DNA of 64,000 nt, from contig NZ_CP039291.1 in NCBI RefSeq assembly GCF_004798685.1, forward strand, positions 3,286,001 through 3,350,000, written 5' to 3'. Below the pieces are notes generated by a model. It saw nothing but the letters and a program-made list of their open reading frames with translations. It had not been told where the DNA came from and did not search any database. This DNA comes from Cellulomonas shaoxiangyii. GTDB lineage: Bacteria; Actinomycetota; Actinomycetes; Actinomycetales; Cellulomonadaceae. This document shows, piece after piece, positions 1 through 64,000 of the stretch (positions are counted from its first letter, which is position 1; each line of letters opens with the position of its first letter). Made by a program: the position numbers and the translations under genes.

Positions 1-113
1 GCGTCCAGCACGACGACGGACCAGACGACGAGGCCGGTGCCCCCCGCCACGAGGTAGCGCCAGGTGCGCGACCACGGGCCGAGGCGCGGGGGGACGGGTG
101 CGGGAGGGGGCAT
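1..113 (-). CDS. Partial membrane protein, N-terminus only
   Basis: Only the first 37 codons lie in the window; the rest continues past base 1. The start is an ATG at 113, seven bases after a TAGGCT -10 hexamer (126-121 on the minus strand), so the transcript is probably leaderless. The visible protein begins with a proline-rich stretch, then a tryptophan/arginine patch and the start of a hydrophobic segment (residues about 20-36), which suggests an inner-membrane protein with a cytoplasmic N-terminus. It lies downstream of nadB on the same strand but has its own promoter. No family can be assigned from this fragment. Confidence 0.6.
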   Translation of the reverse strand, partial: MPPPAPVPPRLGPWSRTWRYLVAGGTGLVVWSVVVLD

Positions 114-120
114 GTCCCGG

Positions 121-126
121 AGCCTA
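121..126 (-). promoter_or_regulatory. -10 element TAGGCT, leaderless promoter
   Basis: TAGGCT ends seven bases before the ATG at 113, matching the TANNNT spacing seen at many starts in this window. Confidence 0.5.
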
Positions 127-227
127 GGGACGGCACCGCGTGCACCGGATCGGACCGGCGGACGCGACGTCTCCCCCGCCGGGGGGAGGTGGTGACGCTC
201 CGCGGAGGACGGACCGCGGGTGCGCCC

Positions 228-1928
228 TCACGCCGGGCGGACGGGGGCGCGCGTGACGCCCACCGCCCCGCCGGGGCCGAGCGCCACCTCCACGCGGACG
301 CGCCAGTCGTCCGACGAGGCCGGGAAGTCGGTGCGGGCGTGCCCGCCGCGCGACTCCTCGCGCGCGAGCGCCGCCTGCGTCAGCACCGTCGCGACCTGGT
401 GGACGTTGGTCGTCTCCCACTCGGCGGTCTGCGGGGCGGCGAGGGCGCGGCCGTCGTCGTGCCGACGGTGGGCGTCGGTCGGCACGGCCGCGAGCGCGTC
501 CACGGCGCGGCGCAGGCCGTCGCCCGACCGGAGCACGCCGGGCCCGTCGGTGGCCGCCCGCTGCACGCGCGAGCGCGCCGCCGCCGCCACGAGGGCCGCG
601 TCCCCGGGCCGCTCGACCGGGTCGCCGTCCGTGAGGAACCCGCCCTCCAGGCGCGCGACCACGTCCCGCGCGGCCCGGTGCGCGAACACCAGCCCCTCGA
701 GCAGCGAGTTCGACGCGAGCCGGTTCGCCCCGTGCACCCCCGTGCACGCGACCTCCCCCACCGCGTACAGCCCCGGGACGGACGCCCGCCCGTCGAGGTC
801 CGTCACGACCCCGCCCGAGTGGTAGTGCTGGGCGGGCGCGACCGGCACGAGGTCGGTCGTCAGGTCGATGCCGTGCTCGAGCAGCCGCGCGTGGATCGTC
901 GGGAAGCGGCCGCGCAGGAAGTCGGGGCCCAGGTGGCGCGCGTCGAGCCAGACGTGGTCGGTGCCCGTGGCGGCGGTGCGCCGCACGATGGCGTGCGCCA
1001 CGACGTCCCGGGGCGCGAGCTCGGCCAGCGGGTGCTCGTCCGGCATGAACCGGAAGCCGTCGGTGTCGAGCAGGTACGCGCCCTCGCCGCGGACGGCCTC
1101 CGAGACGAGCGTCAGCTGGCCCTTCACGCCCGAGCCGAGCCACAGCACGGTCGGGTGGAACTGCACGAACTCCAGGTCCGCGAGCCGGGCGCCCGCGCGC
1201 AGGGCCGCCGCGATGCCGTCGCCCGTGGCGAGCGCCGGGTTGGTCGACGAGCGGAACACCTGCCCGATCCCGCCCGTGGCGAGCACCACGGCCGGGGCCA
1301 GCGCCGCCCCGACGCCGTCGCGGGAGCCCTCCCCGATGACGTGCAGCGTCACGCCGCGCACCGGACCGGGTGCGCCGTCGGGACCGGGCTCGCCCGTGAG
1401 CACGTCGAGGACCAGCGCGTGCTCGACGACCTCGATGCCCGGGTCGTCGCGGACCGCCACGATCTGCGCCACGAGCGCGCGGGAGATCTCCGCGCCCGTC
1501 GCGTCGCCGCCCGCGTGCGCGATGCGGTCCGTGAGGTGGCCGCCCTCGCGGGTCAGGCTGATCGCGCCGTCGGGACCGGTGTCGAAGACCGCACCACGGG
1601 CCACAAGCTCGTGCACCCGGGCGGGCCCCTCCGTCACGAGCACCTCGACCGCGCGCGGGTCGCACAGGCCGGCGCCGGCCACCAGCGTGTCGTGCAGGTG
1701 CGCCGCGGGCGAGTCGCCGGGGTCGAGGGCCGCGGCGATGCCGCCCTGCGCCCACACCGTCGACCCGGACGACAGCACGTCCTTGGTCACGAGCAGCACG
1801 CGGCGCACCCGCGTGCGCAGCTCGAGGGCAGCGGTCAGCCCGGCGACGCCGGAGCCGACGACGACCGCGTCCGCGTGCACCGTCCAGCCGGGGGCCGGGG
1901 CCGCCAGGCGGGTCGCGAGGTGGGTCAC
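228..1928 (-). CDS. nadB: L-aspartate oxidase NadB
   Basis: This flavoenzyme oxidises L-aspartate to iminoaspartate, the first step of de novo NAD synthesis, in the cytoplasm. The 566-residue product has the Rossmann FAD-binding motif GSGVAGL near residue 25, the conserved [14 protein letters not shown] block, and the succinate-dehydrogenase-like [16 protein letters not shown] segment that binds flavin near the C-terminus. Length fits the family. The GTG start at 1928 overlaps the TGA of panD by four bases (GTGA), so it should be translationally coupled. The longer open frame upstream is a shadow of panD and is not used. No nadA or nadC is visible in the window; the following gene is an unrelated membrane protein. 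Confidence 0.95.
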
Positions 1929-2458
1929 CGGCTGCCGGGGCGGCCGGCGTCCGGGGCGTGCCCGGGCGCGTGCGGGGCGTGCCCGGGCGCGTGCGGGGCC
2001 GACGCCACGGCGGCGCGCCCCTCGCCGAACGGCAGGCCGCTCGGCACGAGCCCGGCCTCGGCGGTCCACGCCGCCGGCACCTGGCCCGGGTCCTCGTTCG
2101 TGTCGAGGACCTGGTTGTCCGCGTCCACCAGCACGACGTGCGGGCTGTACGTCCGCGCCTCGGCGTCCGACATCGTGCCGTAGGCGATCACGATGACGAC
2201 GTCCCCCGGGTGCACGAGGTGCGCGGCGGCGCCGTTGACGCACACCTGCCCCGAACCCGCCGCGCCGGCGATCGCGTACGTCGTCAGGCGGGCGCCGTTC
2301 GTCACGTCGACGACGTCGACCTGCTGGCCCGGCAGCACGTCGGCCGCCGCGAGCAGGTCCGCGTCCACCGTGATGGAGCCGACGTAGTGCAGGTCCGCCG
2401 CCGTGACCGTCGCGCGGTGGATCTTGCCGGTCATCATCGTGCGCTGGAGCGTGGTCAC
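1925..2458 (-). CDS. panD: Aspartate 1-decarboxylase PanD with repeat tail
   Basis: PanD makes beta-alanine from aspartate for pantothenate synthesis. It is a pyruvoyl enzyme that self-cleaves at a Gly-Ser bond, here in HYVGSITVD (Gly27-Ser28 from the chosen GTG start). The chosen start overlaps the panC stop as GTGA; two internal ATG codons (residues 8 and 9) are alternatives. The 177-residue product is longer than the usual roughly 130-140 residues because of a C-terminal Pro/Ala/Gly/His extension containing the repeated unit HAPGHAP. At the DNA level the tail contains a perfect 21-base tandem duplication. The extension follows the conserved fold and is unlikely to be catalytic. The product should feed directly into PanC, encoded just upstream. 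Confidence 0.95.
1953..1994. repeat. Perfect 21-bp tandem duplication in panD
   Basis: Two identical adjacent 21-base copies (1953-1973 and 1974-1994) lie in the 3' end of panD. Being a multiple of three, they keep the frame and encode the doubled APGHAPH unit in the tail. Confidence 0.85.
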
Positions 2459-3435
2459 GCGGCACCTCCGGCCGTGCGGACGCCGTCGGCCCCGGGGGCC
2501 GCGGCTGAGGTCGGGTCGGTGCCGCCGGCGCCCCCGAGGGCCACCGGCGCGTTGTCGATGAGGCGCGTCGCGCCGATGCGCGCGGCGACCAGCAGCAGCG
2601 CGTCGCCGGTCGTGGCGTCGGCGTCGGCGAACGTCGCGGGGTCGACGAGCGCGACGTAGTCGACCGCGTCGTCCGCGGTCAGCGCCGCGTCGAGCGTCGC
2701 GCGGGCGGCCGTCCGCACGGCGTCGGGCCCACCGCCGGCCGCCGCCGCACCCGCACGCAGCGCCGCGGACAGCGCCAGCGCACGCGCGCGCTCCGCCGCG
2801 GACAGGTAGGCGTTGCGGCTCGACAGGGCCAGCCCGTCGTCCTCGCGGACCGTCGGGTGCGCGACCACCTCGACCGGCACGTCCAGGTCGCGCACCATCC
2901 GCCGCACCGCGGCGAGCTGCTGGGCGTCCTTGGCCCCGAACACCGCGACGTCCGGCCGCGTCAGGTGCATCAGCTTGAGCACCACGGTCAGCACGCCGTC
3001 CAGGTGGCCGGGGCGGGCCGCGCCCTCGAGCACGTCGCCCACGGCGCCCGCCGCGACCCGCACCACCGGGTCCCCGCCGGGGTAGACGACGTCCACCGTC
3101 GGGGCGAGCACGACGTCGCCCGCGCCGAGCAGGCCCTCGCCCGTGAGCCGGCGCAGGTCGCCCTCGAGGTCGCGCGGGTAGCGCGCGAGGTCCTCGGTGG
3201 GGCCGAACTGCAGCGGGTTCACGAAGATCGTCACGACCACGGCGTCCGCGAGCTCGCGCGCGCGCCGGACCAGCGCGAGGTGCCCGTCGTGCAGCGCGCC
3301 CATCGTCATGACGACGGCACGCAGGTAGGGGCGCCCGCCGTCGGCGTCGTCCGCGGCGAGCGCGGCCTCGTCCTGCGCGTCGAGCGCGCGCTCGAGCGAC
3401 TCGCGGTCGTGCACCAGCACGGGACTGCCCGTCAT
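2455..3435 (-). CDS. panC: Pantothenate synthetase PanC
   Basis: PanC joins D-pantoate and beta-alanine using ATP, making pantothenate for coenzyme A. The 326-residue protein shows the family nucleotide-binding motif [10 protein letters not shown] (residues 45-54), the [18 protein letters not shown] block and the LSSRNAYLS motif. The ATG at 3435 overlaps the upstream DUF2520 stop as ATGA, and its own stop overlaps panD as GTGA, so three genes are coupled. A short Pro/Gly/Ala-rich tail extends beyond the conserved domain. panB and panE are not in the window. Confidence 0.96.
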
Positions 3436-4463
3436 GCGTCCTCCTGCGGCGACGTGCCGCCGTCGTCCTGCCCGTCCGGGCCCGGGGACCCGGTTCCGTC
3501 GTCAGGGTCCAACGCGGTGGGGCCGGCGTTGATGCCCGCGAGCGCGTCCAGGACCCGCTCGGCCTCCGCCGGGCCCAGGAGGCCCGCCGCGAGCGCCCGC
3601 GACGTCGCCGCGCGGGCCAGGGCACCGTACCCGCTGGGCACGTCCACCGCGCCCGTCGCGGCCCCCAGTGCGGCGAGGGTCACAGCGTGCTCGTGCACGG
3701 TCCCCGCGTCCCCGCGGCGCACCGGGCCCGTGAGCGCGCCGATCGCGCCGGGCCCGTCCGCGCCGGTGGCGTCCTCGGCGCGCAGCGCCCCGTCGAGGGC
3801 GGCGTCGAGCAGCGGGCGCAGCACGCGGCCCGGCTCGGCGACGCCGGCCGCACGCAGCGCCTGCGACGCCTGCGCCACGAGGACGACCAGGTGGTTCGCC
3901 GCGTGCGCGAGGCCCGCGTGGTACAGCCCGCGCGCCCCCTCCGCGAGGACGACGGGCTCCCCGCCGACCTCCACGACGAGCGCCTGACCGATCGGCAGCA
4001 CGGGTGCGGGTGCGGTCACCGCGAACGCGCAGCCGACGAGCCGCGCGAGGTCGAGCGACGTGCCCGTGAACGTCATGGCGGGGTGCAGCGCGAGCGGGAT
4101 GACCCCCGCGGCGCGCGCGGGCGCGAGCACGTCCACCCCGAAGCGCCCCGACGTGTGCACGACGATCTGCCCCGCCTGCCAGCGGCCCGTCTCCGCGAGC
4201 CCCCGGACGAGCCCCGGCAGGACGTCGTCCGGGACGGCCAGCAGCACGAGCTCGCTGCGCCGGACGACCTCCGGCACGTCGACGACCGGTACCCCCGGCA
4301 ACAGCGTGGCGGCCCGCTCGCGGGACTCCTGGGACACCGCGCTGACCGCGACCACGGGGTGCCCGGCGCCGCGCAGCGCGTTGCCGAGCACCGCGCCCAC
4401 GCGGCCCGCCCCGACCACGCCGACCCCGAGGCGCCCGGGGCGGGCGGCGGGGTCGGCGCTCAC
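3432..4463 (-). CDS. Rossmann-fold DUF2520 protein
   Basis: This 343-residue protein has an N-terminal dinucleotide-binding fold (VVGAGRVG at residues 16-23) followed by a helical domain of the DUF2520 type, with ALHPAMTF and [15 protein letters not shown] as recognisable blocks. The arrangement resembles ketopantoate reductases and F420/NADP-dependent oxidoreductases, but no substrate has been assigned to the family as far as I know. It overlaps panC by four bases, and this neighbour relation suggests a role in pantothenate metabolism, possibly pantoate supply; that is inference. The GTG start at 4463 overlaps the upstream PH-domain gene. The C-terminus is an acidic, disordered tail. Confidence 0.85.
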
Positions 4464-6169
4464 CGCGGGTCCCCGGGCCCGGCCGGACCGTCCCCCGGCA
4501 GTGCGGGGCCGTCCCCCGGCAGCGCCGGCCCGTCCCCGGCCCCGACGCGCGCGCCGACGCCCAGCGACGCAGGCGCGTGCGGCGCCTCCGCCGCCCGCAT
4601 CCACAGCTCCGGGCCCGCGACGGCCCGCGCCTGGCGCGCACGCTCCGCCTGCTCGCCCAGCAGGGCGCCCGCGACCGCGCCGTCGAGGTGCGCGACCTGC
4701 GGGCTGACCGGCCCGGGCGTCGAGTGCGCCACGAACGTCGCCACGCCGAGCCGGCGCTGCACCGGCCCCTGCGTGACCGCGAGGCTCTGCGTGCGCTCGT
4801 GCGGCACGACGACGACCGTCCGCCACCAGCGGCCCGAGCGCATGATCAGCGCGGTGCGCGTCACCAGCACGCCGTGCCGGCGCCAGCCGAGGGGGTCGAG
4901 CCAGCGGGCGCGGCGCGGCGCCGGCGTGAAGCCGCCGTCGTCGCCGGACCCGTCGTAGGCGGCGTCGAGCGCGGCGAGCGGGTCGTCCGTGCCGAGGTCG
5001 GGCAGCACGAGCCACATCGCGACGGCCGCCTCCTGCCGGGTGGCGACCGGGTGCAGCACGGACTCGTTGGTGGCCTCGGCGCCGTACCCGGCGACGTTCA
5101 TCTCGATCCGCCACCAGTCCGGGCGCCGCCACAGCGGTCCCTGCGTGAGCCGCACGGCCTGCACGCGCCCCGGGGGCACCGTCTGCGTCCGCGTCTCCGT
5201 CAGGCCGTGGCGCAGCCGGATGCCGTCGGGCGACGTCGCCGCGCGGAACGTCGCCGCGACGTTGAGCCGCCCCCAGACGTAGCCGCCGATGCCGAGCGCG
5301 CCGGGCACCACGACGAACAGGGGGCCCACGTCGCGCGCCGCGACGGCCCCGACGACGCCGCCGGCGACCGCCACGAGGAACACGTACGGGGCCCCGGAGC
5401 GCAGGATCGAGCGGACGAGGCGCGGCATGGGCACCTCGTACACCTGCTGCTCGGGGGCCGCGGCGAACGTGGGCGCCGGGGCTCCACCCGGCGCACCTGC
5501 GGCAGCCGGCGCCCCCGCGACCGGAGCGGCGCCGCCGGCCGGGACGTCGATCGTCCCGCCGACCGTCCCGCCGACCGTGTGCTCCCCCGGCCCGGCCGTG
5601 CCCGCCGGGGCGACCGCGCCGGCACCGGGTGCGGCCGGCGCCGCGGCCGCGGGCCGCAGGCCCGCCGACAGCGCGAGGATCTGCGCGCGCAGAGACTCGG
5701 CCTCCGGCTCGCGCAGGAACGCGAGCTGCACGGCGGAGCCCGTGCCGCCGGCGACCTCCAGGTTCAGCTGCGCGAGCCCCAGCAGGCGCGCGAGCAGCGG
5801 CTGGACCACGTCGACGGCCTGCAGCCGGTCGAGCCGGGCCTGGCGCTGCTGGCGGAACAGCAGGCCGGTGCGCAGGTGCACCGCCTCGTCCGTCACCGCG
5901 AACCGCGTCACGCGCCACGCGAGCGCGGAGTACACGAAGCCGACGACGGCGACGAGGAGCAGCACCCCGATCACCACGAGCCACGCCCGGCCGGGGCCGA
6001 GCCACTCCCCCAGGCCGCGCAGGTTCTCCACGGCCTGGTAGCCGGTGTACGCGAGGAACGCGACGAAGACCTTCCAGCCCCGCAGCGCGGGCGTCACGGG
6101 GTGCATGCGCCGCCAGTCGTACGCGTCCTCCGGCGCCGCCTCCGGGACCGGCCGCAGGTCAGTGCTCAC
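4460..6169 (-). CDS. PH-domain (bPH2/YdbT-type) membrane protein
   Basis: The 569-residue product resembles YdbT-type proteins: pairs of hydrophobic segments alternating with bacterial PH (DUF304) domains. Two transmembrane segments lie near residues 30-75, followed by a PH domain beginning ALAWRVTRFAVTDEAVHLR. A low-complexity Ala/Pro/Gly linker comes next (about 175-255), then another membrane pair and two more PH-like repeats, each with the pattern of a Q-P/V-R-x-QA or ERTQSLAVTQGP strand. The molecular function of the family is not established. It is coupled on both sides by GTGA overlaps, with a smaller PH-domain partner upstream, a pairing typical of ydbS-ydbT. Confidence 0.85.
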   Translation of the reverse strand: MSTDLRPVPEAAPEDAYDWRRMHPVTPALRGWKVFVAFLAYTGYQAVENLRGLGEWLGPGRAWLVVIGVLLLVAVVGFVYSALAWRVTRFAVTDEAVHLRTGLLFRQQRQARLDRLQAVDVVQPLLARLLGLAQLNLEVAGGTGSAVQLAFLREPEAESLRAQILALSAGLRPAAAAPAAPGAGAVAPAGTAGPGEHTVGGTVGGTIDVPAGGAAPVAGAPAAAGAPGGAPAPTFAAAPEQQVYEVPMPRLVRSILRSGAPYVFLVAVAGGVVGAVAARDVGPLFVVVPGALGIGGYVWGRLNVAATFRAATSPDGIRLRHGLTETRTQTVPPGRVQAVRLTQGPLWRRPDWWRIEMNVAGYGAEATNESVLHPVATRQEAAVAMWLVLPDLGTDDPLAALDAAYDGSGDDGGFTPAPRRARWLDPLGWRRHGVLVTRTALIMRSGRWWRTVVVVPHERTQSLAVTQGPVQRRLGVATFVAHSTPGPVSPQVAHLDGAVAGALLGEQAERARQARAVAGPELWMRAAEAPHAPASLGVGARVGAGDGPALPGDGPALPGDGPAGPGDPR

Positions 6170-6696
6170 AGCCCCGCCAGCCGGGCCTCGCCGCGCGACG
6201 CCAGCCGGTCGCGCAGGCGGGCGGCCTCCTGCGGGGGCAGGCCGGGGATCGTCGCGTCGGTGCCCGGCGCGGCGGTGTGCAGCTGGACCGTGGCGATGCC
6301 GAAGCGACGCTGCACGGGGCCGGCGCTCACGTCGACGTACTGCATGCGGCCGTACGGCACGACGACCAGCTGGCGGAACAGGATGCCGCGGCGGATCAGC
6401 AGGTCCTCGGCACGCTCGGCGTACGCGAGCGCGCGGACCTGCCGCACCACGAGCAGCGCGGGCCAGAGCACGAGCACGGCGGTCACCGCGGGGAAGACCC
6501 ACACCCAGCCGACCCCGATGAGCGCCGCCATCCCGGCGAGCAGGAGGACGAGCCCGCCGCCCCACAGCCCGAGCATGAGCAGGCGCACCGTGGCCAGGCG
6601 CGTCGACACCGGCGTCCACGTCACGTCCGCGGGGTCGAACGGTCCGGCGGCGGGGGCCGCGGGCGCGGGGACGTGCCCCGGGGTGTCGGTGGTCAT
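6166..6696 (-). CDS. PH-domain (YdbS-type) membrane protein
   Basis: This 176-residue protein has a disordered Pro/Ala N-terminus, two adjacent transmembrane helices (about 40-85) and one bacterial PH domain containing LLIRRGILFRQLVVVPYGRM and the strand GPVQRRFGIATVQLHT. It pairs with the larger three-domain protein encoded next, with which it shares a GTGA overlap, so the two probably form a complex. The start is set at the second in-frame ATG (6696): AGGA lies eight bases before it, and CAGGAT ends seven bases before it, so it may be either led or leaderless. The first ATG (6705) would overlap the AGGA and is less likely. Confidence 0.85.
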   Translation of the reverse strand: MTTDTPGHVPAPAAPAAGPFDPADVTWTPVSTRLATVRLLMLGLWGGGLVLLLAGMAALIGVGWVWVFPAVTAVLVLWPALLVVRQVRALAYAERAEDLLIRRGILFRQLVVVPYGRMQYVDVSAGPVQRRFGIATVQLHTAAPGTDATIPGLPPQEAARLRDRLASRGEARLAGL

Positions 6697-6814
6697 GGGC
6701 ACCATCCTGGCACCGGGCGCGCGGGCGCCGCGCCACCCGCGGGACGCGTCCGTGCTGGTCGTCGCGGACGACCGGGCGCCGACCGCCGTCCCGGTCCGGG
6801 GCGGCGTGGCGCGG

Positions 6815-7306
6815 TCAGACGACGCCGGCGTCCGCGTCCGGCTCGCCGCGGCGCTCCCCCTCGCCGTCCGACGGCGGGACGCGGCAGAAGTGCTCGGCCA
6901 CGAGGCCGACCCCGGCCAGCACGGCGGCGCCGAGCGCCGCGACGGCCGCGGCGCCCGCGCGCGACGGGTTGCCCGGCACGTCGGCGTCCGTGAGGAGCGA
7001 CAGCGTCTGGCCGCCGTACCAGCCGACGAGCAGCGCGCCGGTGTAGCACGACGCCTTCGCCAGCACCGCCGTGCGCGCCGCGCGCAGCGGGCTCAGCGAC
7101 GGGCGCCTGCCCTGCTGGTACTGCCGCACGGTCCACCCCAGCGCGAGCACGAACCCGGCGATGACCAGCTCGACCGCGACGACGAGCCACGGCACCTCGG
7201 GCGGCGTCGACGCGCCCCGGCCGACGGTCATCCGCATGAGCCACCACGTCACCGCCGTGGTGGCGGCGGCGAGGAGGAGCAGCGTGCGCAGGCGGGTCGC
7301 GGTCAC
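6815..7306 (-). CDS. DUF3180 family membrane protein
   Basis: The 163-residue product has four predicted hydrophobic segments (near residues 7-25, 40-60, 85-105 and 120-140) and the family block MTATRLRTLLLL at its start, matching DUF3180. This actinobacterial family is commonly found just after the folate genes, as here; its function is unknown. The GTG start overlaps the folB/folK stop as GTGA. About 118 bases without a gene separate it from the PH-domain pair downstream. Confidence 0.88.
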   Translation of the reverse strand: MTATRLRTLLLLAAATTAVTWWLMRMTVGRGASTPPEVPWLVVAVELVIAGFVLALGWTVRQYQQGRRPSLSPLRAARTAVLAKASCYTGALLVGWYGGQTLSLLTDADVPGNPSRAGAAAVAALGAAVLAGVGLVAEHFCRVPPSDGEGERRGEPDADAGVV

Positions 7307-9135
7307 GGCCGGTACGCGTCCCCGTGCGGGTCACCGGGCCACGGGCCGGGCGCCGTCGGCGGCACCGCCGGGGACGTGCCGGTCACCGGCAGGAACGGCC
7401 GCGGGCCCTCGGGCGGTGCGGAGGGGTCCACCGAGCGGACCGGGTCGAACGGGGACGACGTCGCGGCCTCCGGGGACGCGTCGGCGCCGCGCGGGCGGTC
7501 GGCGCCGTCCCGGTGGTGGGCGCCGTACGGCACGTCCGCGTCGTCCCGGTGGTCCGCCCCGTACGGGCGCTCCGGGTCGCCGTCGTGGTCCGCGCCGTAC
7601 CGCTGGACCGTCTCGCCGGCGTCCGGGCCGCCCGGCTCCGGGCTGGCCGCCGGGACGGGCGCCGTCAGCCAGTCGAGCGCCATCCAGCGCACGCCGTCCC
7701 GGTCGGGCGCCGTGGCCGCGAGCCGCGCGACCGGGCCGCCGCCCAGACCCGGCAGCACCGCCTCCGGGTCCACCTGCGCCCACGGCTCGAGCACGAACGC
7801 GCGCTCGTGCGCACGCGGGTGCGGCAGCTCGAGGTCGTCCGCGACGGCGAGCGTCGTCCCGTGCACGACGATGTCGATGTCGAGCGTCCGCGGGCCCCAG
7901 CGCTCGAGCCGCTCGCGGCCGTGCCGGTGCTCGACCGCGTGCACCGCGCGCAGCAGCTCGCGCGGCGCGAGCGTGGTCCGCGCCAGGACCACCGCGTTGA
8001 GGTAGTCCGGCTGCTCGGGCCCGCCCACCGACGCGGTGCGGGCCAGCGGCGACACCGCCACGATCTCCAGCCCGGGGACGGCCGCGAGGTCCGAGACCGC
8101 CCGCCGCAGCGTCTCCTGCGCCGGTCCCAGGTTCGCGCCCAGGGCCAGCACCGTCTCGACCGCGGTCGCGGGGGCGCGGTCGAGCTCGTCGCTCAGCACG
8201 TCCCCCTCGACGACGTCGTCGTCGACCGGCGGCATGAGCTGCGTGTGCGCGTCGGCGAACGGCTCGGGCCGCGGGTCCTGCGGCGGGTACGCCGGCTGCT
8301 CGTCGCGCACGGGCGGGAGGAGCTGCGTGCGGGCGTCGGCGGACGCGTCGTCGTGCGCGGGTGCGCCGCCCTCGCCGGCACCGGCGTGGTCCGGCTCGTG
8401 CCGCGGCCCGCCGTGCACCGGCAGGCCCGCCGGCGGTGACGCGGCGCCCGCCGCGACCGCCGGGAGCACCCCGGTGGGCACGGCGCCCGTGGGCGCCGGC
8501 GCGACGACGAGCGGCCCCGACCCGTCCGGTCCGACCTCGACCCCGCCCGGCAGCTCGACGGGCAGCTCGGCCGGGTCGCGCGGCAGGTCGGCGGCCTCGG
8601 TGGTCACCGCGACGCCCGGGGCCGGGGTCACGGGCAGCGGCGCGGTCGGCGGGTGCAGCAGGGGCTGCCGCGGTCCGGCCGGCGCGCGGCGCGGCTCACC
8701 GGTCGAGGGCCGGTACGGCTCGGCGGCCGGCAGCTTGGTCCGGTCACGCCGGATCGAGACGACGACGTCCCCGAACGGCACCGTGATCGGCGCCTGCGGC
8801 TTGTGGACCGCCACGTCGACGGCGTGCACGTGCGGCTGCACGAGCACGGTCGCCGCGATGCGCTCCGCCACGGTCTCGATCAGGTCGGCCGGGTCGCCGG
8901 CGAGCACCGCCGCGACGTGCTCGGCCAGCGTGCCGTAGTTCAGCGTGTGGGCGAGGTCGTCGGTCGCGGCCGCGCGGCGCGTGTCGAGGTGCACCACGAC
9001 GTCCGCGACGAACGTCTGCCCCTCGCGCCGCTCGTGCGCGAACACCCCGTGGTACCCGGTCGCGCGGATGCCCTCGAGGCGGATCTGGTCCAGCCGTCGC
9101 CCGCCGCCGTCCTGCACGTCGTCCTGCGCGCTCAC
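7303..9135 (-). CDS. folK: Fused dihydroneopterin aldolase-HPPK (FolB-FolK)
   Basis: One 610-residue polypeptide carries two consecutive folate enzymes. Residues about 14-132 are FolB (dihydroneopterin aldolase; motifs GYHGVFAHERREGQTF and HKPQAPITVPFGDV). Residues about 324-482 are FolK, the pyrophosphokinase (LALGANLGPAQETL, RWGPRTLDIDIV, HPRAHERAFVLEP). A disordered Pro/Ala/Asp linker of about 190 residues separates them and contains ADARTQLLPPV (266-276) and ADAHTQLMPPV (294-304). A tail of about 130 residues follows FolK, with YGADH-type repeats (513-547). The pathway partners FolP and FolE are immediately upstream, and FolP overlaps as GTGA. Natural folB-folK fusions are known; the linker and tail lengths are the unusual part. 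Confidence 0.93.
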   Translation of the reverse strand: MSAQDDVQDGGGRRLDQIRLEGIRATGYHGVFAHERREGQTFVADVVVHLDTRRAAATDDLAHTLNYGTLAEHVAAVLAGDPADLIETVAERIAATVLVQPHVHAVDVAVHKPQAPITVPFGDVVVSIRRDRTKLPAAEPYRPSTGEPRRAPAGPRQPLLHPPTAPLPVTPAPGVAVTTEAADLPRDPAELPVELPGGVEVGPDGSGPLVVAPAPTGAVPTGVLPAVAAGAASPPAGLPVHGGPRHEPDHAGAGEGGAPAHDDASADARTQLLPPVRDEQPAYPPQDPRPEPFADAHTQLMPPVDDDVVEGDVLSDELDRAPATAVETVLALGANLGPAQETLRRAVSDLAAVPGLEIVAVSPLARTASVGGPEQPDYLNAVVLARTTLAPRELLRAVHAVEHRHGRERLERWGPRTLDIDIVVHGTTLAVADDLELPHPRAHERAFVLEPWAQVDPEAVLPGLGGGPVARLAATAPDRDGVRWMALDWLTAPVPAASPEPGGPDAGETVQRYGADHDGDPERPYGADHRDDADVPYGAHHRDGADRPRGADASPEAATSSPFDPVRSVDPSAPPEGPRPFLPVTGTSPAVPPTAPGPWPGDPHGDAYRP

Positions 9136-10103
9136 CGCACTCCCTCCGGCCCGGGCGTCCTGCCCGCAGCATGCCCCACGCGCACCGTCGCGCGCCCGGC
9201 TTCCGTCGTCGTGCCCGTACCCACCGGCCCTGTGGACGCGGCCCTGCGCCACGCCGCCGCGACCCGCACGGCGGCGGCCGACGCGGCGACCTCGTGCACG
9301 CGCACCGCCCACACGCCCGCCGCCGCGGCGAGCGCCGAGACGGCGGCCGTCGCGTCGTCGCGCTCGGCCGGCGGCACCGGGCGCCCGGCGGGGCCGGCCA
9401 GGAGGTGGCCGAGGAAGCGCTTGCGGCTCGCCCCGACCAGCACGGGGAACCCGTCCGCGACGAGCTCGGGCAGGTGCGCGAGCAGCGGCCAGTTGCTCGC
9501 GCCGGTCTTCGCGAAGCCGAGGCCGGGGTCGAGGACGACCTGGTCGTCGCGCACGCCCGCGGCGCGCAGCGCGTCCACGCGCTCGGCCAGCTCGCGCCGG
9601 ACGTCCGCGACGACGTCGTCGTACACGTCGTGCGCGTCCATGACGTCGGCGTGCCCGCGCCAGTGCATCGCGACGTACGCCGCGCCCGTGCCCGCCACCA
9701 CCGCGGCCATCTCCGGGTCGGCCACGCCGCCGCTGACGTCGTTGACGAGCACGGCCCCCGCCTCGACGGCGGCCCGGGCGACCGAGGCGCGCGTGGTGTC
9801 GACGCTGACCGCCGCGCCGGCGTCCACGAGCCGGCGCACCACGGGCAGCACGCGGGCCAGCTCCTCGTCGACCGGCACGCGCGCCGCACCGGGCCGCGTG
9901 GACTCCCCGCCGACGTCGAGCAGGTCCGCCCCCTGGGCGGCGAGCTCGAGCGCGTGCGCGACGGCGGCGTCGGCGTCGAACCAGCGGCCGCCGTCGGAGA
10001 ACGAGTCGGGCGTGACGTTGACGACGCCCATCACGAGCGTGCGGCCGGGGTCGCGCAACGCCGCCGGCAGGGCGGTGAGCCGCTGGTCCGCGGGCACGGC
10101 CAC
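9132..10103 (-). CDS. folP: Dihydropteroate synthase FolP
   Basis: FolP condenses hydroxymethyl-dihydropterin pyrophosphate with p-aminobenzoate, the sulfonamide-targeted step. The 323-residue protein contains MGVVNVTPDSFSDGGRW, the GADLLDVGGESTRPGA block, VLVNDVSGG, LDPGLGFAKT and VGASRKRFLG, all hallmark motifs of an active enzyme. The GTG at 10103 is used; another in-frame GTG two codons later is possible and neither has a clear ribosome site. It lies between folE and folB/folK. The C-terminal 50 residues are disordered and threonine/proline-rich. Confidence 0.95.
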   Translation of the reverse strand: MAVPADQRLTALPAALRDPGRTLVMGVVNVTPDSFSDGGRWFDADAAVAHALELAAQGADLLDVGGESTRPGAARVPVDEELARVLPVVRRLVDAGAAVSVDTTRASVARAAVEAGAVLVNDVSGGVADPEMAAVVAGTGAAYVAMHWRGHADVMDAHDVYDDVVADVRRELAERVDALRAAGVRDDQVVLDPGLGFAKTGASNWPLLAHLPELVADGFPVLVGASRKRFLGHLLAGPAGRPVPPAERDDATAAVSALAAAAGVWAVRVHEVAASAAAVRVAAAWRRAASTGPVGTGTTTEAGRATVRVGHAAGRTPGPEGVR

Positions 10104-10113
10104 GCCGCCGCGC

Positions 10114-10860
10114 TCAGCGCCCGGCGACGAGGCTCATCGCCTCGGCGCGCGTGGCGACGTCGCGCATCTGCCCGCGCACGGCGGACGTCACGGTGCGCGC
10201 ACCGGGCTTGCGCACGCCGCGCATCGACATGCACAGGTGCTCGCACTCGACCACCACGAGGACGCCGCGCGGCCGCAGCACCTCGACGAGCGCGTCCGCG
10301 ACCTGCGACGTGAGGCGCTCCTGCACCTGCGGGCGGCGGGCGTACACGTCGACGAGCCGGGCGAGCTTCGACAGCCCCGTGATCCGGCCGTCCTCACCGG
10401 GGATGTAGCCGACGTGCGCGACGCCGTGGAACGGCACGAGGTGGTGCTCGCACGTGGAGTACACCTCGATGTCGCGCACGAGGACCATCTCCTCGTGCCC
10501 GAGGTCGAACGTGGTGGTCAGGACGTCGCGGGGCTCCTGGTACAGGCCCGCGAAGATCTCCCGGTACGCGCGCGCGACGCGCCCCGGGGTCGCCCGCAGG
10601 CCCTCGCGGTCCGGGTCCTCCCCGACCGCGAGCAGCAGCTCGCGCACGGCACGCGTGGCGCGCTCCTCGTCGAAGGGGCCGACCGCCAGCCCCGCACCGA
10701 GGCCCACGGCGCCGATCGGCGTGATCCCGCCGTCGGGCCGCGCACCGCCGTCCGGCCGGGCACCATCGGGCCGCGCACCGCCGACCGGCTGCGCACCGTC
10801 GACCCGCGGCACGTCCCGCTGCCGCGCGCCCGCCTCCGCGCCGACCGTCCCGTCCGTCAC
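10114..10860 (-). CDS. folE: GTP cyclohydrolase I FolE
   Basis: FolE converts GTP to dihydroneopterin triphosphate, the committed step of folate synthesis. The 248-residue protein has zinc ligands in [14 protein letters not shown] and [10 protein letters not shown], and the [20 protein letters not shown] block. The first 55 or so residues are an added Gly/Ala/Arg/Pro segment with a repeated ARPDG unit, probably disordered; internal starts cannot be excluded. The GTG start lies one base after the ftsH stop, so it is likely coupled to ftsH. Confidence 0.95.
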
Positions 10861-10861
10861 G

Positions 10862-12907
<2,046 letters not shown>

Positions 12908-13039
12908 GGGCGATCGGGGCGTGCGCCCCTCATCCTCCGCTCGCAGGGACTTCCGGCGCACGACGGTACACGGCGGCACTGGACGATCCCTGGGTGTTCG
13001 CCCAGGGCACAGCCGGTGCGGCGGCGACGCGCGCGGGCG

Positions 13040-13594
13040 TCACTGACCGTAGACGTGGGGCGCGAGCGTGCCGACGAACGGCAGGTTGCGGTACCTCTCG
13101 GCGTAGTCGAGGCCGTACCCCACGACGAACTCGTTGGGGATGTCGAAGCCGACGTAGCGCACGGGCACCTCGACCTTCGCGGCGTCGGGCTTGCGCAGCA
13201 TCGTCGCGATCTCGACCGACGCCGGCCCGCGCGAGCGCAGGTTCGACAGCAGCCAGCTCAGCGTCAGGCCGGAGTCGATGATGTCCTCGACGATGATGAC
13301 GTGCTTGCCGGTCAGGTCCGTGTCGAGGTCCTTGAGGATCCGCACGACGCCGGACGACTTGGTGCCCGACCCGTAGGACGACACGGCCATCCAGTCCATC
13401 GCGACCGGCACGCGCACGCGCCGCGCGAGGTCCGCCATGACCATGACCGCACCCTTGAGGACGCCCACGAGCAGCAGGTCGCGGCCCGCGTAGTCGGTGT
13501 CGATCTGCGCCGCGATCTCGTCCAGCCGGCTCTGCAGCTGCTCCTCGCTCAGGAGCACCCGCTCGAGGTCGTCACCCATGTCCGACGCGTCCAC
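13040..13594 (-). CDS. hpt: Hypoxanthine phosphoribosyltransferase
   Basis: Hpt salvages hypoxanthine (and guanine) with PRPP. The 184-residue protein has the PRPP-binding motif [13 protein letters not shown] and the [15 protein letters not shown] and [18 protein letters not shown] blocks. The GTG at 13594 is chosen because GGAG lies seven bases before it; the ATG at 13579 is an alternative. It starts four bases after the tilS stop, and the tilS-hpt-ftsH order is widely conserved in bacteria. Confidence 0.95.
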
Positions 13595-13598
13595 CGTC

Positions 13599-14729
13599 TC
13601 ACTCCCGCTCGTCGTGCTCGTCACCGGTCGTGCCCCCGTCCGACCGCCCCGGCGCACCGCGCAGGGGGTCGGCCGGGCGGGGGTCGAGCCCGCCGAGGTA
13701 GAGCCTGCCACACGAGCGCCGGGCCGCCCGCGCTCCCGGTAGGTGCACGTCACCCTGCCCGCGCCACTCGCCGAGGAGGGCGTCGACGGCGAGCACGTGG
13801 GCCCGTGCGAGCGCCCCCGCCGGGACCCCGGAGCGCACTGCGGCCGTGTGCAGCGCGCGGCGCCGGACGGCCGAGGGCGCCCCCGCGAGGACGTCGACGT
13901 CGAGGGCGAGGACGTCGGCGCCGAGGGGCGCGCGGTCGTCCCCGCCGGGGTCGACCGCCGCCGCGCGCAGGAGGTCGGCCGCGAGGGCGTCGAGCGCGTC
14001 GGCCGACTCCGCCAGCGCGTCGGCGGTGCGGGCGAGCGCCTCCGCCACCCCGGGTCCCAGGACGTCCTCGAGCACCGGCAGGACGTCACGGCGCACGCGG
14101 CTGCGCAGCGGCAGGGCCGCGACCCCGGCGGGGGCGTCGCGCCCGTTCGTCGGGTCCTGCCACGGCGCGAGGCCCTGGGCGGCGCACGCGTCCTCGGTGC
14201 AGGTGCGGCGCAGGCCCAGCAGCGGCCGGCGCAGCAGCCCGCGCACCGGTCGCATCCCGGCCAGCGCACGCTCCCCCGATCCGCGGGCGAGCGCGAGGAG
14301 CACGCCCTCGGCCTGGTCGTCGAGCGTGTGCCCGAGCAGCACGGCGGCGGCACCGGCGCGGCGTGCGGCGTCGTCCAGCGCGGCGTACCGGGCGGTGCGC
14401 GCGGCCGCCTCCGGGCCGCCGTCCCCGCCCACCTCGACGCGGACGACGTCGACGGGGTCGAGCCCCAGCCCGCGGCAGGCGGTCGCGGCCGCGGCGGCCA
14501 CGGCGGCGGACCCGTCCTGCAGGCCGTGGTCCACGACGACCGCACCGGCGACGAGGCCGGTCCCGCCGCGGGCCCGCCGCCGGGCCTCGTGCGCGAGCCC
14601 GGCGGCCAGCGCGAGCGAGTCCGCGCCCCCCGAGCACGCCACGAGCACGGTCGCGCCCGGCGGGACGTCGGCGAGCGCGCCGCGCACGGCCGTGCGCACG
14701 GCCGCCACCGCCGGGGCGGGTCCGCTCAC
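13599..14729 (-). CDS. tilS: tRNA(Ile)-lysidine synthetase TilS
   Basis: TilS modifies the wobble C of tRNA-Ile(CAU) to lysidine so it reads AUA. The 376-residue protein shows the PP-loop ATP pyrophosphatase motif CSGGADS at residues 32-38, then [22 protein letters not shown] and the RPLLGLRR segment. Its GTG start overlaps the stop of the DUF2342 gene (GTGA). The C-terminal substrate-binding domain is short, as usual in actinobacteria. Confidence 0.95.
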
Positions 14730-15844
14730 CCGTGCACGCGGCGGACCCACGCGTCCGGGTCGCCGATCTCCGCGGGCGAGGGCAGCGCGCCGGGCCCCGA
14801 CCAGACGGCGTTGAGCCCGTCGGCGCCCGCGCGCCGGCGCACGCCGCGGACGAACGCCGCGCCGTCGCGGTACTGCGCGAGCTTGAGGTCCAGGCCCAGC
14901 AGGCGGCGCAGCACGCGCTCGACGCCGCCCGCGCGCGCCGCCTGGTCGCGGCGCCGCTCGAAGGCGCGCCGGATCGCCCGCACGGACGGCACCACGCGCG
15001 GGCCGACCTCGTCCATCATCACGTCGGCGTGCCCCTCGAGCAGGGCCATGACGCCGCTGACCTCGTCGAACACGGCGCGCTGGCGGGGCGTGAGCACCTG
15101 CAGCACGCCGCCGGACCCCTCGGGCCCCGTCAGCCCGCGCGCGACGGACGCCACGAGCTCGTCGAGACGCGGTCCCGCGGGCCGGTCCGAACCGGCACGG
15201 CCCGAGCCGGTCGAGTCGGGTCGCGGCGTGAGGTCGGCGAGGTCGGACAGCAGGTCGGCCGAACGCGCGCGCAGGTGGCCCGCGAGCCACGGCGCCGCGG
15301 CGAACTGGAGCGCGTGCGTCTGCTCGTGCAGGGACACCCACAGCCGGAAGTCGTGCGGGTCGACGCGCAGCGCGCGCTCGATCTGCAGCACGTTGGGGGC
15401 GACGAGCAGCAGGCGTCCCGGCTCGCCCGGCGCGGCCGTGAACGGGTCGAACTGGCCCAGCACCTTGCCCGACAGCAGCGCCAGGACGCCGCCCGCCTGC
15501 GCGGCCGCGGCGAGCCGGGCCACGTCCGGCACCTCGACCGCGGAGCCGTCGCTGCGCCGCGCGAGCGGGGCGGCCATGACCGCGAACATCTCGGCGTTGG
15601 CGCGCGCCCACCCGGGCCGGTCGACGACCACCACGCGCGCGACGTCCTCGGCGCTGCGGCCGTCGGCGGGCGTCATGCCCGTGGCGTCCACGACGTGCCG
15701 GGCGGCGACGTCCGCCGACGTGCGCAGCTCCTCGACCAGCGCCTCGAGCACGGCGCGGCCGGCCACCGGTCCGGGCGGGGCGAGCCGCCCGGCGACGCGT
15801 GCGGCCGCGTGCCAGTCGACGGGTCCGGGCGTGGCGGGGTCCAT
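14726..15844 (-). CDS. DUF2342 zinc-dependent metalloprotease
   Basis: The 372-residue protein belongs to the actinobacterial family annotated as zinc-dependent metalloprotease or 'coenzyme F420 biosynthesis-associated'. The zincin motif is [11 protein letters not shown] and a likely third ligand sits in [15 protein letters not shown]. Substrate and role are unknown. Start: ATG 15844, six bases after TACCGT, without a ribosome site, so probably leaderless and the first gene of an operon with tilS and hpt. Confidence 0.9.
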
Positions 15845-15850
15845 CGGGTC

Positions 15851-15856
15851 ACGGTA
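15851..15856 (-). promoter_or_regulatory. -10 element TACCGT, leaderless promoter
   Basis: TACCGT ends six bases before the ATG at 15844 and probably starts the DUF2342-tilS-hpt transcript. Confidence 0.5.
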
Positions 15857-15984
15857 ACCCGGCGCGCGCGCCCGGGCGCCGGGTCGCGCGGCACCCGCGG
15901 CACCACGTGGGCGCGGCCGTGCGCCGCACCCGGCCGGCGCGGCGGCCGGGCGCCGGCGCGTCGGCGTCGCCCGGCGCCGGCGCG

Positions 15985-17397
15985 TCAGCGGCAGCCGCAC
16001 CCCGCGAGCTCGGTGACGAACGCGTCGACGGCCTGCCGCGGGGCCCACTGCCCGCCCGGCGGCGTCTGGTCCGCCATCACGACGAACACGAGCTGGCGCC
16101 CCTGCGCGTCGAGCACCGTGCCGGCCAGCGACGTCACGGCCGGCAGGCTGCCGGTTTTCGCGCGCACGAGCCCGCGCGCGGGCGACGTCGTGAACCGGTC
16201 GCCGAGCGTGCCGGTGAGGCCCGCGACGGGCATGCCCGTCGCGACGTCCCGCAGCCGGGGGTGCGCCGGGTCCGTCGTCAGGCGCACGAGGTCGGCGAGC
16301 AGCGCCGGCGACAGCGACGACGTCGCCGCGAGGCCGGACGCGTCGACGAGGCGCGCTCCCGACACGTCGACGCCCAGCGCGCCGACCGCGCGCAGCACGG
16401 CCTGCGTCCCGCCCTCGAAGCTGCCCGGCAGGCCGGCGTCCACGGCCACGAGCCGGGCGACGACCTCCGTCACGGTGTTGTCGGACGTGTCGAGGAAGTA
16501 GTGGGTGACGTCCGCCAGCGGGGCCGACTCGACGCGTGCGAGCTCGCTGCCCTCGACGGGCTGGGGCGCGCGCGACGGCCCGCCCGTGACCGTGATGCCG
16601 GCCTCCGCGAGCCGGGTCGCGAAGATCTCCGCGGCCGCCACCGACGGGTCGGCGGCCCGCGGCGGGTTCGGCCCGGGGCGCAGCTTGCCGAGGTCCACCG
16701 CGAGCGCGGTGATCGGCGCCGTGAACCCCATGTCGACGTAGTCCGCGTCCCACGTCGGGTGCTCGGTGGGACCGCTGAAGAGCGTGTCGTCGACGACGAG
16801 CTCGACCGACGTCGTCCCGCGCAGCGCGAGGGCGTCGGCGGTGCGCCGCGCGAGGTCGGCCATGCCGGCGCGGCCCTCGACCGCGTCCGGGTTGCCCTCC
16901 CCCGCCGCGAGCAGCACGTCGCCGCCGCCGACGAGCGCGATCCGGTCGCCGTCGAGCGCGAGCACGCGCGTCGGCAGGGTCGCGTCCGGGTCGAGCGCCG
17001 ACAGCGCCGCGACGCCCGTGAGCAGCTTGGCCGTCGACGCCGGGACCCGGCCCGCGTCCGGCTGGTGCGCGCCCAGCACCTCGCCGGTGAGCTGGTCGGC
17101 CACGACGACGCCGACGGACGGGCCGAGCCGCGCGTCCGCGACGAGCCCGTCGACGAGCGCCTGCACCGCCGCGGGCGACGGCGGCGGGACCTGGGGGTCG
17201 AGGTCGTCCAGCGCGCGCGGCACCGCGGTCGGAGCGAGCGCCCCGGGCGCCGTCGGGAACGGCGAGGGGTCCGGCACGGGCGGTGCGAGCGTCACGATCC
17301 CGGGCACGACGTCGTGCGCGTCCGCGGTCGCGTACGCGCCCGCGCCCAGCACCAGGACGAGCGCGACGGTGCCCGTCACGCGCGCTCCTGTGGTCAT
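15985..17397 (-). CDS. dacB: D-alanyl-D-alanine carboxypeptidase (PBP4/DacB)
   Basis: This S13 penicillin-binding protein trims or cleaves cross-links in peptidoglycan outside the membrane. The 470-residue product has an N-terminal signal/anchor segment (about 5-25), then the three active-site motifs: STAK in [14 protein letters not shown] in LDTSDNTV, and KTG in [10 protein letters not shown]. Serine in STAK is the acylated nucleophile. A Pro-rich stretch links the signal to the enzyme domain. ATG 17397 is chosen; a GTG two codons upstream is possible. It is transcribed divergently from ppa, a gene pair order common in actinobacteria. Confidence 0.93.
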
Positions 17398-17450
17398 CGT
17401 CACCCGCTTCGCCGTACAGAGGTCGGTACCGCCCCGCCGGTGCGCCACAC

Positions 17451-17456
17451 TACTGT
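17451..17456 (+). promoter_or_regulatory. Putative ppa -10 element TACTGT
   Basis: TACTGT fits TANNNT and would give a leader of roughly 85-90 bases before the ribosome site and GTG of ppa. Confidence 0.4.
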
Positions 17457-17548
17457 CCTGGACAAGGGCGCCCGGGGAGACGACGCGCCCACGGCCACCT
17501 TGCCGCCCCACGAGGGCCGGCGGGTGGAGACGCGTGGAGGAAAGCACT

Positions 17549-18049
17549 GTGGAGTTCGACGTCACGATCGAGATCCCCAAGGGGCAGCGCAACAAGTACG
17601 AGGTGGACCACGCGACCGGGCGCATCCGTCTGGACCGCATGCTCTTCACCTCGACGCGCTACCCCGACGACTACGGGTTCATCGAGGGGACCCTCGGCGA
17701 GGACGGCGACCCGCTCGACGCACTCGTGCTGCTGGAGGAGCCGACGTTCCCCGGCTGCCTGATCCGCTGCCGCGCGCTCGGCATGTTCCGCATGCGCGAC
17801 GAGGCCGGCGGCGACGACAAGGTGCTGTGCGTGCCGACGGGCGACCAGCGCGCCGCGTGGCGCCAGGACATCGACGACGTGTCGGACTTCCACCGCCTCG
17901 AGATCCAGCACTTCTTCGAGGTCTACAAGGACCTCGAGCCCGGCAAGTCGGTCGAGGGCGCGCACTGGGTCGGCCGCGCCGAGGCCGAGGCCGAGATCGA
18001 GCGCTCCCGCCAGCGCGCGATCGACACCGGGTACGACACCGGCCACTGA
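17549..18049 (+). CDS. ppa: Inorganic pyrophosphatase
   Basis: Ppa hydrolyses pyrophosphate and pulls biosynthetic reactions forward. The 166-residue family I enzyme shows [42 protein letters not shown] (the metal-binding aspartates lie in the DGDPLDA part) and the [13 protein letters not shown] block. Start: GTG 17549, preceded by a strong GGAGGAAA ribosome site at about 17537-17544. Length is standard. It faces the NlpC/P60 gene across a hairpin terminator. Confidence 0.97.
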
Positions 18050-18084
18050 TCGCCGCGCCGCGCCGGCGACGCCGGGCGGACGCC

Positions 18085-18133
18085 ACGACGCCCGGTCCGC
18101 CCACCCCGAGGGGTGCGGCGGGCCGGGCGTCGT
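18085..18133. terminator. Bidirectional hairpin between ppa and NlpC/P60 gene
   Basis: An 11-base outer stem (18085-18095 with 18123-18133) encloses an inner stem CACCC/GGGTG at 18102-18115. It lies between convergent genes and could end transcription from both sides; there is no T-run, as usual in high-GC actinobacteria. Confidence 0.7.
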
Positions 18134-18154
18134 CGTGCGTGCGGGCCGCGCGGG

Positions 18155-19747
18155 TCAGGGGCGACCGGCGAACGGCATGGTGCCCGACCAGCGCATCGAC
18201 ACCTGGCGCAGCGGCACGCCGGGCTTCGACGCCTCGACGATCTGGCCGTTCCCGGCGTAGATCGCGACGTGGTAGATCGAGGTCGGGTCGTTCTTGTTGC
18301 TGCCCCAGAAGACCAGGTCACCGGGGCGCAGCTGGTCGTACGGGATCTTGAGGACCTGCTTGTACTGGTCCTTCGAGGTGCGGTTGATGCCGACGCCCGC
18401 GGCGCGCCACGCGCCCGAGGTCAGGCCCGAGCAGTCGTACCCGTTCGGGCCCGTACCGCCCCACACGTACGGCAGGCCGATCTTGCTCTGCGCCCACGCG
18501 ACCGCGGACGCGCCGGCGCCGGCGGAGCCGCGCGACGTGCCGGTGCCCAGGCCGTACGGCGAGCTCGGAGCCGGGGCGGGAGCCGGGGCCGGCGCGGGAG
18601 CGGGAGCCGGCGCGGGAGCCGGGTTGGCCGGCGCCGGGTTCGCGGGAGCCGGGTTGGCGGGGGCCGGGTTCGCCGGCGCCGGGTTCGCGGGGGCGGGGTT
18701 CGCCGGGGCGGGGTTCGCGGGCGCGGGGCGGGCGGGCCCGGGGTTCGCGGGAGCGGGGTTCGCGGGCGCCGGGTTGGCCGGCGCGGGGTTCTGCGGCGCC
18801 GGCGCGGCCGTGCCGCCGGCCGGCGCGGTCGCGGCCGGCGCGGCCGGGCGCGTGCGGTCGGCCTGCGCGGAGGCCTCGGCCCGGGCGCGCCGCTCGGCGT
18901 CGAGGGCGTCCTGGCGGGCGCGCTCGACCTCGGCGCTGGTCTGGCGGGCGGCGGCGAGCGCGTCGATGAGGCCGTCGCGCTCCGCCTGGCCGGCCGTGAG
19001 GGACGCGTCGGCGGTGGACTGCGCGTCCTGCGCCGTCACGAGGGCGTCCTCGGCGGCGGCGGCGGCCGTCTCGGCGTCCGCGGCGGCGCGCGTGGAGCGC
19101 GTCTGCATCGTCTCCGCGACGAGGAGGGCCGCGGTGAACTCCTGCACGACCTCGTCGGCCTTGCCGGTGGCGCGGTTGAGCGCGGTCGACCGGCGGGCCA
19201 CGTCCTGGAAGCCGTCGGCCGACAGCACGGCCTCGAGCGCCTCGACGGACCCGCCGGAGCGCGCCAGCTGGCGCGCGACCGCGACGAGCCGCTGCCTGGC
19301 GTCCTCGGCCTGGGCACCCGCCTGCTCGGAGCGCGCCGCCGCCTCCTGCGCGCGGACCTTCGCAGCGTCAGCGTCGGCGAGCGCCTGCGCGTAGTCCTCG
19401 CCGGCGCTCTGGACGGCCACCTGGGCGGCGTCGGCGGACGCGGCCAGCTCGGCGAGCCGCACCTCCATCTGCGCGACGGAGCGCTGCGCCTGCCCGACGG
19501 CGGCGCGCGCGTCGCGGACGTCGTCCTGGCCGGGCGCGGCGCCGGCGAGGGTCGCCGGGGACGCGACGAGGCCGAACGTCAGCAGCGCGACGGGTGCCAC
19601 CCCGAGCAGCCGGCGGTGCCGCACCCACGCCGGCGCGCGGTGCGGGGACCTCGTCCCGGCTCGCGTCGCGGCGGTCGGGGGGACGGCCGCGGGGGGACCC
19701 GCGGAGCCGTCGGTGCGGGGCGTCGCCCGCTGCTGCTCGTCATGCAC
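18155..19747 (-). CDS. Secreted NlpC/P60 peptidoglycan hydrolase
   Basis: The 530-residue product is a predicted secreted D,L-endopeptidase. It starts with a long basic/disordered leader and a hydrophobic signal (LLGVAPVALLTFGLVAS), then a coiled coil of about 230 residues rich in Ala, Gln and Glu, as in RipA-like hydrolases. A linker of PAPAN-type repeats (13 or so five-residue units, DNA about 18550-18800) follows, then the NlpC/P60 domain with catalytic Cys in YDCSGLTSGAW and His in IYHVAIYAG. The GTG at 19747 is chosen because TAGCGT ends seven bases before it; the ATG at 19786 has no signal. The repeat linker may span the cell wall. Confidence 0.92.
   Translation of the reverse strand: MHDEQQRATPRTDGSAGPPAAVPPTAATRAGTRSPHRAPAWVRHRRLLGVAPVALLTFGLVASPATLAGAAPGQDDVRDARAAVGQAQRSVAQMEVRLAELAASADAAQVAVQSAGEDYAQALADADAAKVRAQEAAARSEQAGAQAEDARQRLVAVARQLARSGGSVEALEAVLSADGFQDVARRSTALNRATGKADEVVQEFTAALLVAETMQTRSTRAAADAETAAAAAEDALVTAQDAQSTADASLTAGQAERDGLIDALAAARQTSAEVERARQDALDAERRARAEASAQADRTRPAAPAATAPAGGTAAPAPQNPAPANPAPANPAPANPGPARPAPANPAPANPAPANPAPANPAPANPAPANPAPANPAPAPAPAPAPAPAPAPAPSSPYGLGTGTSRGSAGAGASAVAWAQSKIGLPYVWGGTGPNGYDCSGLTSGAWRAAGVGINRTSKDQYKQVLKIPYDQLRPGDLVFWGSNKNDPTSIYHVAIYAGNGQIVEASKPGVPLRQVSMRWSGTMPFAGRP
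18550..18800. repeat. PAPAN-coding repeat in hydrolase linker
   Basis: Imperfect 15-base units encode repeated PAPAN/PAPAP residues between coiled coil and catalytic domain; such tracts readily change copy number. Confidence 0.75.
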
Positions 19748-19754
19748 GTCTGCG

Positions 19755-19760
19755 ACGCTA
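19755..19760 (-). promoter_or_regulatory. -10 element TAGCGT, leaderless promoter
   Basis: TAGCGT ends seven bases before the GTG at 19747 and was used to choose that start over the upstream ATG. Confidence 0.5.
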
Positions 19761-19999
19761 CCCGCGGTGGTCCCAGGAGAGAACATCTGTCACAGACGTC
19801 CCAGTAGTCACACCGCTGTGCTTCGGGAGGAACCCGGACAGACCCTCTGGGCCGTCCGGGTGAACCGGGTCGCCGCCGGTGCGGGGCGGCGTCCGCACCG
19901 GCCTCCCGCGGCCGTCGCCGCGGGGTGGACGGCGCGGGGCGCGGACACCTCCCCGTCCGAGGGGCGAGACGGCCGTACCGGCAGGCGGGACGATCGGCC
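19761..19999 (+). other. Intergenic region with clustered hairpins
   Basis: This gene-free stretch between the NlpC/P60 gene and the metY promoter holds three strong stem-loops: CCCGGAC/GTCCGGG (19833-19839 with 19854-19860, the loop itself able to form CCC-TCT-GGG), a perfect 10-base stem at 19875-19884 with 19893-19902, and CCCGCGG/CCGCGGG (19905-19911 with 19918-19924). The first is framed by GGGAGGAACCC and GGGTGAACC. It could hold terminators or a structured RNA; I cannot match it confidently to a known riboswitch. Confidence 0.45.
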
Positions 20000-20005
20000 T
20001 ACTCT
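20000..20005 (+). promoter_or_regulatory. Putative metY -10 element TACTCT
   Basis: TACTCT ends seven bases before an ATG at 20013, the same spacing as at leaderless genes elsewhere in the window. It would start the metY-metX transcript about 200 bases upstream of metY. Confidence 0.5.
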
Positions 20006-20012
20006 CGGCCAC

Positions 20013-20036
20013 ATGTCCCGCCGAATGTGTCGCTGA
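20013..20036 (+). CDS. Leaderless seven-codon leader peptide upstream of metY
   Basis: A tiny frame encodes MSRRMCR and then TGA. It begins exactly seven bases after a TACTCT -10 hexamer, so it would sit at the very 5' end of the metY transcript and be translated without a ribosome site. It contains a Met codon and a Cys codon just before the stop. Leaderless cysteine-containing short ORFs that act as attenuators of sulfur genes have been described in mycobacteria, so this may sense Cys or Met supply by ribosome stalling. Downstream, GGCGCCGG (20134-20141) can pair with CCGGCGCC (20181-20188) close to the metY ribosome site. No expression evidence is available. Confidence 0.5.
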   Translation: MSRRMCR

Positions 20037-20208
20037 CCAGCGCACGCTCGGCCGTACCCGCGGCCGGTCGCCCCGGCGGCCGCCCGCCGAGCCCCGGCTC
20101 GTCCCGTGCGCACCACGACCCCCCCGCGGGGCGGGCGCCGGCAGCGCGCTCCTCGGGTGCCCCGCCCGACCGCCGGTCCCCCGGCGCCGTCCCCCAGGAG
20201 CCCGTCCC

Positions 20209-21528
20209 ATGAGCAACGAGAGCTGGAGCTTCGAGACCCGCCAGATCCACGCGGGCCAGACCCCCGACGCCGCCACCGGCGCGCGCGCCCTGCCGATCTA
20301 CCAGACGACGTCGTTCGTCTTCGACTCGCCGAAGCAGGCGGCCGACCGGTTCGCGCTCGCCGAGCTCGGCCCGATCTACACGCGCATCGGCAACCCCACG
20401 CAGGAGGTCGTCGAGAACCGGATCGCGGACCTCGAGGGCGGCGTCGGCGCGCTCCTGGTCGCGTCCGGCCAGGCGGCGGAGACGCTCGCGATCCTCAACG
20501 TCGCCGAGGCCGGCGACCACGTCGTCGCGAGCCCGTCGCTCTACGGCGGCACGTACAACCTGCTGCACTACACGCTGCCCAAGCTCGGCATCGAGACGAC
20601 GTTCGTCGCCGACCCCCACGACCCGCAGGCGTGGCGCGACGCGGTCCGCCCGAACACCAAGCTGTTCTTCGCCGAGACGATCCCGAACCCCAAGGCCGAC
20701 GTGCTCGACATCGAGGCCGTCGCGGGCGTCGCGCACGAGGCCGGCGTGCCGCTCGTCGTGGACAACACCGTCGCGACGCCGTACCTCGTCAACCCGCTGC
20801 AGTGGGGCGCCGACGTCGTCGTGCACTCGGCGACGAAGTACCTGGGCGGGCACGGCACCGCGATCGGCGGCGTGATCGTCGACGGCGGCACGTTCGACTA
20901 CGCGCAGCACCCCGACCGGTTCCCGAACTTCAACCAGCCGGACCCGTCGTACCACGGGCTCGTGTTCGCCCGGGACCTCGGCGTCGGCGGCGCGTTCGGC
21001 GCGAACCTGTCCTACGTCCTCAAGGCCCGCGTGCAGCTCCTGCGCGACCTGGGCCCCGCCCTCAGCCCGTTCAACGCGTTCCTCATCGCCCAGGGCATCG
21101 AGACGCTGTCGCTGCGCATGGAGCGGCACGTCGCGAACGCCCAGAAGGTCGCGCAGTGGCTGGAGGCCCGCGAGGACGTCGTGCGCGTGCACTACGCGGG
21201 CCTCGAGTCGAGCCCGTGGCACGCGAACCAGCTCAAGTACGCCCCCCGGGGCGCCGGCGCGGTCCTCGCGTTCGAGCTCGAGGGCGGCTCCGCGGCCGGC
21301 CAGGCGTTCGTCTCGGCGCTCGAGCTGCACTCCAACGTCGCAAACATCGGTGACGTCCGCTCGCTCGTCATCCACCCGGCGTCGACGACGCACAGCCAGC
21401 TGACGCCGGCCGAGCAGGAGCTGTCCGGCGTCACGCCGGGCCTCGTCCGCCTGGCCGTCGGCATCGAGCACGTCGACGACATCCTGGCCGACCTGGACGC
21501 CGGCTTCCGCGCCGCCAAGAGCGCCTGA
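20209..21528 (+). CDS. metY: O-acetylhomoserine sulfhydrylase MetY
   Basis: MetY is a PLP enzyme that makes homocysteine from O-acetylhomoserine and sulfide. The 439-residue product has the Cys/Met-metabolism family signature with the PLP lysine in HSATKYLGGHG, the LVASGQAAETLA phosphate-binding segment, and the C-terminal SLVIHPASTTHSQL block, which is typical of sulfhydrylases. Start: ATG 20209 with CAGGAG nine bases upstream. metX follows after 29 bases, giving the complete direct-sulfhydrylation branch. The long leader with a possible attenuator suggests control by sulfur amino acids. Confidence 0.96.
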   Translation: MSNESWSFETRQIHAGQTPDAATGARALPIYQTTSFVFDSPKQAADRFALAELGPIYTRIGNPTQEVVENRIADLEGGVGALLVASGQAAETLAILNVAEAGDHVVASPSLYGGTYNLLHYTLPKLGIETTFVADPHDPQAWRDAVRPNTKLFFAETIPNPKADVLDIEAVAGVAHEAGVPLVVDNTVATPYLVNPLQWGADVVVHSATKYLGGHGTAIGGVIVDGGTFDYAQHPDRFPNFNQPDPSYHGLVFARDLGVGGAFGANLSYVLKARVQLLRDLGPALSPFNAFLIAQGIETLSLRMERHVANAQKVAQWLEAREDVVRVHYAGLESSPWHANQLKYAPRGAGAVLAFELEGGSAAGQAFVSALELHSNVANIGDVRSLVIHPASTTHSQLTPAEQELSGVTPGLVRLAVGIEHVDDILADLDAGFRAAKSA

Positions 21529-21557
21529 GCCGGTCCGCCACCGAGGAGCCGCACCGC

Positions 21558-22865
21558 ATGACGACGCCCCGCCCCCGCCCCGGCACGCCCGCCGCGCACG
21601 ACGCGTCCCCCGGACCCGTCGCGACCGGTGGCGCGATGCCGGGCGGGTCGGACGTCGCCGGCCTGCCCGGGGTCGGGCGGCGCACCCGCCGCGGCGCCAC
21701 CCTCGGCACCCGCCGGCCCGCCCCGGACGTCCCCGTGCCCGCGAGCGCGGCGTGGCGCGACGGCGACCCCGTGGGCCGCCGGCAGTTCGCCGACCTCGGG
21801 CCGTTCGCGCTCGAGTCGGGCGGCCGGCTGCCCGCCGTGCGGCTCGCGTACGAGACGTGGGGCGAGCTCGACGAGGACGGCGGCAACGCCGTGCTCGTGC
21901 TGCACGCGCTCACGGGCGACTCGCACGTCACGGGCCCCGCCGGGGAGGGGCACCCGACGCCCGGCTGGTGGCAGTCGATGGTCGGCGCGGGCGCACCGAT
22001 CGACACCGACCGCTGGTTCGTCGTCGCCCCCAACGTGCTCGGCGGCTGCCAGGGGTCCACGGGCCCGGCGTCGACCGCGCCCGACGGCCGCCCGTGGGGC
22101 AGCCGGTTCCCGCTGCTGACCGTGCGCGACCAGGTGGCCGCCGAGGTCCGCCTGGCCGACCTGCTCGGCATCGACCAGTGGGCGCTCGTCATCGGCGCGT
22201 CCATGGGTGGGCAGCGCGTGCTCGAGTGGGCCGCCTCCGCGCCCGACCGCGTCGAGGCGTTCGCCGCGATCGCCACGTGCGCGCAGACCGGCGGCGACCA
22301 GATCGCCGGCTTCCACACCCAGCTCAGCGCGATCGCCGCCGACCCGCGGTACCGCGACGGCGACTACTACGGCGCGGCCGACGGCGACGGGCCGCACGTC
22401 GGCCTCGGCATCGCCCGGCAGATCGCGCACCAGACGTACCGGTCCGCCGCCGAGCTCGACGAGCGGTTCGGGCGCATCCCGCAGGGCGCGGAGGACCCGC
22501 TCGAGGGCGGGCGGTTCGCCGTGCAGTCCTACCTCGACCACCACGGGGACAAGCTCGCCCGACGGTTCGACGCGAACACGTACGTCACGCTGACGCGGTC
22601 GATGATCACGCACGACCTCGGGCGCGACCGCGGCGGTGTCGAGGCCGCGCTCGCCCAGGTCACGGCGCGCGGGCTCGTCGTCGCCGTCGACTCCGACCGC
22701 CTCTTCCTGCCCGCGCAGTCCGAGCGCGTCGCCGCCGGGGTGCCCGGTGCGGGACCGGTCCGGTACGTGCGCTCGGCGTACGGCCACGACGGCTTCCTCA
22801 TCGAGGAGGACCAGGTGGGCGCGCTCGTCACGGACTTCCTGCGCGAGGGCGCGTCCCACCACTGA
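21558..22865 (+). CDS. metX: Homoserine O-acetyltransferase MetX
   Basis: MetX activates homoserine with acetyl-CoA, giving the substrate of MetY. The 435-residue alpha/beta-hydrolase-fold enzyme has the nucleophile serine in IGASMGGQ, the acid in VAVDSDRLFLP and the histidine in YGHDGFLIE. The family blocks LHALTGDSH and NVLGGCQGSTGPAS are present. The first 65 or so residues are a Pro/Arg/Gly-rich, probably disordered extension longer than in most homologues. GAGGAG lies nine bases before the ATG. It is co-transcribed with metY. Confidence 0.95.
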   Translation: MTTPRPRPGTPAAHDASPGPVATGGAMPGGSDVAGLPGVGRRTRRGATLGTRRPAPDVPVPASAAWRDGDPVGRRQFADLGPFALESGGRLPAVRLAYETWGELDEDGGNAVLVLHALTGDSHVTGPAGEGHPTPGWWQSMVGAGAPIDTDRWFVVAPNVLGGCQGSTGPASTAPDGRPWGSRFPLLTVRDQVAAEVRLADLLGIDQWALVIGASMGGQRVLEWAASAPDRVEAFAAIATCAQTGGDQIAGFHTQLSAIAADPRYRDGDYYGAADGDGPHVGLGIARQIAHQTYRSAAELDERFGRIPQGAEDPLEGGRFAVQSYLDHHGDKLARRFDANTYVTLTRSMITHDLGRDRGGVEAALAQVTARGLVVAVDSDRLFLPAQSERVAAGVPGAGPVRYVRSAYGHDGFLIEEDQVGALVTDFLREGASHH

Positions 22866-22904
22866 CCGCGCGCGCCGGTCGTGCGGCGCCCCCGCCGCGC
22901 GCGG

Positions 22905-22910
22905 CACGAT
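22905..22910 (+). promoter_or_regulatory. Possible -10 element CACGAT
   Basis: CACGAT, a TANNNT variant, ends six bases before the ATG at 22917; no ribosome site is present. Confidence 0.3.
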
Positions 22911-22916
22911 GGGCCG

Positions 22917-23648
22917 ATGGACACGGACGCCGACCTCACGACCGCGAGCACCGCCCTGCGCACCCAGTGGGACGCACTGCGCACGTGGGCGCACGACGTC
23001 GGCGACCCGGCGCTCGCCGCCGCGCCGTCGGTGCTGGACGGCTGGACCGTCGCCGCGCTGTGGGCGCACGTCGGCCGCGCGATGGAGGCGCTCACCGCGT
23101 GCACGCCGGCACCGGCGGGCGTCGTCCCCCTCACGCTCGGCGAGTACCTCGCGACGTACGCGGCGGGCGCAGCGGACACCGCGGAGGCGGCGCGGCGGCT
23201 CGCCGCGGAGCACGTGTCCGACCCCGTCGGCGCGGTCGAGCGCAGCGCCACGGCGGCGCTCGCGCACCTGGGGACCCTCGGCCCCGGCGACCCCGTGGTG
23301 CAGGCACGGCGCGGCCCGGTGCGCCTGTCCACGATGACCCTCACGCGGGTCGTGGAGCTGGTGGTGCACGCCGACGACCTGCTGCGGTCCGGGCGCCGGG
23401 CGCGGGGCACGTCCGCCGGCGTCCCGGACCCCGTCGACCCCCGCGCGCTCGCCGTCGTCGCGGACGCCCTGCTCACGGTGGTCCAGGCCCGCGGCGGCTG
23501 GGACCTCGAGGTGGCCGACGCCCGCACGTGGGTGCGGATCGCGGCGGGCCGCATCCCCTACGACGTCGACGTCCTCGCCGACGCGCTGCACGCGCGGTAC
23601 ACGTCCGACGCCGTGCCGGACCTGGGGCGGCTGCTCCCGCTGCTGTGA
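22917..23648 (+). CDS. Maleylpyruvate isomerase-like (DinB-fold) protein
   Basis: This 243-residue protein resembles the mycothiol-dependent maleylpyruvate isomerase N-terminal family (DinB-like four-helix bundle), with LDGWTVAALWAHVGRAMEAL near residue 40 and the metal-ligand helix LTRVVELVVHADDLL near 140-155. Family members bind a metal through three histidines and often use mycothiol, the actinobacterial thiol. The substrate cannot be deduced. It is probably leaderless and followed by a hairpin terminator, so it appears to be a single-gene unit. Confidence 0.75.
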   Translation: MDTDADLTTASTALRTQWDALRTWAHDVGDPALAAAPSVLDGWTVAALWAHVGRAMEALTACTPAPAGVVPLTLGEYLATYAAGAADTAEAARRLAAEHVSDPVGAVERSATAALAHLGTLGPGDPVVQARRGPVRLSTMTLTRVVELVVHADDLLRSGRRARGTSAGVPDPVDPRALAVVADALLTVVQARGGWDLEVADARTWVRIAAGRIPYDVDVLADALHARYTSDAVPDLGRLLPLL

Positions 23649-23657
23649 GCCCGGCGC

Positions 23658-23682
23658 GGGTGCGCCGCCGCGACGCGCACCC
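23658..23682 (+). terminator. Hairpin after maleylpyruvate isomerase-like gene
   Basis: GGGTGCGC (23658-23665) pairs perfectly with GCGCACCC (23675-23682) around a nine-base loop, just before the next promoter. Confidence 0.6.
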
Positions 23683-23685
23683 GGC

Positions 23686-23691
23686 TAGCGT
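23686..23691 (+). promoter_or_regulatory. -10 element TAGCGT, leaderless promoter
   Basis: TAGCGT ends six bases before the ATG of the quinone oxidoreductase-like gene at 23698. Confidence 0.5.
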
Positions 23692-23697
23692 GACCGC

Positions 23698-24669
23698 ATG
23701 CTGAGCGCCCGCGTCACCGCGTTCTCCCCCGACGACCCGCTGTCCGGCCTCACGGTGGGCGACGCGCCGGCACCCGGCGTCCTGGTCGACCCGCCGGCGG
23801 GCTGGACGACCGTCGACGTGCGCGCGGCCTCCCTCAACCACCACGACCTGTGGTCGCTGCGGGGCGTCGGCCTGCGGGCGGAGCAGCTGCCCATGGTGCT
23901 CGGCACCGACGCGGCCGGCGTCACCGCGGACGGGCGCGAGGTCGTCGTGCACGCGGTGGTGGGCGGCCCCGACGGGCGCGGCGTCGACCCCGACGAGCCG
24001 CGCACGCTGCTGTCCGAGCGGTACCCCGGCACGCTCGCCGAGCGCGTGGCGGTGCCGGCGTGGAACGTGCTGCCCAAGCCGCCCGAGCTCTCGTGGGTCG
24101 AGGCGGCGTGCGTGCCGACGGCCTACCTGACGGCCTACCGGATGCTGTTCCGCTCGGGCGGTGCGCAGCCCGGGCAGCGGGTGCTCGTGCAGGGCGCGGG
24201 CGGCGGGCTCGCGGTCGCGGCCGTGCAGCTCGGTGCCGCGGCGGGCCTCGAGATGGTCGTGACCGGGCGCGACGCCGGCAGGCGCGAGCGCGCGCTGTCG
24301 CTCGGGGCGGCCGCCGCCGTCGAGCCCGGCGCCCGGGTCGGACGCGTCGACGTCGTCCTCGACAGCGTCGGGCGCGCGACGTGGGAGCACTCGGTGCGCT
24401 CGGTGCGCCCCGGCGGGCGGATCGTCGTCGCCGGCCTGACCTCCGGCGACCCCGCCACCGCCTCGCTGACGCGCGTGTTCTTCCAGGAGATCAGCGTCGT
24501 CGGCGCGACGATGGGCACGCGCGACGAGCTCGGGCAGGTGCTGGCCTTCCTGGCGCGCACGGGTGTGCGGCCGCTCGTGGACTCCACGTACCCGCTGGCA
24601 CGCGCCGCGGACGCGCTCGGCCGGATGTGGAGCGGGCGGCAGTTCGGCAAGATCGTCCTGGAGGTCTGA
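23698..24669 (+). CDS. Quinone oxidoreductase-like MDR dehydrogenase
   Basis: The 323-residue product belongs to the medium-chain dehydrogenase/reductase superfamily. It has the N-terminal GroES-like domain (VDVRAASLNHHDLWSLRG, LGTDAAGVT) and a Rossmann domain with VLVQGAGGGLAVAAVQLG (about 161-178). The catalytic and structural zinc ligands of alcohol dehydrogenases are not apparent, which favours a zinc-free NAD(P)H-dependent reductase of the QOR type. The substrate is unknown. It appears to have its own leaderless promoter. Confidence 0.82.
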   Translation: MLSARVTAFSPDDPLSGLTVGDAPAPGVLVDPPAGWTTVDVRAASLNHHDLWSLRGVGLRAEQLPMVLGTDAAGVTADGREVVVHAVVGGPDGRGVDPDEPRTLLSERYPGTLAERVAVPAWNVLPKPPELSWVEAACVPTAYLTAYRMLFRSGGAQPGQRVLVQGAGGGLAVAAVQLGAAAGLEMVVTGRDAGRRERALSLGAAAAVEPGARVGRVDVVLDSVGRATWEHSVRSVRPGGRIVVAGLTSGDPATASLTRVFFQEISVVGATMGTRDELGQVLAFLARTGVRPLVDSTYPLARAADALGRMWSGRQFGKIVLEV

Positions 24670-24729
24670 CCGGCAGCACGTCCCGGGTCCCGGCGACGCA
24701 CGCGCCTGCGGCCGCGGACGGGGGTCCAC

Positions 24730-25779
24730 GTGGAGCTGACGACGACGGCGGGCACGCCGCACGCACCGGCGGTGCCCGACGCCCCGGCGCCGCCGGCATC
24801 GACGTCCGACGGCCTGCGCGCCGACCGGTGGGCCCCGGACGTGCTCGGCGACGGCTTCGAGGCGCGCCTGCTGCCGCTCGCCGACGACGACGAGGGGCCC
24901 GTCGTCGCCACGCTCGTGCGGTACGTGCCCGACGCGACGCTGCGGCCCGCCCGCGCGGTCCTCTACGTGCACGGGTGGTCGGACTACTTCTTCCAGGCGC
25001 CGCTCGCGCAGTACTGGCACGGGCTCGGCGCGGCGTTCTACGCGCTGGACCTGCGCAAGTACGGCCGCTCGCTGCGCCCGTACCAGACCCCCGGCTACGT
25101 CGAGGACCTGCGCACGTACGACGAGGAGATCGCGGCCGCCCTGCGCCGGGTCCGCGCCGAGCTCGGCCCCGTCGCCCGCGTGGTGCTCATGGGGCACTCG
25201 ACCGGAGGGCTGGTCCTGTCGCTGTGGGCGGCGCGGCACCCCGGCACGGTCAGCGGCCTCGTGCTGAACAGCCCGTGGCTCGAGCTGCAGGGCTCGGCGA
25301 TCGTCCGGCACGTGAGCGCCCCGGCGATCCACCAGCTCGCACGCTTCCAGCCGCGTGCGCCGCTGCCCAACATCGACCCGGGCTACTACGCGCGCACGAT
25401 CGCGGAGACCACCGGCGGCGAGTGGCCGATCGACGACCGGTGGCGTCCCACCCCGTCGTTCCCCGTGCGGGCCGGGTGGCTGCGCGCGGTGCTCGACGGG
25501 CACGCGACCGTCGCACGGGGGCTCGCTCTCACGGTGCCGGTGCTGACCGCGCTGTCGGCGCGCACGCTCATCAGCCCGCGCTGGAGCGAGGAGATGCGCT
25601 CCGCCGACATCGTCCTCGACACCGAGGCGATCGCGCGGCGGACGATCCACCTGGGGCCGGTGAGCACGCTCGTGCGCATCCCCGGCGGCATGCACGACCT
25701 CACGCTGTCCGCCCGGCCCGCGCGTGAGCGCTTCTACGCCGAGACGACGCGGTGGCTCGCCGCGTACGGGTGGGGCTGA
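24730..25779 (+). CDS. Alpha/beta hydrolase, lysophospholipase-like
   Basis: This 349-residue protein has the alpha/beta-hydrolase fold of the serine hydrolase (Hydrolase_4) type: VLYVHGWSDYFFQ near residue 78 for the oxyanion hole, nucleophile serine in LMGHSTGGLVLSLW (about 155) and a likely catalytic His in GGMHDLTLS near the C-terminus. Monoglyceride lipases and lysophospholipases share this pattern, but the substrate is unproven. The GTG start follows a 60-base gap after the oxidoreductase gene; no clear promoter or ribosome site is visible. It converges on the RAMA-type gene with a gap of only ten bases. Confidence 0.8.
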   Translation: MELTTTAGTPHAPAVPDAPAPPASTSDGLRADRWAPDVLGDGFEARLLPLADDDEGPVVATLVRYVPDATLRPARAVLYVHGWSDYFFQAPLAQYWHGLGAAFYALDLRKYGRSLRPYQTPGYVEDLRTYDEEIAAALRRVRAELGPVARVVLMGHSTGGLVLSLWAARHPGTVSGLVLNSPWLELQGSAIVRHVSAPAIHQLARFQPRAPLPNIDPGYYARTIAETTGGEWPIDDRWRPTPSFPVRAGWLRAVLDGHATVARGLALTVPVLTALSARTLISPRWSEEMRSADIVLDTEAIARRTIHLGPVSTLVRIPGGMHDLTLSARPARERFYAETTRWLAAYGWG

Positions 25780-25789
25780 CCCGCCAGCC

Positions 25790-27202
25790 TCAGAGCGCCC
25801 CCGTGGCCTCCGCCAGCGTCGGGCCGCCGTCCCCGAGCCGCCACGCGCGCCAGCCGTCCGCCACCTCGACGCCGGCCACGCGGGTCGCCGCGTCGTCGGG
25901 GTCCGTGACGACGTCGCCGTCGGGGAGCTCGATGCGCCCGTCCGGCAGCAGCATCGCGGTGAACCGCTGACCGCGGCGCTCGCGCGTCCACACCAGGGTG
26001 GTGACCGCGCGCCGGCGCCTGGCCAGCATCGCGAGCCCGGGGTGGGGCCAGCCCTCGTCCGCGCGCGCGGGGCGCGACGGTGCCGGAGCCGCCGGCGGTG
26101 AGCCGGGAGGGGCGGCGGCGGTGGGGGTGGCGCCCGTGGGAGCGGCGCCCGTGGGGGTGCCGGTGGGCGTGGCGCCGGTGTGCGTGGCGCCGGTGGGGTC
26201 GTCGTCCTCCGTATCGGCGGCGGCGGCGTCCGTGCCCGCCGGCGCGGCGGCGCGCAGACCGGCGACGGGGGTGAGCGTCGGCGGGCCGGCGCGCCGCGCG
26301 GACGGGGGCGCGTCCGCGGGGTCGCGCGGCCAGTCCGGCGTGTCGCGGCGGCCGTGGCGCGGCCCGTCGCCCCCGCGGGGCTCGGCCGTGGGCCCGGCGG
26401 TGCGGAAGGGCAACGGCGTCGGCTCGGTGACCGTGCCGCGCCGGCCGATCGGGGTGGGCGCGGGCGGCTCCGGCTGCTGCGGCGGCGGCGTCACGGCGCG
26501 CAGCTCGCCCGTGGGCGGGGCCTTGCGCGCGGGGGCGCCGGTGCCGCGCTGCTCGTCGTACGCCATGGCCGTCGCGAACGCCTCGCTCGACCGCACGAGC
26601 CGCAGCGCCGTGGGCTCGACCGACCGGCGTGCGCCCTCGTGCAGCGCGAGCGGTGACACGTCGAGCAGGCGCCGCTCGTCACCGCGCACGACCCCCACCT
26701 GGAGGACCTCGACCTGGCGTGCGGGCCCGCGCAGGAACGCGAGCGTGTCGGCGGCCTCGGCGGCGACCTCGGAGCACAGCAGCAGGAGGCGGACGCCGTC
26801 GCGCCGGCTCGTCTGCGCGCCGACGGGCACGTGCTCCCGGAACGCGGCGAAGTCGGCCCCGAAGCGGCCCGGGTCGACGTGGTAGGCGCGGGCGAGGTCG
26901 GACGTCGTCAGGCGTGCGGCCGCACCGCCGCGGCGCAGCGCGGCCACGATCGCGTCGTCGTCCAGCACCTGCGCGACCTCGACGACCACCGGCCGACCGG
27001 CCGCGTCGAGCGCGAGCAGCTCCGGCAGGTCGCCGCGCTCGGCGGCCGCGGCGCGCGTGCGGACCACGAACAGGGGCTCCCCGGCGATGGCCGCGAGGTG
27101 GTGGGTGACGAGCGCGCCGACCTCCTGGGCGAACGACCCGGCGAGCGGCTGCATCGGCTGGACGAGGCGGGGGCGTCCGTCGTCGAGCTCGAAGATCGGC
27201 AT
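25790..27202 (-). CDS. Protein with nuclease-like N-terminus and RAMA-like C-terminus
   Basis: The 470-residue protein has no function I can name. Residues about 20-130 look like a restriction-endonuclease-like fold: ELLALDAAGRPVVVEVA (61-77) matches the D...ExK core strand seen in NucS/DUF91-type domains, but the lysine is replaced by alanine, so catalysis is doubtful. A long Pro/Thr/Gly-rich linker with repeated TGATP units follows (about 220-385). The C-terminal 75 residues, containing LLPDGRIELPDGDVVTDP and GWRAWRLG, resemble the RAMA domain found with restriction and modification enzymes. A DNA- or modified-DNA-binding role is inference. Confidence 0.7.
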   Translation of the reverse strand: MPIFELDDGRPRLVQPMQPLAGSFAQEVGALVTHHLAAIAGEPLFVVRTRAAAAERGDLPELLALDAAGRPVVVEVAQVLDDDAIVAALRRGGAAARLTTSDLARAYHVDPGRFGADFAAFREHVPVGAQTSRRDGVRLLLLCSEVAAEAADTLAFLRGPARQVEVLQVGVVRGDERRLLDVSPLALHEGARRSVEPTALRLVRSSEAFATAMAYDEQRGTGAPARKAPPTGELRAVTPPPQQPEPPAPTPIGRRGTVTEPTPLPFRTAGPTAEPRGGDGPRHGRRDTPDWPRDPADAPPSARRAGPPTLTPVAGLRAAAPAGTDAAAADTEDDDPTGATHTGATPTGTPTGAAPTGATPTAAAPPGSPPAAPAPSRPARADEGWPHPGLAMLARRRRAVTTLVWTRERRGQRFTAMLLPDGRIELPDGDVVTDPDDAATRVAGVEVADGWRAWRLGDGGPTLAEATGAL

Positions 27203-27366
27203 GTCGCGTCCGGGCCCTTCCTGGGCACGCGCCCGCCGAGGAGCCGTGCACCGTCACCGCCGGCGACGCGTCCGCCTCGCGCGCCTCGCGGGCCTCCACT
27301 GTCCCACGACCCGGCGGGCTTCGTCAGCCCGTCGAAGGGGTGGTCATGGTCGTGCGCGCCGCGTCC

Positions 27367-27663
27367 TCAGTCGTCGGCGAGCAGCGCCTCGACCCGGTCG
27401 ACCTTGCCCTGCAGCTCGCCCGTGCGCCCCGGCCGGATGTCGGCCTTGAGCACCAGGCTCACGCGGTCGCCGTGCCGCCCGACGGCCTCGGTGGCGCGCC
27501 GCACGACGTCCATCACCTCGTCCCACTCCCCCTCGAGGGTGGTGAACATCGCGTCGGTGCGGTGCGGCAGCCCCGAGGCCCGGACGACGCGCAGCGCGTC
27601 GGCGACGGCCTCGGACACGGACTCGCCCGCACCGAGCGGGGCGACGGAGAAGGCGACGAGCAT
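27367..27663 (-). CDS. MTH1187/YkoF-type thiamine-binding protein
   Basis: The 98-residue protein matches the MTH1187 family: [25 protein letters not shown] at the start and the central [18 protein letters not shown] block. Family members form ferredoxin-like tetramers, and some bind thiamine, but the cellular role is unclear. Start: ATG 27663, with GGTGGGGG just upstream and a CAGGGT hexamer six bases away, so either mode of initiation is possible. About 160 bases without a gene separate it from the RAMA-type gene. Confidence 0.85.
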
Positions 27664-27717
27664 GCCCCCACCCTGACGCGCGTGCCGCGTCCCGTCCACC
27701 GCCGGTGGGTGGGTGCG

Positions 27718-29298
27718 TCAGGCGTCGTGCGTGCGGCCCAGGCCGGCGCGGCGCAGCACGACGCCGACCGCGACGCCGACGACCGCGAGCGCGACCGCCG
27801 TGGCGGCGGACGTCACCGCGACGCCGTGCGTGAACGCGGCCTCCGCCGCGGCGCGGACCTGGGTGCCGAGCGCACCCGGCAGGCCGTCCGCGACCACCAT
27901 GGCGCCGCCGAGCGTCTGGCGGGCGGCGTGGGCCGCACCCGGCTCGACGGCGGCGGGCAGCACGAGGTCCGCGCGGTAGACGGCCGACAGCACCGACCCC
28001 AGCACGGCCACGCCGAGCGACGCGCCGAGCTCGTACGACGTCTCCGAGATCCCGGACGCCGCGCCGGCGCGCTCGGGCGGGACGGAGGCCAGGATGGCGT
28101 CGTTCGTCAGGGTCTCGGCCAGGCCGACCCCGGCGCCGACCAGGCAGAACACGGCGACGATGCCGGCCGTGCCCACGTCCCGCGCGACGACGACCGCGAC
28201 CGCGTAGCCCGCCACCGCGAGCAGCATGCCCGCCGGCACGAGCGCCCAGCGCGGCACGGCGCGCGCGAGGCGGACCGCGAGGATCCCCGACACGATGGAG
28301 GCGACGGCGCCCGGCAGGAGCGCCGTGCCGGCCTCGCGCGGCGAGAGCCCGACGACGAGCTGCAGCACCTGCGAGACCACGAGCACCAGGCCGGCGAGCG
28401 CGAACGACGCCATGAAGTTCGCCGCCACGGAGGCCGAGAACACCGGCCGCCGGAACAGCCCCACGTCGAGCAGCGGCTCGGCCAGGCGGGTCTGCCGGCG
28501 GACGAACACCGTGACGAGGGCGGCGCCGAGCGCGAGCGCACCCAGGCCGAGCGCGCCGACGCCGTGCCCGGCGGTGGTCTTGATGCCGTAGACGAGCGGC
28601 AGCATGCCGACGGTGGCGAGGACGACGCTGGGCACGTCGAGCCGGGCCGCGGACGGGTTGCGCGACTCGGGCAGCAGCAGGCGCCCGGCGACGAGGAGGA
28701 CGAGCAGCACGGGGACGTTGAGCAGGAAGATCGAGCCCCACCAGTAGTGCTCGAGCAGCCAGCCGCCGACGACGGGCCCGAGCACCGACCCGCCGGCGAA
28801 CCCGGACGCCCAGACGGCGATCGCGAGGCGCCGCTGGGCGTCGTCGAGGAAGACGTTGCGCAGCAGCGACAGCGTCGAGGGCATCAACGTCGCGCCGAAC
28901 ACACCGAGCAGCGCGCGGGCCGCGACGAGCTGCCCGGCGTCCGTCGCGAAGGCGGCGAGCAGGCTGACGAGGCCGAACCCGGCCGCGCCGATCAGCAGCA
29001 GGCGCCGGCGGCCCACGCGGTCGCCCAGCGTGCCCATCGTGACCAGGAGGCCCGCGAGCATGAGCGGGTAGACGTCCACGATCCAGAGCAGCTGGTCGGC
29101 GGACGGCGCGAGCGCGACGGAGATCTGCGGCAGCGCGAACGAGAGCACCGTGGTGTCGACCGACACCAGGAGGACGGGGAGCATCAGGACGGCCAGCGAG
29201 AGCCACTCGCGGGCGCCGGCGCGGGCCGGGGCCGCCACGGGGGCGGCGGACGTGGGGGTGTGCGTGGGCACGGTGGTTCCTGTCGTGGTCTCCCGCAT
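27718..29298 (-). CDS. MFS drug transporter, DHA2 family
   Basis: The 526-residue protein is a predicted 14-helix proton-driven exporter of the DHA2 family (EmrB/QacA-like). The motif-A loop is GTLGDRVGRRRLLLIG (about 95-110), the helix-1 motif D is VDTTVLSFALPQIS, and motif C is GFAGGSVLGPVVGGWLL. It is divergently transcribed from a TetR regulator with an inverted repeat between them, the classic layout for a ligand-induced efflux pump. The ATG at 29298 is chosen; no ribosome site is seen. The exported compound is unknown. Confidence 0.9.
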   Translation of the reverse strand: MRETTTGTTVPTHTPTSAAPVAAPARAGAREWLSLAVLMLPVLLVSVDTTVLSFALPQISVALAPSADQLLWIVDVYPLMLAGLLVTMGTLGDRVGRRRLLLIGAAGFGLVSLLAAFATDAGQLVAARALLGVFGATLMPSTLSLLRNVFLDDAQRRLAIAVWASGFAGGSVLGPVVGGWLLEHYWWGSIFLLNVPVLLVLLVAGRLLLPESRNPSAARLDVPSVVLATVGMLPLVYGIKTTAGHGVGALGLGALALGAALVTVFVRRQTRLAEPLLDVGLFRRPVFSASVAANFMASFALAGLVLVVSQVLQLVVGLSPREAGTALLPGAVASIVSGILAVRLARAVPRWALVPAGMLLAVAGYAVAVVVARDVGTAGIVAVFCLVGAGVGLAETLTNDAILASVPPERAGAASGISETSYELGASLGVAVLGSVLSAVYRADLVLPAAVEPGAAHAARQTLGGAMVVADGLPGALGTQVRAAAEAAFTHGVAVTSAATAVALAVVGVAVGVVLRRAGLGRTHDA

Positions 29299-29374
29299 GA
29301 CCGGGCGGGGCCCGGGGGACGGGCACGCGGCGCGGGTCCCTGCCCCGCGACGGGCGTGGCGCTCGGCCACGCGG

Positions 29375-29399
29375 CTATACCGTCCAGCCGGTACAGTAG
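29375..29399. promoter_or_regulatory. Candidate TetR operator
   Basis: TACCG (29378-29382) and CGGTA (29389-29393) form an inverted repeat around TCCAGC, extended by CTA and TAG at the flanks. It lies between the divergent MFS and TetR genes in an unusually A/T-rich patch, a typical autoregulatory site. Confidence 0.6.
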
Positions 29400-29439
29400 C
29401 ACCGTGCCGCCGGCCCGCAGTGGTGACGTCGCCCACGAC

Positions 29440-29445
29440 TACGCT
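29440..29445 (+). promoter_or_regulatory. -10 element TACGCT, leaderless promoter
   Basis: TACGCT ends six bases before the ATG of the TetR gene at 29452. Confidence 0.5.
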
Positions 29446-29451
29446 CCCCGC

Positions 29452-29973
29452 ATGCCCTCGACGCGCGACCGCATCCTCGACGCGCTCCAGGACGTGCTGC
29501 TGGAGGAGGGGCCCGCCGGCGCCACGCTCGACGTCGTCGCCCACCGCGGCGGGGTCTCCAAGGGTGGGCTGCTCTACCACTTCCGCTCCAAGGACGACCT
29601 GTTCGAGGGCCTGCTCGGGCGCCTCGACGCGGGCGCCGCCGCGGCCGAGGCGGCCACGCCGGGCGACCCGGGCGGCGCGGCCCGCTGGTTCCTCGACGGC
29701 TCGCAGTCCGCCGACGGCCCCGAGGAGCGCACGATGCTCGCGGCCCTGCGGCTGCTCGGCACCTACCCGCCGGCGCGGGCGCGCATGGCGTCCTACCTCG
29801 ACGGCTGGGCGGCCGGCCTGCACCGCGCGGTCGACGACCCCGTGCTGTCCCGCCTCGTGCAGCTCGTCGGCGACGGCCTGTTCCTGCACGCGCTGCTCGG
29901 CGCGGGCGACCCCGACCTCGACGGGCAGGTCGTCGCGGACGTCCTGCGACGCGTGGGCGGCACGCGCCGCTGA
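29452..29973 (+). CDS. TetR family transcriptional regulator
   Basis: The 173-residue repressor has an N-terminal TetR helix-turn-helix: STRDRILDALQDVLLEE, then VVAHRGGVSKGGLLYHFRSKDDL (about 25-47), and a helical ligand-binding domain. Length is slightly short for the family but complete. It probably represses the divergent MFS pump and itself through the operator at 29375-29399, released by the pump's substrate. Start by leaderless promoter spacing. Confidence 0.9.
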   Translation: MPSTRDRILDALQDVLLEEGPAGATLDVVAHRGGVSKGGLLYHFRSKDDLFEGLLGRLDAGAAAAEAATPGDPGGAARWFLDGSQSADGPEERTMLAALRLLGTYPPARARMASYLDGWAAGLHRAVDDPVLSRLVQLVGDGLFLHALLGAGDPDLDGQVVADVLRRVGGTRR

Positions 29974-30030
29974 CCGGCCGCCGCCGGCCCCGGCCGCCGG
30001 GCAGCCGGCGGGCGGGTCGCCGGTGGCGGG

Positions 30031-32982
30031 TCAGCCGGCGGGCGTGCGCTCCGGCAGGTGCGCGGCCAGCAGCTCGGCCAGGTGCACGCCCTGCACGCCC
30101 GCGAGCTGGTCGGCCTGCGTGCGGCACGAGTAGCCGTCGGCGAGGAGGACGTCGCCCGGGGCGGCGTCCCGCAGCGCCGGCAGCAGCGACGCCTCGGCCA
30201 CCGCGACCGACACGTCGTAGTGGCCCTTCTCCATGCCGAAGTTGCCGGCGAGTCCGCAGCACCCCGCGAGCGCGGAGAACTGCGCACCCGCCTCCGTGAG
30301 CAGGCGCCGGTCCGCCGTGTACGTCATGACGGAGTGGTGGTGGCAGTGCGGCTGGACGACGGCGGTGACGTCGGAGAGGTCCGGCACGGACCACCGCTCG
30401 CCCGGGCCCACGGGGGCCGGGGCCGTGAGCAGCTCGGCGAGCGTGCGGGTCTCGCGCGCGACCGCGACGGCCCGGGGGTCGTCCGGGAGCAGGTCGAGCA
30501 GGTCGCTGCGCAGCACGGCGGTGCACGACGGCTCGAGGCCGACGATCGGCACGCCGTTGACCGCGAACGGGCCGAGCACCTCGAGCAGGTGCGACAGGCG
30601 CTTGCGGGCGCCGTCGAGCTGCCCCGTGCTGATCCACGTGAGGCCGCAGCACGCGTCGTGGTCCGGCACGAGCACGTCGTAGCCGGCGTCGCGCAGCACG
30701 CGGACGGCGGCGTGCGGCACGGACGGGGACAGGGTGTCGCTGAACGAGTCGGTCCACAGCACGACGGGCGGTCGGCGGCCGCCCGCGGCGGCGCCCTCCG
30801 GCACGGTCGGCAGGCCGTCCGCGGCGGCGCCGCCCACGACGCGCACCTCACCGGACCGCGCGCCCGCCGTGCGCGACCAGGCCCGGAACGGCACGGGCGC
30901 GAAGCGGACCATCTTCCGCCGGGTGTCCATGCCGCCCGCGGCGAGGACGGCCCTCGCGAGCGGGCGCACGCGCAGCACCGCGTTCGCGAGCGACGCGAGC
31001 CCCGGCAGCCCCGTGATCAGGCGCGACCAGCGCGGCAGCCAGCCGAGCGCGTAGTGGTTCACCGGGCGGACCCTGCCGCGGTACGTGCGGTGCAGCACCT
31101 CGGCCTTGTACTGCGCCATGTCGACGCCCGCCGGGCAGTCGGAGGAGCACGCCTTGCAGCTCAGGCACAGGTCGAGCACGTCGTGCACCTCGGGCGACGA
31201 CCAGCCCTTCGTCACGAGCGTGCCGTTCGCCATCTCCTGCAGCACGCGCGCGCGGCCGCGCGTCGAGTCCTTCTCGTCCTTCGTCGCCAGGTACGAGGGG
31301 CACATGAAGCCGCCGGTGGCGCGCGTGTCGGCCCGGCACTTGCCGACGCCCACGCAGCGGTGGACGGCGGTCGTCATGTCGCCGCCGTCGTGCGCGAACG
31401 CGAACCCGCCGGACCCGGCGAGCAGCGGGCGGGCCGCGGGCCGGCGCAGGTCCGCGTCGAGCGGGTTCGGCCGCACGAGGACGCCCGGGTTGAGCAGGTC
31501 GCGCGGGTCGAACAGGTCCTTGACGGCGCCGAACAGGTCGATCGCGCGCTGCGAGTACATGACGGGCAGCAGCTCGGAGCGTGCGCGCCCGTCGCCGTGC
31601 TCACCGGACAGCGAGCCGCCGTGCGCGGCCACCAGGTGGGCGGCGTCCGTCATGAACGCCCGCAGCGGACGCCCGGACTCCGCCATCGGCAGGTCGATGC
31701 GCAGGTGCACGCACCCGTCGCCGAAGTGCCCGTACGCGAGCCCGTCCACGCGGTGCTCGGCCATGAGCGCCTCGAGCTCGCGCAGGTACGCGCCGAGCCG
31801 CTCGGGCGGCACGGCCGAGTCCTCGAAGCCGGGCCAGGCCTGCTCCCCCGCCGGCGTGCGCCCCCCGAGCCCGGCGCCGTCCTCACGGATGCGCCACATC
31901 GCCGCGGCCTGCGGCCCGGGCGGGAAGACCGCGACGGCGTCCGTGCCGGCGTCGGCCGCGAGCGCACGGGCCGACGCGAGCGCCTCGTCGAGCGTCGCGC
32001 CGCCGACCTCGACCATCATCCAGCCGGCACCGGGCGGCAGGTCGGGCACCGCGGCGGCGCCCTTGACGCGGCGCACCACGTCGACGAGCCGGGCGTCCAT
32101 GCCCTCCACGGCGAGCGGGCGGTGCGCGAGCAGCGCGGGCACGGCGTCGGCCGCGGACGGCATGTCGGGGTAGCCCAGCACGACGAGCACGGGCGCCGAC
32201 GGCACCGGCACCAGGCGCACCGTCGCGCCGAGCAGCGTGACGAGCGTGCCCTCGGTCCCGACGAGCGCCTTCGCGAGGTCGGTGCCGTTCTCCGGCAGCA
32301 GGTGCTCGAGGGAGTAGCCGGAGACCTGACGCGTGAACCGGCCGAGCTCGGTACGGATCACCTCGAGCCCGCCGCGCACCACCGCGTCGAGCCCGGGGAC
32401 GGCCGCGAGCGCACCCGCACCGGCGCGCGCGGTGAAGCGGCGCCCCGTCCCGTCGACCACGTCGAGGTCCACCACGTTGTCCGCGGTGCGCCCGAACGCG
32501 ACCGCCCGCGGCCCGCACGCGTTGTTCCCGATCATCCCGCCGAGCGTCGCGCGTGCCTGCGTCGACGGGTCGGGGCCGAACCGCAGCCCGTGCGGCGCCG
32601 CCGCGGCCTGCAGGTGCGACATGACGACACCCGGCTCGACCCGTGCCGTGCGCGCCTCGGGATCGATGTCGAGCACGCGGTTCACGTGCCGGGAGAAGTC
32701 GAGCACGATCCCCGGTCCGACCGCGTTGCCGGCCACGGACGTCCCGCCGCCGCGCGAGGTCAGCGGCGTGCCGGTCTCGCGCGCGACGTGCAGCGCCGCG
32801 AGCACGTCGTCGGTGTCGCGCGGGAACACCACGACGCGCGGGACCACGCGGTAGTTCGAGGCGTCGGTGGAGTACTCGGCGCGCCGGCGCGTGGTGTCGT
32901 CGACGGACCCGCGGACGACACCGCGCAGCGCGTGCACCACGTCCCGGACGTCCGCACCGGGCTTCTCGGTCGTCACAGCCAC
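30031..32982 (-). CDS. FAD-linked oxidase fused to Fe-S (CCG) reductase
   Basis: The 983-residue protein joins two modules. The N-terminal half is a VAO-type FAD oxidase: PRDTDDVLAALHVARETG, SRGGGTSVAGNAVG and GGMIGNNACGPRA bind FAD, and GHFGDGCVHLRIDL and SGEHGDGRARSELLP are typical of D-lactate, glycolate and D-2-hydroxyglutarate dehydrogenases. The C-terminal half has ferredoxin-type cysteines (CVGVGKCR and CLSCKACSSDCPAGVD) and two cysteine-rich CCG motifs (DACCGLTW, AGCCGLAGNF). It should oxidise a 2-hydroxy acid and pass electrons to the membrane chain; which acid is unknown. GTG 32982 is chosen; a GTG two codons later is an alternative. Confidence 0.88.
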   Translation of the reverse strand: MAVTTEKPGADVRDVVHALRGVVRGSVDDTTRRRAEYSTDASNYRVVPRVVVFPRDTDDVLAALHVARETGTPLTSRGGGTSVAGNAVGPGIVLDFSRHVNRVLDIDPEARTARVEPGVVMSHLQAAAAPHGLRFGPDPSTQARATLGGMIGNNACGPRAVAFGRTADNVVDLDVVDGTGRRFTARAGAGALAAVPGLDAVVRGGLEVIRTELGRFTRQVSGYSLEHLLPENGTDLAKALVGTEGTLVTLLGATVRLVPVPSAPVLVVLGYPDMPSAADAVPALLAHRPLAVEGMDARLVDVVRRVKGAAAVPDLPPGAGWMMVEVGGATLDEALASARALAADAGTDAVAVFPPGPQAAAMWRIREDGAGLGGRTPAGEQAWPGFEDSAVPPERLGAYLRELEALMAEHRVDGLAYGHFGDGCVHLRIDLPMAESGRPLRAFMTDAAHLVAAHGGSLSGEHGDGRARSELLPVMYSQRAIDLFGAVKDLFDPRDLLNPGVLVRPNPLDADLRRPAARPLLAGSGGFAFAHDGGDMTTAVHRCVGVGKCRADTRATGGFMCPSYLATKDEKDSTRGRARVLQEMANGTLVTKGWSSPEVHDVLDLCLSCKACSSDCPAGVDMAQYKAEVLHRTYRGRVRPVNHYALGWLPRWSRLITGLPGLASLANAVLRVRPLARAVLAAGGMDTRRKMVRFAPVPFRAWSRTAGARSGEVRVVGGAAADGLPTVPEGAAAGGRRPPVVLWTDSFSDTLSPSVPHAAVRVLRDAGYDVLVPDHDACCGLTWISTGQLDGARKRLSHLLEVLGPFAVNGVPIVGLEPSCTAVLRSDLLDLLPDDPRAVAVARETRTLAELLTAPAPVGPGERWSVPDLSDVTAVVQPHCHHHSVMTYTADRRLLTEAGAQFSALAGCCGLAGNFGMEKGHYDVSVAVAEASLLPALRDAAPGDVLLADGYSCRTQADQLAGVQGVHLAELLAAHLPERTPAG

Positions 32983-33064
32983 GCTCGGCAGTGTCGCACC
33001 CCGCACCCGGGACCCGCGTCGGCGTCCGTCGCGCACGCGGCCCCGGGGGCGGGGTGCGGCGCCG

Positions 33065-33505
33065 TCAGGACTCGAGCTGCGCGTCGAGCGTGATGGTGGT
33101 GCCGGTGAGCGCCTTGCTCACGGGGCACGTCGCCTTCGCGGCGTCGGCGGCCTCGCGGAACCCGTCCGCGTCGACGCCCGGCACCTCGCCCCGCACGGTC
33201 AGCACGATGCCCGAGATGCGGAAGCCGCCGGCCGGGTCCGGCGACAGCGTGACGTCGGCCGTCACGTCGAGGGACTCGGGCGCGTGGCCCTTCTCGCCGA
33301 GCAGCGCGGACAGCTGCATCGCGAAGCACGACGAGTGCGCGGCGGCGATCAGCTCCTCCGGGCTGGTCGTGCCGCCGGCCTCCTCGGCCGCCCGCTTGGG
33401 GAAGGACACGTGGTAGGTGCCGACGCCGGAGCTCGTGAGCTCGACCTGGCCGCTGCCCTCCTGCAGGGAGCCGTTCCAGGCGGTGCGTGCGGTGCGCGTG
33501 GGCAT
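33065..33505 (-). CDS. OsmC family peroxiredoxin
   Basis: The 146-residue protein has the two reactive cysteines of the OsmC/Ohr family (SSCFAMQLSALL and TCPVSKALTG) and matches OsmC in length and the SPEELIAAAHSSC block. Such enzymes reduce organic hydroperoxides. Start: ATG 33505 with GAGGAG five bases upstream; an upstream GTG (33511) would overlap the ribosome site. A TAGGTT hexamer at 33600-33595 may be the -10, giving a leader of about 85 bases, so unlike its neighbours this gene is conventionally led. Confidence 0.92.
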   Translation of the reverse strand: MPTRTARTAWNGSLQEGSGQVELTSSGVGTYHVSFPKRAAEEAGGTTSPEELIAAAHSSCFAMQLSALLGEKGHAPESLDVTADVTLSPDPAGGFRISGIVLTVRGEVPGVDADGFREAADAAKATCPVSKALTGTTITLDAQLES

Positions 33506-33628
33506 GTGCACTCCTCGGTTTTCGTGCGGGGGTGGGGCCGGGCGCCGCCGGGCGGGCCCGTGCCGGGGAGCGCGCGGCGCACGCCCCGTCGTCCAACCTA
33601 GGAGCCGGACGCGGGTCCGCGCGAGGCG

Positions 33629-34804
33629 TCAGCGCGCGCGCTCGAGGTGCGCGGACACCACGTGCGTGGGGGCGCCCGCCTCGCGCAGGGCCCACGCCGC
33701 GCGCGCGTGCAGGGCCCGGCGGTCACCCGCGTCGAGACCCGCGTAGAGGGAGGACCGCACGAGGTCGTGGCGGAAGACCAGGCGGTCGCCGCGCGCGTGC
33801 ACGACGCCCGCGGCCAGGCCGTGGCGCAGCGTCCGCCAGCACTCGGTGACGGAGTCGCCGGCGAGCGCGGCGAGGTCGCCCACGACGAACGACGTGCCGA
33901 GCACGGAGGCCTGCCCGAGCAGCGCGAGCACGCCCGTGCCCAGGTGCGCGACGTGGGCCCGGCCGACCCGGTCCAGGTCGTCGAGCCAGCCCGTGCCCAC
34001 GGCCTCGACGACGCCGTCCCGCTGCTCCAGCACGCCGCACGCCTGCGCGGTGCGGACGACGTCGACGACCAGCCGCGGGTTGCCGCCCGTGGTCGCGAGC
34101 ACGCCGCGCAGCCGCGGGCCGACCTTGGCGTGCAGCAGCGACTGGGCGAGCTCGACGGTCGCGGCCGGGCCGAGCGGCCGCAGCTCCAGGTAGCGCGCGC
34201 CCGCCCGGGTCCAGGCGGCGACGAGCTCGGCGAGCTCGGCGCGGTGGGGAACGGCGCGCGTCGTCATCACCGTCAGCGCGTGCGGGAGCGTTCCCTCACC
34301 GGCCAGGCCGGCCAGCAGGCGCAGGGAGCACGCGTCCGCCAGGTGCAGGTCCTCGAGCACGAGCACCCAGGGGCCGTGGTCGCCGTGCCGGCGGACGAGC
34401 GCCGCGAACAGCTCGTCGGCGCGGGCGTACCGCTTCGGCGCGTCGGCCCGGTCGTCGGGCAGGACGTCGAGCAGGTCGGCGAGCTCGGTGACGACCGGCC
34501 CGCGCGCCTCGCCCCCGCGTGCGCTGCGACCGCCCACCGGCCCCAGGAGGGCGTCCGTGAGCAGCGCGTACGGCGGGGCCGCGGGCCCGACCGCGCGTCC
34601 CGTGCGGACCTCGATGCCGAGCAGGTCGGCCGTGCCCTGCAGGGCCTCGACGAGTCGCGTGCGCCCGACACCGGGCTCGCCCTCGAGCACGACGGTGACG
34701 CCCTCGCCGGCCGTCGCGCCCGACAGCAGCGCGTCCAGGTCGTCGAGCTCGCCCGCGCGTCCGACCAGCGGCTCGTCCCGGGCGGACGGGGAGGGCGCGG
34801 TCAT
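33629..34804 (-). CDS. Truncated LuxR/MalT-type AAA ATPase without HTH
   Basis: The 391-residue protein matches the AAA_16 ATPase domain of large LuxR-type regulators: DEPLVGRAGELDDLDALL, a P-loop GEPGVGRT (42-49) and Walker B LVLEDLHLADACSLRLL. It stops after the winged segment RLVFRHDLVRSSLYAGL and has neither the TPR repeats nor the C-terminal helix-turn-helix. The P-loop lysine is replaced by arginine, so nucleotide hydrolysis may be lost. A full-length relative lies at 50265-53177. It has its own leaderless promoter. It may act as a modulator or be a degenerating paralogue. Confidence 0.8.
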   Translation of the reverse strand: MTAPSPSARDEPLVGRAGELDDLDALLSGATAGEGVTVVLEGEPGVGRTRLVEALQGTADLLGIEVRTGRAVGPAAPPYALLTDALLGPVGGRSARGGEARGPVVTELADLLDVLPDDRADAPKRYARADELFAALVRRHGDHGPWVLVLEDLHLADACSLRLLAGLAGEGTLPHALTVMTTRAVPHRAELAELVAAWTRAGARYLELRPLGPAATVELAQSLLHAKVGPRLRGVLATTGGNPRLVVDVVRTAQACGVLEQRDGVVEAVGTGWLDDLDRVGRAHVAHLGTGVLALLGQASVLGTSFVVGDLAALAGDSVTECWRTLRHGLAAGVVHARGDRLVFRHDLVRSSLYAGLDAGDRRALHARAAWALREAGAPTHVVSAHLERAR

Positions 34805-34811
34805 ACCGCCG

Positions 34812-34817
34812 ATCGTA
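34812..34817 (-). promoter_or_regulatory. -10 element TACGAT, leaderless promoter
   Basis: TACGAT ends seven bases before the ATG at 34804. Confidence 0.5.
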
Positions 34818-34880
34818 GGACCCGGGCGGCACGACCTCCCTGCCCGGGCGGGAGCCCGGCGGGGCTGTGGGCGGACGTGC

Positions 34881-36173
34881 TCAGCCCACGTACTCCCAGT
34901 GCCACGGCTCAGGCTTGCTGCCGCCGGCGCGGGCCCACTCGGGCAGCACCCAGTCGTGGGCGGGGGCGTTCTCCCGCATCCAGACGTGCTCGGCCGTGCC
35001 GAAGGACTGCACGGCGCCGCCGAGGTCGACCGCCACACCCATGCCGTGGTTCGACGTGCCCGGGCGCGCGCACAGCGAGCCCTTGTTCGCGCGGCACGCG
35101 ACCTGCTGGGCGTAGGGCCGGTAGGAGTCGGAGACCTGCAGGTGCTTGCCGAACCGCGCGGCGAAGTCTGCGTCCAGGGCCTCCAGCGCCTCCGCGGCGT
35201 CGCACCGCAGCCGGACCGACGGGGAGAAGGACACCCCGCACAGCGCCGAGTCGGGCACCTGACCGTTCTCGAAGCCCTGCAGCGAGGACTTCCACGCCGC
35301 GCGCTGGGCCGCCTCCTCGGCGGCGACGCGGGCGGCCTCGTCGGCGGCGGCCTGCGCCGCGGCCTCCGCGGCGGCCGTCTCGGCCCGCTTCTGCTCGGCC
35401 GACGCCTTGGCGGCGTCGGAGGCGCGGGCGACGCGCTCGAGCGCGTCGCGCAGCGGCTCGGTCGCGGGGTCGCCCGCGTGCGGGATCGTGGTGGTCTCGC
35501 CCGTGTCGCCCTCCGCCGCCGGCGCGGCGGCGTCGCCGGCCGCCTCGGCCGGGTCGGCGGGGACGGCCGTCGGGTCGGAGGACCCCGCGGGCGCCGACGC
35601 GGAGTCGTCCGCCTCCCCGGTCGGTGCGGACTTCGCGGGCGCGTCCGCGTCCTGCTCGGAGTCGTCCCCGCGGGGGGCCGAACGTGAGACGGGGGCGTCG
35701 CGGTCGACCGGCGGGTCGGTGGGCGTGAGCGGCGCGACGTCGACCTGCGTGATGGCGTCCTGCAGCTCCGCCGTGGCGGCGTCGAGCTCCGCGATCACCT
35801 CGGGGGCGACGGCGACCTGCTCGGCGTCGGCGCGCACGGCGGACGCCTCCTCGATGGCGCCCGACGCGACGTCGACGGCCTCGGCACGCAGCTGCTCGGT
35901 GCGGGCGAGCGCGGCGCGGTCCTCGGCGTGGCGGGCCAGGATCCCCTCGTCGCGACCGTCGGCGAGCACCGCCGAGGGCGGCTCCTCCGCGGTGGCGGTC
36001 ACGACGACGGCACCGGTGCTGAGCACGAGGCCCACGGCGACCGCACCCTGCGCGACGCGTGCGGGCAGGGGCACGCCCCACCCGGCAGGTCGGCGGAGGG
36101 TGATGGGCTGACGGCGCGGGGCGGCATGCCTGCCGCCCGACCGACGCCGCGGGATCGGCAATCTGTCACTCAC
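34881..36173 (-). CDS. M15 D,D-carboxypeptidase, secreted
   Basis: The 430-residue product has a basic N-terminus and signal-like helix (GAVAVGLVLSTGAVVV). A long Asp/Ala/Glu/Pro region with coiled-coil character (AEQKRAETAAAEAAAQAA) follows, ending in an M15B peptidase domain. The zinc site is PGTSNHGMGVAVDL plus the final WHWEYVG, and SYRPYAQQ precedes it. Such enzymes cleave D-Ala-D-Ala or related bonds in peptidoglycan. GTG 36173 is chosen: TAACGT ends exactly seven bases before it. A paralogue lies at 54356-55465. Confidence 0.9.
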   Translation of the reverse strand: MSDRLPIPRRRSGGRHAAPRRQPITLRRPAGWGVPLPARVAQGAVAVGLVLSTGAVVVTATAEEPPSAVLADGRDEGILARHAEDRAALARTEQLRAEAVDVASGAIEEASAVRADAEQVAVAPEVIAELDAATAELQDAITQVDVAPLTPTDPPVDRDAPVSRSAPRGDDSEQDADAPAKSAPTGEADDSASAPAGSSDPTAVPADPAEAAGDAAAPAAEGDTGETTTIPHAGDPATEPLRDALERVARASDAAKASAEQKRAETAAAEAAAQAAADEAARVAAEEAAQRAAWKSSLQGFENGQVPDSALCGVSFSPSVRLRCDAAEALEALDADFAARFGKHLQVSDSYRPYAQQVACRANKGSLCARPGTSNHGMGVAVDLGGAVQSFGTAEHVWMRENAPAHDWVLPEWARAGGSKPEPWHWEYVG

Positions 36174-36180
36174 TCGTAAC

Positions 36181-36186
36181 ACGTTA
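36181..36186 (-). promoter_or_regulatory. -10 element TAACGT, leaderless promoter
   Basis: TAACGT ends seven bases before GTG 36173. It lies within the small inverted repeat TAAC-AC-GTTA (36177-36186). Confidence 0.5.
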
Positions 36187-36190
36187 AGTG

Positions 36191-36214
36191 AGTCGGACGC
36201 ACGTCCATCCGACT
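36191..36214. promoter_or_regulatory. Candidate operator between M15 and MerR-like genes
   Basis: AGTCGGA (36191-36197) and TCCGACT (36208-36214) are a perfect seven-base inverted repeat with a ten-base spacer, located in the divergent promoter region just upstream of the M15 -10 element. Confidence 0.4.
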
Positions 36215-36289
36215 TGAGCGAATACGGGTGCGAAGATTCCGTGCACATCCCGTTACGTCCACGCCACACGGCCGAGCATGTCGGAGCAC

Positions 36290-36295
36290 TACGCT
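36290..36295 (+). promoter_or_regulatory. -10 element TACGCT, leaderless promoter
   Basis: TACGCT ends seven bases before GTG 36303 and was used to set that start. Confidence 0.5.
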
Positions 36296-36302
36296 TTCAC
36301 CC

Positions 36303-36905
36303 GTGCCCGATCTGGACGCGCAGCCAACTGCTCCCGGGACAGCGCCGACCGCGCCGACGCCCGTCGCAGCCGCGTCGACCCCGCACGCGGACGGCGGCGG
36401 CCTCGACGACCTGTACGACATCGCACGGCTCGCGCGCCGCCTCGACGTCGAGCACGCCACCATCCGCGTCTGGCTGTCCCGCAAGGTGCCGTGGCTGCCG
36501 CCCCCGGACGGCCGGCTCAACGGCGGCGCCGTGTGGCGCGCCACCACGCTCGAGGGCATCGAGGAGCGGCGCTTCCGCCGGCGGCCGGGCCGCAAGCCGC
36601 GGTTCCTCACCGCTCCGGCCGCGGCCGACGTCCCGCGCACCGGCCCGCTGACCGGGCAGATCCCGATCGTCGACCCGGCCGCGCGCACCGGTGCCGTCGC
36701 GGCGGTCGCCGCCGCCACCGGGCAGATCCCGGTCGTCCCGGTCACGGCCATGACCGGCGCCATCCCCACCGTCCCGATCGCCCCGCGGACGGGCCAGGTG
36801 CCCGTCGTGCGGCCGCGCGGCCGGCACGCGGCGCTCACCGGCCCCGTGCCGACCGTCGCACCGCGCGCCGTCGGCAGCACCGCCGGCATCCCGCCGACCG
36901 CCTGA
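36303..36905 (+). CDS. MerR-like helix-turn-helix protein with TGxxPxV repeats
   Basis: The 200-residue protein has a short disordered N-terminus and a winged helix-turn-helix (about 35-95; LYDIARLARRLDVEHATIRVW, then a basic RRFRRRPGRKPRF end). Its C-terminal half carries five spaced copies of TGxxPxV: TGQIPIV (117), TGQIPVV (139), TGAIPTV (151), TGQVPVV (163) and TGPVPTV (179). The HTH resembles small actinobacterial DNA-binding proteins of the MerR/BldC/Rv2175c type, but no specific function follows. The repeats look like a linear-motif array on a disordered tail. It is divergent from the M15 peptidase. Confidence 0.75.
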   Translation: MPDLDAQPTAPGTAPTAPTPVAAASTPHADGGGLDDLYDIARLARRLDVEHATIRVWLSRKVPWLPPPDGRLNGGAVWRATTLEGIEERRFRRRPGRKPRFLTAPAAADVPRTGPLTGQIPIVDPAARTGAVAAVAAATGQIPVVPVTAMTGAIPTVPIAPRTGQVPVVRPRGRHAALTGPVPTVAPRAVGSTAGIPPTA

Positions 36906-36955
36906 CGGCCCGCGGACGGGCGCCACGCGCCGGCGCCCCCCGTGCGGCGCGGTCG

Positions 36956-36961
36956 TACGCT
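36956..36961 (+). promoter_or_regulatory. -10 element TACGCT, leaderless promoter
   Basis: TACGCT ends six bases before the ATG at 36968. Confidence 0.5.
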
Positions 36962-36967
36962 GCCCGT

Positions 36968-37567
36968 ATGGCGGGCCGGACGCCGGACGACCCCGACCCC
37001 GCGCGCGCCGCCGACGTGGCGGCAGCGATGCGCGCGCTCGACCGCGCCGCGTTCCTGCCGCCCGACCAGCGGCCGCACGCGCACGAGGACCGCCCGCTCC
37101 CGCTCGGGCACGGGTCGACGAGCTCGCAGCCGAGCACCGTCGCCGCGATGCTGCGCCTCCTGGCCGTGCCCGCGGGCGCGCGCGTGCTCGACGTCGGCGC
37201 GGGCTCCGGCTGGACGACGGCGCTGCTCGCGCGGCTCGTCGGGCCGGCGGGCGAGGTGCTCGGCGTCGAGCTGGAGCCGGCCGTCGCCGCGTGGGGGGCG
37301 GGCAACGTCGCGGCCGCGGGCATGCCGTGGGCGCGGCTGCGCCCCGCCGACCCGCACGTGCTCGGCGGCCCGCGACCCGGCGGCTGGGACCGCGTGCTCG
37401 TCTCCGCGGCCGCCGAGGCGCTGCCCCGTGCGCTCGTCGACCAGCTCGCCCCCGGAGGTGTCCTCGTGGTCCCGGTCGGGCGCACGATGCACCGCGTCGT
37501 GCGGCGGCCCGACGGCGGCGTGGACGTCACGACGCACGGCTCGTACGTGTTCGTCCCGTTGCGCTGA
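36968..37567 (+). CDS. Protein-L-isoaspartate O-methyltransferase-like
   Basis: The 199-residue SAM-dependent methyltransferase matches the PCMT family: MRALDRAAFLPP, the substrate-side LPLGHGSTSSQPSTVAAML block, and SAM motif I LDVGAGSGWTTALLA (about 79-93). PCMT repairs isoaspartyl residues in aged proteins, but actinobacterial paralogues also serve other methylations, so the assignment is by family only. It is slightly shorter than typical Pcm. It has its own leaderless promoter and a terminator hairpin directly after the stop. Confidence 0.85.
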   Translation: MAGRTPDDPDPARAADVAAAMRALDRAAFLPPDQRPHAHEDRPLPLGHGSTSSQPSTVAAMLRLLAVPAGARVLDVGAGSGWTTALLARLVGPAGEVLGVELEPAVAAWGAGNVAAAGMPWARLRPADPHVLGGPRPGGWDRVLVSAAAEALPRALVDQLAPGGVLVVPVGRTMHRVVRRPDGGVDVTTHGSYVFVPLR

Positions 37568-37568
37568 C

Positions 37569-37589
37569 GGCGTGTCCGCCGGACGCGCC
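37569..37589 (+). terminator. Hairpin after isoaspartyl methyltransferase gene
   Basis: A nine-base stem (37569-37577 with 37581-37589, one G-T pair) with a three-base loop begins three bases after the stop codon's first base. Confidence 0.6.
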
Positions 37590-37666
37590 GACGAGGGCAC
37601 CACCGGTTCAGGAGGGATCCCCGTGAACCCGACGGACCCGGACGGGTCACGGATTCCGGCGGAGGG

Positions 37667-37695
37667 GTGACGAAACGCCTACCGGTCAGTAGCGT
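37667..37695 (+). promoter_or_regulatory. Promoter of the subtilase gene
   Basis: GTGACG at 37667-37672 and TAGCGT at 37690-37695 are separated by exactly 17 bases, a good sigma-70-type spacing. The transcript would have a leader of about 107 bases before ATG 37809. Confidence 0.5.
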
Positions 37696-37808
37696 GCACC
37701 CTGCCCGGGGGGAACTGTGACAGCAGCCACACCGGGCGTGACGCCCGGGACGCCGTCCTCGCGTCCGCCGTGCCCCGCACCAGCCGTCCGACACCCCGGG
37801 ATGACAAA

Positions 37809-40800
37809 ATGCCACGTCGTGCTCTCGCCGGCCTCGCTGCCGCCTCCGTCGTCCTCGCCACCGCGCTGCTCGCGCCGCCCGCGGCCGCGGCCCCACCACC
37901 GGACGAGCTGTCCGGCCTGCTCGTCGAGGACCGGGCCGTCCGCGTCGAGAAGGAGGGCGTCGGCGACGCCCTCGCGGACGCCACCGGACAGGTCACCGCG
38001 TTCGTCGAGCTCGACACCCCCGCGGGCGTCGAGGTCGCGGAGGACGGCGGCGCACCCGCCGACGTCCTGGCGGCCGCGGAGGTGACCGAGGCGAAGGCGG
38101 CCGAGGTCGTCCCCGCCGACGCGGGCGAGGCACGCGCCGCCGGCGCCGAGCCGACCCGCATCGCCACCCTCACCAACCTCGTCTCCGGCGCGCTCGTCGT
38201 CGGCGACGCCGCGCAGCTGCGCACGCTCGCCGACCGGCCCGACGTCGTCTCGGTCCGGCTCGTCGCCGAGCGCACGCTCGACAACGCCGCGCAGGTCGAG
38301 TTCACCCGTGCCCTCGCGACGTGGCAGGACACCGGCGTGCTCGGCACGGACGTCACCGTCGGCATCGTCGACACCGGGATCGACTACACGCACGCCGACT
38401 TCGGCGGCCCGGGCACGGTCGAGGCGTACGAGGCCGCGTACGGGGAGAACGGCTCGGGGCCGATCCCCGCGGGCTCGTTCGACCCGGAGAAGTTCCTCGG
38501 CGGCATCGACTTCGCCGGCCGCGACTACCACGCGGGCGGCACGCCCGCGCAGCGCGTGCCCGCGCCGGACGACAACCCCATCGACGTCAACGGCCACGGC
38601 TCGCACGTCGCCGGCACGGCCGCCGGGTTCGGCGTGACGCCCGACGGCGCGACGTTCCGCGGCGACTACAGCGCCCTCGAGACGGTCGCCGACTGGCCCG
38701 TCGGCCCGGGCACCGCGCCCGCCGCGCAGCTCTACGCGCTCAAGGTCTTCGGCGACATCGCCGGGTCCACGAACCTGACGTCGCTCGCGTTCGACCACGC
38801 GGCCGACCCGAACGGCGACGGCGACTTCAACGACCGCCTCGACGTGCTCAACCTCTCCCTCGGCGCGGCCGGCGCACCGGCCGACGACCCGGAGAGCCTC
38901 CAGGTCGGCGAGCTCACGGCGCTCGGCACGGTCGTCGTGCTCTCGGCCGGCAACGAGGGCGACGTCGAGGACATCGGCGGCTCCCCCGGCAACGGCTACG
39001 CGGGCCTGACGGTCGCGTGGTCGATCGGCAAGGACCTCGCGTTCGACGCCATGGAGGTCACCGAGGCGTCCGACCCCGCGCTCGTCGGCCGCCACGCCGG
39101 TCAGAACTCCGTCGCGTACTCCGGTGCGGACGTCACGGCGCCGGTCGCGTACGTCGGCCCGACGTTCGACGGCTGCACGCCGTTCACGCCGGAGCAGGCC
39201 GCCACGGTCGCCGGCAAGATCGCCTACCTGTGGTGGGACGACGACGACGCGACCCGCGCGTGCGGATCCGTCGTCCGGTTCAACAACGCGACGGCCGCGG
39301 GCGCGGTCGGCGTGCTGCTGCCCACCGAGGAGCGCATCTTCCCCGCCGGCATCTCGGGCAACGCCACGATCCCCGGCTTCCAGATGACCGCCGCCACCAC
39401 CGACGCGCTCCTGCCCGAGATCGAGGCCGGCACGCTGGTCGCGCGCATCGGCCCGTCGATGGCCCTGTCCACGCGGCAGGACGTCGGCGCCGACACCCTC
39501 AGCACGTCCTCCTCGCGTGGTGCGCACGGAACCGTCGGGTGGGCCAAGCCCGACGTCGCGGCGCCCGGCCAGCAGATCGTGTCGGCGGACGTCGGGTCGG
39601 GCAACGCCGGTGCGACGAGCAACGGCACGTCGATGGCCGCCCCCCACGTGGCCGGCATCGCCGCCCTCGTCAAGGAGGCCCGTCCGGGCTGGTCGGCCGC
39701 GCAGATCAAGGCCGGGATCATGAACACGGCGACGCACGACGTGTCGACGGAGCCCGGCGGCGACCTGTTCTACGGCCCCGCCCGGGTGGGCTCCGGCCGC
39801 GTCGACGCCCTCTCGGCCGTCACGAACGACACGCTCCTCTACAACGCGGAGCGCCCGCAGCAGGCCTCGGTCGGCTTCGGGGTCGTGCAGGTCGGCGCGG
39901 AGCCGGTGACGATCCGCAAGGCCGTCACGGTGCAGAACCTCGGCAGCACGGCGCGCACCTACACCACGTCGGTCACCGAGAGCACGACGTCCGGCGAGGC
40001 GTCCATCACCGCGAGCCCGGCGTCGCTGCGGGTCCGCGCGGGCGGCACGGGCATCGTCACGCTGACGTTCACGGCCGACCCGGCCACGCTGGCCCGGGAC
40101 ATCGACCCGACGCAGCAGGTGGAGCAGCTCGAGGGCCTCGCCCGCGAGTACGTCTCGCAGGTCTCCGGACGCCTGGTCCTCACCTCGGGCGGTCAGGAGT
40201 GGCGCCTGCCGGTCCAGGCCGCGCCCCGGCCCACGACCGACCTCGAGGCCCTGCCCGTGGCGTTCGCGGACGCCGGCGCGGAGACGGCCGAGCTCGCGAT
40301 CACGGGCCGCGACGTCGTCGCGGACGGCTGGTACGGGCTCGTCACGCCGCTCGTGCACGCCGCCGACAGCCCGCGCCTCGACGCGCTGCCGCCGAACGCG
40401 CAGACCTCGCCGTCGACCCTCGCCGCCGGCGACATCCGGCACGTGGGCTGGGCATCGACCGCTCCGGCGGTCGAGGCCGCCGGGGGCGACCCGACAGCCG
40501 ACGGCTACCTCGGCGTCGGCATCGCGACCGACGGCGACTGGGCCGTCGTCGGGCACGCGCTGCAGCCCCGCGTCCTGGTGGACACGGACGGCGACGGCGA
40601 GCCGGACGTCGTGAGCATCGTCACCAAGCTCGTCGACACCGACTACACCGTGGTCGAGACGTACGACCTCGAGACCGAGGACCTGATCGCCGGTCCGGAG
40701 CTCGCCTTCCCGTTCGCGGGCGAGATCGAGGCCGGGTCGTTCGACAACAACGTGCTCACCGTGCCGGTGCCGCTCGCGGCGCTCGGGGTCGAGCCGGGCA

Positions 40801-41933
40801 CGCAGGTCGGCGTCTGGGCCGCGATGTACAGCGAGTACGCGTTCCCCGCCGACGGCGTGATCGACCAGGTCGGGCCGTTCACGGTCGACCCGTACGACCC
40901 GCCGCTGTGGTTCGAGTCGAACATCGGCGCGGACTTCGTCTCGGCGTCGTTCGCCGGTGCGACGGTCGACGTCCACAAGGGCCCGGGTGCCGCCGACGCG
41001 CGGATCCTCGCGCTGCACCACCTCAACGGCACGGGCGACCGGGCCCAGGTCATCGACGTGACCGTGCCCGACGCGATCACCACGACGACGACGCTCGACG
41101 TCGAGTCGGCGTGGACGGCCGGCGAGGAGACGCTGTTCCAGATGACGGTGAGCCCGGGCGAGGCGACGGGGACGTTCCGCGTCTACGACGGCGAGACGCT
41201 CCTCGGTGAGACCGAGGTCGTCGACGGGGCCGGCGTGTGGGGCACCGCGTCGCTCGGCGCCGGGCCGCACGCGTTCCGGGCCGAGTACGTGCCGGACACG
41301 GCGCTGTACGCGGGGTCGACGTCGGAGGTGGTCGAGCGCGAGTTCGCCGCGTCGGCCTCGACGACGACGCTGCGGCTCTCCGCCTCGTCGGCCCGGTACG
41401 GCTCGCCCGTCACCGCGACCGTCACGGTCACCGGCCAGAGCTGGGCACCGTCCGGCCCGGTCGAGATCCGCGAGGGCAGCAGGGTCGTCGCGACCGGCGA
41501 GCTGACCGTCGACGGGCTCGTCGGCACCGCCACGGTCGAGCTGCCGCGGGACCTCGGGGCCGGCACGCACCGCCTCGTGGCCGTCTTCGGCGGCACGGCG
41601 GACCTCGCGCGGTCCCAGTCGGCCCGTGCCGACCTGCGCATCACGCGGGCCGCGTCCCGCGTGACGCTCTCGGCCGACACGTGGACCGTGCCGCGCGGCA
41701 GCACCCCGACCGTCACCGTGACGGTCGGCGGCACGGTCGAGGGGGCCCCCGCGGGCACCGGGTCGGTCCGCGTCCTGCTCGGCCTGCGTCCGCTGGACGT
41801 GGTGCAGCTCGCCGACGGCACGGCCCAGGTGACCCTGCCGGCGGTGCGCTCGACGAACGTCGTGACCGTGCTCTACGGCGGGGACGACGGCTACCTCCCG
41901 GGTGCCGCCGCGCAGGTGGTCCGCGTCGGCTGA
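37809..41933 (+). CDS. Large secreted subtilisin-like serine protease (S8)
   Basis: The 1374-residue protein starts with a signal peptide (about 1-27, ending PPAAAA). A propeptide region comes next, then an S8 catalytic domain with Asp188 (GIVDTGIDYTH), His263 (NGHGSHVAG), oxyanion-hole Asn382 (SAGNEGD) and Ser608 (NGTSMAAPHVAG). A PA domain (about 440-530) is inserted before the serine. Fn3-like segments and about three Ig-like repeats (from about 1090) follow; the tail lacks a sortase motif or anchor, so the enzyme is probably released. The internal ATG 37809 is used because the signal peptide begins there. It probably degrades extracellular protein. Confidence 0.92.
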   Translation: MPRRALAGLAAASVVLATALLAPPAAAAPPPDELSGLLVEDRAVRVEKEGVGDALADATGQVTAFVELDTPAGVEVAEDGGAPADVLAAAEVTEAKAAEVVPADAGEARAAGAEPTRIATLTNLVSGALVVGDAAQLRTLADRPDVVSVRLVAERTLDNAAQVEFTRALATWQDTGVLGTDVTVGIVDTGIDYTHADFGGPGTVEAYEAAYGENGSGPIPAGSFDPEKFLGGIDFAGRDYHAGGTPAQRVPAPDDNPIDVNGHGSHVAGTAAGFGVTPDGATFRGDYSALETVADWPVGPGTAPAAQLYALKVFGDIAGSTNLTSLAFDHAADPNGDGDFNDRLDVLNLSLGAAGAPADDPESLQVGELTALGTVVVLSAGNEGDVEDIGGSPGNGYAGLTVAWSIGKDLAFDAMEVTEASDPALVGRHAGQNSVAYSGADVTAPVAYVGPTFDGCTPFTPEQAATVAGKIAYLWWDDDDATRACGSVVRFNNATAAGAVGVLLPTEERIFPAGISGNATIPGFQMTAATTDALLPEIEAGTLVARIGPSMALSTRQDVGADTLSTSSSRGAHGTVGWAKPDVAAPGQQIVSADVGSGNAGATSNGTSMAAPHVAGIAALVKEARPGWSAAQIKAGIMNTATHDVSTEPGGDLFYGPARVGSGRVDALSAVTNDTLLYNAERPQQASVGFGVVQVGAEPVTIRKAVTVQNLGSTARTYTTSVTESTTSGEASITASPASLRVRAGGTGIVTLTFTADPATLARDIDPTQQVEQLEGLAREYVSQVSGRLVLTSGGQEWRLPVQAAPRPTTDLEALPVAFADAGAETAELAITGRDVVADGWYGLVTPLVHAADSPRLDALPPNAQTSPSTLAAGDIRHVGWASTAPAVEAAGGDPTADGYLGVGIATDGDWAVVGHALQPRVLVDTDGDGEPDVVSIVTKLVDTDYTVVETYDLETEDLIAGPELAFPFAGEIEAGSFDNNVLTVPVPLAALGVEPGTQVGVWAAMYSEYAFPADGVIDQVGPFTVDPYDPPLWFESNIGADFVSASFAGATVDVHKGPGAADARILALHHLNGTGDRAQVIDVTVPDAITTTTTLDVESAWTAGEETLFQMTVSPGEATGTFRVYDGETLLGETEVVDGAGVWGTASLGAGPHAFRAEYVPDTALYAGSTSEVVEREFAASASTTTLRLSASSARYGSPVTATVTVTGQSWAPSGPVEIREGSRVVATGELTVDGLVGTATVELPRDLGAGTHRLVAVFGGTADLARSQSARADLRITRAASRVTLSADTWTVPRGSTPTVTVTVGGTVEGAPAGTGSVRVLLGLRPLDVVQLADGTAQVTLPAVRSTNVVTVLYGGDDGYLPGAAAQVVRVG

Positions 41934-41949
41934 CCCGCACCGACCGGTC

Positions 41950-42000
41950 CCGAGGGCCGGTGCCGCCACGGACGTCCGTCCGGGCGACACCGGCCCTCGG
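41950..42000 (+). terminator. Terminator after subtilase gene
   Basis: A perfect 13-base stem (41950-41962 with 41988-42000) encloses a loop that can itself fold around the palindrome CGGACGTCCG. Confidence 0.75.
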
Positions 42001-42039
42001 TGTGTCAAGGGACCTCCTGAGGGCGCCGATGCAGCGCGC

Positions 42040-42672
42040 ATGGGCATCTTCGAGCACCGGACCCCGCCGCAGGGCGCCGTGCTGCCCACGCCGCACGGCC
42101 CCGGCGACTCCCCGCTCCCCGCCGACCCCGCAGACGGCGCCGGCGAGGCGACCGGTGCCGCCGGCGACTCCGCCGCAGATCCGGTCACTGCGGAGCCGGT
42201 CACCGCGGAGCCCGCCACCGCAGCGCCCGCCACCGCGCCGGCGCCGAGCGACCTCGGGCACACCGTCGACGACCTCAACCCGGCCGAGCGCATCTGGCTC
42301 GCCCAGCAGCGGACCCTCCTCGCGGACCTGTGCGACGACCCCGCGGACGCGGCGGCCGTCGCGGCGTTGTTCGACCGCGTGCGCACGCAGTGGTCCGAGG
42401 CGGCCGAGCGGCCCGACCACCGTCCCCTGGCCGACGCGTTCGGCGTGGCACTCGGCGACCTCGTCGTGGCGCAGGCGCCCGCCCTGCGGTGGGCCGCGGC
42501 CAGCGACCGCTACGGCACGGAGATCGTGCTCGCGCACGACGCACCGCAGGTGCTCGTGTACCCGCTCGCGTCGGTCGGCCAGTACTGGGAGGACGCGCGC
42601 CCCGGCTGGTTCGCGGCGCAGGTGGAGCGGCTCACGCAGACGGTCCGGGCGGCGCTGGACTCCGGGGGCTGA
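42040..42672 (+). CDS. DUF3806-type protein
   Basis: The 210-residue product has a disordered N-terminus with repeated VTAEPATAAPAT-like units and a C-terminal alpha/beta domain (about 75-205). Its pattern LADAFGVALGDLVVAQAPALRW then VLVYPLASVGQYWEDARPGWF matches DUF3806. The family is of unknown function. A second member is encoded at 55522. ATG 42040 is chosen, as no clear promoter or ribosome site resolves alternatives. It faces RNase H across a 12-base perfect palindrome. Confidence 0.75.
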   Translation: MGIFEHRTPPQGAVLPTPHGPGDSPLPADPADGAGEATGAAGDSAADPVTAEPVTAEPATAAPATAPAPSDLGHTVDDLNPAERIWLAQQRTLLADLCDDPADAAAVAALFDRVRTQWSEAAERPDHRPLADAFGVALGDLVVAQAPALRWAAASDRYGTEIVLAHDAPQVLVYPLASVGQYWEDARPGWFAAQVERLTQTVRAALDSGG

Positions 42673-42678
42673 CGACTT

Positions 42679-42702
42679 CGCCGGCGGCGCGCGCCGCCGG
42701 CG
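42679..42702. terminator. Perfect 24-base palindrome between convergent genes
   Basis: CGCCGGCGGCGC pairs with GCGCCGCCGGCG without interruption (42679-42702) five bases after the DUF3806 gene stop. A second inverted repeat (42737-42746 with 42782-42791) lies nearer RNase H. Together they can end transcription from both sides. Confidence 0.65.
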
Positions 42703-42836
42703 ACCGGACGACCCGCCCTCCCCCGGCGGGTCCCCCGGGCGGGACCTCGCGCACGTGCCGGCCCCCCTCCGGCGCGCGCGGGGTCCCGCCCGCCGTGGTG
42801 GTGGGACGCGCCCGGCGGTGCGGAACGCGCGGGGGC

Positions 42837-43493
42837 CTAGAAGAGGACGTCCGGCTCCGGTCGCTCGGTGGCCGACGGGGCCGTGGCGGACGGGGCCGCG
42901 GGGGACGCTGCCGGTGCGCCCGGGGCGGTCGCGGCGGGGGTGCGGGTGGTCGCTGCACGGGTACGGGTACCGGTCGCCGTCGCGGCACGCGTGCGCCGCG
43001 CCGGTGCCGCGCCGACGGGCTCGAGCACCGGCGTCGCGCGCATCGTCCCGGCGGGCAGCGTGCCCTCACGGGCAGCACGCGCGGCGACCCCGGCGAGCTC
43101 GTCCGCCCGCTCGTTGAAGCGGTCGCCGGTGTGCCCGCGGACCCAGCCGAACGTCACCGGCCCGGTCCGGTCCGTGATGGCGCGGTCGATGGCCTGCACG
43201 AGTCCGAGGTTCTGCACGGGTCCGCCGCCGGCCGTGCGCCAGCCCTTGCGCTTCCAGCCGGGCAGCCACTCCGACGCGCACTTGATCGCGTACTGCGAGT
43301 CGGCGACGACGCGCAGCGGCTCGTCCCCCGGGTGCGCGAGCACCGCCTCGAGCACGGCCATGAGCTCCGCGACCTGGTTGGTGCCGGAGCGGGCACCGCC
43401 GCTCGCGCTCGTGCCGTCGTGGTTGACCCACGCCCAGCCGATCGCCCCGCCGGGGTTGCGCAGGCAGGAGCCGTCCGTGCTGACCGTGATCAC
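42837..43493 (-). CDS. rnhA: Ribonuclease H (RNase HI) with disordered tail
   Basis: RNase HI removes RNA from RNA-DNA hybrids. Catalytic acidic residues are visible in VSTDGSC, QVAELMAVLEAV, VVADSQYAI and GHTGDRFNERADEL. The GTG at 43493 gives the usual short N-terminus (VITVSTDGSC), and CACGAT ends eight bases before it; a GTG six codons upstream (43511) is an alternative. After the domain (about 150 residues) comes a tail of about 68 residues of Ala/Thr/Arg/Pro ending EPDVLF, unusual for the family. It lies near a 5'-3' exonuclease gene, which fits RNA-primer or hybrid processing. Confidence 0.9.
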   Translation of the reverse strand: MITVSTDGSCLRNPGGAIGWAWVNHDGTSASGGARSGTNQVAELMAVLEAVLAHPGDEPLRVVADSQYAIKCASEWLPGWKRKGWRTAGGGPVQNLGLVQAIDRAITDRTGPVTFGWVRGHTGDRFNERADELAGVAARAAREGTLPAGTMRATPVLEPVGAAPARRTRAATATGTRTRAATTRTPAATAPGAPAASPAAPSATAPSATERPEPDVLF

Positions 43494-43547
43494 GGTCGAC
43501 GATCGTGCCACGCGCGCCGGGGACCGCCGAACCGCCCGACCGCCGCG

Positions 43548-44501
43548 TCAGGCGACCGCGCTGAGCGCCTCGACGACCCGTCGCACGCTCGACGACAGCC
43601 CCCACCGCTCCGCGAGCGCGACCAGCGCCTCCGGGTCGGCGGGCGTGGCGGGCAGCCGGTCGTCCGCGTCCGCGACGGGGGCGTCCGCGGCGACCCGGAC
43701 GACCGTGGGCGCCACGGCGAGGTAGTCGGCGGCCTCGGTGAGGCGGCGGCGCTGGGTCGGCGTGAGGCCGGCGTCGCCGGAGTCGCGGGCGGCGAGCACG
43801 CCCTCGAGCGAGCCGTACCGGTGGATCAGCGCGGCCGCGGTCTTCTCGCCGATCCCCGCGACCCCGGGCAGGCCGTCGCTCGCGTCGCCGCGCAACGTGG
43901 CCATGTCCGCGTACGCGCGGCCGGTCGGCACGGCGTACTTCTCCGCGAGCAGCGCCTGGTCGACGACGAGCAGGTCCTTGATGCCCTTGATCGTGTAGAG
44001 CACCCGCACGGGCACCTCGTCGTCGACCAGCTGGAACAGGTCCCGGTCGCCGGTGACCACGTCGACGGCGGCGCGCTCCCCCGCCGGGCGCGCGGTCTCG
44101 CGCGCGACCAGCGTCCCGATGACGTCGTCGGCCTCGAACCCGGGCGCACCCACGCGCGCGATGCCGAGCGCGGCGAGTGCCTCGACGATCACCGGCACCT
44201 GCGGCGACAGGGTGTCCGGCACCTCCTCGACCCCCGTCGTGCCGGGCCGCTCCTGCGCGACGCGGTGCGCCTTGTACGACGGGATCGCGTCGACCCGGAA
44301 CTGCGGCCGCCAGTCGTCGTCCCAGCAGGCGACGAGGCGCGTGGGCCGCCGGTCGGTCACCAGGCGGGCGATCATGTCGAGCAGCCCGCGCACCGCGTTC
44401 ACGGGTGTGCCGTCGGGCGCCTTCACCGAGTCGGGGACACCGAAGTACGCGCGGAAGTACAGCGACGCGGTGTCGAGGAGCAGCAGTCGTCCGGCGGCCA
44501 T
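43548..44501 (-). CDS. 5'-3' exonuclease (FEN-type)
   Basis: The 317-residue protein matches the stand-alone version of the DNA polymerase I 5'-nuclease domain. Metal-binding acidic clusters are LLLDTASLYFRAYFG, VACWDDDWR, FEADDVIGTLV, VTGDRDLFQLVDD and LRGDASDGLPGVAGIGEKTAAALI, the last being the helix-hairpin-helix. It would process flaps and RNA primers in replication and repair. Start: ATG 44501, six bases after TAGCGT, leaderless. RNase H is encoded just downstream. Confidence 0.93.
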   Translation of the reverse strand: MAAGRLLLLDTASLYFRAYFGVPDSVKAPDGTPVNAVRGLLDMIARLVTDRRPTRLVACWDDDWRPQFRVDAIPSYKAHRVAQERPGTTGVEEVPDTLSPQVPVIVEALAALGIARVGAPGFEADDVIGTLVARETARPAGERAAVDVVTGDRDLFQLVDDEVPVRVLYTIKGIKDLLVVDQALLAEKYAVPTGRAYADMATLRGDASDGLPGVAGIGEKTAAALIHRYGSLEGVLAARDSGDAGLTPTQRRRLTEAADYLAVAPTVVRVAADAPVADADDRLPATPADPEALVALAERWGLSSSVRRVVEALSAVA

Positions 44502-44507
44502 GGGCGA

Positions 44508-44513
44508 ACGCTA
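44508..44513 (-). promoter_or_regulatory. -10 element TAGCGT, leaderless promoter
   Basis: TAGCGT ends six bases before ATG 44501, just inside the inverted-repeat array upstream. Confidence 0.5.
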
Positions 44514-44566
44514 CCGACGCCCACCGACGCCCGCCCCGTTCGGGGCGCGCGCCTCGTCGGCGGGGC

Positions 44567-44639
44567 GCCGACCTCGTCACCGCGGTGCCGACCTCGTCAC
44601 CCGTGGCTGACGAGGTCGCGCCGCAGTGACGAGGTCGCG
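44567..44639. repeat. Two direct then two inverted copies of GACCTCGTCA
   Basis: Copies GCCGACCTCGTCACC at 44567-44581 and 44587-44601 (period 20) are followed by inverted copies TGACGAGGTCGCG at 44608-44620 and 44627-44639 (period 19). The inner pair makes a ten-base stem with a short loop, the outer pair a second, nested stem. It sits between the membrane partner of the sigma factor and the exonuclease promoter, and may be a terminator or a paired protein-binding array. Confidence 0.85.
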
Positions 44640-44654
44640 CAGCAGGTCACGCCG

Positions 44655-46313
44655 TCAGTCCACCGGGCTCAGGTCCAGCTGGTCCTGCGCGACGGCGATG
44701 ACGCTCCACGTCTGCCCGTCCGCGTCGGCGAGCTCCCACGCCGGCACGAGGACGGTCGCACCGTCCGGCGTCGTGAGGAGCGTGACGCCGAGGCGCGCGT
44801 CCACGAGCGTCACCTGCTGCACCGGCCAGGCGATCGGCGAGCCCGGTGCGGGCACCGGCGGGACCGTGGGCTCGGCCGGGGCCGGCTGCGGCTCGGCGGG
44901 CATGCTCCCGACCACGTCCTCCGTGCCGGCCCCCGCCGCGGCCGTGCGCGCCAGCGGGCTCACGCCGCCGAACGAGGCACCGAACCGCGGGTCGCCGAGC
45001 CGCTCGACCGCGTCCGTGGCGCTGACGACGTCGTACGTGCCGAGCTCGACGAGCGACGCGAGCGGGCCGGACGCGGACTGCACGCCGTCACCCGCGAGGC
45101 CGACCGTCCACGCGACGCCGGTCTGCGTGCCGTCGACGACCTGCGTCGCCTGCACGTTCACCAGCCCGGGCACGCCCGTCTCCTCGGCGACCGTGAGCTC
45201 GTAGCCCGCGGTGTCGACGCCGAGGCGGTCGAGGAGGTCACGGGCCGCCGCGACCGCCGCGTCGCCGGTCGGGGTCGCCGCCGGGTCGCACACGCTCGGG
45301 TCGGCCGGCGCGGGTTCCGGCACGGGTTCCGGCGCCGGCACGGGCAGGATCGACATGTCGGGGGCGACGGCCGGCTCGCCGGTCGCGTCGCCGGTGCCCG
45401 CGGCCGGACCCGCACCCTCGGCCGCCCCGCCGTCCAGCTCCTCCGGCAGGCCCGCCTGGCAGACGGACGGGTCGCGCGCGCGGTCGTAGAACCACAGGTT
45501 CGCCGTCCCGTCGCCGCCGATCGTCACGCTCGCCCCGGTGCCGTCGTTCGCGCCGACGACCCACTGCCCCCACTCGGCACGTGGCTCCCCCGGGACCCCG
45601 AGCACCTCGGCGGCGCGGCGGGCCGCCTCGGCCGTCGCGGCCGACGTGGCGTCGAACGCCCACGCCCGGGCCTCGCCCGGCTCCGTCGGCAGGCCCTCGC
45701 CGGTGAACGTCGTCCGCCAGCCGAAGCCGGGCGCGATCATGCTCCGCGCCGTGCCCGCGTCGGCTCCGGCGAGACCCTCGACGGTCGCCTCCGTGCCCAC
45801 CGCCTGGCCCTGCAGCGCGATCGGCGGCGCGGCGGGCGCGTCGCCGCCCGCGGCGCCGAGCGCGTAGCCGCCGCCACCCACGAGCACCGCCCCGGTCGCC
45901 ACCGCGGCGACCTGCAGCCAGCGCGCGGGGCGGCGGCGCGCGCGGGCCGCGGCGAGCTCGTCGGGGGCGGAGGGAGCGGGCCCGCCGGTGGTCGCTCCGG
46001 TGGGCCCGCCGGTGGTCACGCCGACGGCGACGCCCGTCGCGTCGGTCAGGCGCGCGTGCAGGCGCGGCAGGTCGGGCGTCGCACCCGCCGCCGGGTCGGC
46101 GGCGCGCACGCGCGCCAGGGCTGCGTCCTCGGCCTTGGCGGCGGCCTCCGTAGCGGCCTCCTCCGCGGCGGCGGCGGTCGTCGCGTCCGCAGTGGCCGCG
46201 TCCGCAGTAGCAGGGTCCGCGCCGGCGGCGACGGCGTCGGCCGTGTCGGGGCCGTCGCTGCCCGTCGCGGCGTCGTCGGGTGCGTCGTGCCGCGGGTCGC
46301 GCGTGTCGTCCAT
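44655..46313 (-). CDS. Single-pass membrane protein beside ECF sigma gene
   Basis: The 552-residue protein has an acidic Ala/Thr/Asp-rich cytoplasmic region, one transmembrane helix (about 132-155; LQVAAVATGAVLVGGGGYAL) and a large external part with Pro/Glu linkers. Position and topology suggest an anti-sigma factor for the ECF sigma gene just upstream, but the HxxxCxxC zinc motif of common anti-sigma factors is absent; the few cysteines are on the external side. GGAGG lies upstream of ATG 46313. The external region may bind an unknown signal. Confidence 0.75.
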   Translation of the reverse strand: MDDTRDPRHDAPDDAATGSDGPDTADAVAAGADPATADAATADATTAAAAEEAATEAAAKAEDAALARVRAADPAAGATPDLPRLHARLTDATGVAVGVTTGGPTGATTGGPAPSAPDELAAARARRRPARWLQVAAVATGAVLVGGGGYALGAAGGDAPAAPPIALQGQAVGTEATVEGLAGADAGTARSMIAPGFGWRTTFTGEGLPTEPGEARAWAFDATSAATAEAARRAAEVLGVPGEPRAEWGQWVVGANDGTGASVTIGGDGTANLWFYDRARDPSVCQAGLPEELDGGAAEGAGPAAGTGDATGEPAVAPDMSILPVPAPEPVPEPAPADPSVCDPAATPTGDAAVAAARDLLDRLGVDTAGYELTVAEETGVPGLVNVQATQVVDGTQTGVAWTVGLAGDGVQSASGPLASLVELGTYDVVSATDAVERLGDPRFGASFGGVSPLARTAAAGAGTEDVVGSMPAEPQPAPAEPTVPPVPAPGSPIAWPVQQVTLVDARLGVTLLTTPDGATVLVPAWELADADGQTWSVIAVAQDQLDLSPVD

Positions 46314-46436
46314 GGGGTCCTCCTGCCGGGGCGGTGCAGCGGGCCGGCCGGTCCGGGGGCCGGACGCCGCGGCTGCTCTCCTGCCCCGTCTGTGTCGTCG
46401 GGGGTGCGGCTCTTGCAGCGGGTCGGCGCCGGCTCC

Positions 46437-47063
46437 TCAGGCGTCGACGGCGGCGAACGCGGCCCGCAGCCGCGACCGCGCCCGCGAGAGGGCGGCGTCC
46501 GCCCCGCCACGCCCGGTGCCGAGGACCGCCGCGAGGGCGTCGCCCGTCAGCCCCTCCCAGGCGTGCAGCAGCAGCACCTCGCGGTCCCGCGCGGACAGCC
46601 CGGCCAGCACGGTCCGCACGGTGTCGTCCCGCACGGTCCGCAGCGCGGGGTCGTCACCGTCGGGCACGTCGGGAACCTCGGCGACCGGCACGGGGCGTCC
46701 CTTGCGGCGGTGGTTCGCCACGACGAAGCCCGCCGTCCGGTACAGCCACGGCAGCTCGGCGCCGTCCGGCACGTCGTCGCGCCGGCGCCAGGCGACGGTC
46801 AGCACGTCGGCCGTGAGGTCCTCCGCGTCCGACCGGCCCGCGCGGCGTGCGACGTACCGGTGCACCGCCGTGGCGTGCGCGCGCACGAGGGAGTCGAACC
46901 AGGCGCCGTCGTGGGCGGGCGGGGACGCACCGGCCGGACCGGCACCGGCGAGCGGAGCGGGCGGCGCGTCCGGGAGTGTGCCCCCGGGCGCGCCGCGGTC
47001 CCGGTCCGCCGCGGGCGCGGGCCCGCCGGGGACGACGTCGGCGTGCGGGGGGTGCGTCGGCAC
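46437..47063 (-). CDS. ECF-family RNA polymerase sigma factor
   Basis: The 208-residue protein has a disordered N-terminus (about 50 residues), sigma region 2 (VRAHATAVHRYVARRAGRSD through ELPWLYRTAGFVVANHRRK) and region 4 (LSARDREVLLLHAWEGLTG), without region 3, as in ECF sigmas. Start: GTG 47063 with GGGAG five bases upstream. It is followed by a membrane protein likely to control it. No autoregulated promoter motif could be identified by eye. Confidence 0.88.
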   Translation of the reverse strand: MPTHPPHADVVPGGPAPAADRDRGAPGGTLPDAPPAPLAGAGPAGASPPAHDGAWFDSLVRAHATAVHRYVARRAGRSDAEDLTADVLTVAWRRRDDVPDGAELPWLYRTAGFVVANHRRKGRPVPVAEVPDVPDGDDPALRTVRDDTVRTVLAGLSARDREVLLLHAWEGLTGDALAAVLGTGRGGADAALSRARSRLRAAFAAVDA

Positions 47064-47177
47064 TGCGGCTCCCGGCGGGTTCGGCGGCGGTGGCGGCGGT
47101 GCCCGTGAGCACCGCCCTCACCCCCTGGTGTCGCCACCTGCGCCGATCTTGCACCCGTCCGGCCACGGGACGCACGA

Positions 47178-47226
47178 ACGGCGTGCCGGTCGCCTCCCCT
47201 GGGGCGGGGCGGGAGCGGCACGCCGT
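47178..47226 (-). terminator. Terminator after ParA/MinD gene
   Basis: A perfect 11-base stem (47178-47188 with 47216-47226) with a GC-rich inner loop lies just after the ParA/MinD gene's stop and before the sigma gene. Confidence 0.7.
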
Positions 47227-47253
47227 CCGACGGACGCGCGGCGGGTGGGCCGG

Positions 47254-48750
47254 TCAGAGGCCGTCGGCCACCACGGCCGTGGCACGCAGCCACGCGTCGC
47301 GGGTCGACGGGCGCAGGGACGCGTGCGCGATGGGCCCGCCCGTGACGAGCGCCCGGTCGTGCGGCACCTCGACGACGGCCCGCGTGAGCGCGCCGAAGTG
47401 CGAGCGCAGCCGCTGGCGCAGGTCCTTGTCGACCTTCGGCTCGGGGAACGACAGGATCGTGACGGCCTGGCGCACCAGCTCCTCGTGGCCGGTCGCGCGC
47501 AGTGCGTCGAGCGCCCACGCCGCCGACTGCGCCGTGTCCTCACGCAGCGTCGAGACGACGACGAGCTGGTCCGCCGTGTCGACCGCCGCGCGCCAGTTGG
47601 AGGCGCGCATGTTGTTGCCCGTGTCCACGACGAGCACCCGGTAGAACTGCGACAGCACCTGGTGCAGCGCGCGGAACGACTCCGCGTCGACGCTCGACAC
47701 CGACGCCGCGTTCTCGTCCGAGGCGAGCACGTCGAACTGCTCCTTCGGCTGCGTGCGCACGTACGAGTCGAGGTCGCCGATGCGCAGGGTGCCGCGCCCG
47801 GTGAGGTCCGGCAGCGCGTGCAGCAGGTCGACCGCCGTGCGCGTGTGGTCCGCGTGCGACGAGCGCCAGCCGAGCGTGCCGCGCGTCTCGTTGTTGTCCC
47901 ACGCGAGCGTGTACCCGCCGCGGTGCAGGCCGAACGTCGCCGCGAGCATCATCGTCGCGGTCGTCTTGTGCGCGCCGCCCTTGGGGTTGACGACGACGAC
48001 CGTGCGCGGGCCGTCGAACGTGCGGCGCACGGCCTCGACCTGCGACCGCCGGACGCGCTCGGCGCGCCCCGGCTGCGGCGTCACCGCGCCGAACGTGAGG
48101 CGGCGGACCGTGCGCTGCCAGCCGCGCTCGGCGGGGCCCTCGTGCGCGGGGTGCCGGGCCGCCAGCAGGTCGTCGAGCGTGGGCAGCGAGGTGCCGCCGA
48201 CGGCCGGGGTCGCCCCGGTCGCGGGGCCGCTGCTGCGGCGGCCGCCGACCGCGGGTGTCGCGCCCGTGGCGGGTCCGCCGCGGCGCGTGGCCGGGGGCGG
48301 CGCGTCCACGGCGGGCGTGGCGCCGGTGGTCGGCGGGGCGGGTGCGGGGGCCACCGCGGCGGTCGGGGCCGACGTCGCCGCGAGGGGGCCTCCGGCGGCC
48401 GGCACCGCGCCGGGTGCTGCCACGGCGGTCACGTCGCCGGTCAGGGGTGCCACCTCGTCGGCGTCCGTCGCCTCGTCCACCCGACCGTCCGGGTGGATCA
48501 CGAGCGCCCACAGCCCGTCGGGGTCGCGGACCTCGACGGGCAGCGCGCGCCCTGCCTCCTGCGCGAGCGTCGCGATGCGCGAGGTCATCTGCGCGCCGGC
48601 CTCCGCGAGGTCCGCCGCCGCGATGCGCTGGAGCACACCGTCGACGGAGATCTCCCCCGTGCCGTCCTCGCGCACCTCCGCCACGATGTGGGGCAGCGCG
48701 CCCGTCGTGGGCTCGCGCGTGGCCACGTCGCCGCCGCCGGTGTCCGTCAT
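47254..48750 (-). CDS. ParA/MinD-type ATPase with TGATPAV repeats
   Basis: The 498-residue protein has an N-terminal domain (about 20-100) of unknown type, a disordered linker with three exact TGATPAV units (142, 162, 178), and a C-terminal ParA/MinD ATPase. The deviant Walker A is NPKGGAHKTT (255-264), and LVVDTGNNMRASNW is the likely Walker B/switch segment. Such ATPases position cell-pole, chromosome or secretion complexes, but no parB or secretion genes are nearby, so the cargo is unknown. GGAGGGG lies before ATG 48750. A TACGTT hexamer at 48835-48830 may be the -10. Confidence 0.85.
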   Translation of the reverse strand: MTDTGGGDVATREPTTGALPHIVAEVREDGTGEISVDGVLQRIAAADLAEAGAQMTSRIATLAQEAGRALPVEVRDPDGLWALVIHPDGRVDEATDADEVAPLTGDVTAVAAPGAVPAAGGPLAATSAPTAAVAPAPAPPTTGATPAVDAPPPATRRGGPATGATPAVGGRRSSGPATGATPAVGGTSLPTLDDLLAARHPAHEGPAERGWQRTVRRLTFGAVTPQPGRAERVRRSQVEAVRRTFDGPRTVVVVNPKGGAHKTTATMMLAATFGLHRGGYTLAWDNNETRGTLGWRSSHADHTRTAVDLLHALPDLTGRGTLRIGDLDSYVRTQPKEQFDVLASDENAASVSSVDAESFRALHQVLSQFYRVLVVDTGNNMRASNWRAAVDTADQLVVVSTLREDTAQSAAWALDALRATGHEELVRQAVTILSFPEPKVDKDLRQRLRSHFGALTRAVVEVPHDRALVTGGPIAHASLRPSTRDAWLRATAVVADGL

Positions 48751-48829
48751 GGGTCCCCTCCGTCCTGCCGGCCCGCGGCGCCCGCAGGTGGCACGCCGGG
48801 ACACGGACCTGCCCTGAAAATCCTGGACG

Positions 48830-48835
48830 AACGTA
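48830..48835 (-). promoter_or_regulatory. Putative ParA/MinD -10 element TACGTT
   Basis: TACGTT lies in an A/T-rich patch with TTGTGC 19 bases upstream, giving a leader of roughly 75 bases before ATG 48750. Confidence 0.4.
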
Positions 48836-48934
48836 TCGCTGCTGCGGCCCCAGCGCACAACGGGCAGGGTCCAGCGGCGCAGGACGGGCGGTCAGCGGGA
48901 CCGGACCGCGCCCACGAGGGGCGCGCCGGAGGGG

Positions 48935-49432
48935 TCACTCGTCGGTGTCGACCTCGAACCACACGGTGGTGCCCCCGTCGGGCAGCCGGGCCGAGCCCCA
49001 GGCCGTCGACAGCGCCTCGACCAGCGCCATGCCGCGGCCGTTGAGGGCGGTCGGCTCGGGATGACGGACCTGCGGGGTGCCGCCGCCGCGGTCGGTGACC
49101 GCGACGCGCACGACCGGGCCGTCGACCCGCACCGCCACCCGCACCGGCTCGCCGGACGGGCCGTGCACGACCGCGTTCGACACCAGCTCGCCCGCGAGCA
49201 GCTCGATGACCTGGTTGGCCGCCCCGCCCACCCCCGCCCCGGCGACGGCGCGCATCACCCAGTGCCGCGCCTGACGCGACGCGCTGCGCTCGGCGATGAC
49301 GACGAGCTCGTCGTCGACGATGGGCGGCGGCGCACCGCGCCGCCGTCCGCTGCGGAGGTCCCGGACGTCACCCACGCCCACCAGGGTGCACGAGAGACGC
49401 CCGTCCCGCCGGTCAGCCCGCGTGACGGACAC
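48935..49432 (-). CDS. RsbW-like GHKL ATP-binding protein
   Basis: The 165-residue protein carries a histidine-kinase-like ATPase fold: N box ELVSNAVVHG, G1 box VTDRGGGTP and G2 box GRGMALVEAL. It has no phospho-acceptor or sensor domain, matching RsbW/SpoIIAB-type anti-sigma kinases, which sequester a sigma factor or phosphorylate an anti-anti-sigma protein. No STAS partner or matching sigma-B-type factor is adjacent. The GTG start at 49432 has no clear ribosome site. Confidence 0.85.
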   Translation of the reverse strand: MSVTRADRRDGRLSCTLVGVGDVRDLRSGRRRGAPPPIVDDELVVIAERSASRQARHWVMRAVAGAGVGGAANQVIELLAGELVSNAVVHGPSGEPVRVAVRVDGPVVRVAVTDRGGGTPQVRHPEPTALNGRGMALVEALSTAWGSARLPDGGTTVWFEVDTDE

Positions 49433-49489
49433 CCGTCCGGATGACGGCCACCGGCGTCGCCGACGTGCCGCGTCGCCTGGGCGTCCAGG

Positions 49490-49726
49490 TCACGGCGTGG
49501 TCCGCACGCCCGGCACCCAGCCCTGCGACGGCATGCAGAACCACAGCACCGCGTAGATCAGGAACGGGCTCCCGGGGAGCACCAGGAGCAGCACCAGAAC
49601 GAGCCGGACGATCCACGCCGGCACCCCGGCCCGCACGGCCACGCCGGCGCACACGCCCGCCAGCAGCCGGCCCGCGTAGGGGCGCACCAGCCCGGCACGC
49701 GCGAACGCGCTGCGGATCTCGTCCAT
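49490..49726 (-). CDS. PspC domain protein
   Basis: This 78-residue protein is a single PspC domain: RPYAGRLLAGVCAGVAVRAGVP, then one hydrophobic helix (IVRLVLVLLLVLPGSPFLIYAVLWFCM). PspC proteins take part in membrane-stress responses. Strong GGAGGAC precedes ATG 49726. It is divergent from the small-ORF/LuxR operon, and a CTGAGG-type palindrome lies between. Confidence 0.88.
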   Translation of the reverse strand: MDEIRSAFARAGLVRPYAGRLLAGVCAGVAVRAGVPAWIVRLVLVLLLVLPGSPFLIYAVLWFCMPSQGWVPGVRTTP

Positions 49727-49858
49727 GTGAGTCCTCCGTCCCGGGGCGGACCGTCCGCGCCCGACACCCGAGCCTGCCGCGCCGCGTGCCGGCGCGCCTC
49801 CGGGACGGACCCGGAGCCGACCCCGAGCCCGGCCGGCCGCCGGTCGGGGTGCGCGCCG

Positions 49859-49893
49859 CTGAGGCACCTCAGACGCCGGGCGCGGGGCCTCAG
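49859..49893. promoter_or_regulatory. CTGAGG palindrome with a third half-site
   Basis: CTGAGGCACCTCAG (49859-49872) is a perfect 6+2+6 palindrome, and CCTCAG recurs at 49888-49893. It lies in the 290-base divergent region between PspC and the LuxR operon, otherwise without a gene. It is a candidate operator. Confidence 0.45.
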
Positions 49894-50016
49894 GGCGTGG
49901 CGGGCCGTTCCCGGCGCCGCGGACCCGTCGTCCGCCCGATCCGCCGGCACCCGCCTCACGGGCAACGTCGTCGTCGTGCCCGCGCACCGAGCGCCGGGCA
50001 CGACGAGGAGGACGAG

Positions 50017-50268
50017 ATGAGCACCACCATGTGGGGACCCGCGCTCGACGCCGAGATCGCCTACCGCCGCGAGCGCGTGCAGGACGCGCTCGCGTCCGCC
50101 CGCGCCCCGCACGGCGACCGGGAGGACGACGCCCCCCGGACGACGGCGGCGCAGGGCACCGGTCGGCACGCGTCCGGTCGGCACGCGTCCGGTGGGCACG
50201 GCTCCGGCCGAGGCCCCGGGCGTCGGTGGGTGCTGCCAGGATCGGGGGCGTGGCACGCGGCCCGATGA
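50017..50268 (+). CDS. Small basic protein coupled to LuxR regulator
   Basis: The 83-residue product begins MSTTMWGPALDAEIAYRRER, a pattern I recognise only as a type of conserved small actinobacterial protein, and continues with an Arg/Gly/His/Ser tail containing GRHASGRHASGGHG from a tandem DNA repeat. GAGGAGGACGAG precedes the ATG. Its TGA overlaps the ATG of the LuxR gene (ATGA), so the two are translated together. Function is unknown; it may only couple translation or may regulate the large regulator. Confidence 0.65.
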   Translation: MSTTMWGPALDAEIAYRRERVQDALASARAPHGDREDDAPRTTAAQGTGRHASGRHASGGHGSGRGPGRRWVLPGSGAWHAAR

Positions 50269-53177
50269 GCACCCCGTTCGTCGCGCGCTCGGCGCAGGTG
50301 GCCCGGCTGACCGAGGCCCTGGGCCGCGCGCGCGCCGGCACGCCCTCGCTCGTGCTGCTCGGCGCGGACGCGGGCGTCGGCAAGACCCGGCTCGTCCGCG
50401 AGGTGGCCGAGCGCGCCGGGGCGGACGGCGCGCGCGTGGTGACCGGGCACTGCGTCGACCTGGGCGAGATCGGGCTGCCCTACCTGCCGTTCGCGGAGGC
50501 GCTGGGTGCGCTGCACGCGCTCGACCCGGACGCGGTGCGTGCGGTCGCCGCCGCCCGGCCGGCGCTCGCGCGGCTCGCCGGCCCGGGCACGGTCGCGCCC
50601 CCGGGCGACGACGCCGCGGACCGGCTCCAGCTCTTCGAGGGCGTCGTCGAGGCGCTCGCGGCGTCCGCGTCGCCGGACCGGCCGCTGCTGCTCGTGCTGG
50701 AGGACATGCACTGGGCCGACGCGTCGAGCCGTGACCTGCTGCGCTTCCTCGTCTCGCGCCTCGCCGGGCAGCACCTGCTCGTCGTCGTCACCTACCGGAC
50801 GGACGACCTGCACCGGCGCCACCCGTGGCGTCCCGTGGCCGCCGAGCTGGCACGGCACCCGCGCTCCGAGCGCCTCCTGCTCGACCCGTTCACCGAGGAC
50901 GAGCTGCGGGACTTCACCGCGGCCGTGGCCGGTGCGCCGCTGCCCGACCCGCTGCTGCGCCGCGTGCGCGAGCGCGCCGAGGGAAACGCGTACTTCACCG
51001 AGGAGCTGCTCGAGGCGGGCGCGGACAGCGACGCGCTGCCGTGGACGCTCGGCGACGTGCTGCGCACACGCGTCGAGCAGCTCGAGCCGGCACCGCTGCG
51101 CCTGGTGCAGCTCGCGTCCGCCGCCGGCCGCCGGGTCGACGAGCCCCTGCTGCGCGCCGCCGCCGGCGCCGACGGCGACCCGGCCCTGGCCGCGCCCGGT
51201 GCGGTCGAGCGCGCGCTGCGCGACGCGGTGGCGCAGCACGTGCTGGTCGTCGAGGACGGCCGGATCGCGTTCCGGCACGCGCTGCTCGCGGAGGCCGTCT
51301 ACACCGACCTGCTGCCGGGCGAGCTCGGCGGCGTGCACCGCGCGTACCTGCGGGCGCTCGACGCGGAGCCCGGCGTGGGGACGGCGGCGCAGCGCGCGGC
51401 GCACGCCGTGCGCGCACCCGACCTGCCGGTGGCCCTGCGGGCGTCGTGGGACGCCGCGGTGCAGGCGCACCGCGTCCTGGCCCCGACGGAGGAGCTGCGT
51501 CACCTGGAGGTCGTCCTGCGGCTGTGGGACGCGGCACCCGAGGTGGCGGCGGCCCTCCCGGAGCACCGTGCGGGCGTGCTGCTGCGCGCCGCGGGCGCCG
51601 CGAGCCGGGCCGGCGCCGCGGACCGCGCCGTGCAGCTCGCCCGCTCGGCGCTGGAGGCCCCGGACACCCCGCCGGGCGAGCGGCCCGCCGTGCGCACCAT
51701 GGTCGCCCGGCACCTGCTCGGCGTCGACGACGTGCCCACGGCCCTCGACGAGGCGGCCCGGGCCGTCGCCGAGCTCCCCGACGCGCCGACGCCCGCGCGC
51801 GCCTGGGCGCTGGCCACGTACGCGCGCGCCGCCGTCAACGCGGGCCGGGAGGACGAGGCGGAGCAGCTGGCGGGCCGGGCGGTGGAGATCGCCCGGGAGG
51901 TCGGCGACGCGGCCGCCGAGTCGGACGCGATGGCGACGCTCGCGCTCGCGGAGCGCCTCGACCACGCGCAGTCGGCCCGGCTGCTCGCCGAGGCCCTGGA
52001 GCGCGCGGTCGGCGCCGAGGACCGGGCCACGGAGCTGCGGATCCGCTACAACCTCGCCTCGGCGCACTACGACGTCGGCGACCTGCCGCGGGCCGCGCAG
52101 GCGTCGGCCACCGGGGTGGCGCGGGCCCGGGCGCTGGGCATGTCCTGGGCGCCGCACGGCGTCGACCTGCACGCCCTCGACGCGATGATCCGGTTCGCGC
52201 GCGGCGACCTGTCGCCGCGCGCACCCGGCCCGGACGACGACGGGGACGTGCCCGAGTTCGCCGCCGCACTGGTCGCGGCGGGAGACCTGTGGGCGGCCGT
52301 CGCGCGCGGCGACGACGACGCCGTGGGCCGCGCGCAGGCGCTCGAGCGCTGGTGGGACCGGGACCCGCTCGTGGCGCTGCTCGCGGGCGGCAACGCCGTC
52401 GACGCGCTGACGTGGCAGGGCCGGCCGGCGCAGGCACGGGAGCTGCTGGACCGCGTCGACGCGCACCTGCGCTCGGTGTGGCCGCAGATGTACACCGGCG
52501 GCATCCGGATGAGCGCCCTGGCGCTCGCCGCGACGGCCGACGAGGCCGCGGTGCGGCGGCTCGCCGGCGCCGCGGTCGACGACCTGCTGGCGGACGCCGA
52601 CGCACGCCTCGACCGTGCCGAGCGGACCGCGCAGGCACGTCGTCCCCGCCCCGGCGGCATGGGCCCGGAGGGCCGCGCGTGGCTCGCGCGGGCGCGCGCC
52701 GAGCACGCGCGGGCCCGCAGCGAGGCGGCACCGGCCCTGTGGGCGAGCACCGTCGCGGAGTTCGGCTACGGGCACGCGTACGAGGAGGCGCGCTCGCGCT
52801 GGCGGTGGGCCGAGGCGCTGCTCGTGGCCGGCGACCGCGCCGCGGCGACGACGCAAGCCGCGTCGGCGCTCGCCGCCGCGCAGGGCATGGGCGCCCGGCC
52901 GCTCGCCGAGGCCGTGCGCGACCTGGTCCGGCGCGGGCGGCTGGACGTCGCGGGCGTGCGCGCGCAGGGCGTCGACGTGCTGACCGCCCGCGAGGCCGAG
53001 GTGCTCGCGCTCGTCGCGCAGGGGCTGTCCAACCGGCAGATCGGCGAGCGGCTGTTCATCTCCGGCAAGACCGTGTCCGTGCACGTGTCGAACGTGCTGG
53101 GGAAGCTCGGTGCGTCCGGGCGCACCGAGGCGGTCACGGTCGCCCACCGGCGCGGGCTCCTGACGCCCCGGGCCTAG
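50265..53177 (+). CDS. Large LuxR-family (LAL/MalT-type) regulator
   Basis: The 970-residue protein is a full-length LAL-type regulator. It has an AAA_16 ATPase domain with intact Walker A GADAGVGKT (33-41) and Walker B LLLVLEDMHWADASSRDLL, a long alpha-helical TPR-like middle, and a C-terminal LuxR helix-turn-helix (LTAREAEVLALVAQGL, then NRQIGERLFISGKTVSVHVSN, about 907-951). Such proteins bind ATP and an effector, then activate target promoters. Targets are unknown; adjacent genes may be among them. A shorter, HTH-less relative is at 33629. Confidence 0.92.
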   Translation: MSTPFVARSAQVARLTEALGRARAGTPSLVLLGADAGVGKTRLVREVAERAGADGARVVTGHCVDLGEIGLPYLPFAEALGALHALDPDAVRAVAAARPALARLAGPGTVAPPGDDAADRLQLFEGVVEALAASASPDRPLLLVLEDMHWADASSRDLLRFLVSRLAGQHLLVVVTYRTDDLHRRHPWRPVAAELARHPRSERLLLDPFTEDELRDFTAAVAGAPLPDPLLRRVRERAEGNAYFTEELLEAGADSDALPWTLGDVLRTRVEQLEPAPLRLVQLASAAGRRVDEPLLRAAAGADGDPALAAPGAVERALRDAVAQHVLVVEDGRIAFRHALLAEAVYTDLLPGELGGVHRAYLRALDAEPGVGTAAQRAAHAVRAPDLPVALRASWDAAVQAHRVLAPTEELRHLEVVLRLWDAAPEVAAALPEHRAGVLLRAAGAASRAGAADRAVQLARSALEAPDTPPGERPAVRTMVARHLLGVDDVPTALDEAARAVAELPDAPTPARAWALATYARAAVNAGREDEAEQLAGRAVEIAREVGDAAAESDAMATLALAERLDHAQSARLLAEALERAVGAEDRATELRIRYNLASAHYDVGDLPRAAQASATGVARARALGMSWAPHGVDLHALDAMIRFARGDLSPRAPGPDDDGDVPEFAAALVAAGDLWAAVARGDDDAVGRAQALERWWDRDPLVALLAGGNAVDALTWQGRPAQARELLDRVDAHLRSVWPQMYTGGIRMSALALAATADEAAVRRLAGAAVDDLLADADARLDRAERTAQARRPRPGGMGPEGRAWLARARAEHARARSEAAPALWASTVAEFGYGHAYEEARSRWRWAEALLVAGDRAAATTQAASALAAAQGMGARPLAEAVRDLVRRGRLDVAGVRAQGVDVLTAREAEVLALVAQGLSNRQIGERLFISGKTVSVHVSNVLGKLGASGRTEAVTVAHRRGLLTPRA

Positions 53178-53195
53178 GCGCCCGCCCGGGGGCGC
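53178..53195 (+). terminator. Short hairpin after LuxR gene
   Basis: GCGCCC (53178-53183) pairs with GGGCGC (53190-53195), starting one base after the stop codon. Confidence 0.45.
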
Positions 53196-53229
53196 GGCTG
53201 CGACCTGGGCGGATGTCGGCGGGCAGCCC

Positions 53230-53235
53230 TACGGT
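53230..53235 (+). promoter_or_regulatory. -10 element TACGGT, leaderless promoter
   Basis: TACGGT ends seven bases before the ATG of the LigD polymerase gene at 53243. Confidence 0.5.
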
Positions 53236-53242
53236 GTGAGCC

Positions 53243-54310
53243 ATGGCACAGAAGGCACCCACGGTCGAGCTGGACGTGCGCGGCCGCACGGTCCGCGTCA
53301 CGAGCCCCGACCGCGTCGTGTTCCCGGCGCGCGGGCTGACCAAGCTGGACGTCGTCCAGTACTTCGTCGCGGTAGGCGACGGCATCCTCGGTGCGCTGCT
53401 GCACCGCCCCACGACGCTCGAGCGCTGGCCCAAGGGCGTCTTCGAGGGCGCGCGCATGTCGACGCGCCAGGACTCGACGGGTGACGCGTTCTACCAGAAG
53501 CGGCTGCCGCAGGGCGCTCCCGACTACGTGGAGACCGCCCGCATCGCGTTCCCGAGCGGCCGCACGGCGGACGAGGTCGCACCCACCGAGCTCGCGGTCG
53601 TCGCCTGGGCGGCGAACATGGGCACGCTGACGTTCCACCCGTGGCCGGTGGTCCGCGACGACGTGGAGCAGCCCGACCAGATCCGCATCGACCTGGACCC
53701 GCAGCCGGGCACCGACTTCGCCGACGCGGCGCGCGTCGCCCCCCACGTCCGCGAGCTCCTCGCCGAGCACGGCCTCGAGGGCGTGCCGAAGACGTCGGGC
53801 GGGCGCGGCATCCACGTCTTCGTGCCGATCGAGCCCGCGTGGACGTTCACGGACGCGCGGCGGGCCACGATCGCGTTCGGGCGCGAGCTCGAACGGCGGC
53901 TGCCCGACCAGGTGACGATGAAGTGGTGGAAGGAGGAGCGGGGGCAGAAGATCTTCGTCGACTACAACCAGATGGCGCGCGACCGCACCATCGCGTCGGC
54001 GTACTCGATCCGCTCGAACCCCCGCGCCACGGTGTCGGCGCCGCTCACGTGGGACGAGGTCGGCGACGTCCACCCCGACGACTTCGACGTGCTGACGATG
54101 CCGCAGCGCCTCGCCGACGTCGGTGACCTCTTCGCGCCGCTCGTCGCGCACGAGCAGCCGCGGTACCGCCTGGAGTCGCTGCTCGAGCTCGCCGACCGGC
54201 AGGAGCGGGACGAGGGCCACGGCGACCTGCCGTACCCGCCCGAGTACCCGAAGATGCCCGGCGAGCCCAAGCGCGTGCAGCCGAGCAAGGACCGCGACCG
54301 GCCGCGGTGA
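53243..54310 (+). CDS. LigD-type DNA polymerase/primase domain protein
   Basis: The 355-residue protein is a stand-alone LigD polymerase domain (archaeo-eukaryotic primase superfamily). The metal-binding pair is in IRIDLDPQPGTDF, the nucleotide-binding block is KTSGGRGIHVFVPIE, and MKWWKEERGQKIFVDYNQMARDRT is also characteristic. Relatives fill gaps with NTPs or dNTPs in end joining and other repair. No Ku or ATP-dependent ligase is in the window, so it may act alone or with distant partners. The C-terminal segment is Pro/Glu/Lys-rich. Its promoter appears leaderless. Confidence 0.92.
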   Translation: MAQKAPTVELDVRGRTVRVTSPDRVVFPARGLTKLDVVQYFVAVGDGILGALLHRPTTLERWPKGVFEGARMSTRQDSTGDAFYQKRLPQGAPDYVETARIAFPSGRTADEVAPTELAVVAWAANMGTLTFHPWPVVRDDVEQPDQIRIDLDPQPGTDFADAARVAPHVRELLAEHGLEGVPKTSGGRGIHVFVPIEPAWTFTDARRATIAFGRELERRLPDQVTMKWWKEERGQKIFVDYNQMARDRTIASAYSIRSNPRATVSAPLTWDEVGDVHPDDFDVLTMPQRLADVGDLFAPLVAHEQPRYRLESLLELADRQERDEGHGDLPYPPEYPKMPGEPKRVQPSKDRDRPR

Positions 54311-54355
54311 CACCGGGGCACGTGCCGCGCCGTCACCCCCGCCGGCGGTCGCGGC

Positions 54356-55465
54356 TCAGCCGCGGTACTCGTAGTGCCAGTACTCGGGGTTGGAGCCGCC
54401 CTGACGCGCCCACGTGGGTGACACCCACCCGTACGACGGCCCGTTCGCGACGAGCCAGGCGCGCGCGGCGCTGTCCCACCCGTACGCGCACGGGAGCTCC
54501 GGCACGTCGATCGCGAGGCCGGTGCCGTGCGACGACGTCCCGGGCACGGCCGCGACCGCCCCGAGCGCGGCGCGCATCTCCACCTGGGTGTCGTAGTCGC
54601 GGTACGTGAGGTCGAGCGCGAGGTCGTGGCCGAGCGCCGCACGGAACGCGGCGTTGAGGCGCTCCAGCGCGGCCGTCGCGTCCTGGCGCAGGTAGAAGGG
54701 CGTCCCCTGCGAGTCGCGCGTCCACGACACCGCGCTCAGCGCCGAGGGGGGCAGGCGCCCGTTGCTGCCGTCGCCGCCCTCGGTGGGCACCGACGTCCAG
54801 AACGCGGGGCCGGAGTACGTGGTCACGCACGAGCGGTCGGCCGCCGGTGCGGCTGCGGGTGCGGGCGCGCCCGGCGCCGGTGTGCGCGGGCGGGCGGCGG
54901 CGGCCTGGGCGCGCGCCGCGGCCTGCGCGGCCTCGCGCGCGGCGACCGCCTCGGCGACCGCACGCTCGGCGACCGCGACGTCCGCCGCGAGCGCGCGCAG
55001 CCGCACCGCCGACGCACCGTCCGCCTCCCCCTCCGCCGTGCCGAGCACCCCCGCCAGCGCCTCGCGCACCGCCTCGTCGTCGACCCGCTCCGCGGAGGAC
55101 CCGAGCGTGCCGTGGGCCTGCGCCACCGCGGCGTCGAGCGCCGCCCGGGGCCCTGCCTGCACGGCCGCGGCACCCGCCGTGCCGAGGAGGGCCGTCCCGG
55201 CCGCCGCGGCGGACCGGTCCGCGTCGACCGCGAGCGCGACCGCGGCGACCCGGGACTCGGCCGCGTCCCGCAGGGCCGCCTCGTCGCCCCGCCTCTCGGC
55301 CGTCCACGCCCAGCCGCCCGCTGCCGCGCCCAGGGCGAGCGAGGCGGCGGTGAGCACGCTGACGGCGACGCGGCGGATCTCGGCCTCCGGTGGTCGGGAC
55401 TCGGCCGGCGCGGGGCACGGCAGGACGCGGACCACGGTAACGGTGCCGGCGCCCGCTCGCCGCAC
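54356..55465 (-). CDS. M15 D,D-carboxypeptidase, second copy
   Basis: The 369-residue protein has a signal/anchor helix (VAVSVLTAASLALGAAAGGW), an Ala/Arg-rich coiled region and an M15B domain. That domain has zinc-site motifs PGTSSHGTGLAIDV and the terminal WHYEYRG, with TYRDYDTQV upstream. It is clearly related to the protein at 34881 in the catalytic part but has a shorter spacer. GTG 55465 is chosen because GGAGGT lies nine bases upstream; a GTG three codons earlier (55474) would abut the ribosome site. It should act on cell-wall peptides outside the membrane. Confidence 0.88.
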   Translation of the reverse strand: MRRAGAGTVTVVRVLPCPAPAESRPPEAEIRRVAVSVLTAASLALGAAAGGWAWTAERRGDEAALRDAAESRVAAVALAVDADRSAAAAGTALLGTAGAAAVQAGPRAALDAAVAQAHGTLGSSAERVDDEAVREALAGVLGTAEGEADGASAVRLRALAADVAVAERAVAEAVAAREAAQAAARAQAAAARPRTPAPGAPAPAAAPAADRSCVTTYSGPAFWTSVPTEGGDGSNGRLPPSALSAVSWTRDSQGTPFYLRQDATAALERLNAAFRAALGHDLALDLTYRDYDTQVEMRAALGAVAAVPGTSSHGTGLAIDVPELPCAYGWDSAARAWLVANGPSYGWVSPTWARQGGSNPEYWHYEYRG

Positions 55466-55521
55466 CGGCGTCACACCTCCGAGCGCTCAAGGCCGCCGCC
55501 GGGCGAGCCGATGCCACAGGC

Positions 55522-56712
55522 ATGCGCACCGCCTCGCCGACCCTCCCGGCGGGGACCGCACCGGTGGCCACGACCGGCGCCGGCCCTGTCCTCGCCCGCC
55601 TCCTCACGCCGTCCGAGGTCGCGCACCTCGACCGTCTCCGAGAGTGGCTGGAGGAGGACGGCGTCGACGTGGACAACGCCGCGTCCCTCGACGCCCGCTG
55701 GGGCCGGTTGCTCGCGACGCACCCCGCCGACGGGCCCGCCCCCGCCGGGGTCGCCGCGGCCATCGGCATCGCGGTCGGGGACCTCCTCCTGCGCTCCGTG
55801 CCGGGCGCGACCTGGATGATGTGCCCCGGCCCCGACGGCGCCACCCCCGGCGTCGTCGCGGACGGCCGCGTGCACAGGCCCGTGCTCGCCGTGCTCGACG
55901 CGCACGCCCGCTGGCGCGTGCGCGCCGCCGACTGGACGGTCGACTACGTGCGTCGCGCGGCGCAGCACCTCGCCGCGCCGCCCGAGGAGGCCGCACCGGC
56001 CACCGAGCCGGCAGCGCCCGAGCCGTCCGCCGCCGAGCTCGTCGTGCCCGAGCTGGTCGACCCGGCGCCCCTCGACCCCCAGCCCCTCGACCCCGAGGTC
56101 GCCGACACGGCGGCCGTCGAGCCCGAGGTCGCCGACACGGCCGGCCCCCCGGCCCCCCTCGACGCACTGTCCCCCGCCTGGCGGCCCCCGACGCCCGCCC
56201 CGGCGACGCCCGCGTGGGCGCCGGTGCACGCACCGTCCCCGGCCGCGGCCCCGCTCCCCGAGGCGGATGTGGTCACGTCGTCCACGCCCGTCGTCGCGCC
56301 GGCCTCGACCCTCACGCCCGAGGACCTCCCCCACCGCCCGTCGGCGCAGGTCCAGGACCTCGCGCTGCGCGCGCTCGAGCACGCCCTCGAGCAGGCCGTC
56401 GCCCACCCGGAGGGTGCGGCCCCGTTCGTGCTCGTGCGGGACGACGCGGGCGTCCACCTGACGACGTTCCCGCACGGCGACGCGGGCACCCTCGAGGCGC
56501 GCGAGCACGCCCGGCGCTGCGGTCTCGCGGCCGCCGCGGTGGGCTGGACGTCACGCGCGGACGCGGTCCGCCCGTACCCGCGCGCGGTGGTCGACGCCTC
56601 CGCCGCGGGTGAGCCGGGCATCCGGGTGGCCCACGCGTTCCTGCACGACGCGGCGGGTGGCCGCGAGATCGGCGGCCCCGAGGTCGTGGGGCAGGCGGCT
56701 CCCGTCCTCTGA
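55522..56712 (+). CDS. DUF3806-type protein, second copy, extended
   Basis: The 396-residue protein contains an N-terminal DUF3806-like domain (about 25-150; AAAIGIAVGDLLLRSVPGATW, then RPVLAVLDAHARWRVRAADW). A Pro/Ala/Glu/Val-rich linker follows (150-265), then a second, unassigned C-terminal domain (about 270-390, with APFVLVRDDAGVHLTTFPHG). The first domain is related to the protein at 42040. Function is unknown. The ATG at 55522 lacks a clear ribosome site. It starts 57 bases from, and divergent to, the M15 gene. Confidence 0.75.
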   Translation: MRTASPTLPAGTAPVATTGAGPVLARLLTPSEVAHLDRLREWLEEDGVDVDNAASLDARWGRLLATHPADGPAPAGVAAAIGIAVGDLLLRSVPGATWMMCPGPDGATPGVVADGRVHRPVLAVLDAHARWRVRAADWTVDYVRRAAQHLAAPPEEAAPATEPAAPEPSAAELVVPELVDPAPLDPQPLDPEVADTAAVEPEVADTAGPPAPLDALSPAWRPPTPAPATPAWAPVHAPSPAAAPLPEADVVTSSTPVVAPASTLTPEDLPHRPSAQVQDLALRALEHALEQAVAHPEGAAPFVLVRDDAGVHLTTFPHGDAGTLEAREHARRCGLAAAAVGWTSRADAVRPYPRAVVDASAAGEPGIRVAHAFLHDAAGGREIGGPEVVGQAAPVL

Positions 56713-56741
56713 CGGCGCGGGCGGGCCCTCCCGCGCCGTCA
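56710..56741. terminator. Bidirectional terminator built on both stop codons
   Basis: TGACGGCGCGGG (56710-56721) pairs perfectly with CCCGCGCCGTCA (56730-56741) around an eight-base loop. The stem's two ends are the TGA of the plus-strand gene and the TGA of the minus-strand gene. Confidence 0.8.
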
Positions 56742-57458
56742 CGGACGTCCCGGCACGCCCGGCTGCTCGACCGGTGCGTCCGCCGGCGTCTTGCCGTGCC
56801 GGACCTCCACCCCGCCCATGAGCGAGACGACGCGCACGTCGAGCAGGGGCGCGGCCGGGTCCGCGGGTGCGACCGTCTTGTCCTCCCAGCCACCCAGCAG
56901 CGGCAGCCCACCGATGCGCACGCGCCACGTGCGCGGTACGCGGATGTCCACGCCGCCCCAGAACGTGAACACGTCGATGCGCGCCTGCCCCACGATGTCG
57001 GCCTCGCGCAGGTCGAGGGAGACCCCGCCCATGACGGCGGTGAGGCTGGCACCGGTGAACCGCTGCGACCGCGTGCGCGGCTCGGCGCCCCACCAGAACG
57101 CGAACGCGGTGACGTGGTCCGCGTCGCCGCCCGACGAGCCGGCGCGCAGGAGGATGCCCAGCCCGACGGCCACGATCGCCACGGGCCACAGCGCGGACCA
57201 CACGTCGGGCTCGACGACGCCCAGCTCCACGAGCAGCAGGATCGCCCCGACGGCCGTGACGACCGCCGGCCCGATCCACGCGCGCGGCACCACCACCGCG
57301 GACACGACACCGACGGCGATCACCGCGAGCGGCCACCACGTGCCCACCACGGTGCCAGGATCGACGTCGAGGACGCCGGTGCGCTCGAGCAGCAGCACGA
57401 CCCCGACCGCGACGACGAGCAGACCGAGGAGCACCTGGCCGGGGGGACGTCTCTGCAT
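56739..57458 (-). CDS. LiaF-like membrane protein
   Basis: The 239-residue protein has four to five hydrophobic segments in its first 110 residues, followed by a beta-rich cytoplasmic domain with FAFWWGAEPRTRSQRF and the repeated ALMGGVSLDLREA / FWGGVDIRVP / SLMGGVEVRHG pattern. This matches the 'cell wall-active antibiotics response' (LiaF/DUF1707-DUF5668-type) family, whose members sense or respond to envelope stress. No LiaRS two-component genes are adjacent. The promoter is leaderless. Confidence 0.82.
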   Translation of the reverse strand: MQRRPPGQVLLGLLVVAVGVVLLLERTGVLDVDPGTVVGTWWPLAVIAVGVVSAVVVPRAWIGPAVVTAVGAILLLVELGVVEPDVWSALWPVAIVAVGLGILLRAGSSGGDADHVTAFAFWWGAEPRTRSQRFTGASLTAVMGGVSLDLREADIVGQARIDVFTFWGGVDIRVPRTWRVRIGGLPLLGGWEDKTVAPADPAAPLLDVRVVSLMGGVEVRHGKTPADAPVEQPGVPGRP

Positions 57459-57465
57459 GGCCGTG

Positions 57466-57471
57466 ACGCTA
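57466..57471 (-). promoter_or_regulatory. -10 element TAGCGT, leaderless promoter
   Basis: TAGCGT ends seven bases before ATG 57458. Confidence 0.5.
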
Positions 57472-57607
57472 GCGGCCCGGTGTGCCCCCGGGCACCACCC
57501 GGTCGCCCGCTCCGCCTGCCCCGGACGCCGCGCGCCGGCGTCCCGCCGGGCCTACCGTGGCCGACGTCCACCCCGCCGCACCGCGCGGCGACGACCTGGA
57601 GGTGCAC

Positions 57608-57799
57608 ATGAGCAGCCCGATCCCCGACCCCGGCGCCGTGCCCGACGAGCCGCTGTTCACCGACGTCCCGGGCGACGACGCCCAGCCGGACGACCCGCGC
57701 GAGGAGGAGCCGGAGCCGAGCGACGGCACGCCCCTCGGGGTCCCGGACGCGCCGGACCCCGACGACCTGCCCTTCCCCGGCGGCGGCAACCCGTCCTGA
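57608..57799 (+). CDS. Small acidic Pro-rich protein
   Basis: The 63-residue product is acidic and Pro/Asp/Glu-rich throughout (for example VPDEPLFTDVPGDDAQPDD and PDDLPFPGGG), with no hydrophobic core and probably disordered. GGAGGT lies four bases before ATG 57608. Short proteins of this kind are common in actinobacteria, and nothing identifies a function. Confidence 0.6.
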   Translation: MSSPIPDPGAVPDEPLFTDVPGDDAQPDDPREEEPEPSDGTPLGVPDAPDPDDLPFPGGGNPS

Positions 57800-57819
57800 C
57801 GGCTGTCGGCGGCCGGTCG

Positions 57820-57825
57820 TAGCGT
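57820..57825 (+). promoter_or_regulatory. -10 element TAGCGT, leaderless promoter
   Basis: TAGCGT ends six bases before ATG 57832. Confidence 0.5.
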
Positions 57826-57831
57826 GGGGGC

Positions 57832-58356
57832 ATGACCGGCGCCGACGTCGCACCCGGGACCGAGCCCGCCGACCCGCGGAGCCCGGCCGAAGTGCGGAGA
57901 CCCGTCGACCCGCCGACCCCGACCGGCCCGCCGGCGGCCACGGACGCCCGTACCGACGCCGAGGCACGGCTGCACGCCGTCGCCGCGGCCTTCGCCGACG
58001 TGCCCGGTGTGGTGCTGCCCGCGGTCGGGCGCCGCCACTTCGGCACCGCGACGCTGCGGGTGCACGGGCGGATCGCCGCGTTCACGCCGGGCGAGCACCT
58101 GGTGGTCAAGCTGCCGCGCGACCGCGTCGCGGCTCTGGTCGCGTCCGGCGACGGGCTCCCGTTCCCGGACGACCGGCCGCCCATGCGCGAGTGGGTGAGC
58201 ATCGCGTCCGACGACGCGGACGTGTGGCACCGCGCGGTGGCGGACGCGCTGGCGTTCGTCGGCCGGAACGGCGACGGCCCCGCACCGGTGGGTGCGGGGC
58301 CGACGCGGACGAGCCGCCTTGGGGAATCGAACCCCAGACCTTCTCATTACGAGTGA
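57832..58356 (+). CDS. TfoX/YjbR-like protein ending inside antisense tRNA
   Basis: The 174-residue protein has a disordered Pro/Thr-rich N-terminus and a domain (about 45-145) whose TLRVHGRIAAFTPGEHLVVKLPR and PMREWVSI segments resemble TfoX N-terminal or YjbR-like proteins of unknown biochemical role. The last 28 or so codons read through a perfect terminator hairpin (58275-58302) and then antisense through the 3' half of tRNA-Thr, stopping at TGA inside its anticodon stem. This gives the tail RLGESNPRPSHYE, a kind of tRNA-derived ending seen in other GC-rich annotations. Whether full-length protein is made depends on read-through of that hairpin. Confidence 0.65.
   Translation: MTGADVAPGTEPADPRSPAEVRRPVDPPTPTGPPAATDARTDAEARLHAVAAAFADVPGVVLPAVGRRHFGTATLRVHGRIAAFTPGEHLVVKLPRDRVAALVASGDGLPFPDDRPPMREWVSIASDDADVWHRAVADALAFVGRNGDGPAPVGAGPTRTSRLGESNPRPSHYE
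58275..58302. terminator. Perfect 12-base hairpin downstream of tRNA-Thr
   Basis: CGGCCCCGCACC (58275-58286) pairs with GGTGCGGGGCCG (58291-58302) around a four-base loop. It begins nine bases after the tRNA 3' end on the minus strand and also lies within the plus-strand TfoX-like frame. Confidence 0.8.
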
Positions 58357-58384
58357 GACGCTCTGCCGACTGAGCTAAGGCGGC
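58312..58384 (-). tRNA. tRNA-Thr (anticodon CGT)
   Basis: The 73-base gene folds into a standard cloverleaf: acceptor GCCGCCT/AGGCGGC, D arm GAGC-type stem, anticodon stem TCTCA/TGAGA with loop CTCGTAA (anticodon CGT, reading ACG), and T arm TGGGG-TTCGATT-CCCCA. The discriminator base is T and CCA is not encoded, as in many actinobacteria. Confidence 0.96.
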
Positions 58385-58463
58385 GCTGACGTCGCGGCGG
58401 GCCCGAGGGCCACCGGAACGGCGAGCGCGCCCACTGTACCCGGCGGCGCGCCCGACTCCAAAG

Positions 58464-59996
58464 TCAGCAGCGGGTCCCGTCGGCCGGTGCCGTGCCGGTC
58501 AGCAGGTACCCGTCGACGGCGTCCTTCACGCAGGAGTTCGAGCGGCCGTAGGCGGTGTGCCCCTCGCCCTCGAACGTCAGCAGCACGCCCGACGAGAGCA
58601 TGCCGGCGAGCGACTCGGCCCACGCGTACGGCGTCGCCGGGTCGCCGGTCGTGCCGATCACGAGGATCGGCGCGGCGCCGGGCGCGGCGTACGAGTCGAG
58701 CGCGCCGACCTCCGGCACGGGCCAGTCGGCGCACGACGCTCCACCGTAGGAGAAGAACTGCCCGACCGTCGGCGCGACGGCGGCGATCTCGGCGGCCTCG
58801 GCCTGCATGTCGGCGAACGCCGACGGCGCCCGCTCGTCGAGGCAGAGGATCGCCGTGAACGCCTCGTTCTGGTTGGTGGTGTACGTGCCGTCGGGCTCGC
58901 GCCCGTAGTACTGGTCGGCGAGCTGCAGCAGGGGCGTGCCGTCGCCCGCCTCCAGCGCCGCCGTCAGCGCCTGCGTGAGCACGGGCCACGCCTCCTGCGC
59001 GTACAGGGGCGTCGCGACGCCGCTGAAGGCGAGCGCGACGGTCAGCTCGCGGTCCGTGCTGGTGCGCATCGGGTTGGCGCGGGTCCGGTCGAACAGGTCG
59101 CCGATCTGCGCCATGCCCGCGTCGACGTCGCCGTCGAGCGGGCAGCCCGCCGCCGCCTGGCAGTCCTCGACGTAGGCCCGCAGCGCCTCCTCGAACCCGG
59201 CGGCCTGCCCCGCGGCGACCTCGCCCGAGTCGAGCGTCGGGTCCATCGCGCCGTCGAGGACGAGGCGGCCGACCCGCTCGGGGAACAGCGCCGCGTACGT
59301 CGCGCCGAGGTCGGTGCCGTAGGAGTAGCCGAGGTACGTCAGCGCGTCGTCGCCGAGCGCGGCGCGCAGCACGTCCATGTCCCGCGCCGCGCTCGCGGTG
59401 TCGACGTGGCCGAGCAGCGGTCCGGTGCGGTCGAGGCACGCCTCCCCGTACTCGGCGCTGCGCGCGATCGCCTCGTCGACGCCCTCGGGCGTCGAGAAGT
59501 CCGGCACCCACGCCGTGAGCGCGTCGAGGTCGGCCGGCTCGACGCACGTCACCGGGGACGACGCCTGCACCCCGCGCGGGTCGAACGCCACGAGGTCGTA
59601 CGCCGCGCGCACCTCGGCGCTCACGAGCACCTGGAACGACGGGAGGAAGTCGATCGCCGAGCGCCCCGGACCGCCGGGGTTCACGAGCAGCGAGCCGACG
59701 GGCTCGCCCGAGGACGCCGGCACGCGTCGCAGCGCGACCGTGATGGTGTCCCCCGCCGGCTGCGACCAGTCGAGCGGCACGGTCGCCTCGGCGCACTGCT
59801 GCGACCCGCACGCGCTCCACTCGAGCTGCTGCTCGTAGAACGGGGCGAGGGCGGGGTCGACCCCCTCGCTCGCGGAGGAGCCCGCGGCGGACGTGGGGGC
59901 GGAGGACTGGTGCAGGGGCGACGGCGTGCACGCGGCCAGCCCGAGGGCGGCCAGGACGGCGAGGGCGCACCGGCGCAGGGTGAGGGGCGTCGGCAT
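58464..59996 (-). CDS. Secreted S33-type alpha/beta hydrolase lipoprotein
   Basis: The 510-residue protein has a lipoprotein signal with lipobox LAAC (residues about 19-22) and an alpha/beta-hydrolase domain of the tripeptidyl aminopeptidase (TAP/SlpD) type. Visible features are oxyanion segment LLVNPGGPGRS, nucleophile serine in GYSYGTDLGATYA, an Asp in VIGTTGDPATPY and His in EGEGHTAYGRS. The TAP C-terminal block with SCVKDAVDGYLL is present. It probably removes tri- or other short peptides from exported proteins at the cell surface. TACCGT ends seven bases before ATG 59996, so it is leaderless. Confidence 0.9.
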   Translation of the reverse strand: MPTPLTLRRCALAVLAALGLAACTPSPLHQSSAPTSAAGSSASEGVDPALAPFYEQQLEWSACGSQQCAEATVPLDWSQPAGDTITVALRRVPASSGEPVGSLLVNPGGPGRSAIDFLPSFQVLVSAEVRAAYDLVAFDPRGVQASSPVTCVEPADLDALTAWVPDFSTPEGVDEAIARSAEYGEACLDRTGPLLGHVDTASAARDMDVLRAALGDDALTYLGYSYGTDLGATYAALFPERVGRLVLDGAMDPTLDSGEVAAGQAAGFEEALRAYVEDCQAAAGCPLDGDVDAGMAQIGDLFDRTRANPMRTSTDRELTVALAFSGVATPLYAQEAWPVLTQALTAALEAGDGTPLLQLADQYYGREPDGTYTTNQNEAFTAILCLDERAPSAFADMQAEAAEIAAVAPTVGQFFSYGGASCADWPVPEVGALDSYAAPGAAPILVIGTTGDPATPYAWAESLAGMLSSGVLLTFEGEGHTAYGRSNSCVKDAVDGYLLTGTAPADGTRC

Positions 59997-60003
59997 GGCA
60001 CCT

Positions 60004-60009
60004 ACGGTA
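60004..60009 (-). promoter_or_regulatory. -10 element TACCGT, leaderless promoter
   Basis: TACCGT ends seven bases before ATG 59996. Confidence 0.5.
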
Positions 60010-60108
60010 TCCGCACCGCCGACGCACCCGGGGCTCCGTCGCGGGCCCGCACGCGCTCCTCCCCGGGCGTGCACGCGACGTCCGCACGGGCACGGCCGCC
60101 GCGGCGGG

Positions 60109-61245
60109 TCAGCCCTGCGGGCGCAGCGCGATCGCCATCGCCTCGACCGCCAGCAGCGGCGCGACGTTGCCGGCCAGCCGCGTGCGGGCCTGCCCCACCG
60201 CGTCCATCCGGCGCAGGGTCTGCTCGGGCGTGGACCCGGCGGCGAGGGCGCGGACGGCCTCCTCCTGCTCGACGTTGACGAGGTCGACGTCCGCCCCGAG
60301 CTGCACGACGATCACGTCGCGGTACAGCGACAGCAGGTCGACCATCGCGCGGTCGAGCACGTCGCGCTGCGCGCGGGTCGCCCGGCGCTTCTGGTCGTCC
60401 TCGAGCGCCTTGACCTGCCCGCGCAGCGCGGGCGGGAGCGTGGTCGCACCCTCGGCGCCGAGCGACCGCAGCAGCGCGTTCTTCTCGGTCGCGTCGCGCT
60501 CCTCGGTCGCGGCCCTCGCATCGGCCTGCGCGGTCTCGACGAGGGAACCGGCCGCGAGCACCGCGTCCCCGACCCCGCGCACGCCCGTCGCGATGCCGAG
60601 CACGGCGGCGCGCCGCTCCCGCGCCTTGGGGTCGCGCGCGAGGCGGCGGGCGATGCCGACGTGGCTCTGCGCGGCGCGGGCCGCGACCACGGCGGTGCGG
60701 TGGTCGACGCCGTCGCGCCGGACCAGCAGCTCGGCGACCGCCTCGACGGGCGGCACGCGCAGCGCCACCGAGCGGCTGCGGCTGCGGATCGTGACGAGCA
60801 CGTCCTCGGGGCTCGGCGCGCACAGCAGCCACACCGTGCGCGGGGGCGGCTCCTCGATCGCCTTGAGCAGCACGTTCGCGCTCTGGTCGTTGAACCGGTC
60901 GGCGTCCTCCACGACGATGACCCGCCACCGCCCCTGCGACGGCGAGCGCTGCGCCAGCTCGACCAGCGGGCGGGTGGTGTCCACGCGGATGAACACGCCC
61001 TCGGTGGCCACCAGCGTGACGTCCGGGTGCGTGCCGCCGAGCACCGTCGTGCAGGCGTGGCACGTGCCGCAGCCGCCGGCCTCGCACTGCAGGGCCGCGG
61101 CGAAGGCGCGCGCGGCGTTGGACCGCCCCGACCCCGGGGGGCCCGTGATCAGCCATGCGTGCGTCATCGCCGCCGGGTCCTCGATCGCGTGCCGCAGCAC
61201 CGCGACCGCGGGCTCCTGCCCGACCAGGTCGTCCCAGACGCTCAT
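60109..61245 (-). CDS. holB: DNA polymerase III delta' subunit HolB
   Basis: Delta' is the fixed subunit of the clamp loader that opens the sliding clamp. The 378-residue protein begins with [20 protein letters not shown], has a degenerate P-loop GPPGSGRSN (normal for non-hydrolysing delta'), a zinc module with four cysteines ([12 protein letters not shown]), and the [20 protein letters not shown] and SRSRSV (sensor/SRC-like) blocks. The C-terminal half is helical and partly coiled. The ATG overlaps the tmk stop as ATGA. Confidence 0.94.
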
Positions 61246-62003
61246 CGGCCGAGCCTCCCGCCGACCGGTGTCTCGGCGTCACCCGTCGACGCCCCCGACG
61301 TGGTGGCAGCCGTGGTGGCCGACGTTGTGGCAGACGCGGCGCCGGGCGCCGGCACGGGGCCCAGCAGCGGCGCGAGCCGGTCACGGACCGCCGCCGCGAG
61401 GACGTCCGCCGGCTGCACCGCGTCGAGCACGAGCCAGCGTCCCGGGTCCGCGGCCGCCCGGTCGAGGAACGCCCGGCGCGTGCGGCGGTGGAACGCGTCA
61501 CCGGCGGACTCGAGCCGGTCGGGGTCACCCGTGAGCCGCGCCAGCCCCACCGCGGGGTCGAGGTCCAGCAGCACCGTGACGTGCGGCAGCAGGTCGTACG
61601 TCGCCCACAGGGACAGGTTCTCCACCTCCGCCGCGCCCAGCCCGCGGCCGCTGCCCTGGTAGGCCACCGACGAGTCGAGGTACCGGTCCGTGAGCACGAT
61701 CGCGCCGCGTGCGAGCGCCGGGCGGACGAGGCTCGCGACGTGGTGCGCGCGGTCCGCCGCGTACAGCAGCGCCTCCGTGCGCGGGTCCAGGTCCTCGCCG
61801 TGCAGGACCGCCTGGCGCAGCTCCCGCCCCAGGGGCGTGCCGCCCGGCTCGCGCGTGACGACGACCTCGCGCCCCAGCGCGGCGAGGTGGTGGCCGAGCA
61901 GTGCGACCTGCGTCGACTTCCCCGCGCCGTCGCCGCCCTCGAACGAGACGAACACCCCGGCGGGTGCGCCGTCACGTGCGTCGGCCGGTCGGTGGTGGGT
62001 CAC
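61242..62003 (-). CDS. tmk: Thymidylate kinase Tmk
   Basis: Tmk phosphorylates dTMP to dTDP. The 253-residue product has the P-loop [10 protein letters not shown] (about 22-31), the DR[YH] motif in [19 protein letters not shown] and the REPGGTPLG segment. The C-terminal 40 residues are an Ala/Thr-rich, probably disordered tail. GTG 62003 is chosen because TAGCCT ends six bases before it. The tmk-holB pair is a conserved operon. Confidence 0.95.
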
Positions 62004-62009
62004 GGCGTC

Positions 62010-62015
62010 AGGCTA
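62010..62015 (-). promoter_or_regulatory. -10 element TAGCCT, leaderless promoter
   Basis: TAGCCT ends six bases before the GTG of tmk at 62003. Confidence 0.5.
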
Positions 62016-62075
62016 ACGCCCGCCCCGGACACGGCGGCCCCGGCCCGGCGCGAGGCAGGCCGGGGGCGCCCGGTG

Positions 62076-63089
62076 TCAGGCCGCCGGTTCGCCCGGGTAG
62101 ACGACGCCCACCTGGCGGCGGACCTCGTCCATCGTCCGCATGACGTCGAGGGTGCCCTGCCAGGTCATGCGCGGGCTCTCGGTGTCACCGGCGGCGACGC
62201 GGCGCGCCACCTCCGCGGCCTCGTACTGCAGGCCGCGCGCGTACGGCTGCTCGAACGTCCACTCGCGGCCGTCGCGGCGGGCGACGCGGAACTGCGTGGG
62301 CCCGTAGAAGCTGCCCGCGACGCGGATGTACCCCTCGGTGCCGGAGATGGACGAGGTCGTCGGCGTCTTGGCCCACAGCGTCGTGTTGAGCGTCGCCTGC
62401 ACCTGGTCGCCGTACTCGAGCACCATCGAGATCTGCCCGTCGACACCCGTGGGCGTCAGCTGCCCGTAGGCGTGCACGCCGGTCGGCACCCCGAGGAAGT
62501 CCTGAGCCCACGAGACGGGGTACACCCCGAGGTCGAGCAGCGCCCCGCCTGCGAGCTCCGGCGCGTACAGCCGGCTGCTCGCGTCGAACGGGAAGTACTG
62601 CCCGTGGTCGGCCCGGATGTTGACGATGTCGCCGATCTCACCGGCCTCGATCACCTGGTGCAGCGCCGCGACGTGGGGCAGGAACCGCGTCCACATCGCC
62701 TCCATGACGAACACGCCCGCCGCCTTCGCGGCCGCGAAGATCTCCTCCGCCTCGGCGCTGTTGCGCGTGAACGACTTCTCGACGAGCACGTGCTTGCCGG
62801 CCTTGATCGCGAGGAGCGCGTGCTCGTGGTGCTCGGAGTGCGGGGTCGCGACGTAGACGGCGTCGACCTGCTTGTCCTCGACGAGCTCGCGGTAGCCGAC
62901 GTGCGTCGTCGGGATGCCGTGCGCGGTGGCGAACCGCTCGGCGCGGTCGCGGTGCCGCGACCCGACGGCCACGAGCTGCGCACGCGTGAACTCGCGCACC
63001 GAGTGCGCGAACGTGGAGGCGATGTTGCCGGCGCCGAGGATGCCCCAGCGGATCGGCGGTGCGGAACGGGGGTCCTCGGTACGAGCCAT
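62076..63089 (-). CDS. GFO/IDH/MocA family oxidoreductase
   Basis: The 337-residue protein is a two-domain NAD(P)-dependent sugar or cyclitol dehydrogenase. It has Rossmann motif GILGAGNIASTFA (about 16-28), the conserved EKP-like catalytic segment (VLVEKSFTRN), and GGALLDLGVYPVSWA in the substrate domain. The proline of the usual EKP is replaced by serine (EKS), which is also found in some relatives. The substrate is unknown. Start: ATG 63089, six bases after TAGGTT. Confidence 0.9.
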   Translation of the reverse strand: MARTEDPRSAPPIRWGILGAGNIASTFAHSVREFTRAQLVAVGSRHRDRAERFATAHGIPTTHVGYRELVEDKQVDAVYVATPHSEHHEHALLAIKAGKHVLVEKSFTRNSAEAEEIFAAAKAAGVFVMEAMWTRFLPHVAALHQVIEAGEIGDIVNIRADHGQYFPFDASSRLYAPELAGGALLDLGVYPVSWAQDFLGVPTGVHAYGQLTPTGVDGQISMVLEYGDQVQATLNTTLWAKTPTTSSISGTEGYIRVAGSFYGPTQFRVARRDGREWTFEQPYARGLQYEAAEVARRVAAGDTESPRMTWQGTLDVMRTMDEVRRQVGVVYPGEPAA

Positions 63090-63095
63090 GCCGCC

Positions 63096-63101
63096 AACCT
63101 A
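63096..63101 (-). promoter_or_regulatory. -10 element TAGGTT, leaderless promoter
   Basis: TAGGTT ends six bases before ATG 63089. Confidence 0.5.
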
Positions 63102-63173
63102 GCGGCCCCGCGACGACGCGTCCGTGCGACGCCGCCACCGAGCCGGGCGCCGCTGCCGGCCGCCCGCCGGCAC

Positions 63174-63228
63174 GAGGTGCAGATCCGCCGGGGACAGCAG
63201 GCTCGTGGGCCGGCCGATCTGCACGTCG
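63174..63228. repeat. Long inverted repeat after DUF559 gene
   Basis: CGAGGTGCAGATCCGCC and GGCCGATCTGCACGTCG pair over about 17 bases with two mismatches, around a loop of about 22 bases; the core GTGCAGATC (63177-63185) and GATCTGCAC (63216-63224) is perfect. It lies between two minus-strand genes and may be a terminator or a mobile palindromic element. Confidence 0.65.
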
Positions 63229-64000
63229 CTACCCGCCCGGTGGGCGCAGCGGGTGGCGGCGGACGGTTCTCGCCACGGTGCCCGCGTGCACGTCCCGGGC
63301 CGTGAACCGGAGGACGACGGCGCCGGTGGCCACGATGGCGTTCTGCCGCGCGCGGTCGTGGAAGAGCGCCGCCGGTGTGCCGTGCGGCCCGGCACCGTCG
63401 ATCTCCGCGACCAGCAGGCGCCCGTCCCGCAGCCACCACCCGAGGTCGCCCCGCGCGAGGACGCGTCCGCCCGCGTCGCGCACCGGCACCTGGAGGTCGT
63501 GCGGCGGGACGCCGGCGTCCTGGCACTGCAGACGCGCCCACGACTCGAGCGGCGACTGCGCCCTGCCGTCGACGAGGGCCCACCACGTCGCGGTCCGCGC
63601 CGCGCCGCGCCGTCCGCGCGTGGCCCGCTGCACCAGCGCGAGGTCCGCCGGCCGGACCAGCCGGCGCTGCAGCGCCGAGTCGAGGACCGCGACCGCGTGC
63701 GGCCGGCTCAGCTCCGGCACGGCCTGCGCCAGCGCGCTGACCGGGTCGACGACGAGCGCGCCCCCGAGGCGGAGGACGCGCGTTCCCTCGCCGAGCCGGC
63801 GCATCCGGACCCCGCCGCGAGCGGCGTGGGTGGCGCCGCGGCGCGAGGCGACCTCGGGAGCGACGCCCGCCGGCAGGCCCTCCACGCCGAGGAGCGCGAG
63901 CGCGCAGCAGCCCGTCGCCACCGCGTGGTCGACGCCGACGGTGAGCAGCGCGAGCCAGGCCGTGCGCACCCGCCGACCGGCCGGGTCCGCCGGCCCGCCG
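63229..64000 (-). CDS. DUF559 nuclease-like protein, N-terminus outside window
   Basis: The C-terminal 120 residues match DUF559, a PD-(D/E)XK-type (Vsr-like) domain: ESWARLQCQDAG, then RGDLGWWLRDGRLLVAEIDG, and the final NAIVATGAVVLRFTARDV. The upstream part (CCALALLGVEGLP and following) resembles the AbiEi-type leader often fused to it. A GTG at 63969 could start the gene, but the frame stays open to the window edge and the usual N-terminal helix-turn-helix is missing, so the real start is probably beyond 64000. Activity is not established for these solo proteins. Confidence 0.75.
   Translation of the reverse strand, partial: GGPADPAGRRVRTAWLALLTVGVDHAVATGCCALALLGVEGLPAGVAPEVASRRGATHAARGGVRMRRLGEGTRVLRLGGALVVDPVSALAQAVPELSRPHAVAVLDSALQRRLVRPADLALVQRATRGRRGAARTATWWALVDGRAQSPLESWARLQCQDAGVPPHDLQVPVRDAGGRVLARGDLGWWLRDGRLLVAEIDGAGPHGTPAALFHDRARQNAIVATGAVVLRFTARDVHAGTVARTVRRHPLRPPGG

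Follow-up and report, generated by a model that had tools for sequence, protein, structure and literature searches.

How are metY and metX controlled in Cellulomonas shaoxiangyii, and does a seven-codon open reading frame ahead of them take part? The two genes lie within the window analysed here, a stretch of 64,000 nucleotides. A sequence-only reading of this DNA had proposed that the upstream ORF (uORF) encodes a leaderless peptide, MSRRMCR, that attenuates the genes in response to cysteine or methionine. The gene identities behind that proposal are sound: metY scores 775.9 bits against NCBIfam NF005872 (cut-off 703) and metX 507.7 bits against NF047917 (cut-off 475), and the best named matches of the window's metY are in Cellulomonas and Actinotalea. 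The letters are also as described, with TACTCT followed by seven bases and then an ATG; the frame reads ATG TCC CGC CGA ATG TGT CGC TGA, and the distance to metY, put at about 170 bases, is 172 nt from the stop to the metY ATG (Table 1).

We consider it likely that the metY-metX leader is a ribosome-mediated attenuator. Comparison of related sequences largely supports a real, conserved, translated-looking attenuator leader upstream of metY, whose signal would be cysteine and/or methionine.

Table 1. Features of the metY-metX region in the window
Feature	Position	Strand	Basis
-10-like hexamer TACTCT	20000..20005	+	Sequence; TANNNT 6 or 7 nt from in-frame ATG in 96/96 uORF leaders
uORF MSRRMCR and stop, probably leaderless, core R-M-C plus stop	20013..20036	+	Sequence, conservation, covariance-model matches
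Segment 1, 5′ strand of hairpin P1, within uORF	20020..20034	+	92% standard pair cells; strand nearly constant
Segment 2, AGCGCACGCTCGGC, complementary to segment 1	20039..20052	+	GCRCAC core in 95/96
Segment 2 core GCGCACG, complementary to segment 3 as well	20040..20046	+	Alternative-pairing comparison
Segment 3, CGTGCGC, alternative partner of segment 2	20105..20111	+	77/93 leaders, compensatory pair types
Candidate anti-Shine-Dalgarno GCTCCT	20148..20153	+	MFE pairing with 20196-20201; complement tracks SD across species
metY Shine-Dalgarno AGGAGC	20196..20201	+	Sequence, fold
metY, O-acetylhomoserine sulfhydrylase	20209..21528	+	NCBIfam NF005872, TIGR01326
metX, homoserine O-acetyltransferase, second gene	21558..22865	+	NCBIfam NF047917

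Conservation of the Upstream ORF

The pattern of TANNNT, 6-7 nt, ATG and a short ORF (ATG and stop separated by 2-11 codons) has a single occurrence in the 64-kb window, counting both strands, and that occurrence is MSRRMCR. In 60 dinucleotide shuffles the mean was 0.067, and no occurrence had a Cys codon. Conservation is the stronger test of the uORF. Upstream DNA of metY was taken from named loci, of which the best 80 of 575 were used, and also from the genus set, where 75 of 81 genomes contributed; the other six were omitted because the metY match was not full-length or lay at a contig edge. Once duplicates were dropped, 140 distinct regions were left. An ORF of the type ATG...ATG TGY...stop is present in 96 of these regions and absent from 44.

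The constancy of ATG-TGY is by choice, because it belonged to the search expression; the -10 box and the preceding CGA did not. CGA comes before ATG-TGY in all 96 leaders, and TANNNT lies 6 nt (44 leaders) or 7 nt (52 leaders) from the ATG, the start picked in each leader being the closest one in frame that has TANNNT 5-8 nt upstream. The distance from ATG to CGA is 9 nt in 84 leaders and 12 nt in 12, with no other value, and insertions consist of whole codons only. Codon 2 varies freely, the codon preceding CGA is CGC, CGT, TGC or TGT in 93 of the 96, the Cys codon alternates between TGT and TGC, and codon 7 is free (R, S or C upstream of metY; P or W upstream of metX). The TGA stop has become TAG in three loci (L254, L255 and L282). 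Most peptides (64) have one Cys; 31 have two and one has four, so that at least two Cys codons are present in 32. The codon-sized indels, the TGA/TAG and TGT/TGC exchanges and the extra Cys codons suggest that the uORF is translated. It is probably leaderless, to judge from the -10 spacing of 6-7 nt, with a transcription start at or adjoining the ATG. This comparison of related Micrococcales, which had been suggested as a check on the sequence-only reading, finds the -10-like box, ATG, Cys codon and stop all kept in 96 of the 140 regions.

Genera with the uORF are Cellulomonas, Actinotalea, Pengzhenrongella, Isoptericola, Puerhibacterium, Cellulosimicrobium, Oerskovia, Demequina and Sanguibacter, together with one record labelled Sphaerisporangium. 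Three of the 44 regions without it belong to the genus set (L091, L140 and L154) and have at most 54 nt of upstream sequence each; two others are shortened (L027, 160 nt; L075, 112 nt). The remainder come from other lineages, among them Arthrobacter, Pseudarthrobacter, Brevibacterium, Janibacter, Microbacterium, Kribbella and Miniimonas.

Exclusive Pairings in the Leader RNA

Segments 1 and 2 form the two strands of hairpin P1, in which 92% of cells are paired across 70 distinct sequences. Covariation analysis of P1 gave no signal, and 59 of 500 shuffles reached the observed percentage paired; the test is uninformative because the strand is nearly invariant. Pairing within P1 can explain the invariant CGA. 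The GCRCAC core of segment 2 (AGCGCACGYTCGG) starts 1-6 nt past the uORF stop in 95 of 96 leaders; the usual segment 2 is missing from Sanguibacter L041.

Segment 3 offers segment 2 a different partner, and the 1:2 and 2:3 pairings are mutually exclusive, since both use segment 2. A 7-nt Watson-Crick 2:3 match is found in 77 of 93 leaders, compared with 3.5% of shuffles (L041, L141 and L149 were dropped from this set, segment 2 being absent or the leader short). In relatives, segment 3 lies mostly 50-134 nt upstream of metY (35 nt in L041). Compensatory GCACACG/CGTGTGC occurs in two lineages (Cellulosimicrobium L023 and L130); the L024 and L134 leaders, which are similar, carry GCGCACG/CGTGCGC. 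A further compensatory type, GCGCACC/GGTGCGC, is found in L083. Exceptions among 94 pattern-located leaders are CGTGCAC in four, the wobble form CGTGCGT in two, CGTGTCG in two (Demequina), CGTGCGA in two, and GCGCACC opposite CGTGCGC in two and AGTGCGC in one; for seven of the 94, what the pattern met first is probably something other than segment 3, and L002 has no segment-3-like match. A permutation test on 13 distinct 2:3 types gave p of about 0.02, related sequences not being independent. Folding of the whole leader is unremarkable (z = -0.83).

The sequence-only reading had assigned control to a different hairpin, between GGCGCCGG (20134-20141) and CCGGCGCC (20181-20188). Both blocks are present at these positions, but among the 44 of 96 leaders in which a homologous block could be located the 8-nt complement occurs in one, the window's own, and this hairpin is ruled out as a conserved switch. 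What survives of the earlier attenuator proposal is a probably leaderless Cys mini-ORF with attenuator-like RNA downstream.

Proposed Mechanism

Transcription would begin at or beside the ATG, and a 70S ribosome would start on the 5′ end of the mRNA and translate MSRRMCR. When charged Cys-tRNA (probably Met-tRNA too) is ample, the ribosome would reach the stop codon, mask segment 2 and depart; after its release segments 2 and 1 would re-pair, leaving segment 3 free and the leader OFF. When Cys (or Met) is scarce, the ribosome would pause once codon 6 (or 5) occupies the A site, masking segment 1 and not segment 2, and 2:3 could then form and metY-metX be expressed. We infer that transcription is leaderless and that the ribosome pauses, and likewise which way control runs and which signal it answers. 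The output would most likely be masking and unmasking of the metY Shine-Dalgarno (SD) sequence, which is the least certain step.

If the ribosome is assumed to cover about 15 nt, counted from the first base in its P site, stalling while Cys6 occupies the A site puts the footprint edge at about 20040 and leaves segment 2 exposed; a ribosome on the stop codon masks segment 2. Folding of 93 leaders under such ribosome masks gave a mean P(2:3) of 0.05 for free RNA, 0.52 at the Cys codon and 0.0002 at the stop, contrasts that are partly a product of the mask itself. The window's own leader counts against the model, with a P(2:3) of just 0.09 at the Cys stall, because its segment 3 is predicted to pair elsewhere. 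A single Cys codon, which is all that most of these peptides have, would classically count as a weak sensor.

Output of the Switch

SD masking is kept as the likeliest output only because, within a species, the SD agrees with its complement upstream. In the window's MFE fold GCTCCT pairs base by base with AGGAGC. In a closer subset, made up of 40 of 47 eligible sequences, a GCTCC-like block stands opposite the SD, its letters, read by eye, often tracking those of the SD (GCTCCTC/GAGGAGC, CTCCG/CGGAG and CTCCTG/CAGGAG are examples). The best complement of the SD averages 5.9 nt in a species' own leader and 5.3 nt when leaders are swapped, with a maximum of 5.57 in 300 permutations (n = 96, relatedness not removed). 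Predicted SD accessibility shows no change across ribosome states in the ribosome-mask folding (0.31, 0.33 and 0.31), and a second folding test gave 0.33 against 0.32, with 20 leaders up and 12 down of 92.

This unresponsive accessibility is one reason to consider that the same uORF sensor and 1:2/2:3 switch act instead through Rho- or pause-dependent premature termination in the C-rich leader, an output that we give an appreciable though less than even chance. The leader shows no U-tract terminator, and from 40 nt past the core all 96 leaders have more C than G (mean 46% against 30%), a bias that keeps Rho in play; Rho is proposed for mycobacterial cys leaders in a passage of PMC1262725. The greater length of the SD complement in a species' own leader argues the other way and favours SD masking.

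The Amino Acid Signal and metX Copies

A reading in which methionine, or both amino acids, is sensed rather than cysteine is less likely than not. It draws on Met5, as constant as Cys6 in the 96 leaders (ATG-TGY being, again, part of the search expression), on methionine as the product of the operon, on the geometry of a stall at codon 5, which likewise exposes segment 2, and on metX copies with the peptide MTRRMRS, which retain Met without Cys. Extra Cys codons in 32 of 96 peptides, set against extra internal Met in none, point to cysteine; and the MTRRMRS copies may be decaying, because metY has shed its leader where they are found.

A separate metX can bear its own uORF: G487 and G494 encode MTRRMCP and G482 MTRRMCW, the gene being metX by NCBIfam. 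In G337, G488 and G493 a TACGGT box lies 6 nt ahead of metY and the leader ORF is missing there, while the copy at metX, MTRRMRS, has lost the Cys codon (metX was identified by NCBIfam in L249 and L250 and by eye in L178). In three loci (L298, L299 and L301) metY itself looks leaderless (TACGGT, 6 nt, ATG), as if the attenuator had been lost and the promoter kept; this start lies about 40 nt upstream of the conserved TRQIHAG.

Distribution among Relatives

At E<=1 a covariance model of 54 positions (R1) matches 37 of 39 relatives, though the weak matches are probably chance. Its matches number 56 among 394 genomes of the class at E<=0.1, most of them weak, and 57 among 297 genomes of the order at E<=0.001. 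The order matches fall in families f1 (19), f9 (12), f59 (10), f13 (8), f17 (4), f12 (2), f3 (1) and f5 (1), those of f59, f12 and f3 being counted by the R1 model alone. The f5 match (L163) is within a coding region and was rejected as chance, and the f17 matches inspected are a second leader, treated below. Among the 22 loci L262-L283, 21 run into metY, and the remaining one, L277, reaches the end of its contig. In genus g16, R1 matches 16 of 18 genomes at E<=0.05, and 15 are metY or metX leaders by inspection; the matches in G491 look like chance. No R1 match was found in the g16 genomes G484 and G489, and no close metY in G484, G489 or G491.

A DNA operator formed by the inverted repeat CGAATGTG...CACGTTCG, just past the transcription start and with the ORF incidental, is very improbable. 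Both arms are strongly conserved and symmetric, and the repeat adjoins the promoter; however, a distance of 1-6 nt from the stop to the second arm would rotate the half-sites on the helix, the codon-sized indels, stop exchange and Cys enrichment require translation, and segment 3, about 50-134 nt upstream of metY, tracks segment 2. Scarcely credible is a chance ORF, or a hairpin or peptide conserved without regulatory role: the uORF has seven codons only, but it is found in 96 of 140 distinct regions, with R1 matches in several families of the order and a pattern chance rate of 0.067 on average in shuffles.

Riboswitches and Known Leader Peptides

Two sets of 20 loci, picked to span genera, were scanned against Rfam at gathering thresholds. 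None of the 20 uORF loci (18 of the 96, with L284 and L286 of g16) has a match. A SAM-IV riboswitch is found in 10 of 20 uORF-less loci drawn from the 44, five directly upstream of metY (L039, L050, L071, L073 and L074) and five downstream of it. SAM-IV (RF00634) thus takes the same slot upstream of metY as the attenuator, but it is a ligand-binding aptamer. The downstream copies (L043, L048, L049, L057 and L061) are at about 3915-4094; after metY in Arthrobacter-type loci, SAM-IV would presumably lie upstream of metX and perhaps controls that next gene separately. The window itself, scanned at gathering thresholds, yields only a tRNA and no riboswitch, and 19850-20300 at E<=5 yields only mir-610 (14.6 bits against 90).

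The closest known kind is the mycobacterial polycysteine leaderless attenuator. A 2020 paper by Canestrari et al. reportedly demonstrates, by its title, Cys attenuation through such polycysteine leaderless short ORFs of mycobacteria. The resemblance to mycobacterial Cys leader ORFs, already drawn in the sequence-only reading, is supported: these are leaderless, as the metY uORF probably is, and short, have Cys near the stop and lie upstream of sulfur-metabolism genes. They differ in their Cys clusters, upstream of cysA2, nirA and others, whereas the metY leader has mostly one Cys in a fixed R-M-C core; the Cys-codon run that marks the mycobacterial attenuators is not seen in these peptides, 64 of 96 having a single Cys. 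The 1:2/2:3 segments, set against these ORFs, are a feature of the metY/metX leader. Precursor data, with a proposal of Cys attenuation for mycobacterial leaderless short ORFs, are found in part of Shell et al. (2015; PMC4633059).

Candidate leader peptides of cys operons were described in Mycobacterium, Propionibacterium and Bifidobacterium (Seliverstov et al. 2005; PMC1262725); their Cys codons come just before the stop, upstream of actinobacterial sulfur genes, as in the metY leader. That paper reports neither conserved terminator hairpins for its cys leaders nor any RNA structure conserved ahead of methionine operons. In Streptomyces lividans, according to a section of PMC8079986, the metNIQ leader metL (...RCMCRRMCAF and stop) is leaderless, as the metY uORF probably is, with C-R-R-M-C near its end upstream of methionine genes; it differs in its 29 codons, in preceding metNIQ and in being assigned to methionine. 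A pattern for Streptomyces-type homologues, TGYCGNCGNATGTGY, was rejected: it matched 90 of 197 class genomes, but many control matches were found too. Six of its places were inspected among the matches listed; three are in long ORFs, L292 is without an in-frame start, and L291 and L296 have only a GTG start and no -10-like box.

The Mycobacterium tuberculosis ilvB leader, as presented in part of PMC13236596, also uses a uORF stall to pick between exclusive RNA pairings; unlike the metY leader, it serves branched-chain amino acids and has an intrinsic terminator with a U-tract. The Corynebacterium ilvB leader attenuator similarly has a uORF in the leader and concerns branched-chain amino acids, as stated in an excerpt of PMC10272879. 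No metY leader in this bacterial group is described in the relevant portions of PMC1262725, PMC8079986, PMC13236596 and PMC4633059, and a search by title and start of abstract found no publication on one among the matches listed, subscription papers being mostly outside its coverage.

If the proposed mechanism is true, this is a very small attenuator, with seven codons, no 5′ UTR and a switch of three short segments, and leaderless Cys attenuation reaches past mycobacteria to metY and metX. A riboswitch and a translated sensor would then interchange in one slot, making SAM sensing and tRNA-charge sensing comparable on the same enzyme. The natural variants MTRRMCP, MTRRMCW and MTRRMRS, and metY without a leader, would be ready-made tests.

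The R-M-C Core Elsewhere and Related Elements

The core pattern YGYCGAATGTGYNGCTGA occurs in 16 of 394 class genomes, the window's genome (G000) among them; a control pattern gave 0 among the matches listed. Thirteen of the 16 are in family f17, where the core forms the end of a leader with 32-33 codons (MTDNAR...MCCRMC[RS] and stop) with a predicted start codon. The f17 leaders are in L192-L204, at about 1500. A similar protein follows in 12 of the 13 loci, and no ORF was found within reach in L194. The protein of L199, the only one scanned, has a C-terminal part like OmpR/PhoB-type response regulators, below family cut-offs; the 33-aa f17 leader itself has no NCBIfam match. Two further YGYCGAATGTGYNGCTGA candidates, L205 and L206, look like chance.

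We offer, as an unlikely but broader idea, that R-M-C-x-stop (CGA ATG TGY NNN stop) might be a portable actinobacterial sensor cassette, reporting Cys and Met charging together through one codon pair and occupying, in Cellulomonadaceae and relatives, the slot that SAM-IV fills in others. Equally speculative is its extension across unrelated leaders, those of metY, metX, the f17 winged-helix regulator and S. lividans metNIQ (...CRRMCAF and stop, from the cited section on metL).

Many relatives (such as L023, L010 and L254) have an inverted repeat like GTCTCGC-ATC-GCGAGAC ahead of the uORF, close to the -35 region. It precedes metX copies as well, and the window's copy is degenerate. The strict form of this palindrome, GTCYCRCATNNYGRGAC, is present in 13 of 96 leaders; as a regulon marker it was set aside, with four places in three of eight genomes. 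The repeat is possibly an operator that would give the promoter a second control.

Nine Pseudarthrobacter/Arthrobacter loci (L043, L047, L053-L056, L059, L060 and L076) carry TACG[TG]T, 5 nt and a GTG opening the frame VA[AT][RK]PSCSQA and stop. This frame, seen only among close relatives, lies about 270-400 nt upstream of metY and is possibly another leaderless Cys-containing ORF.
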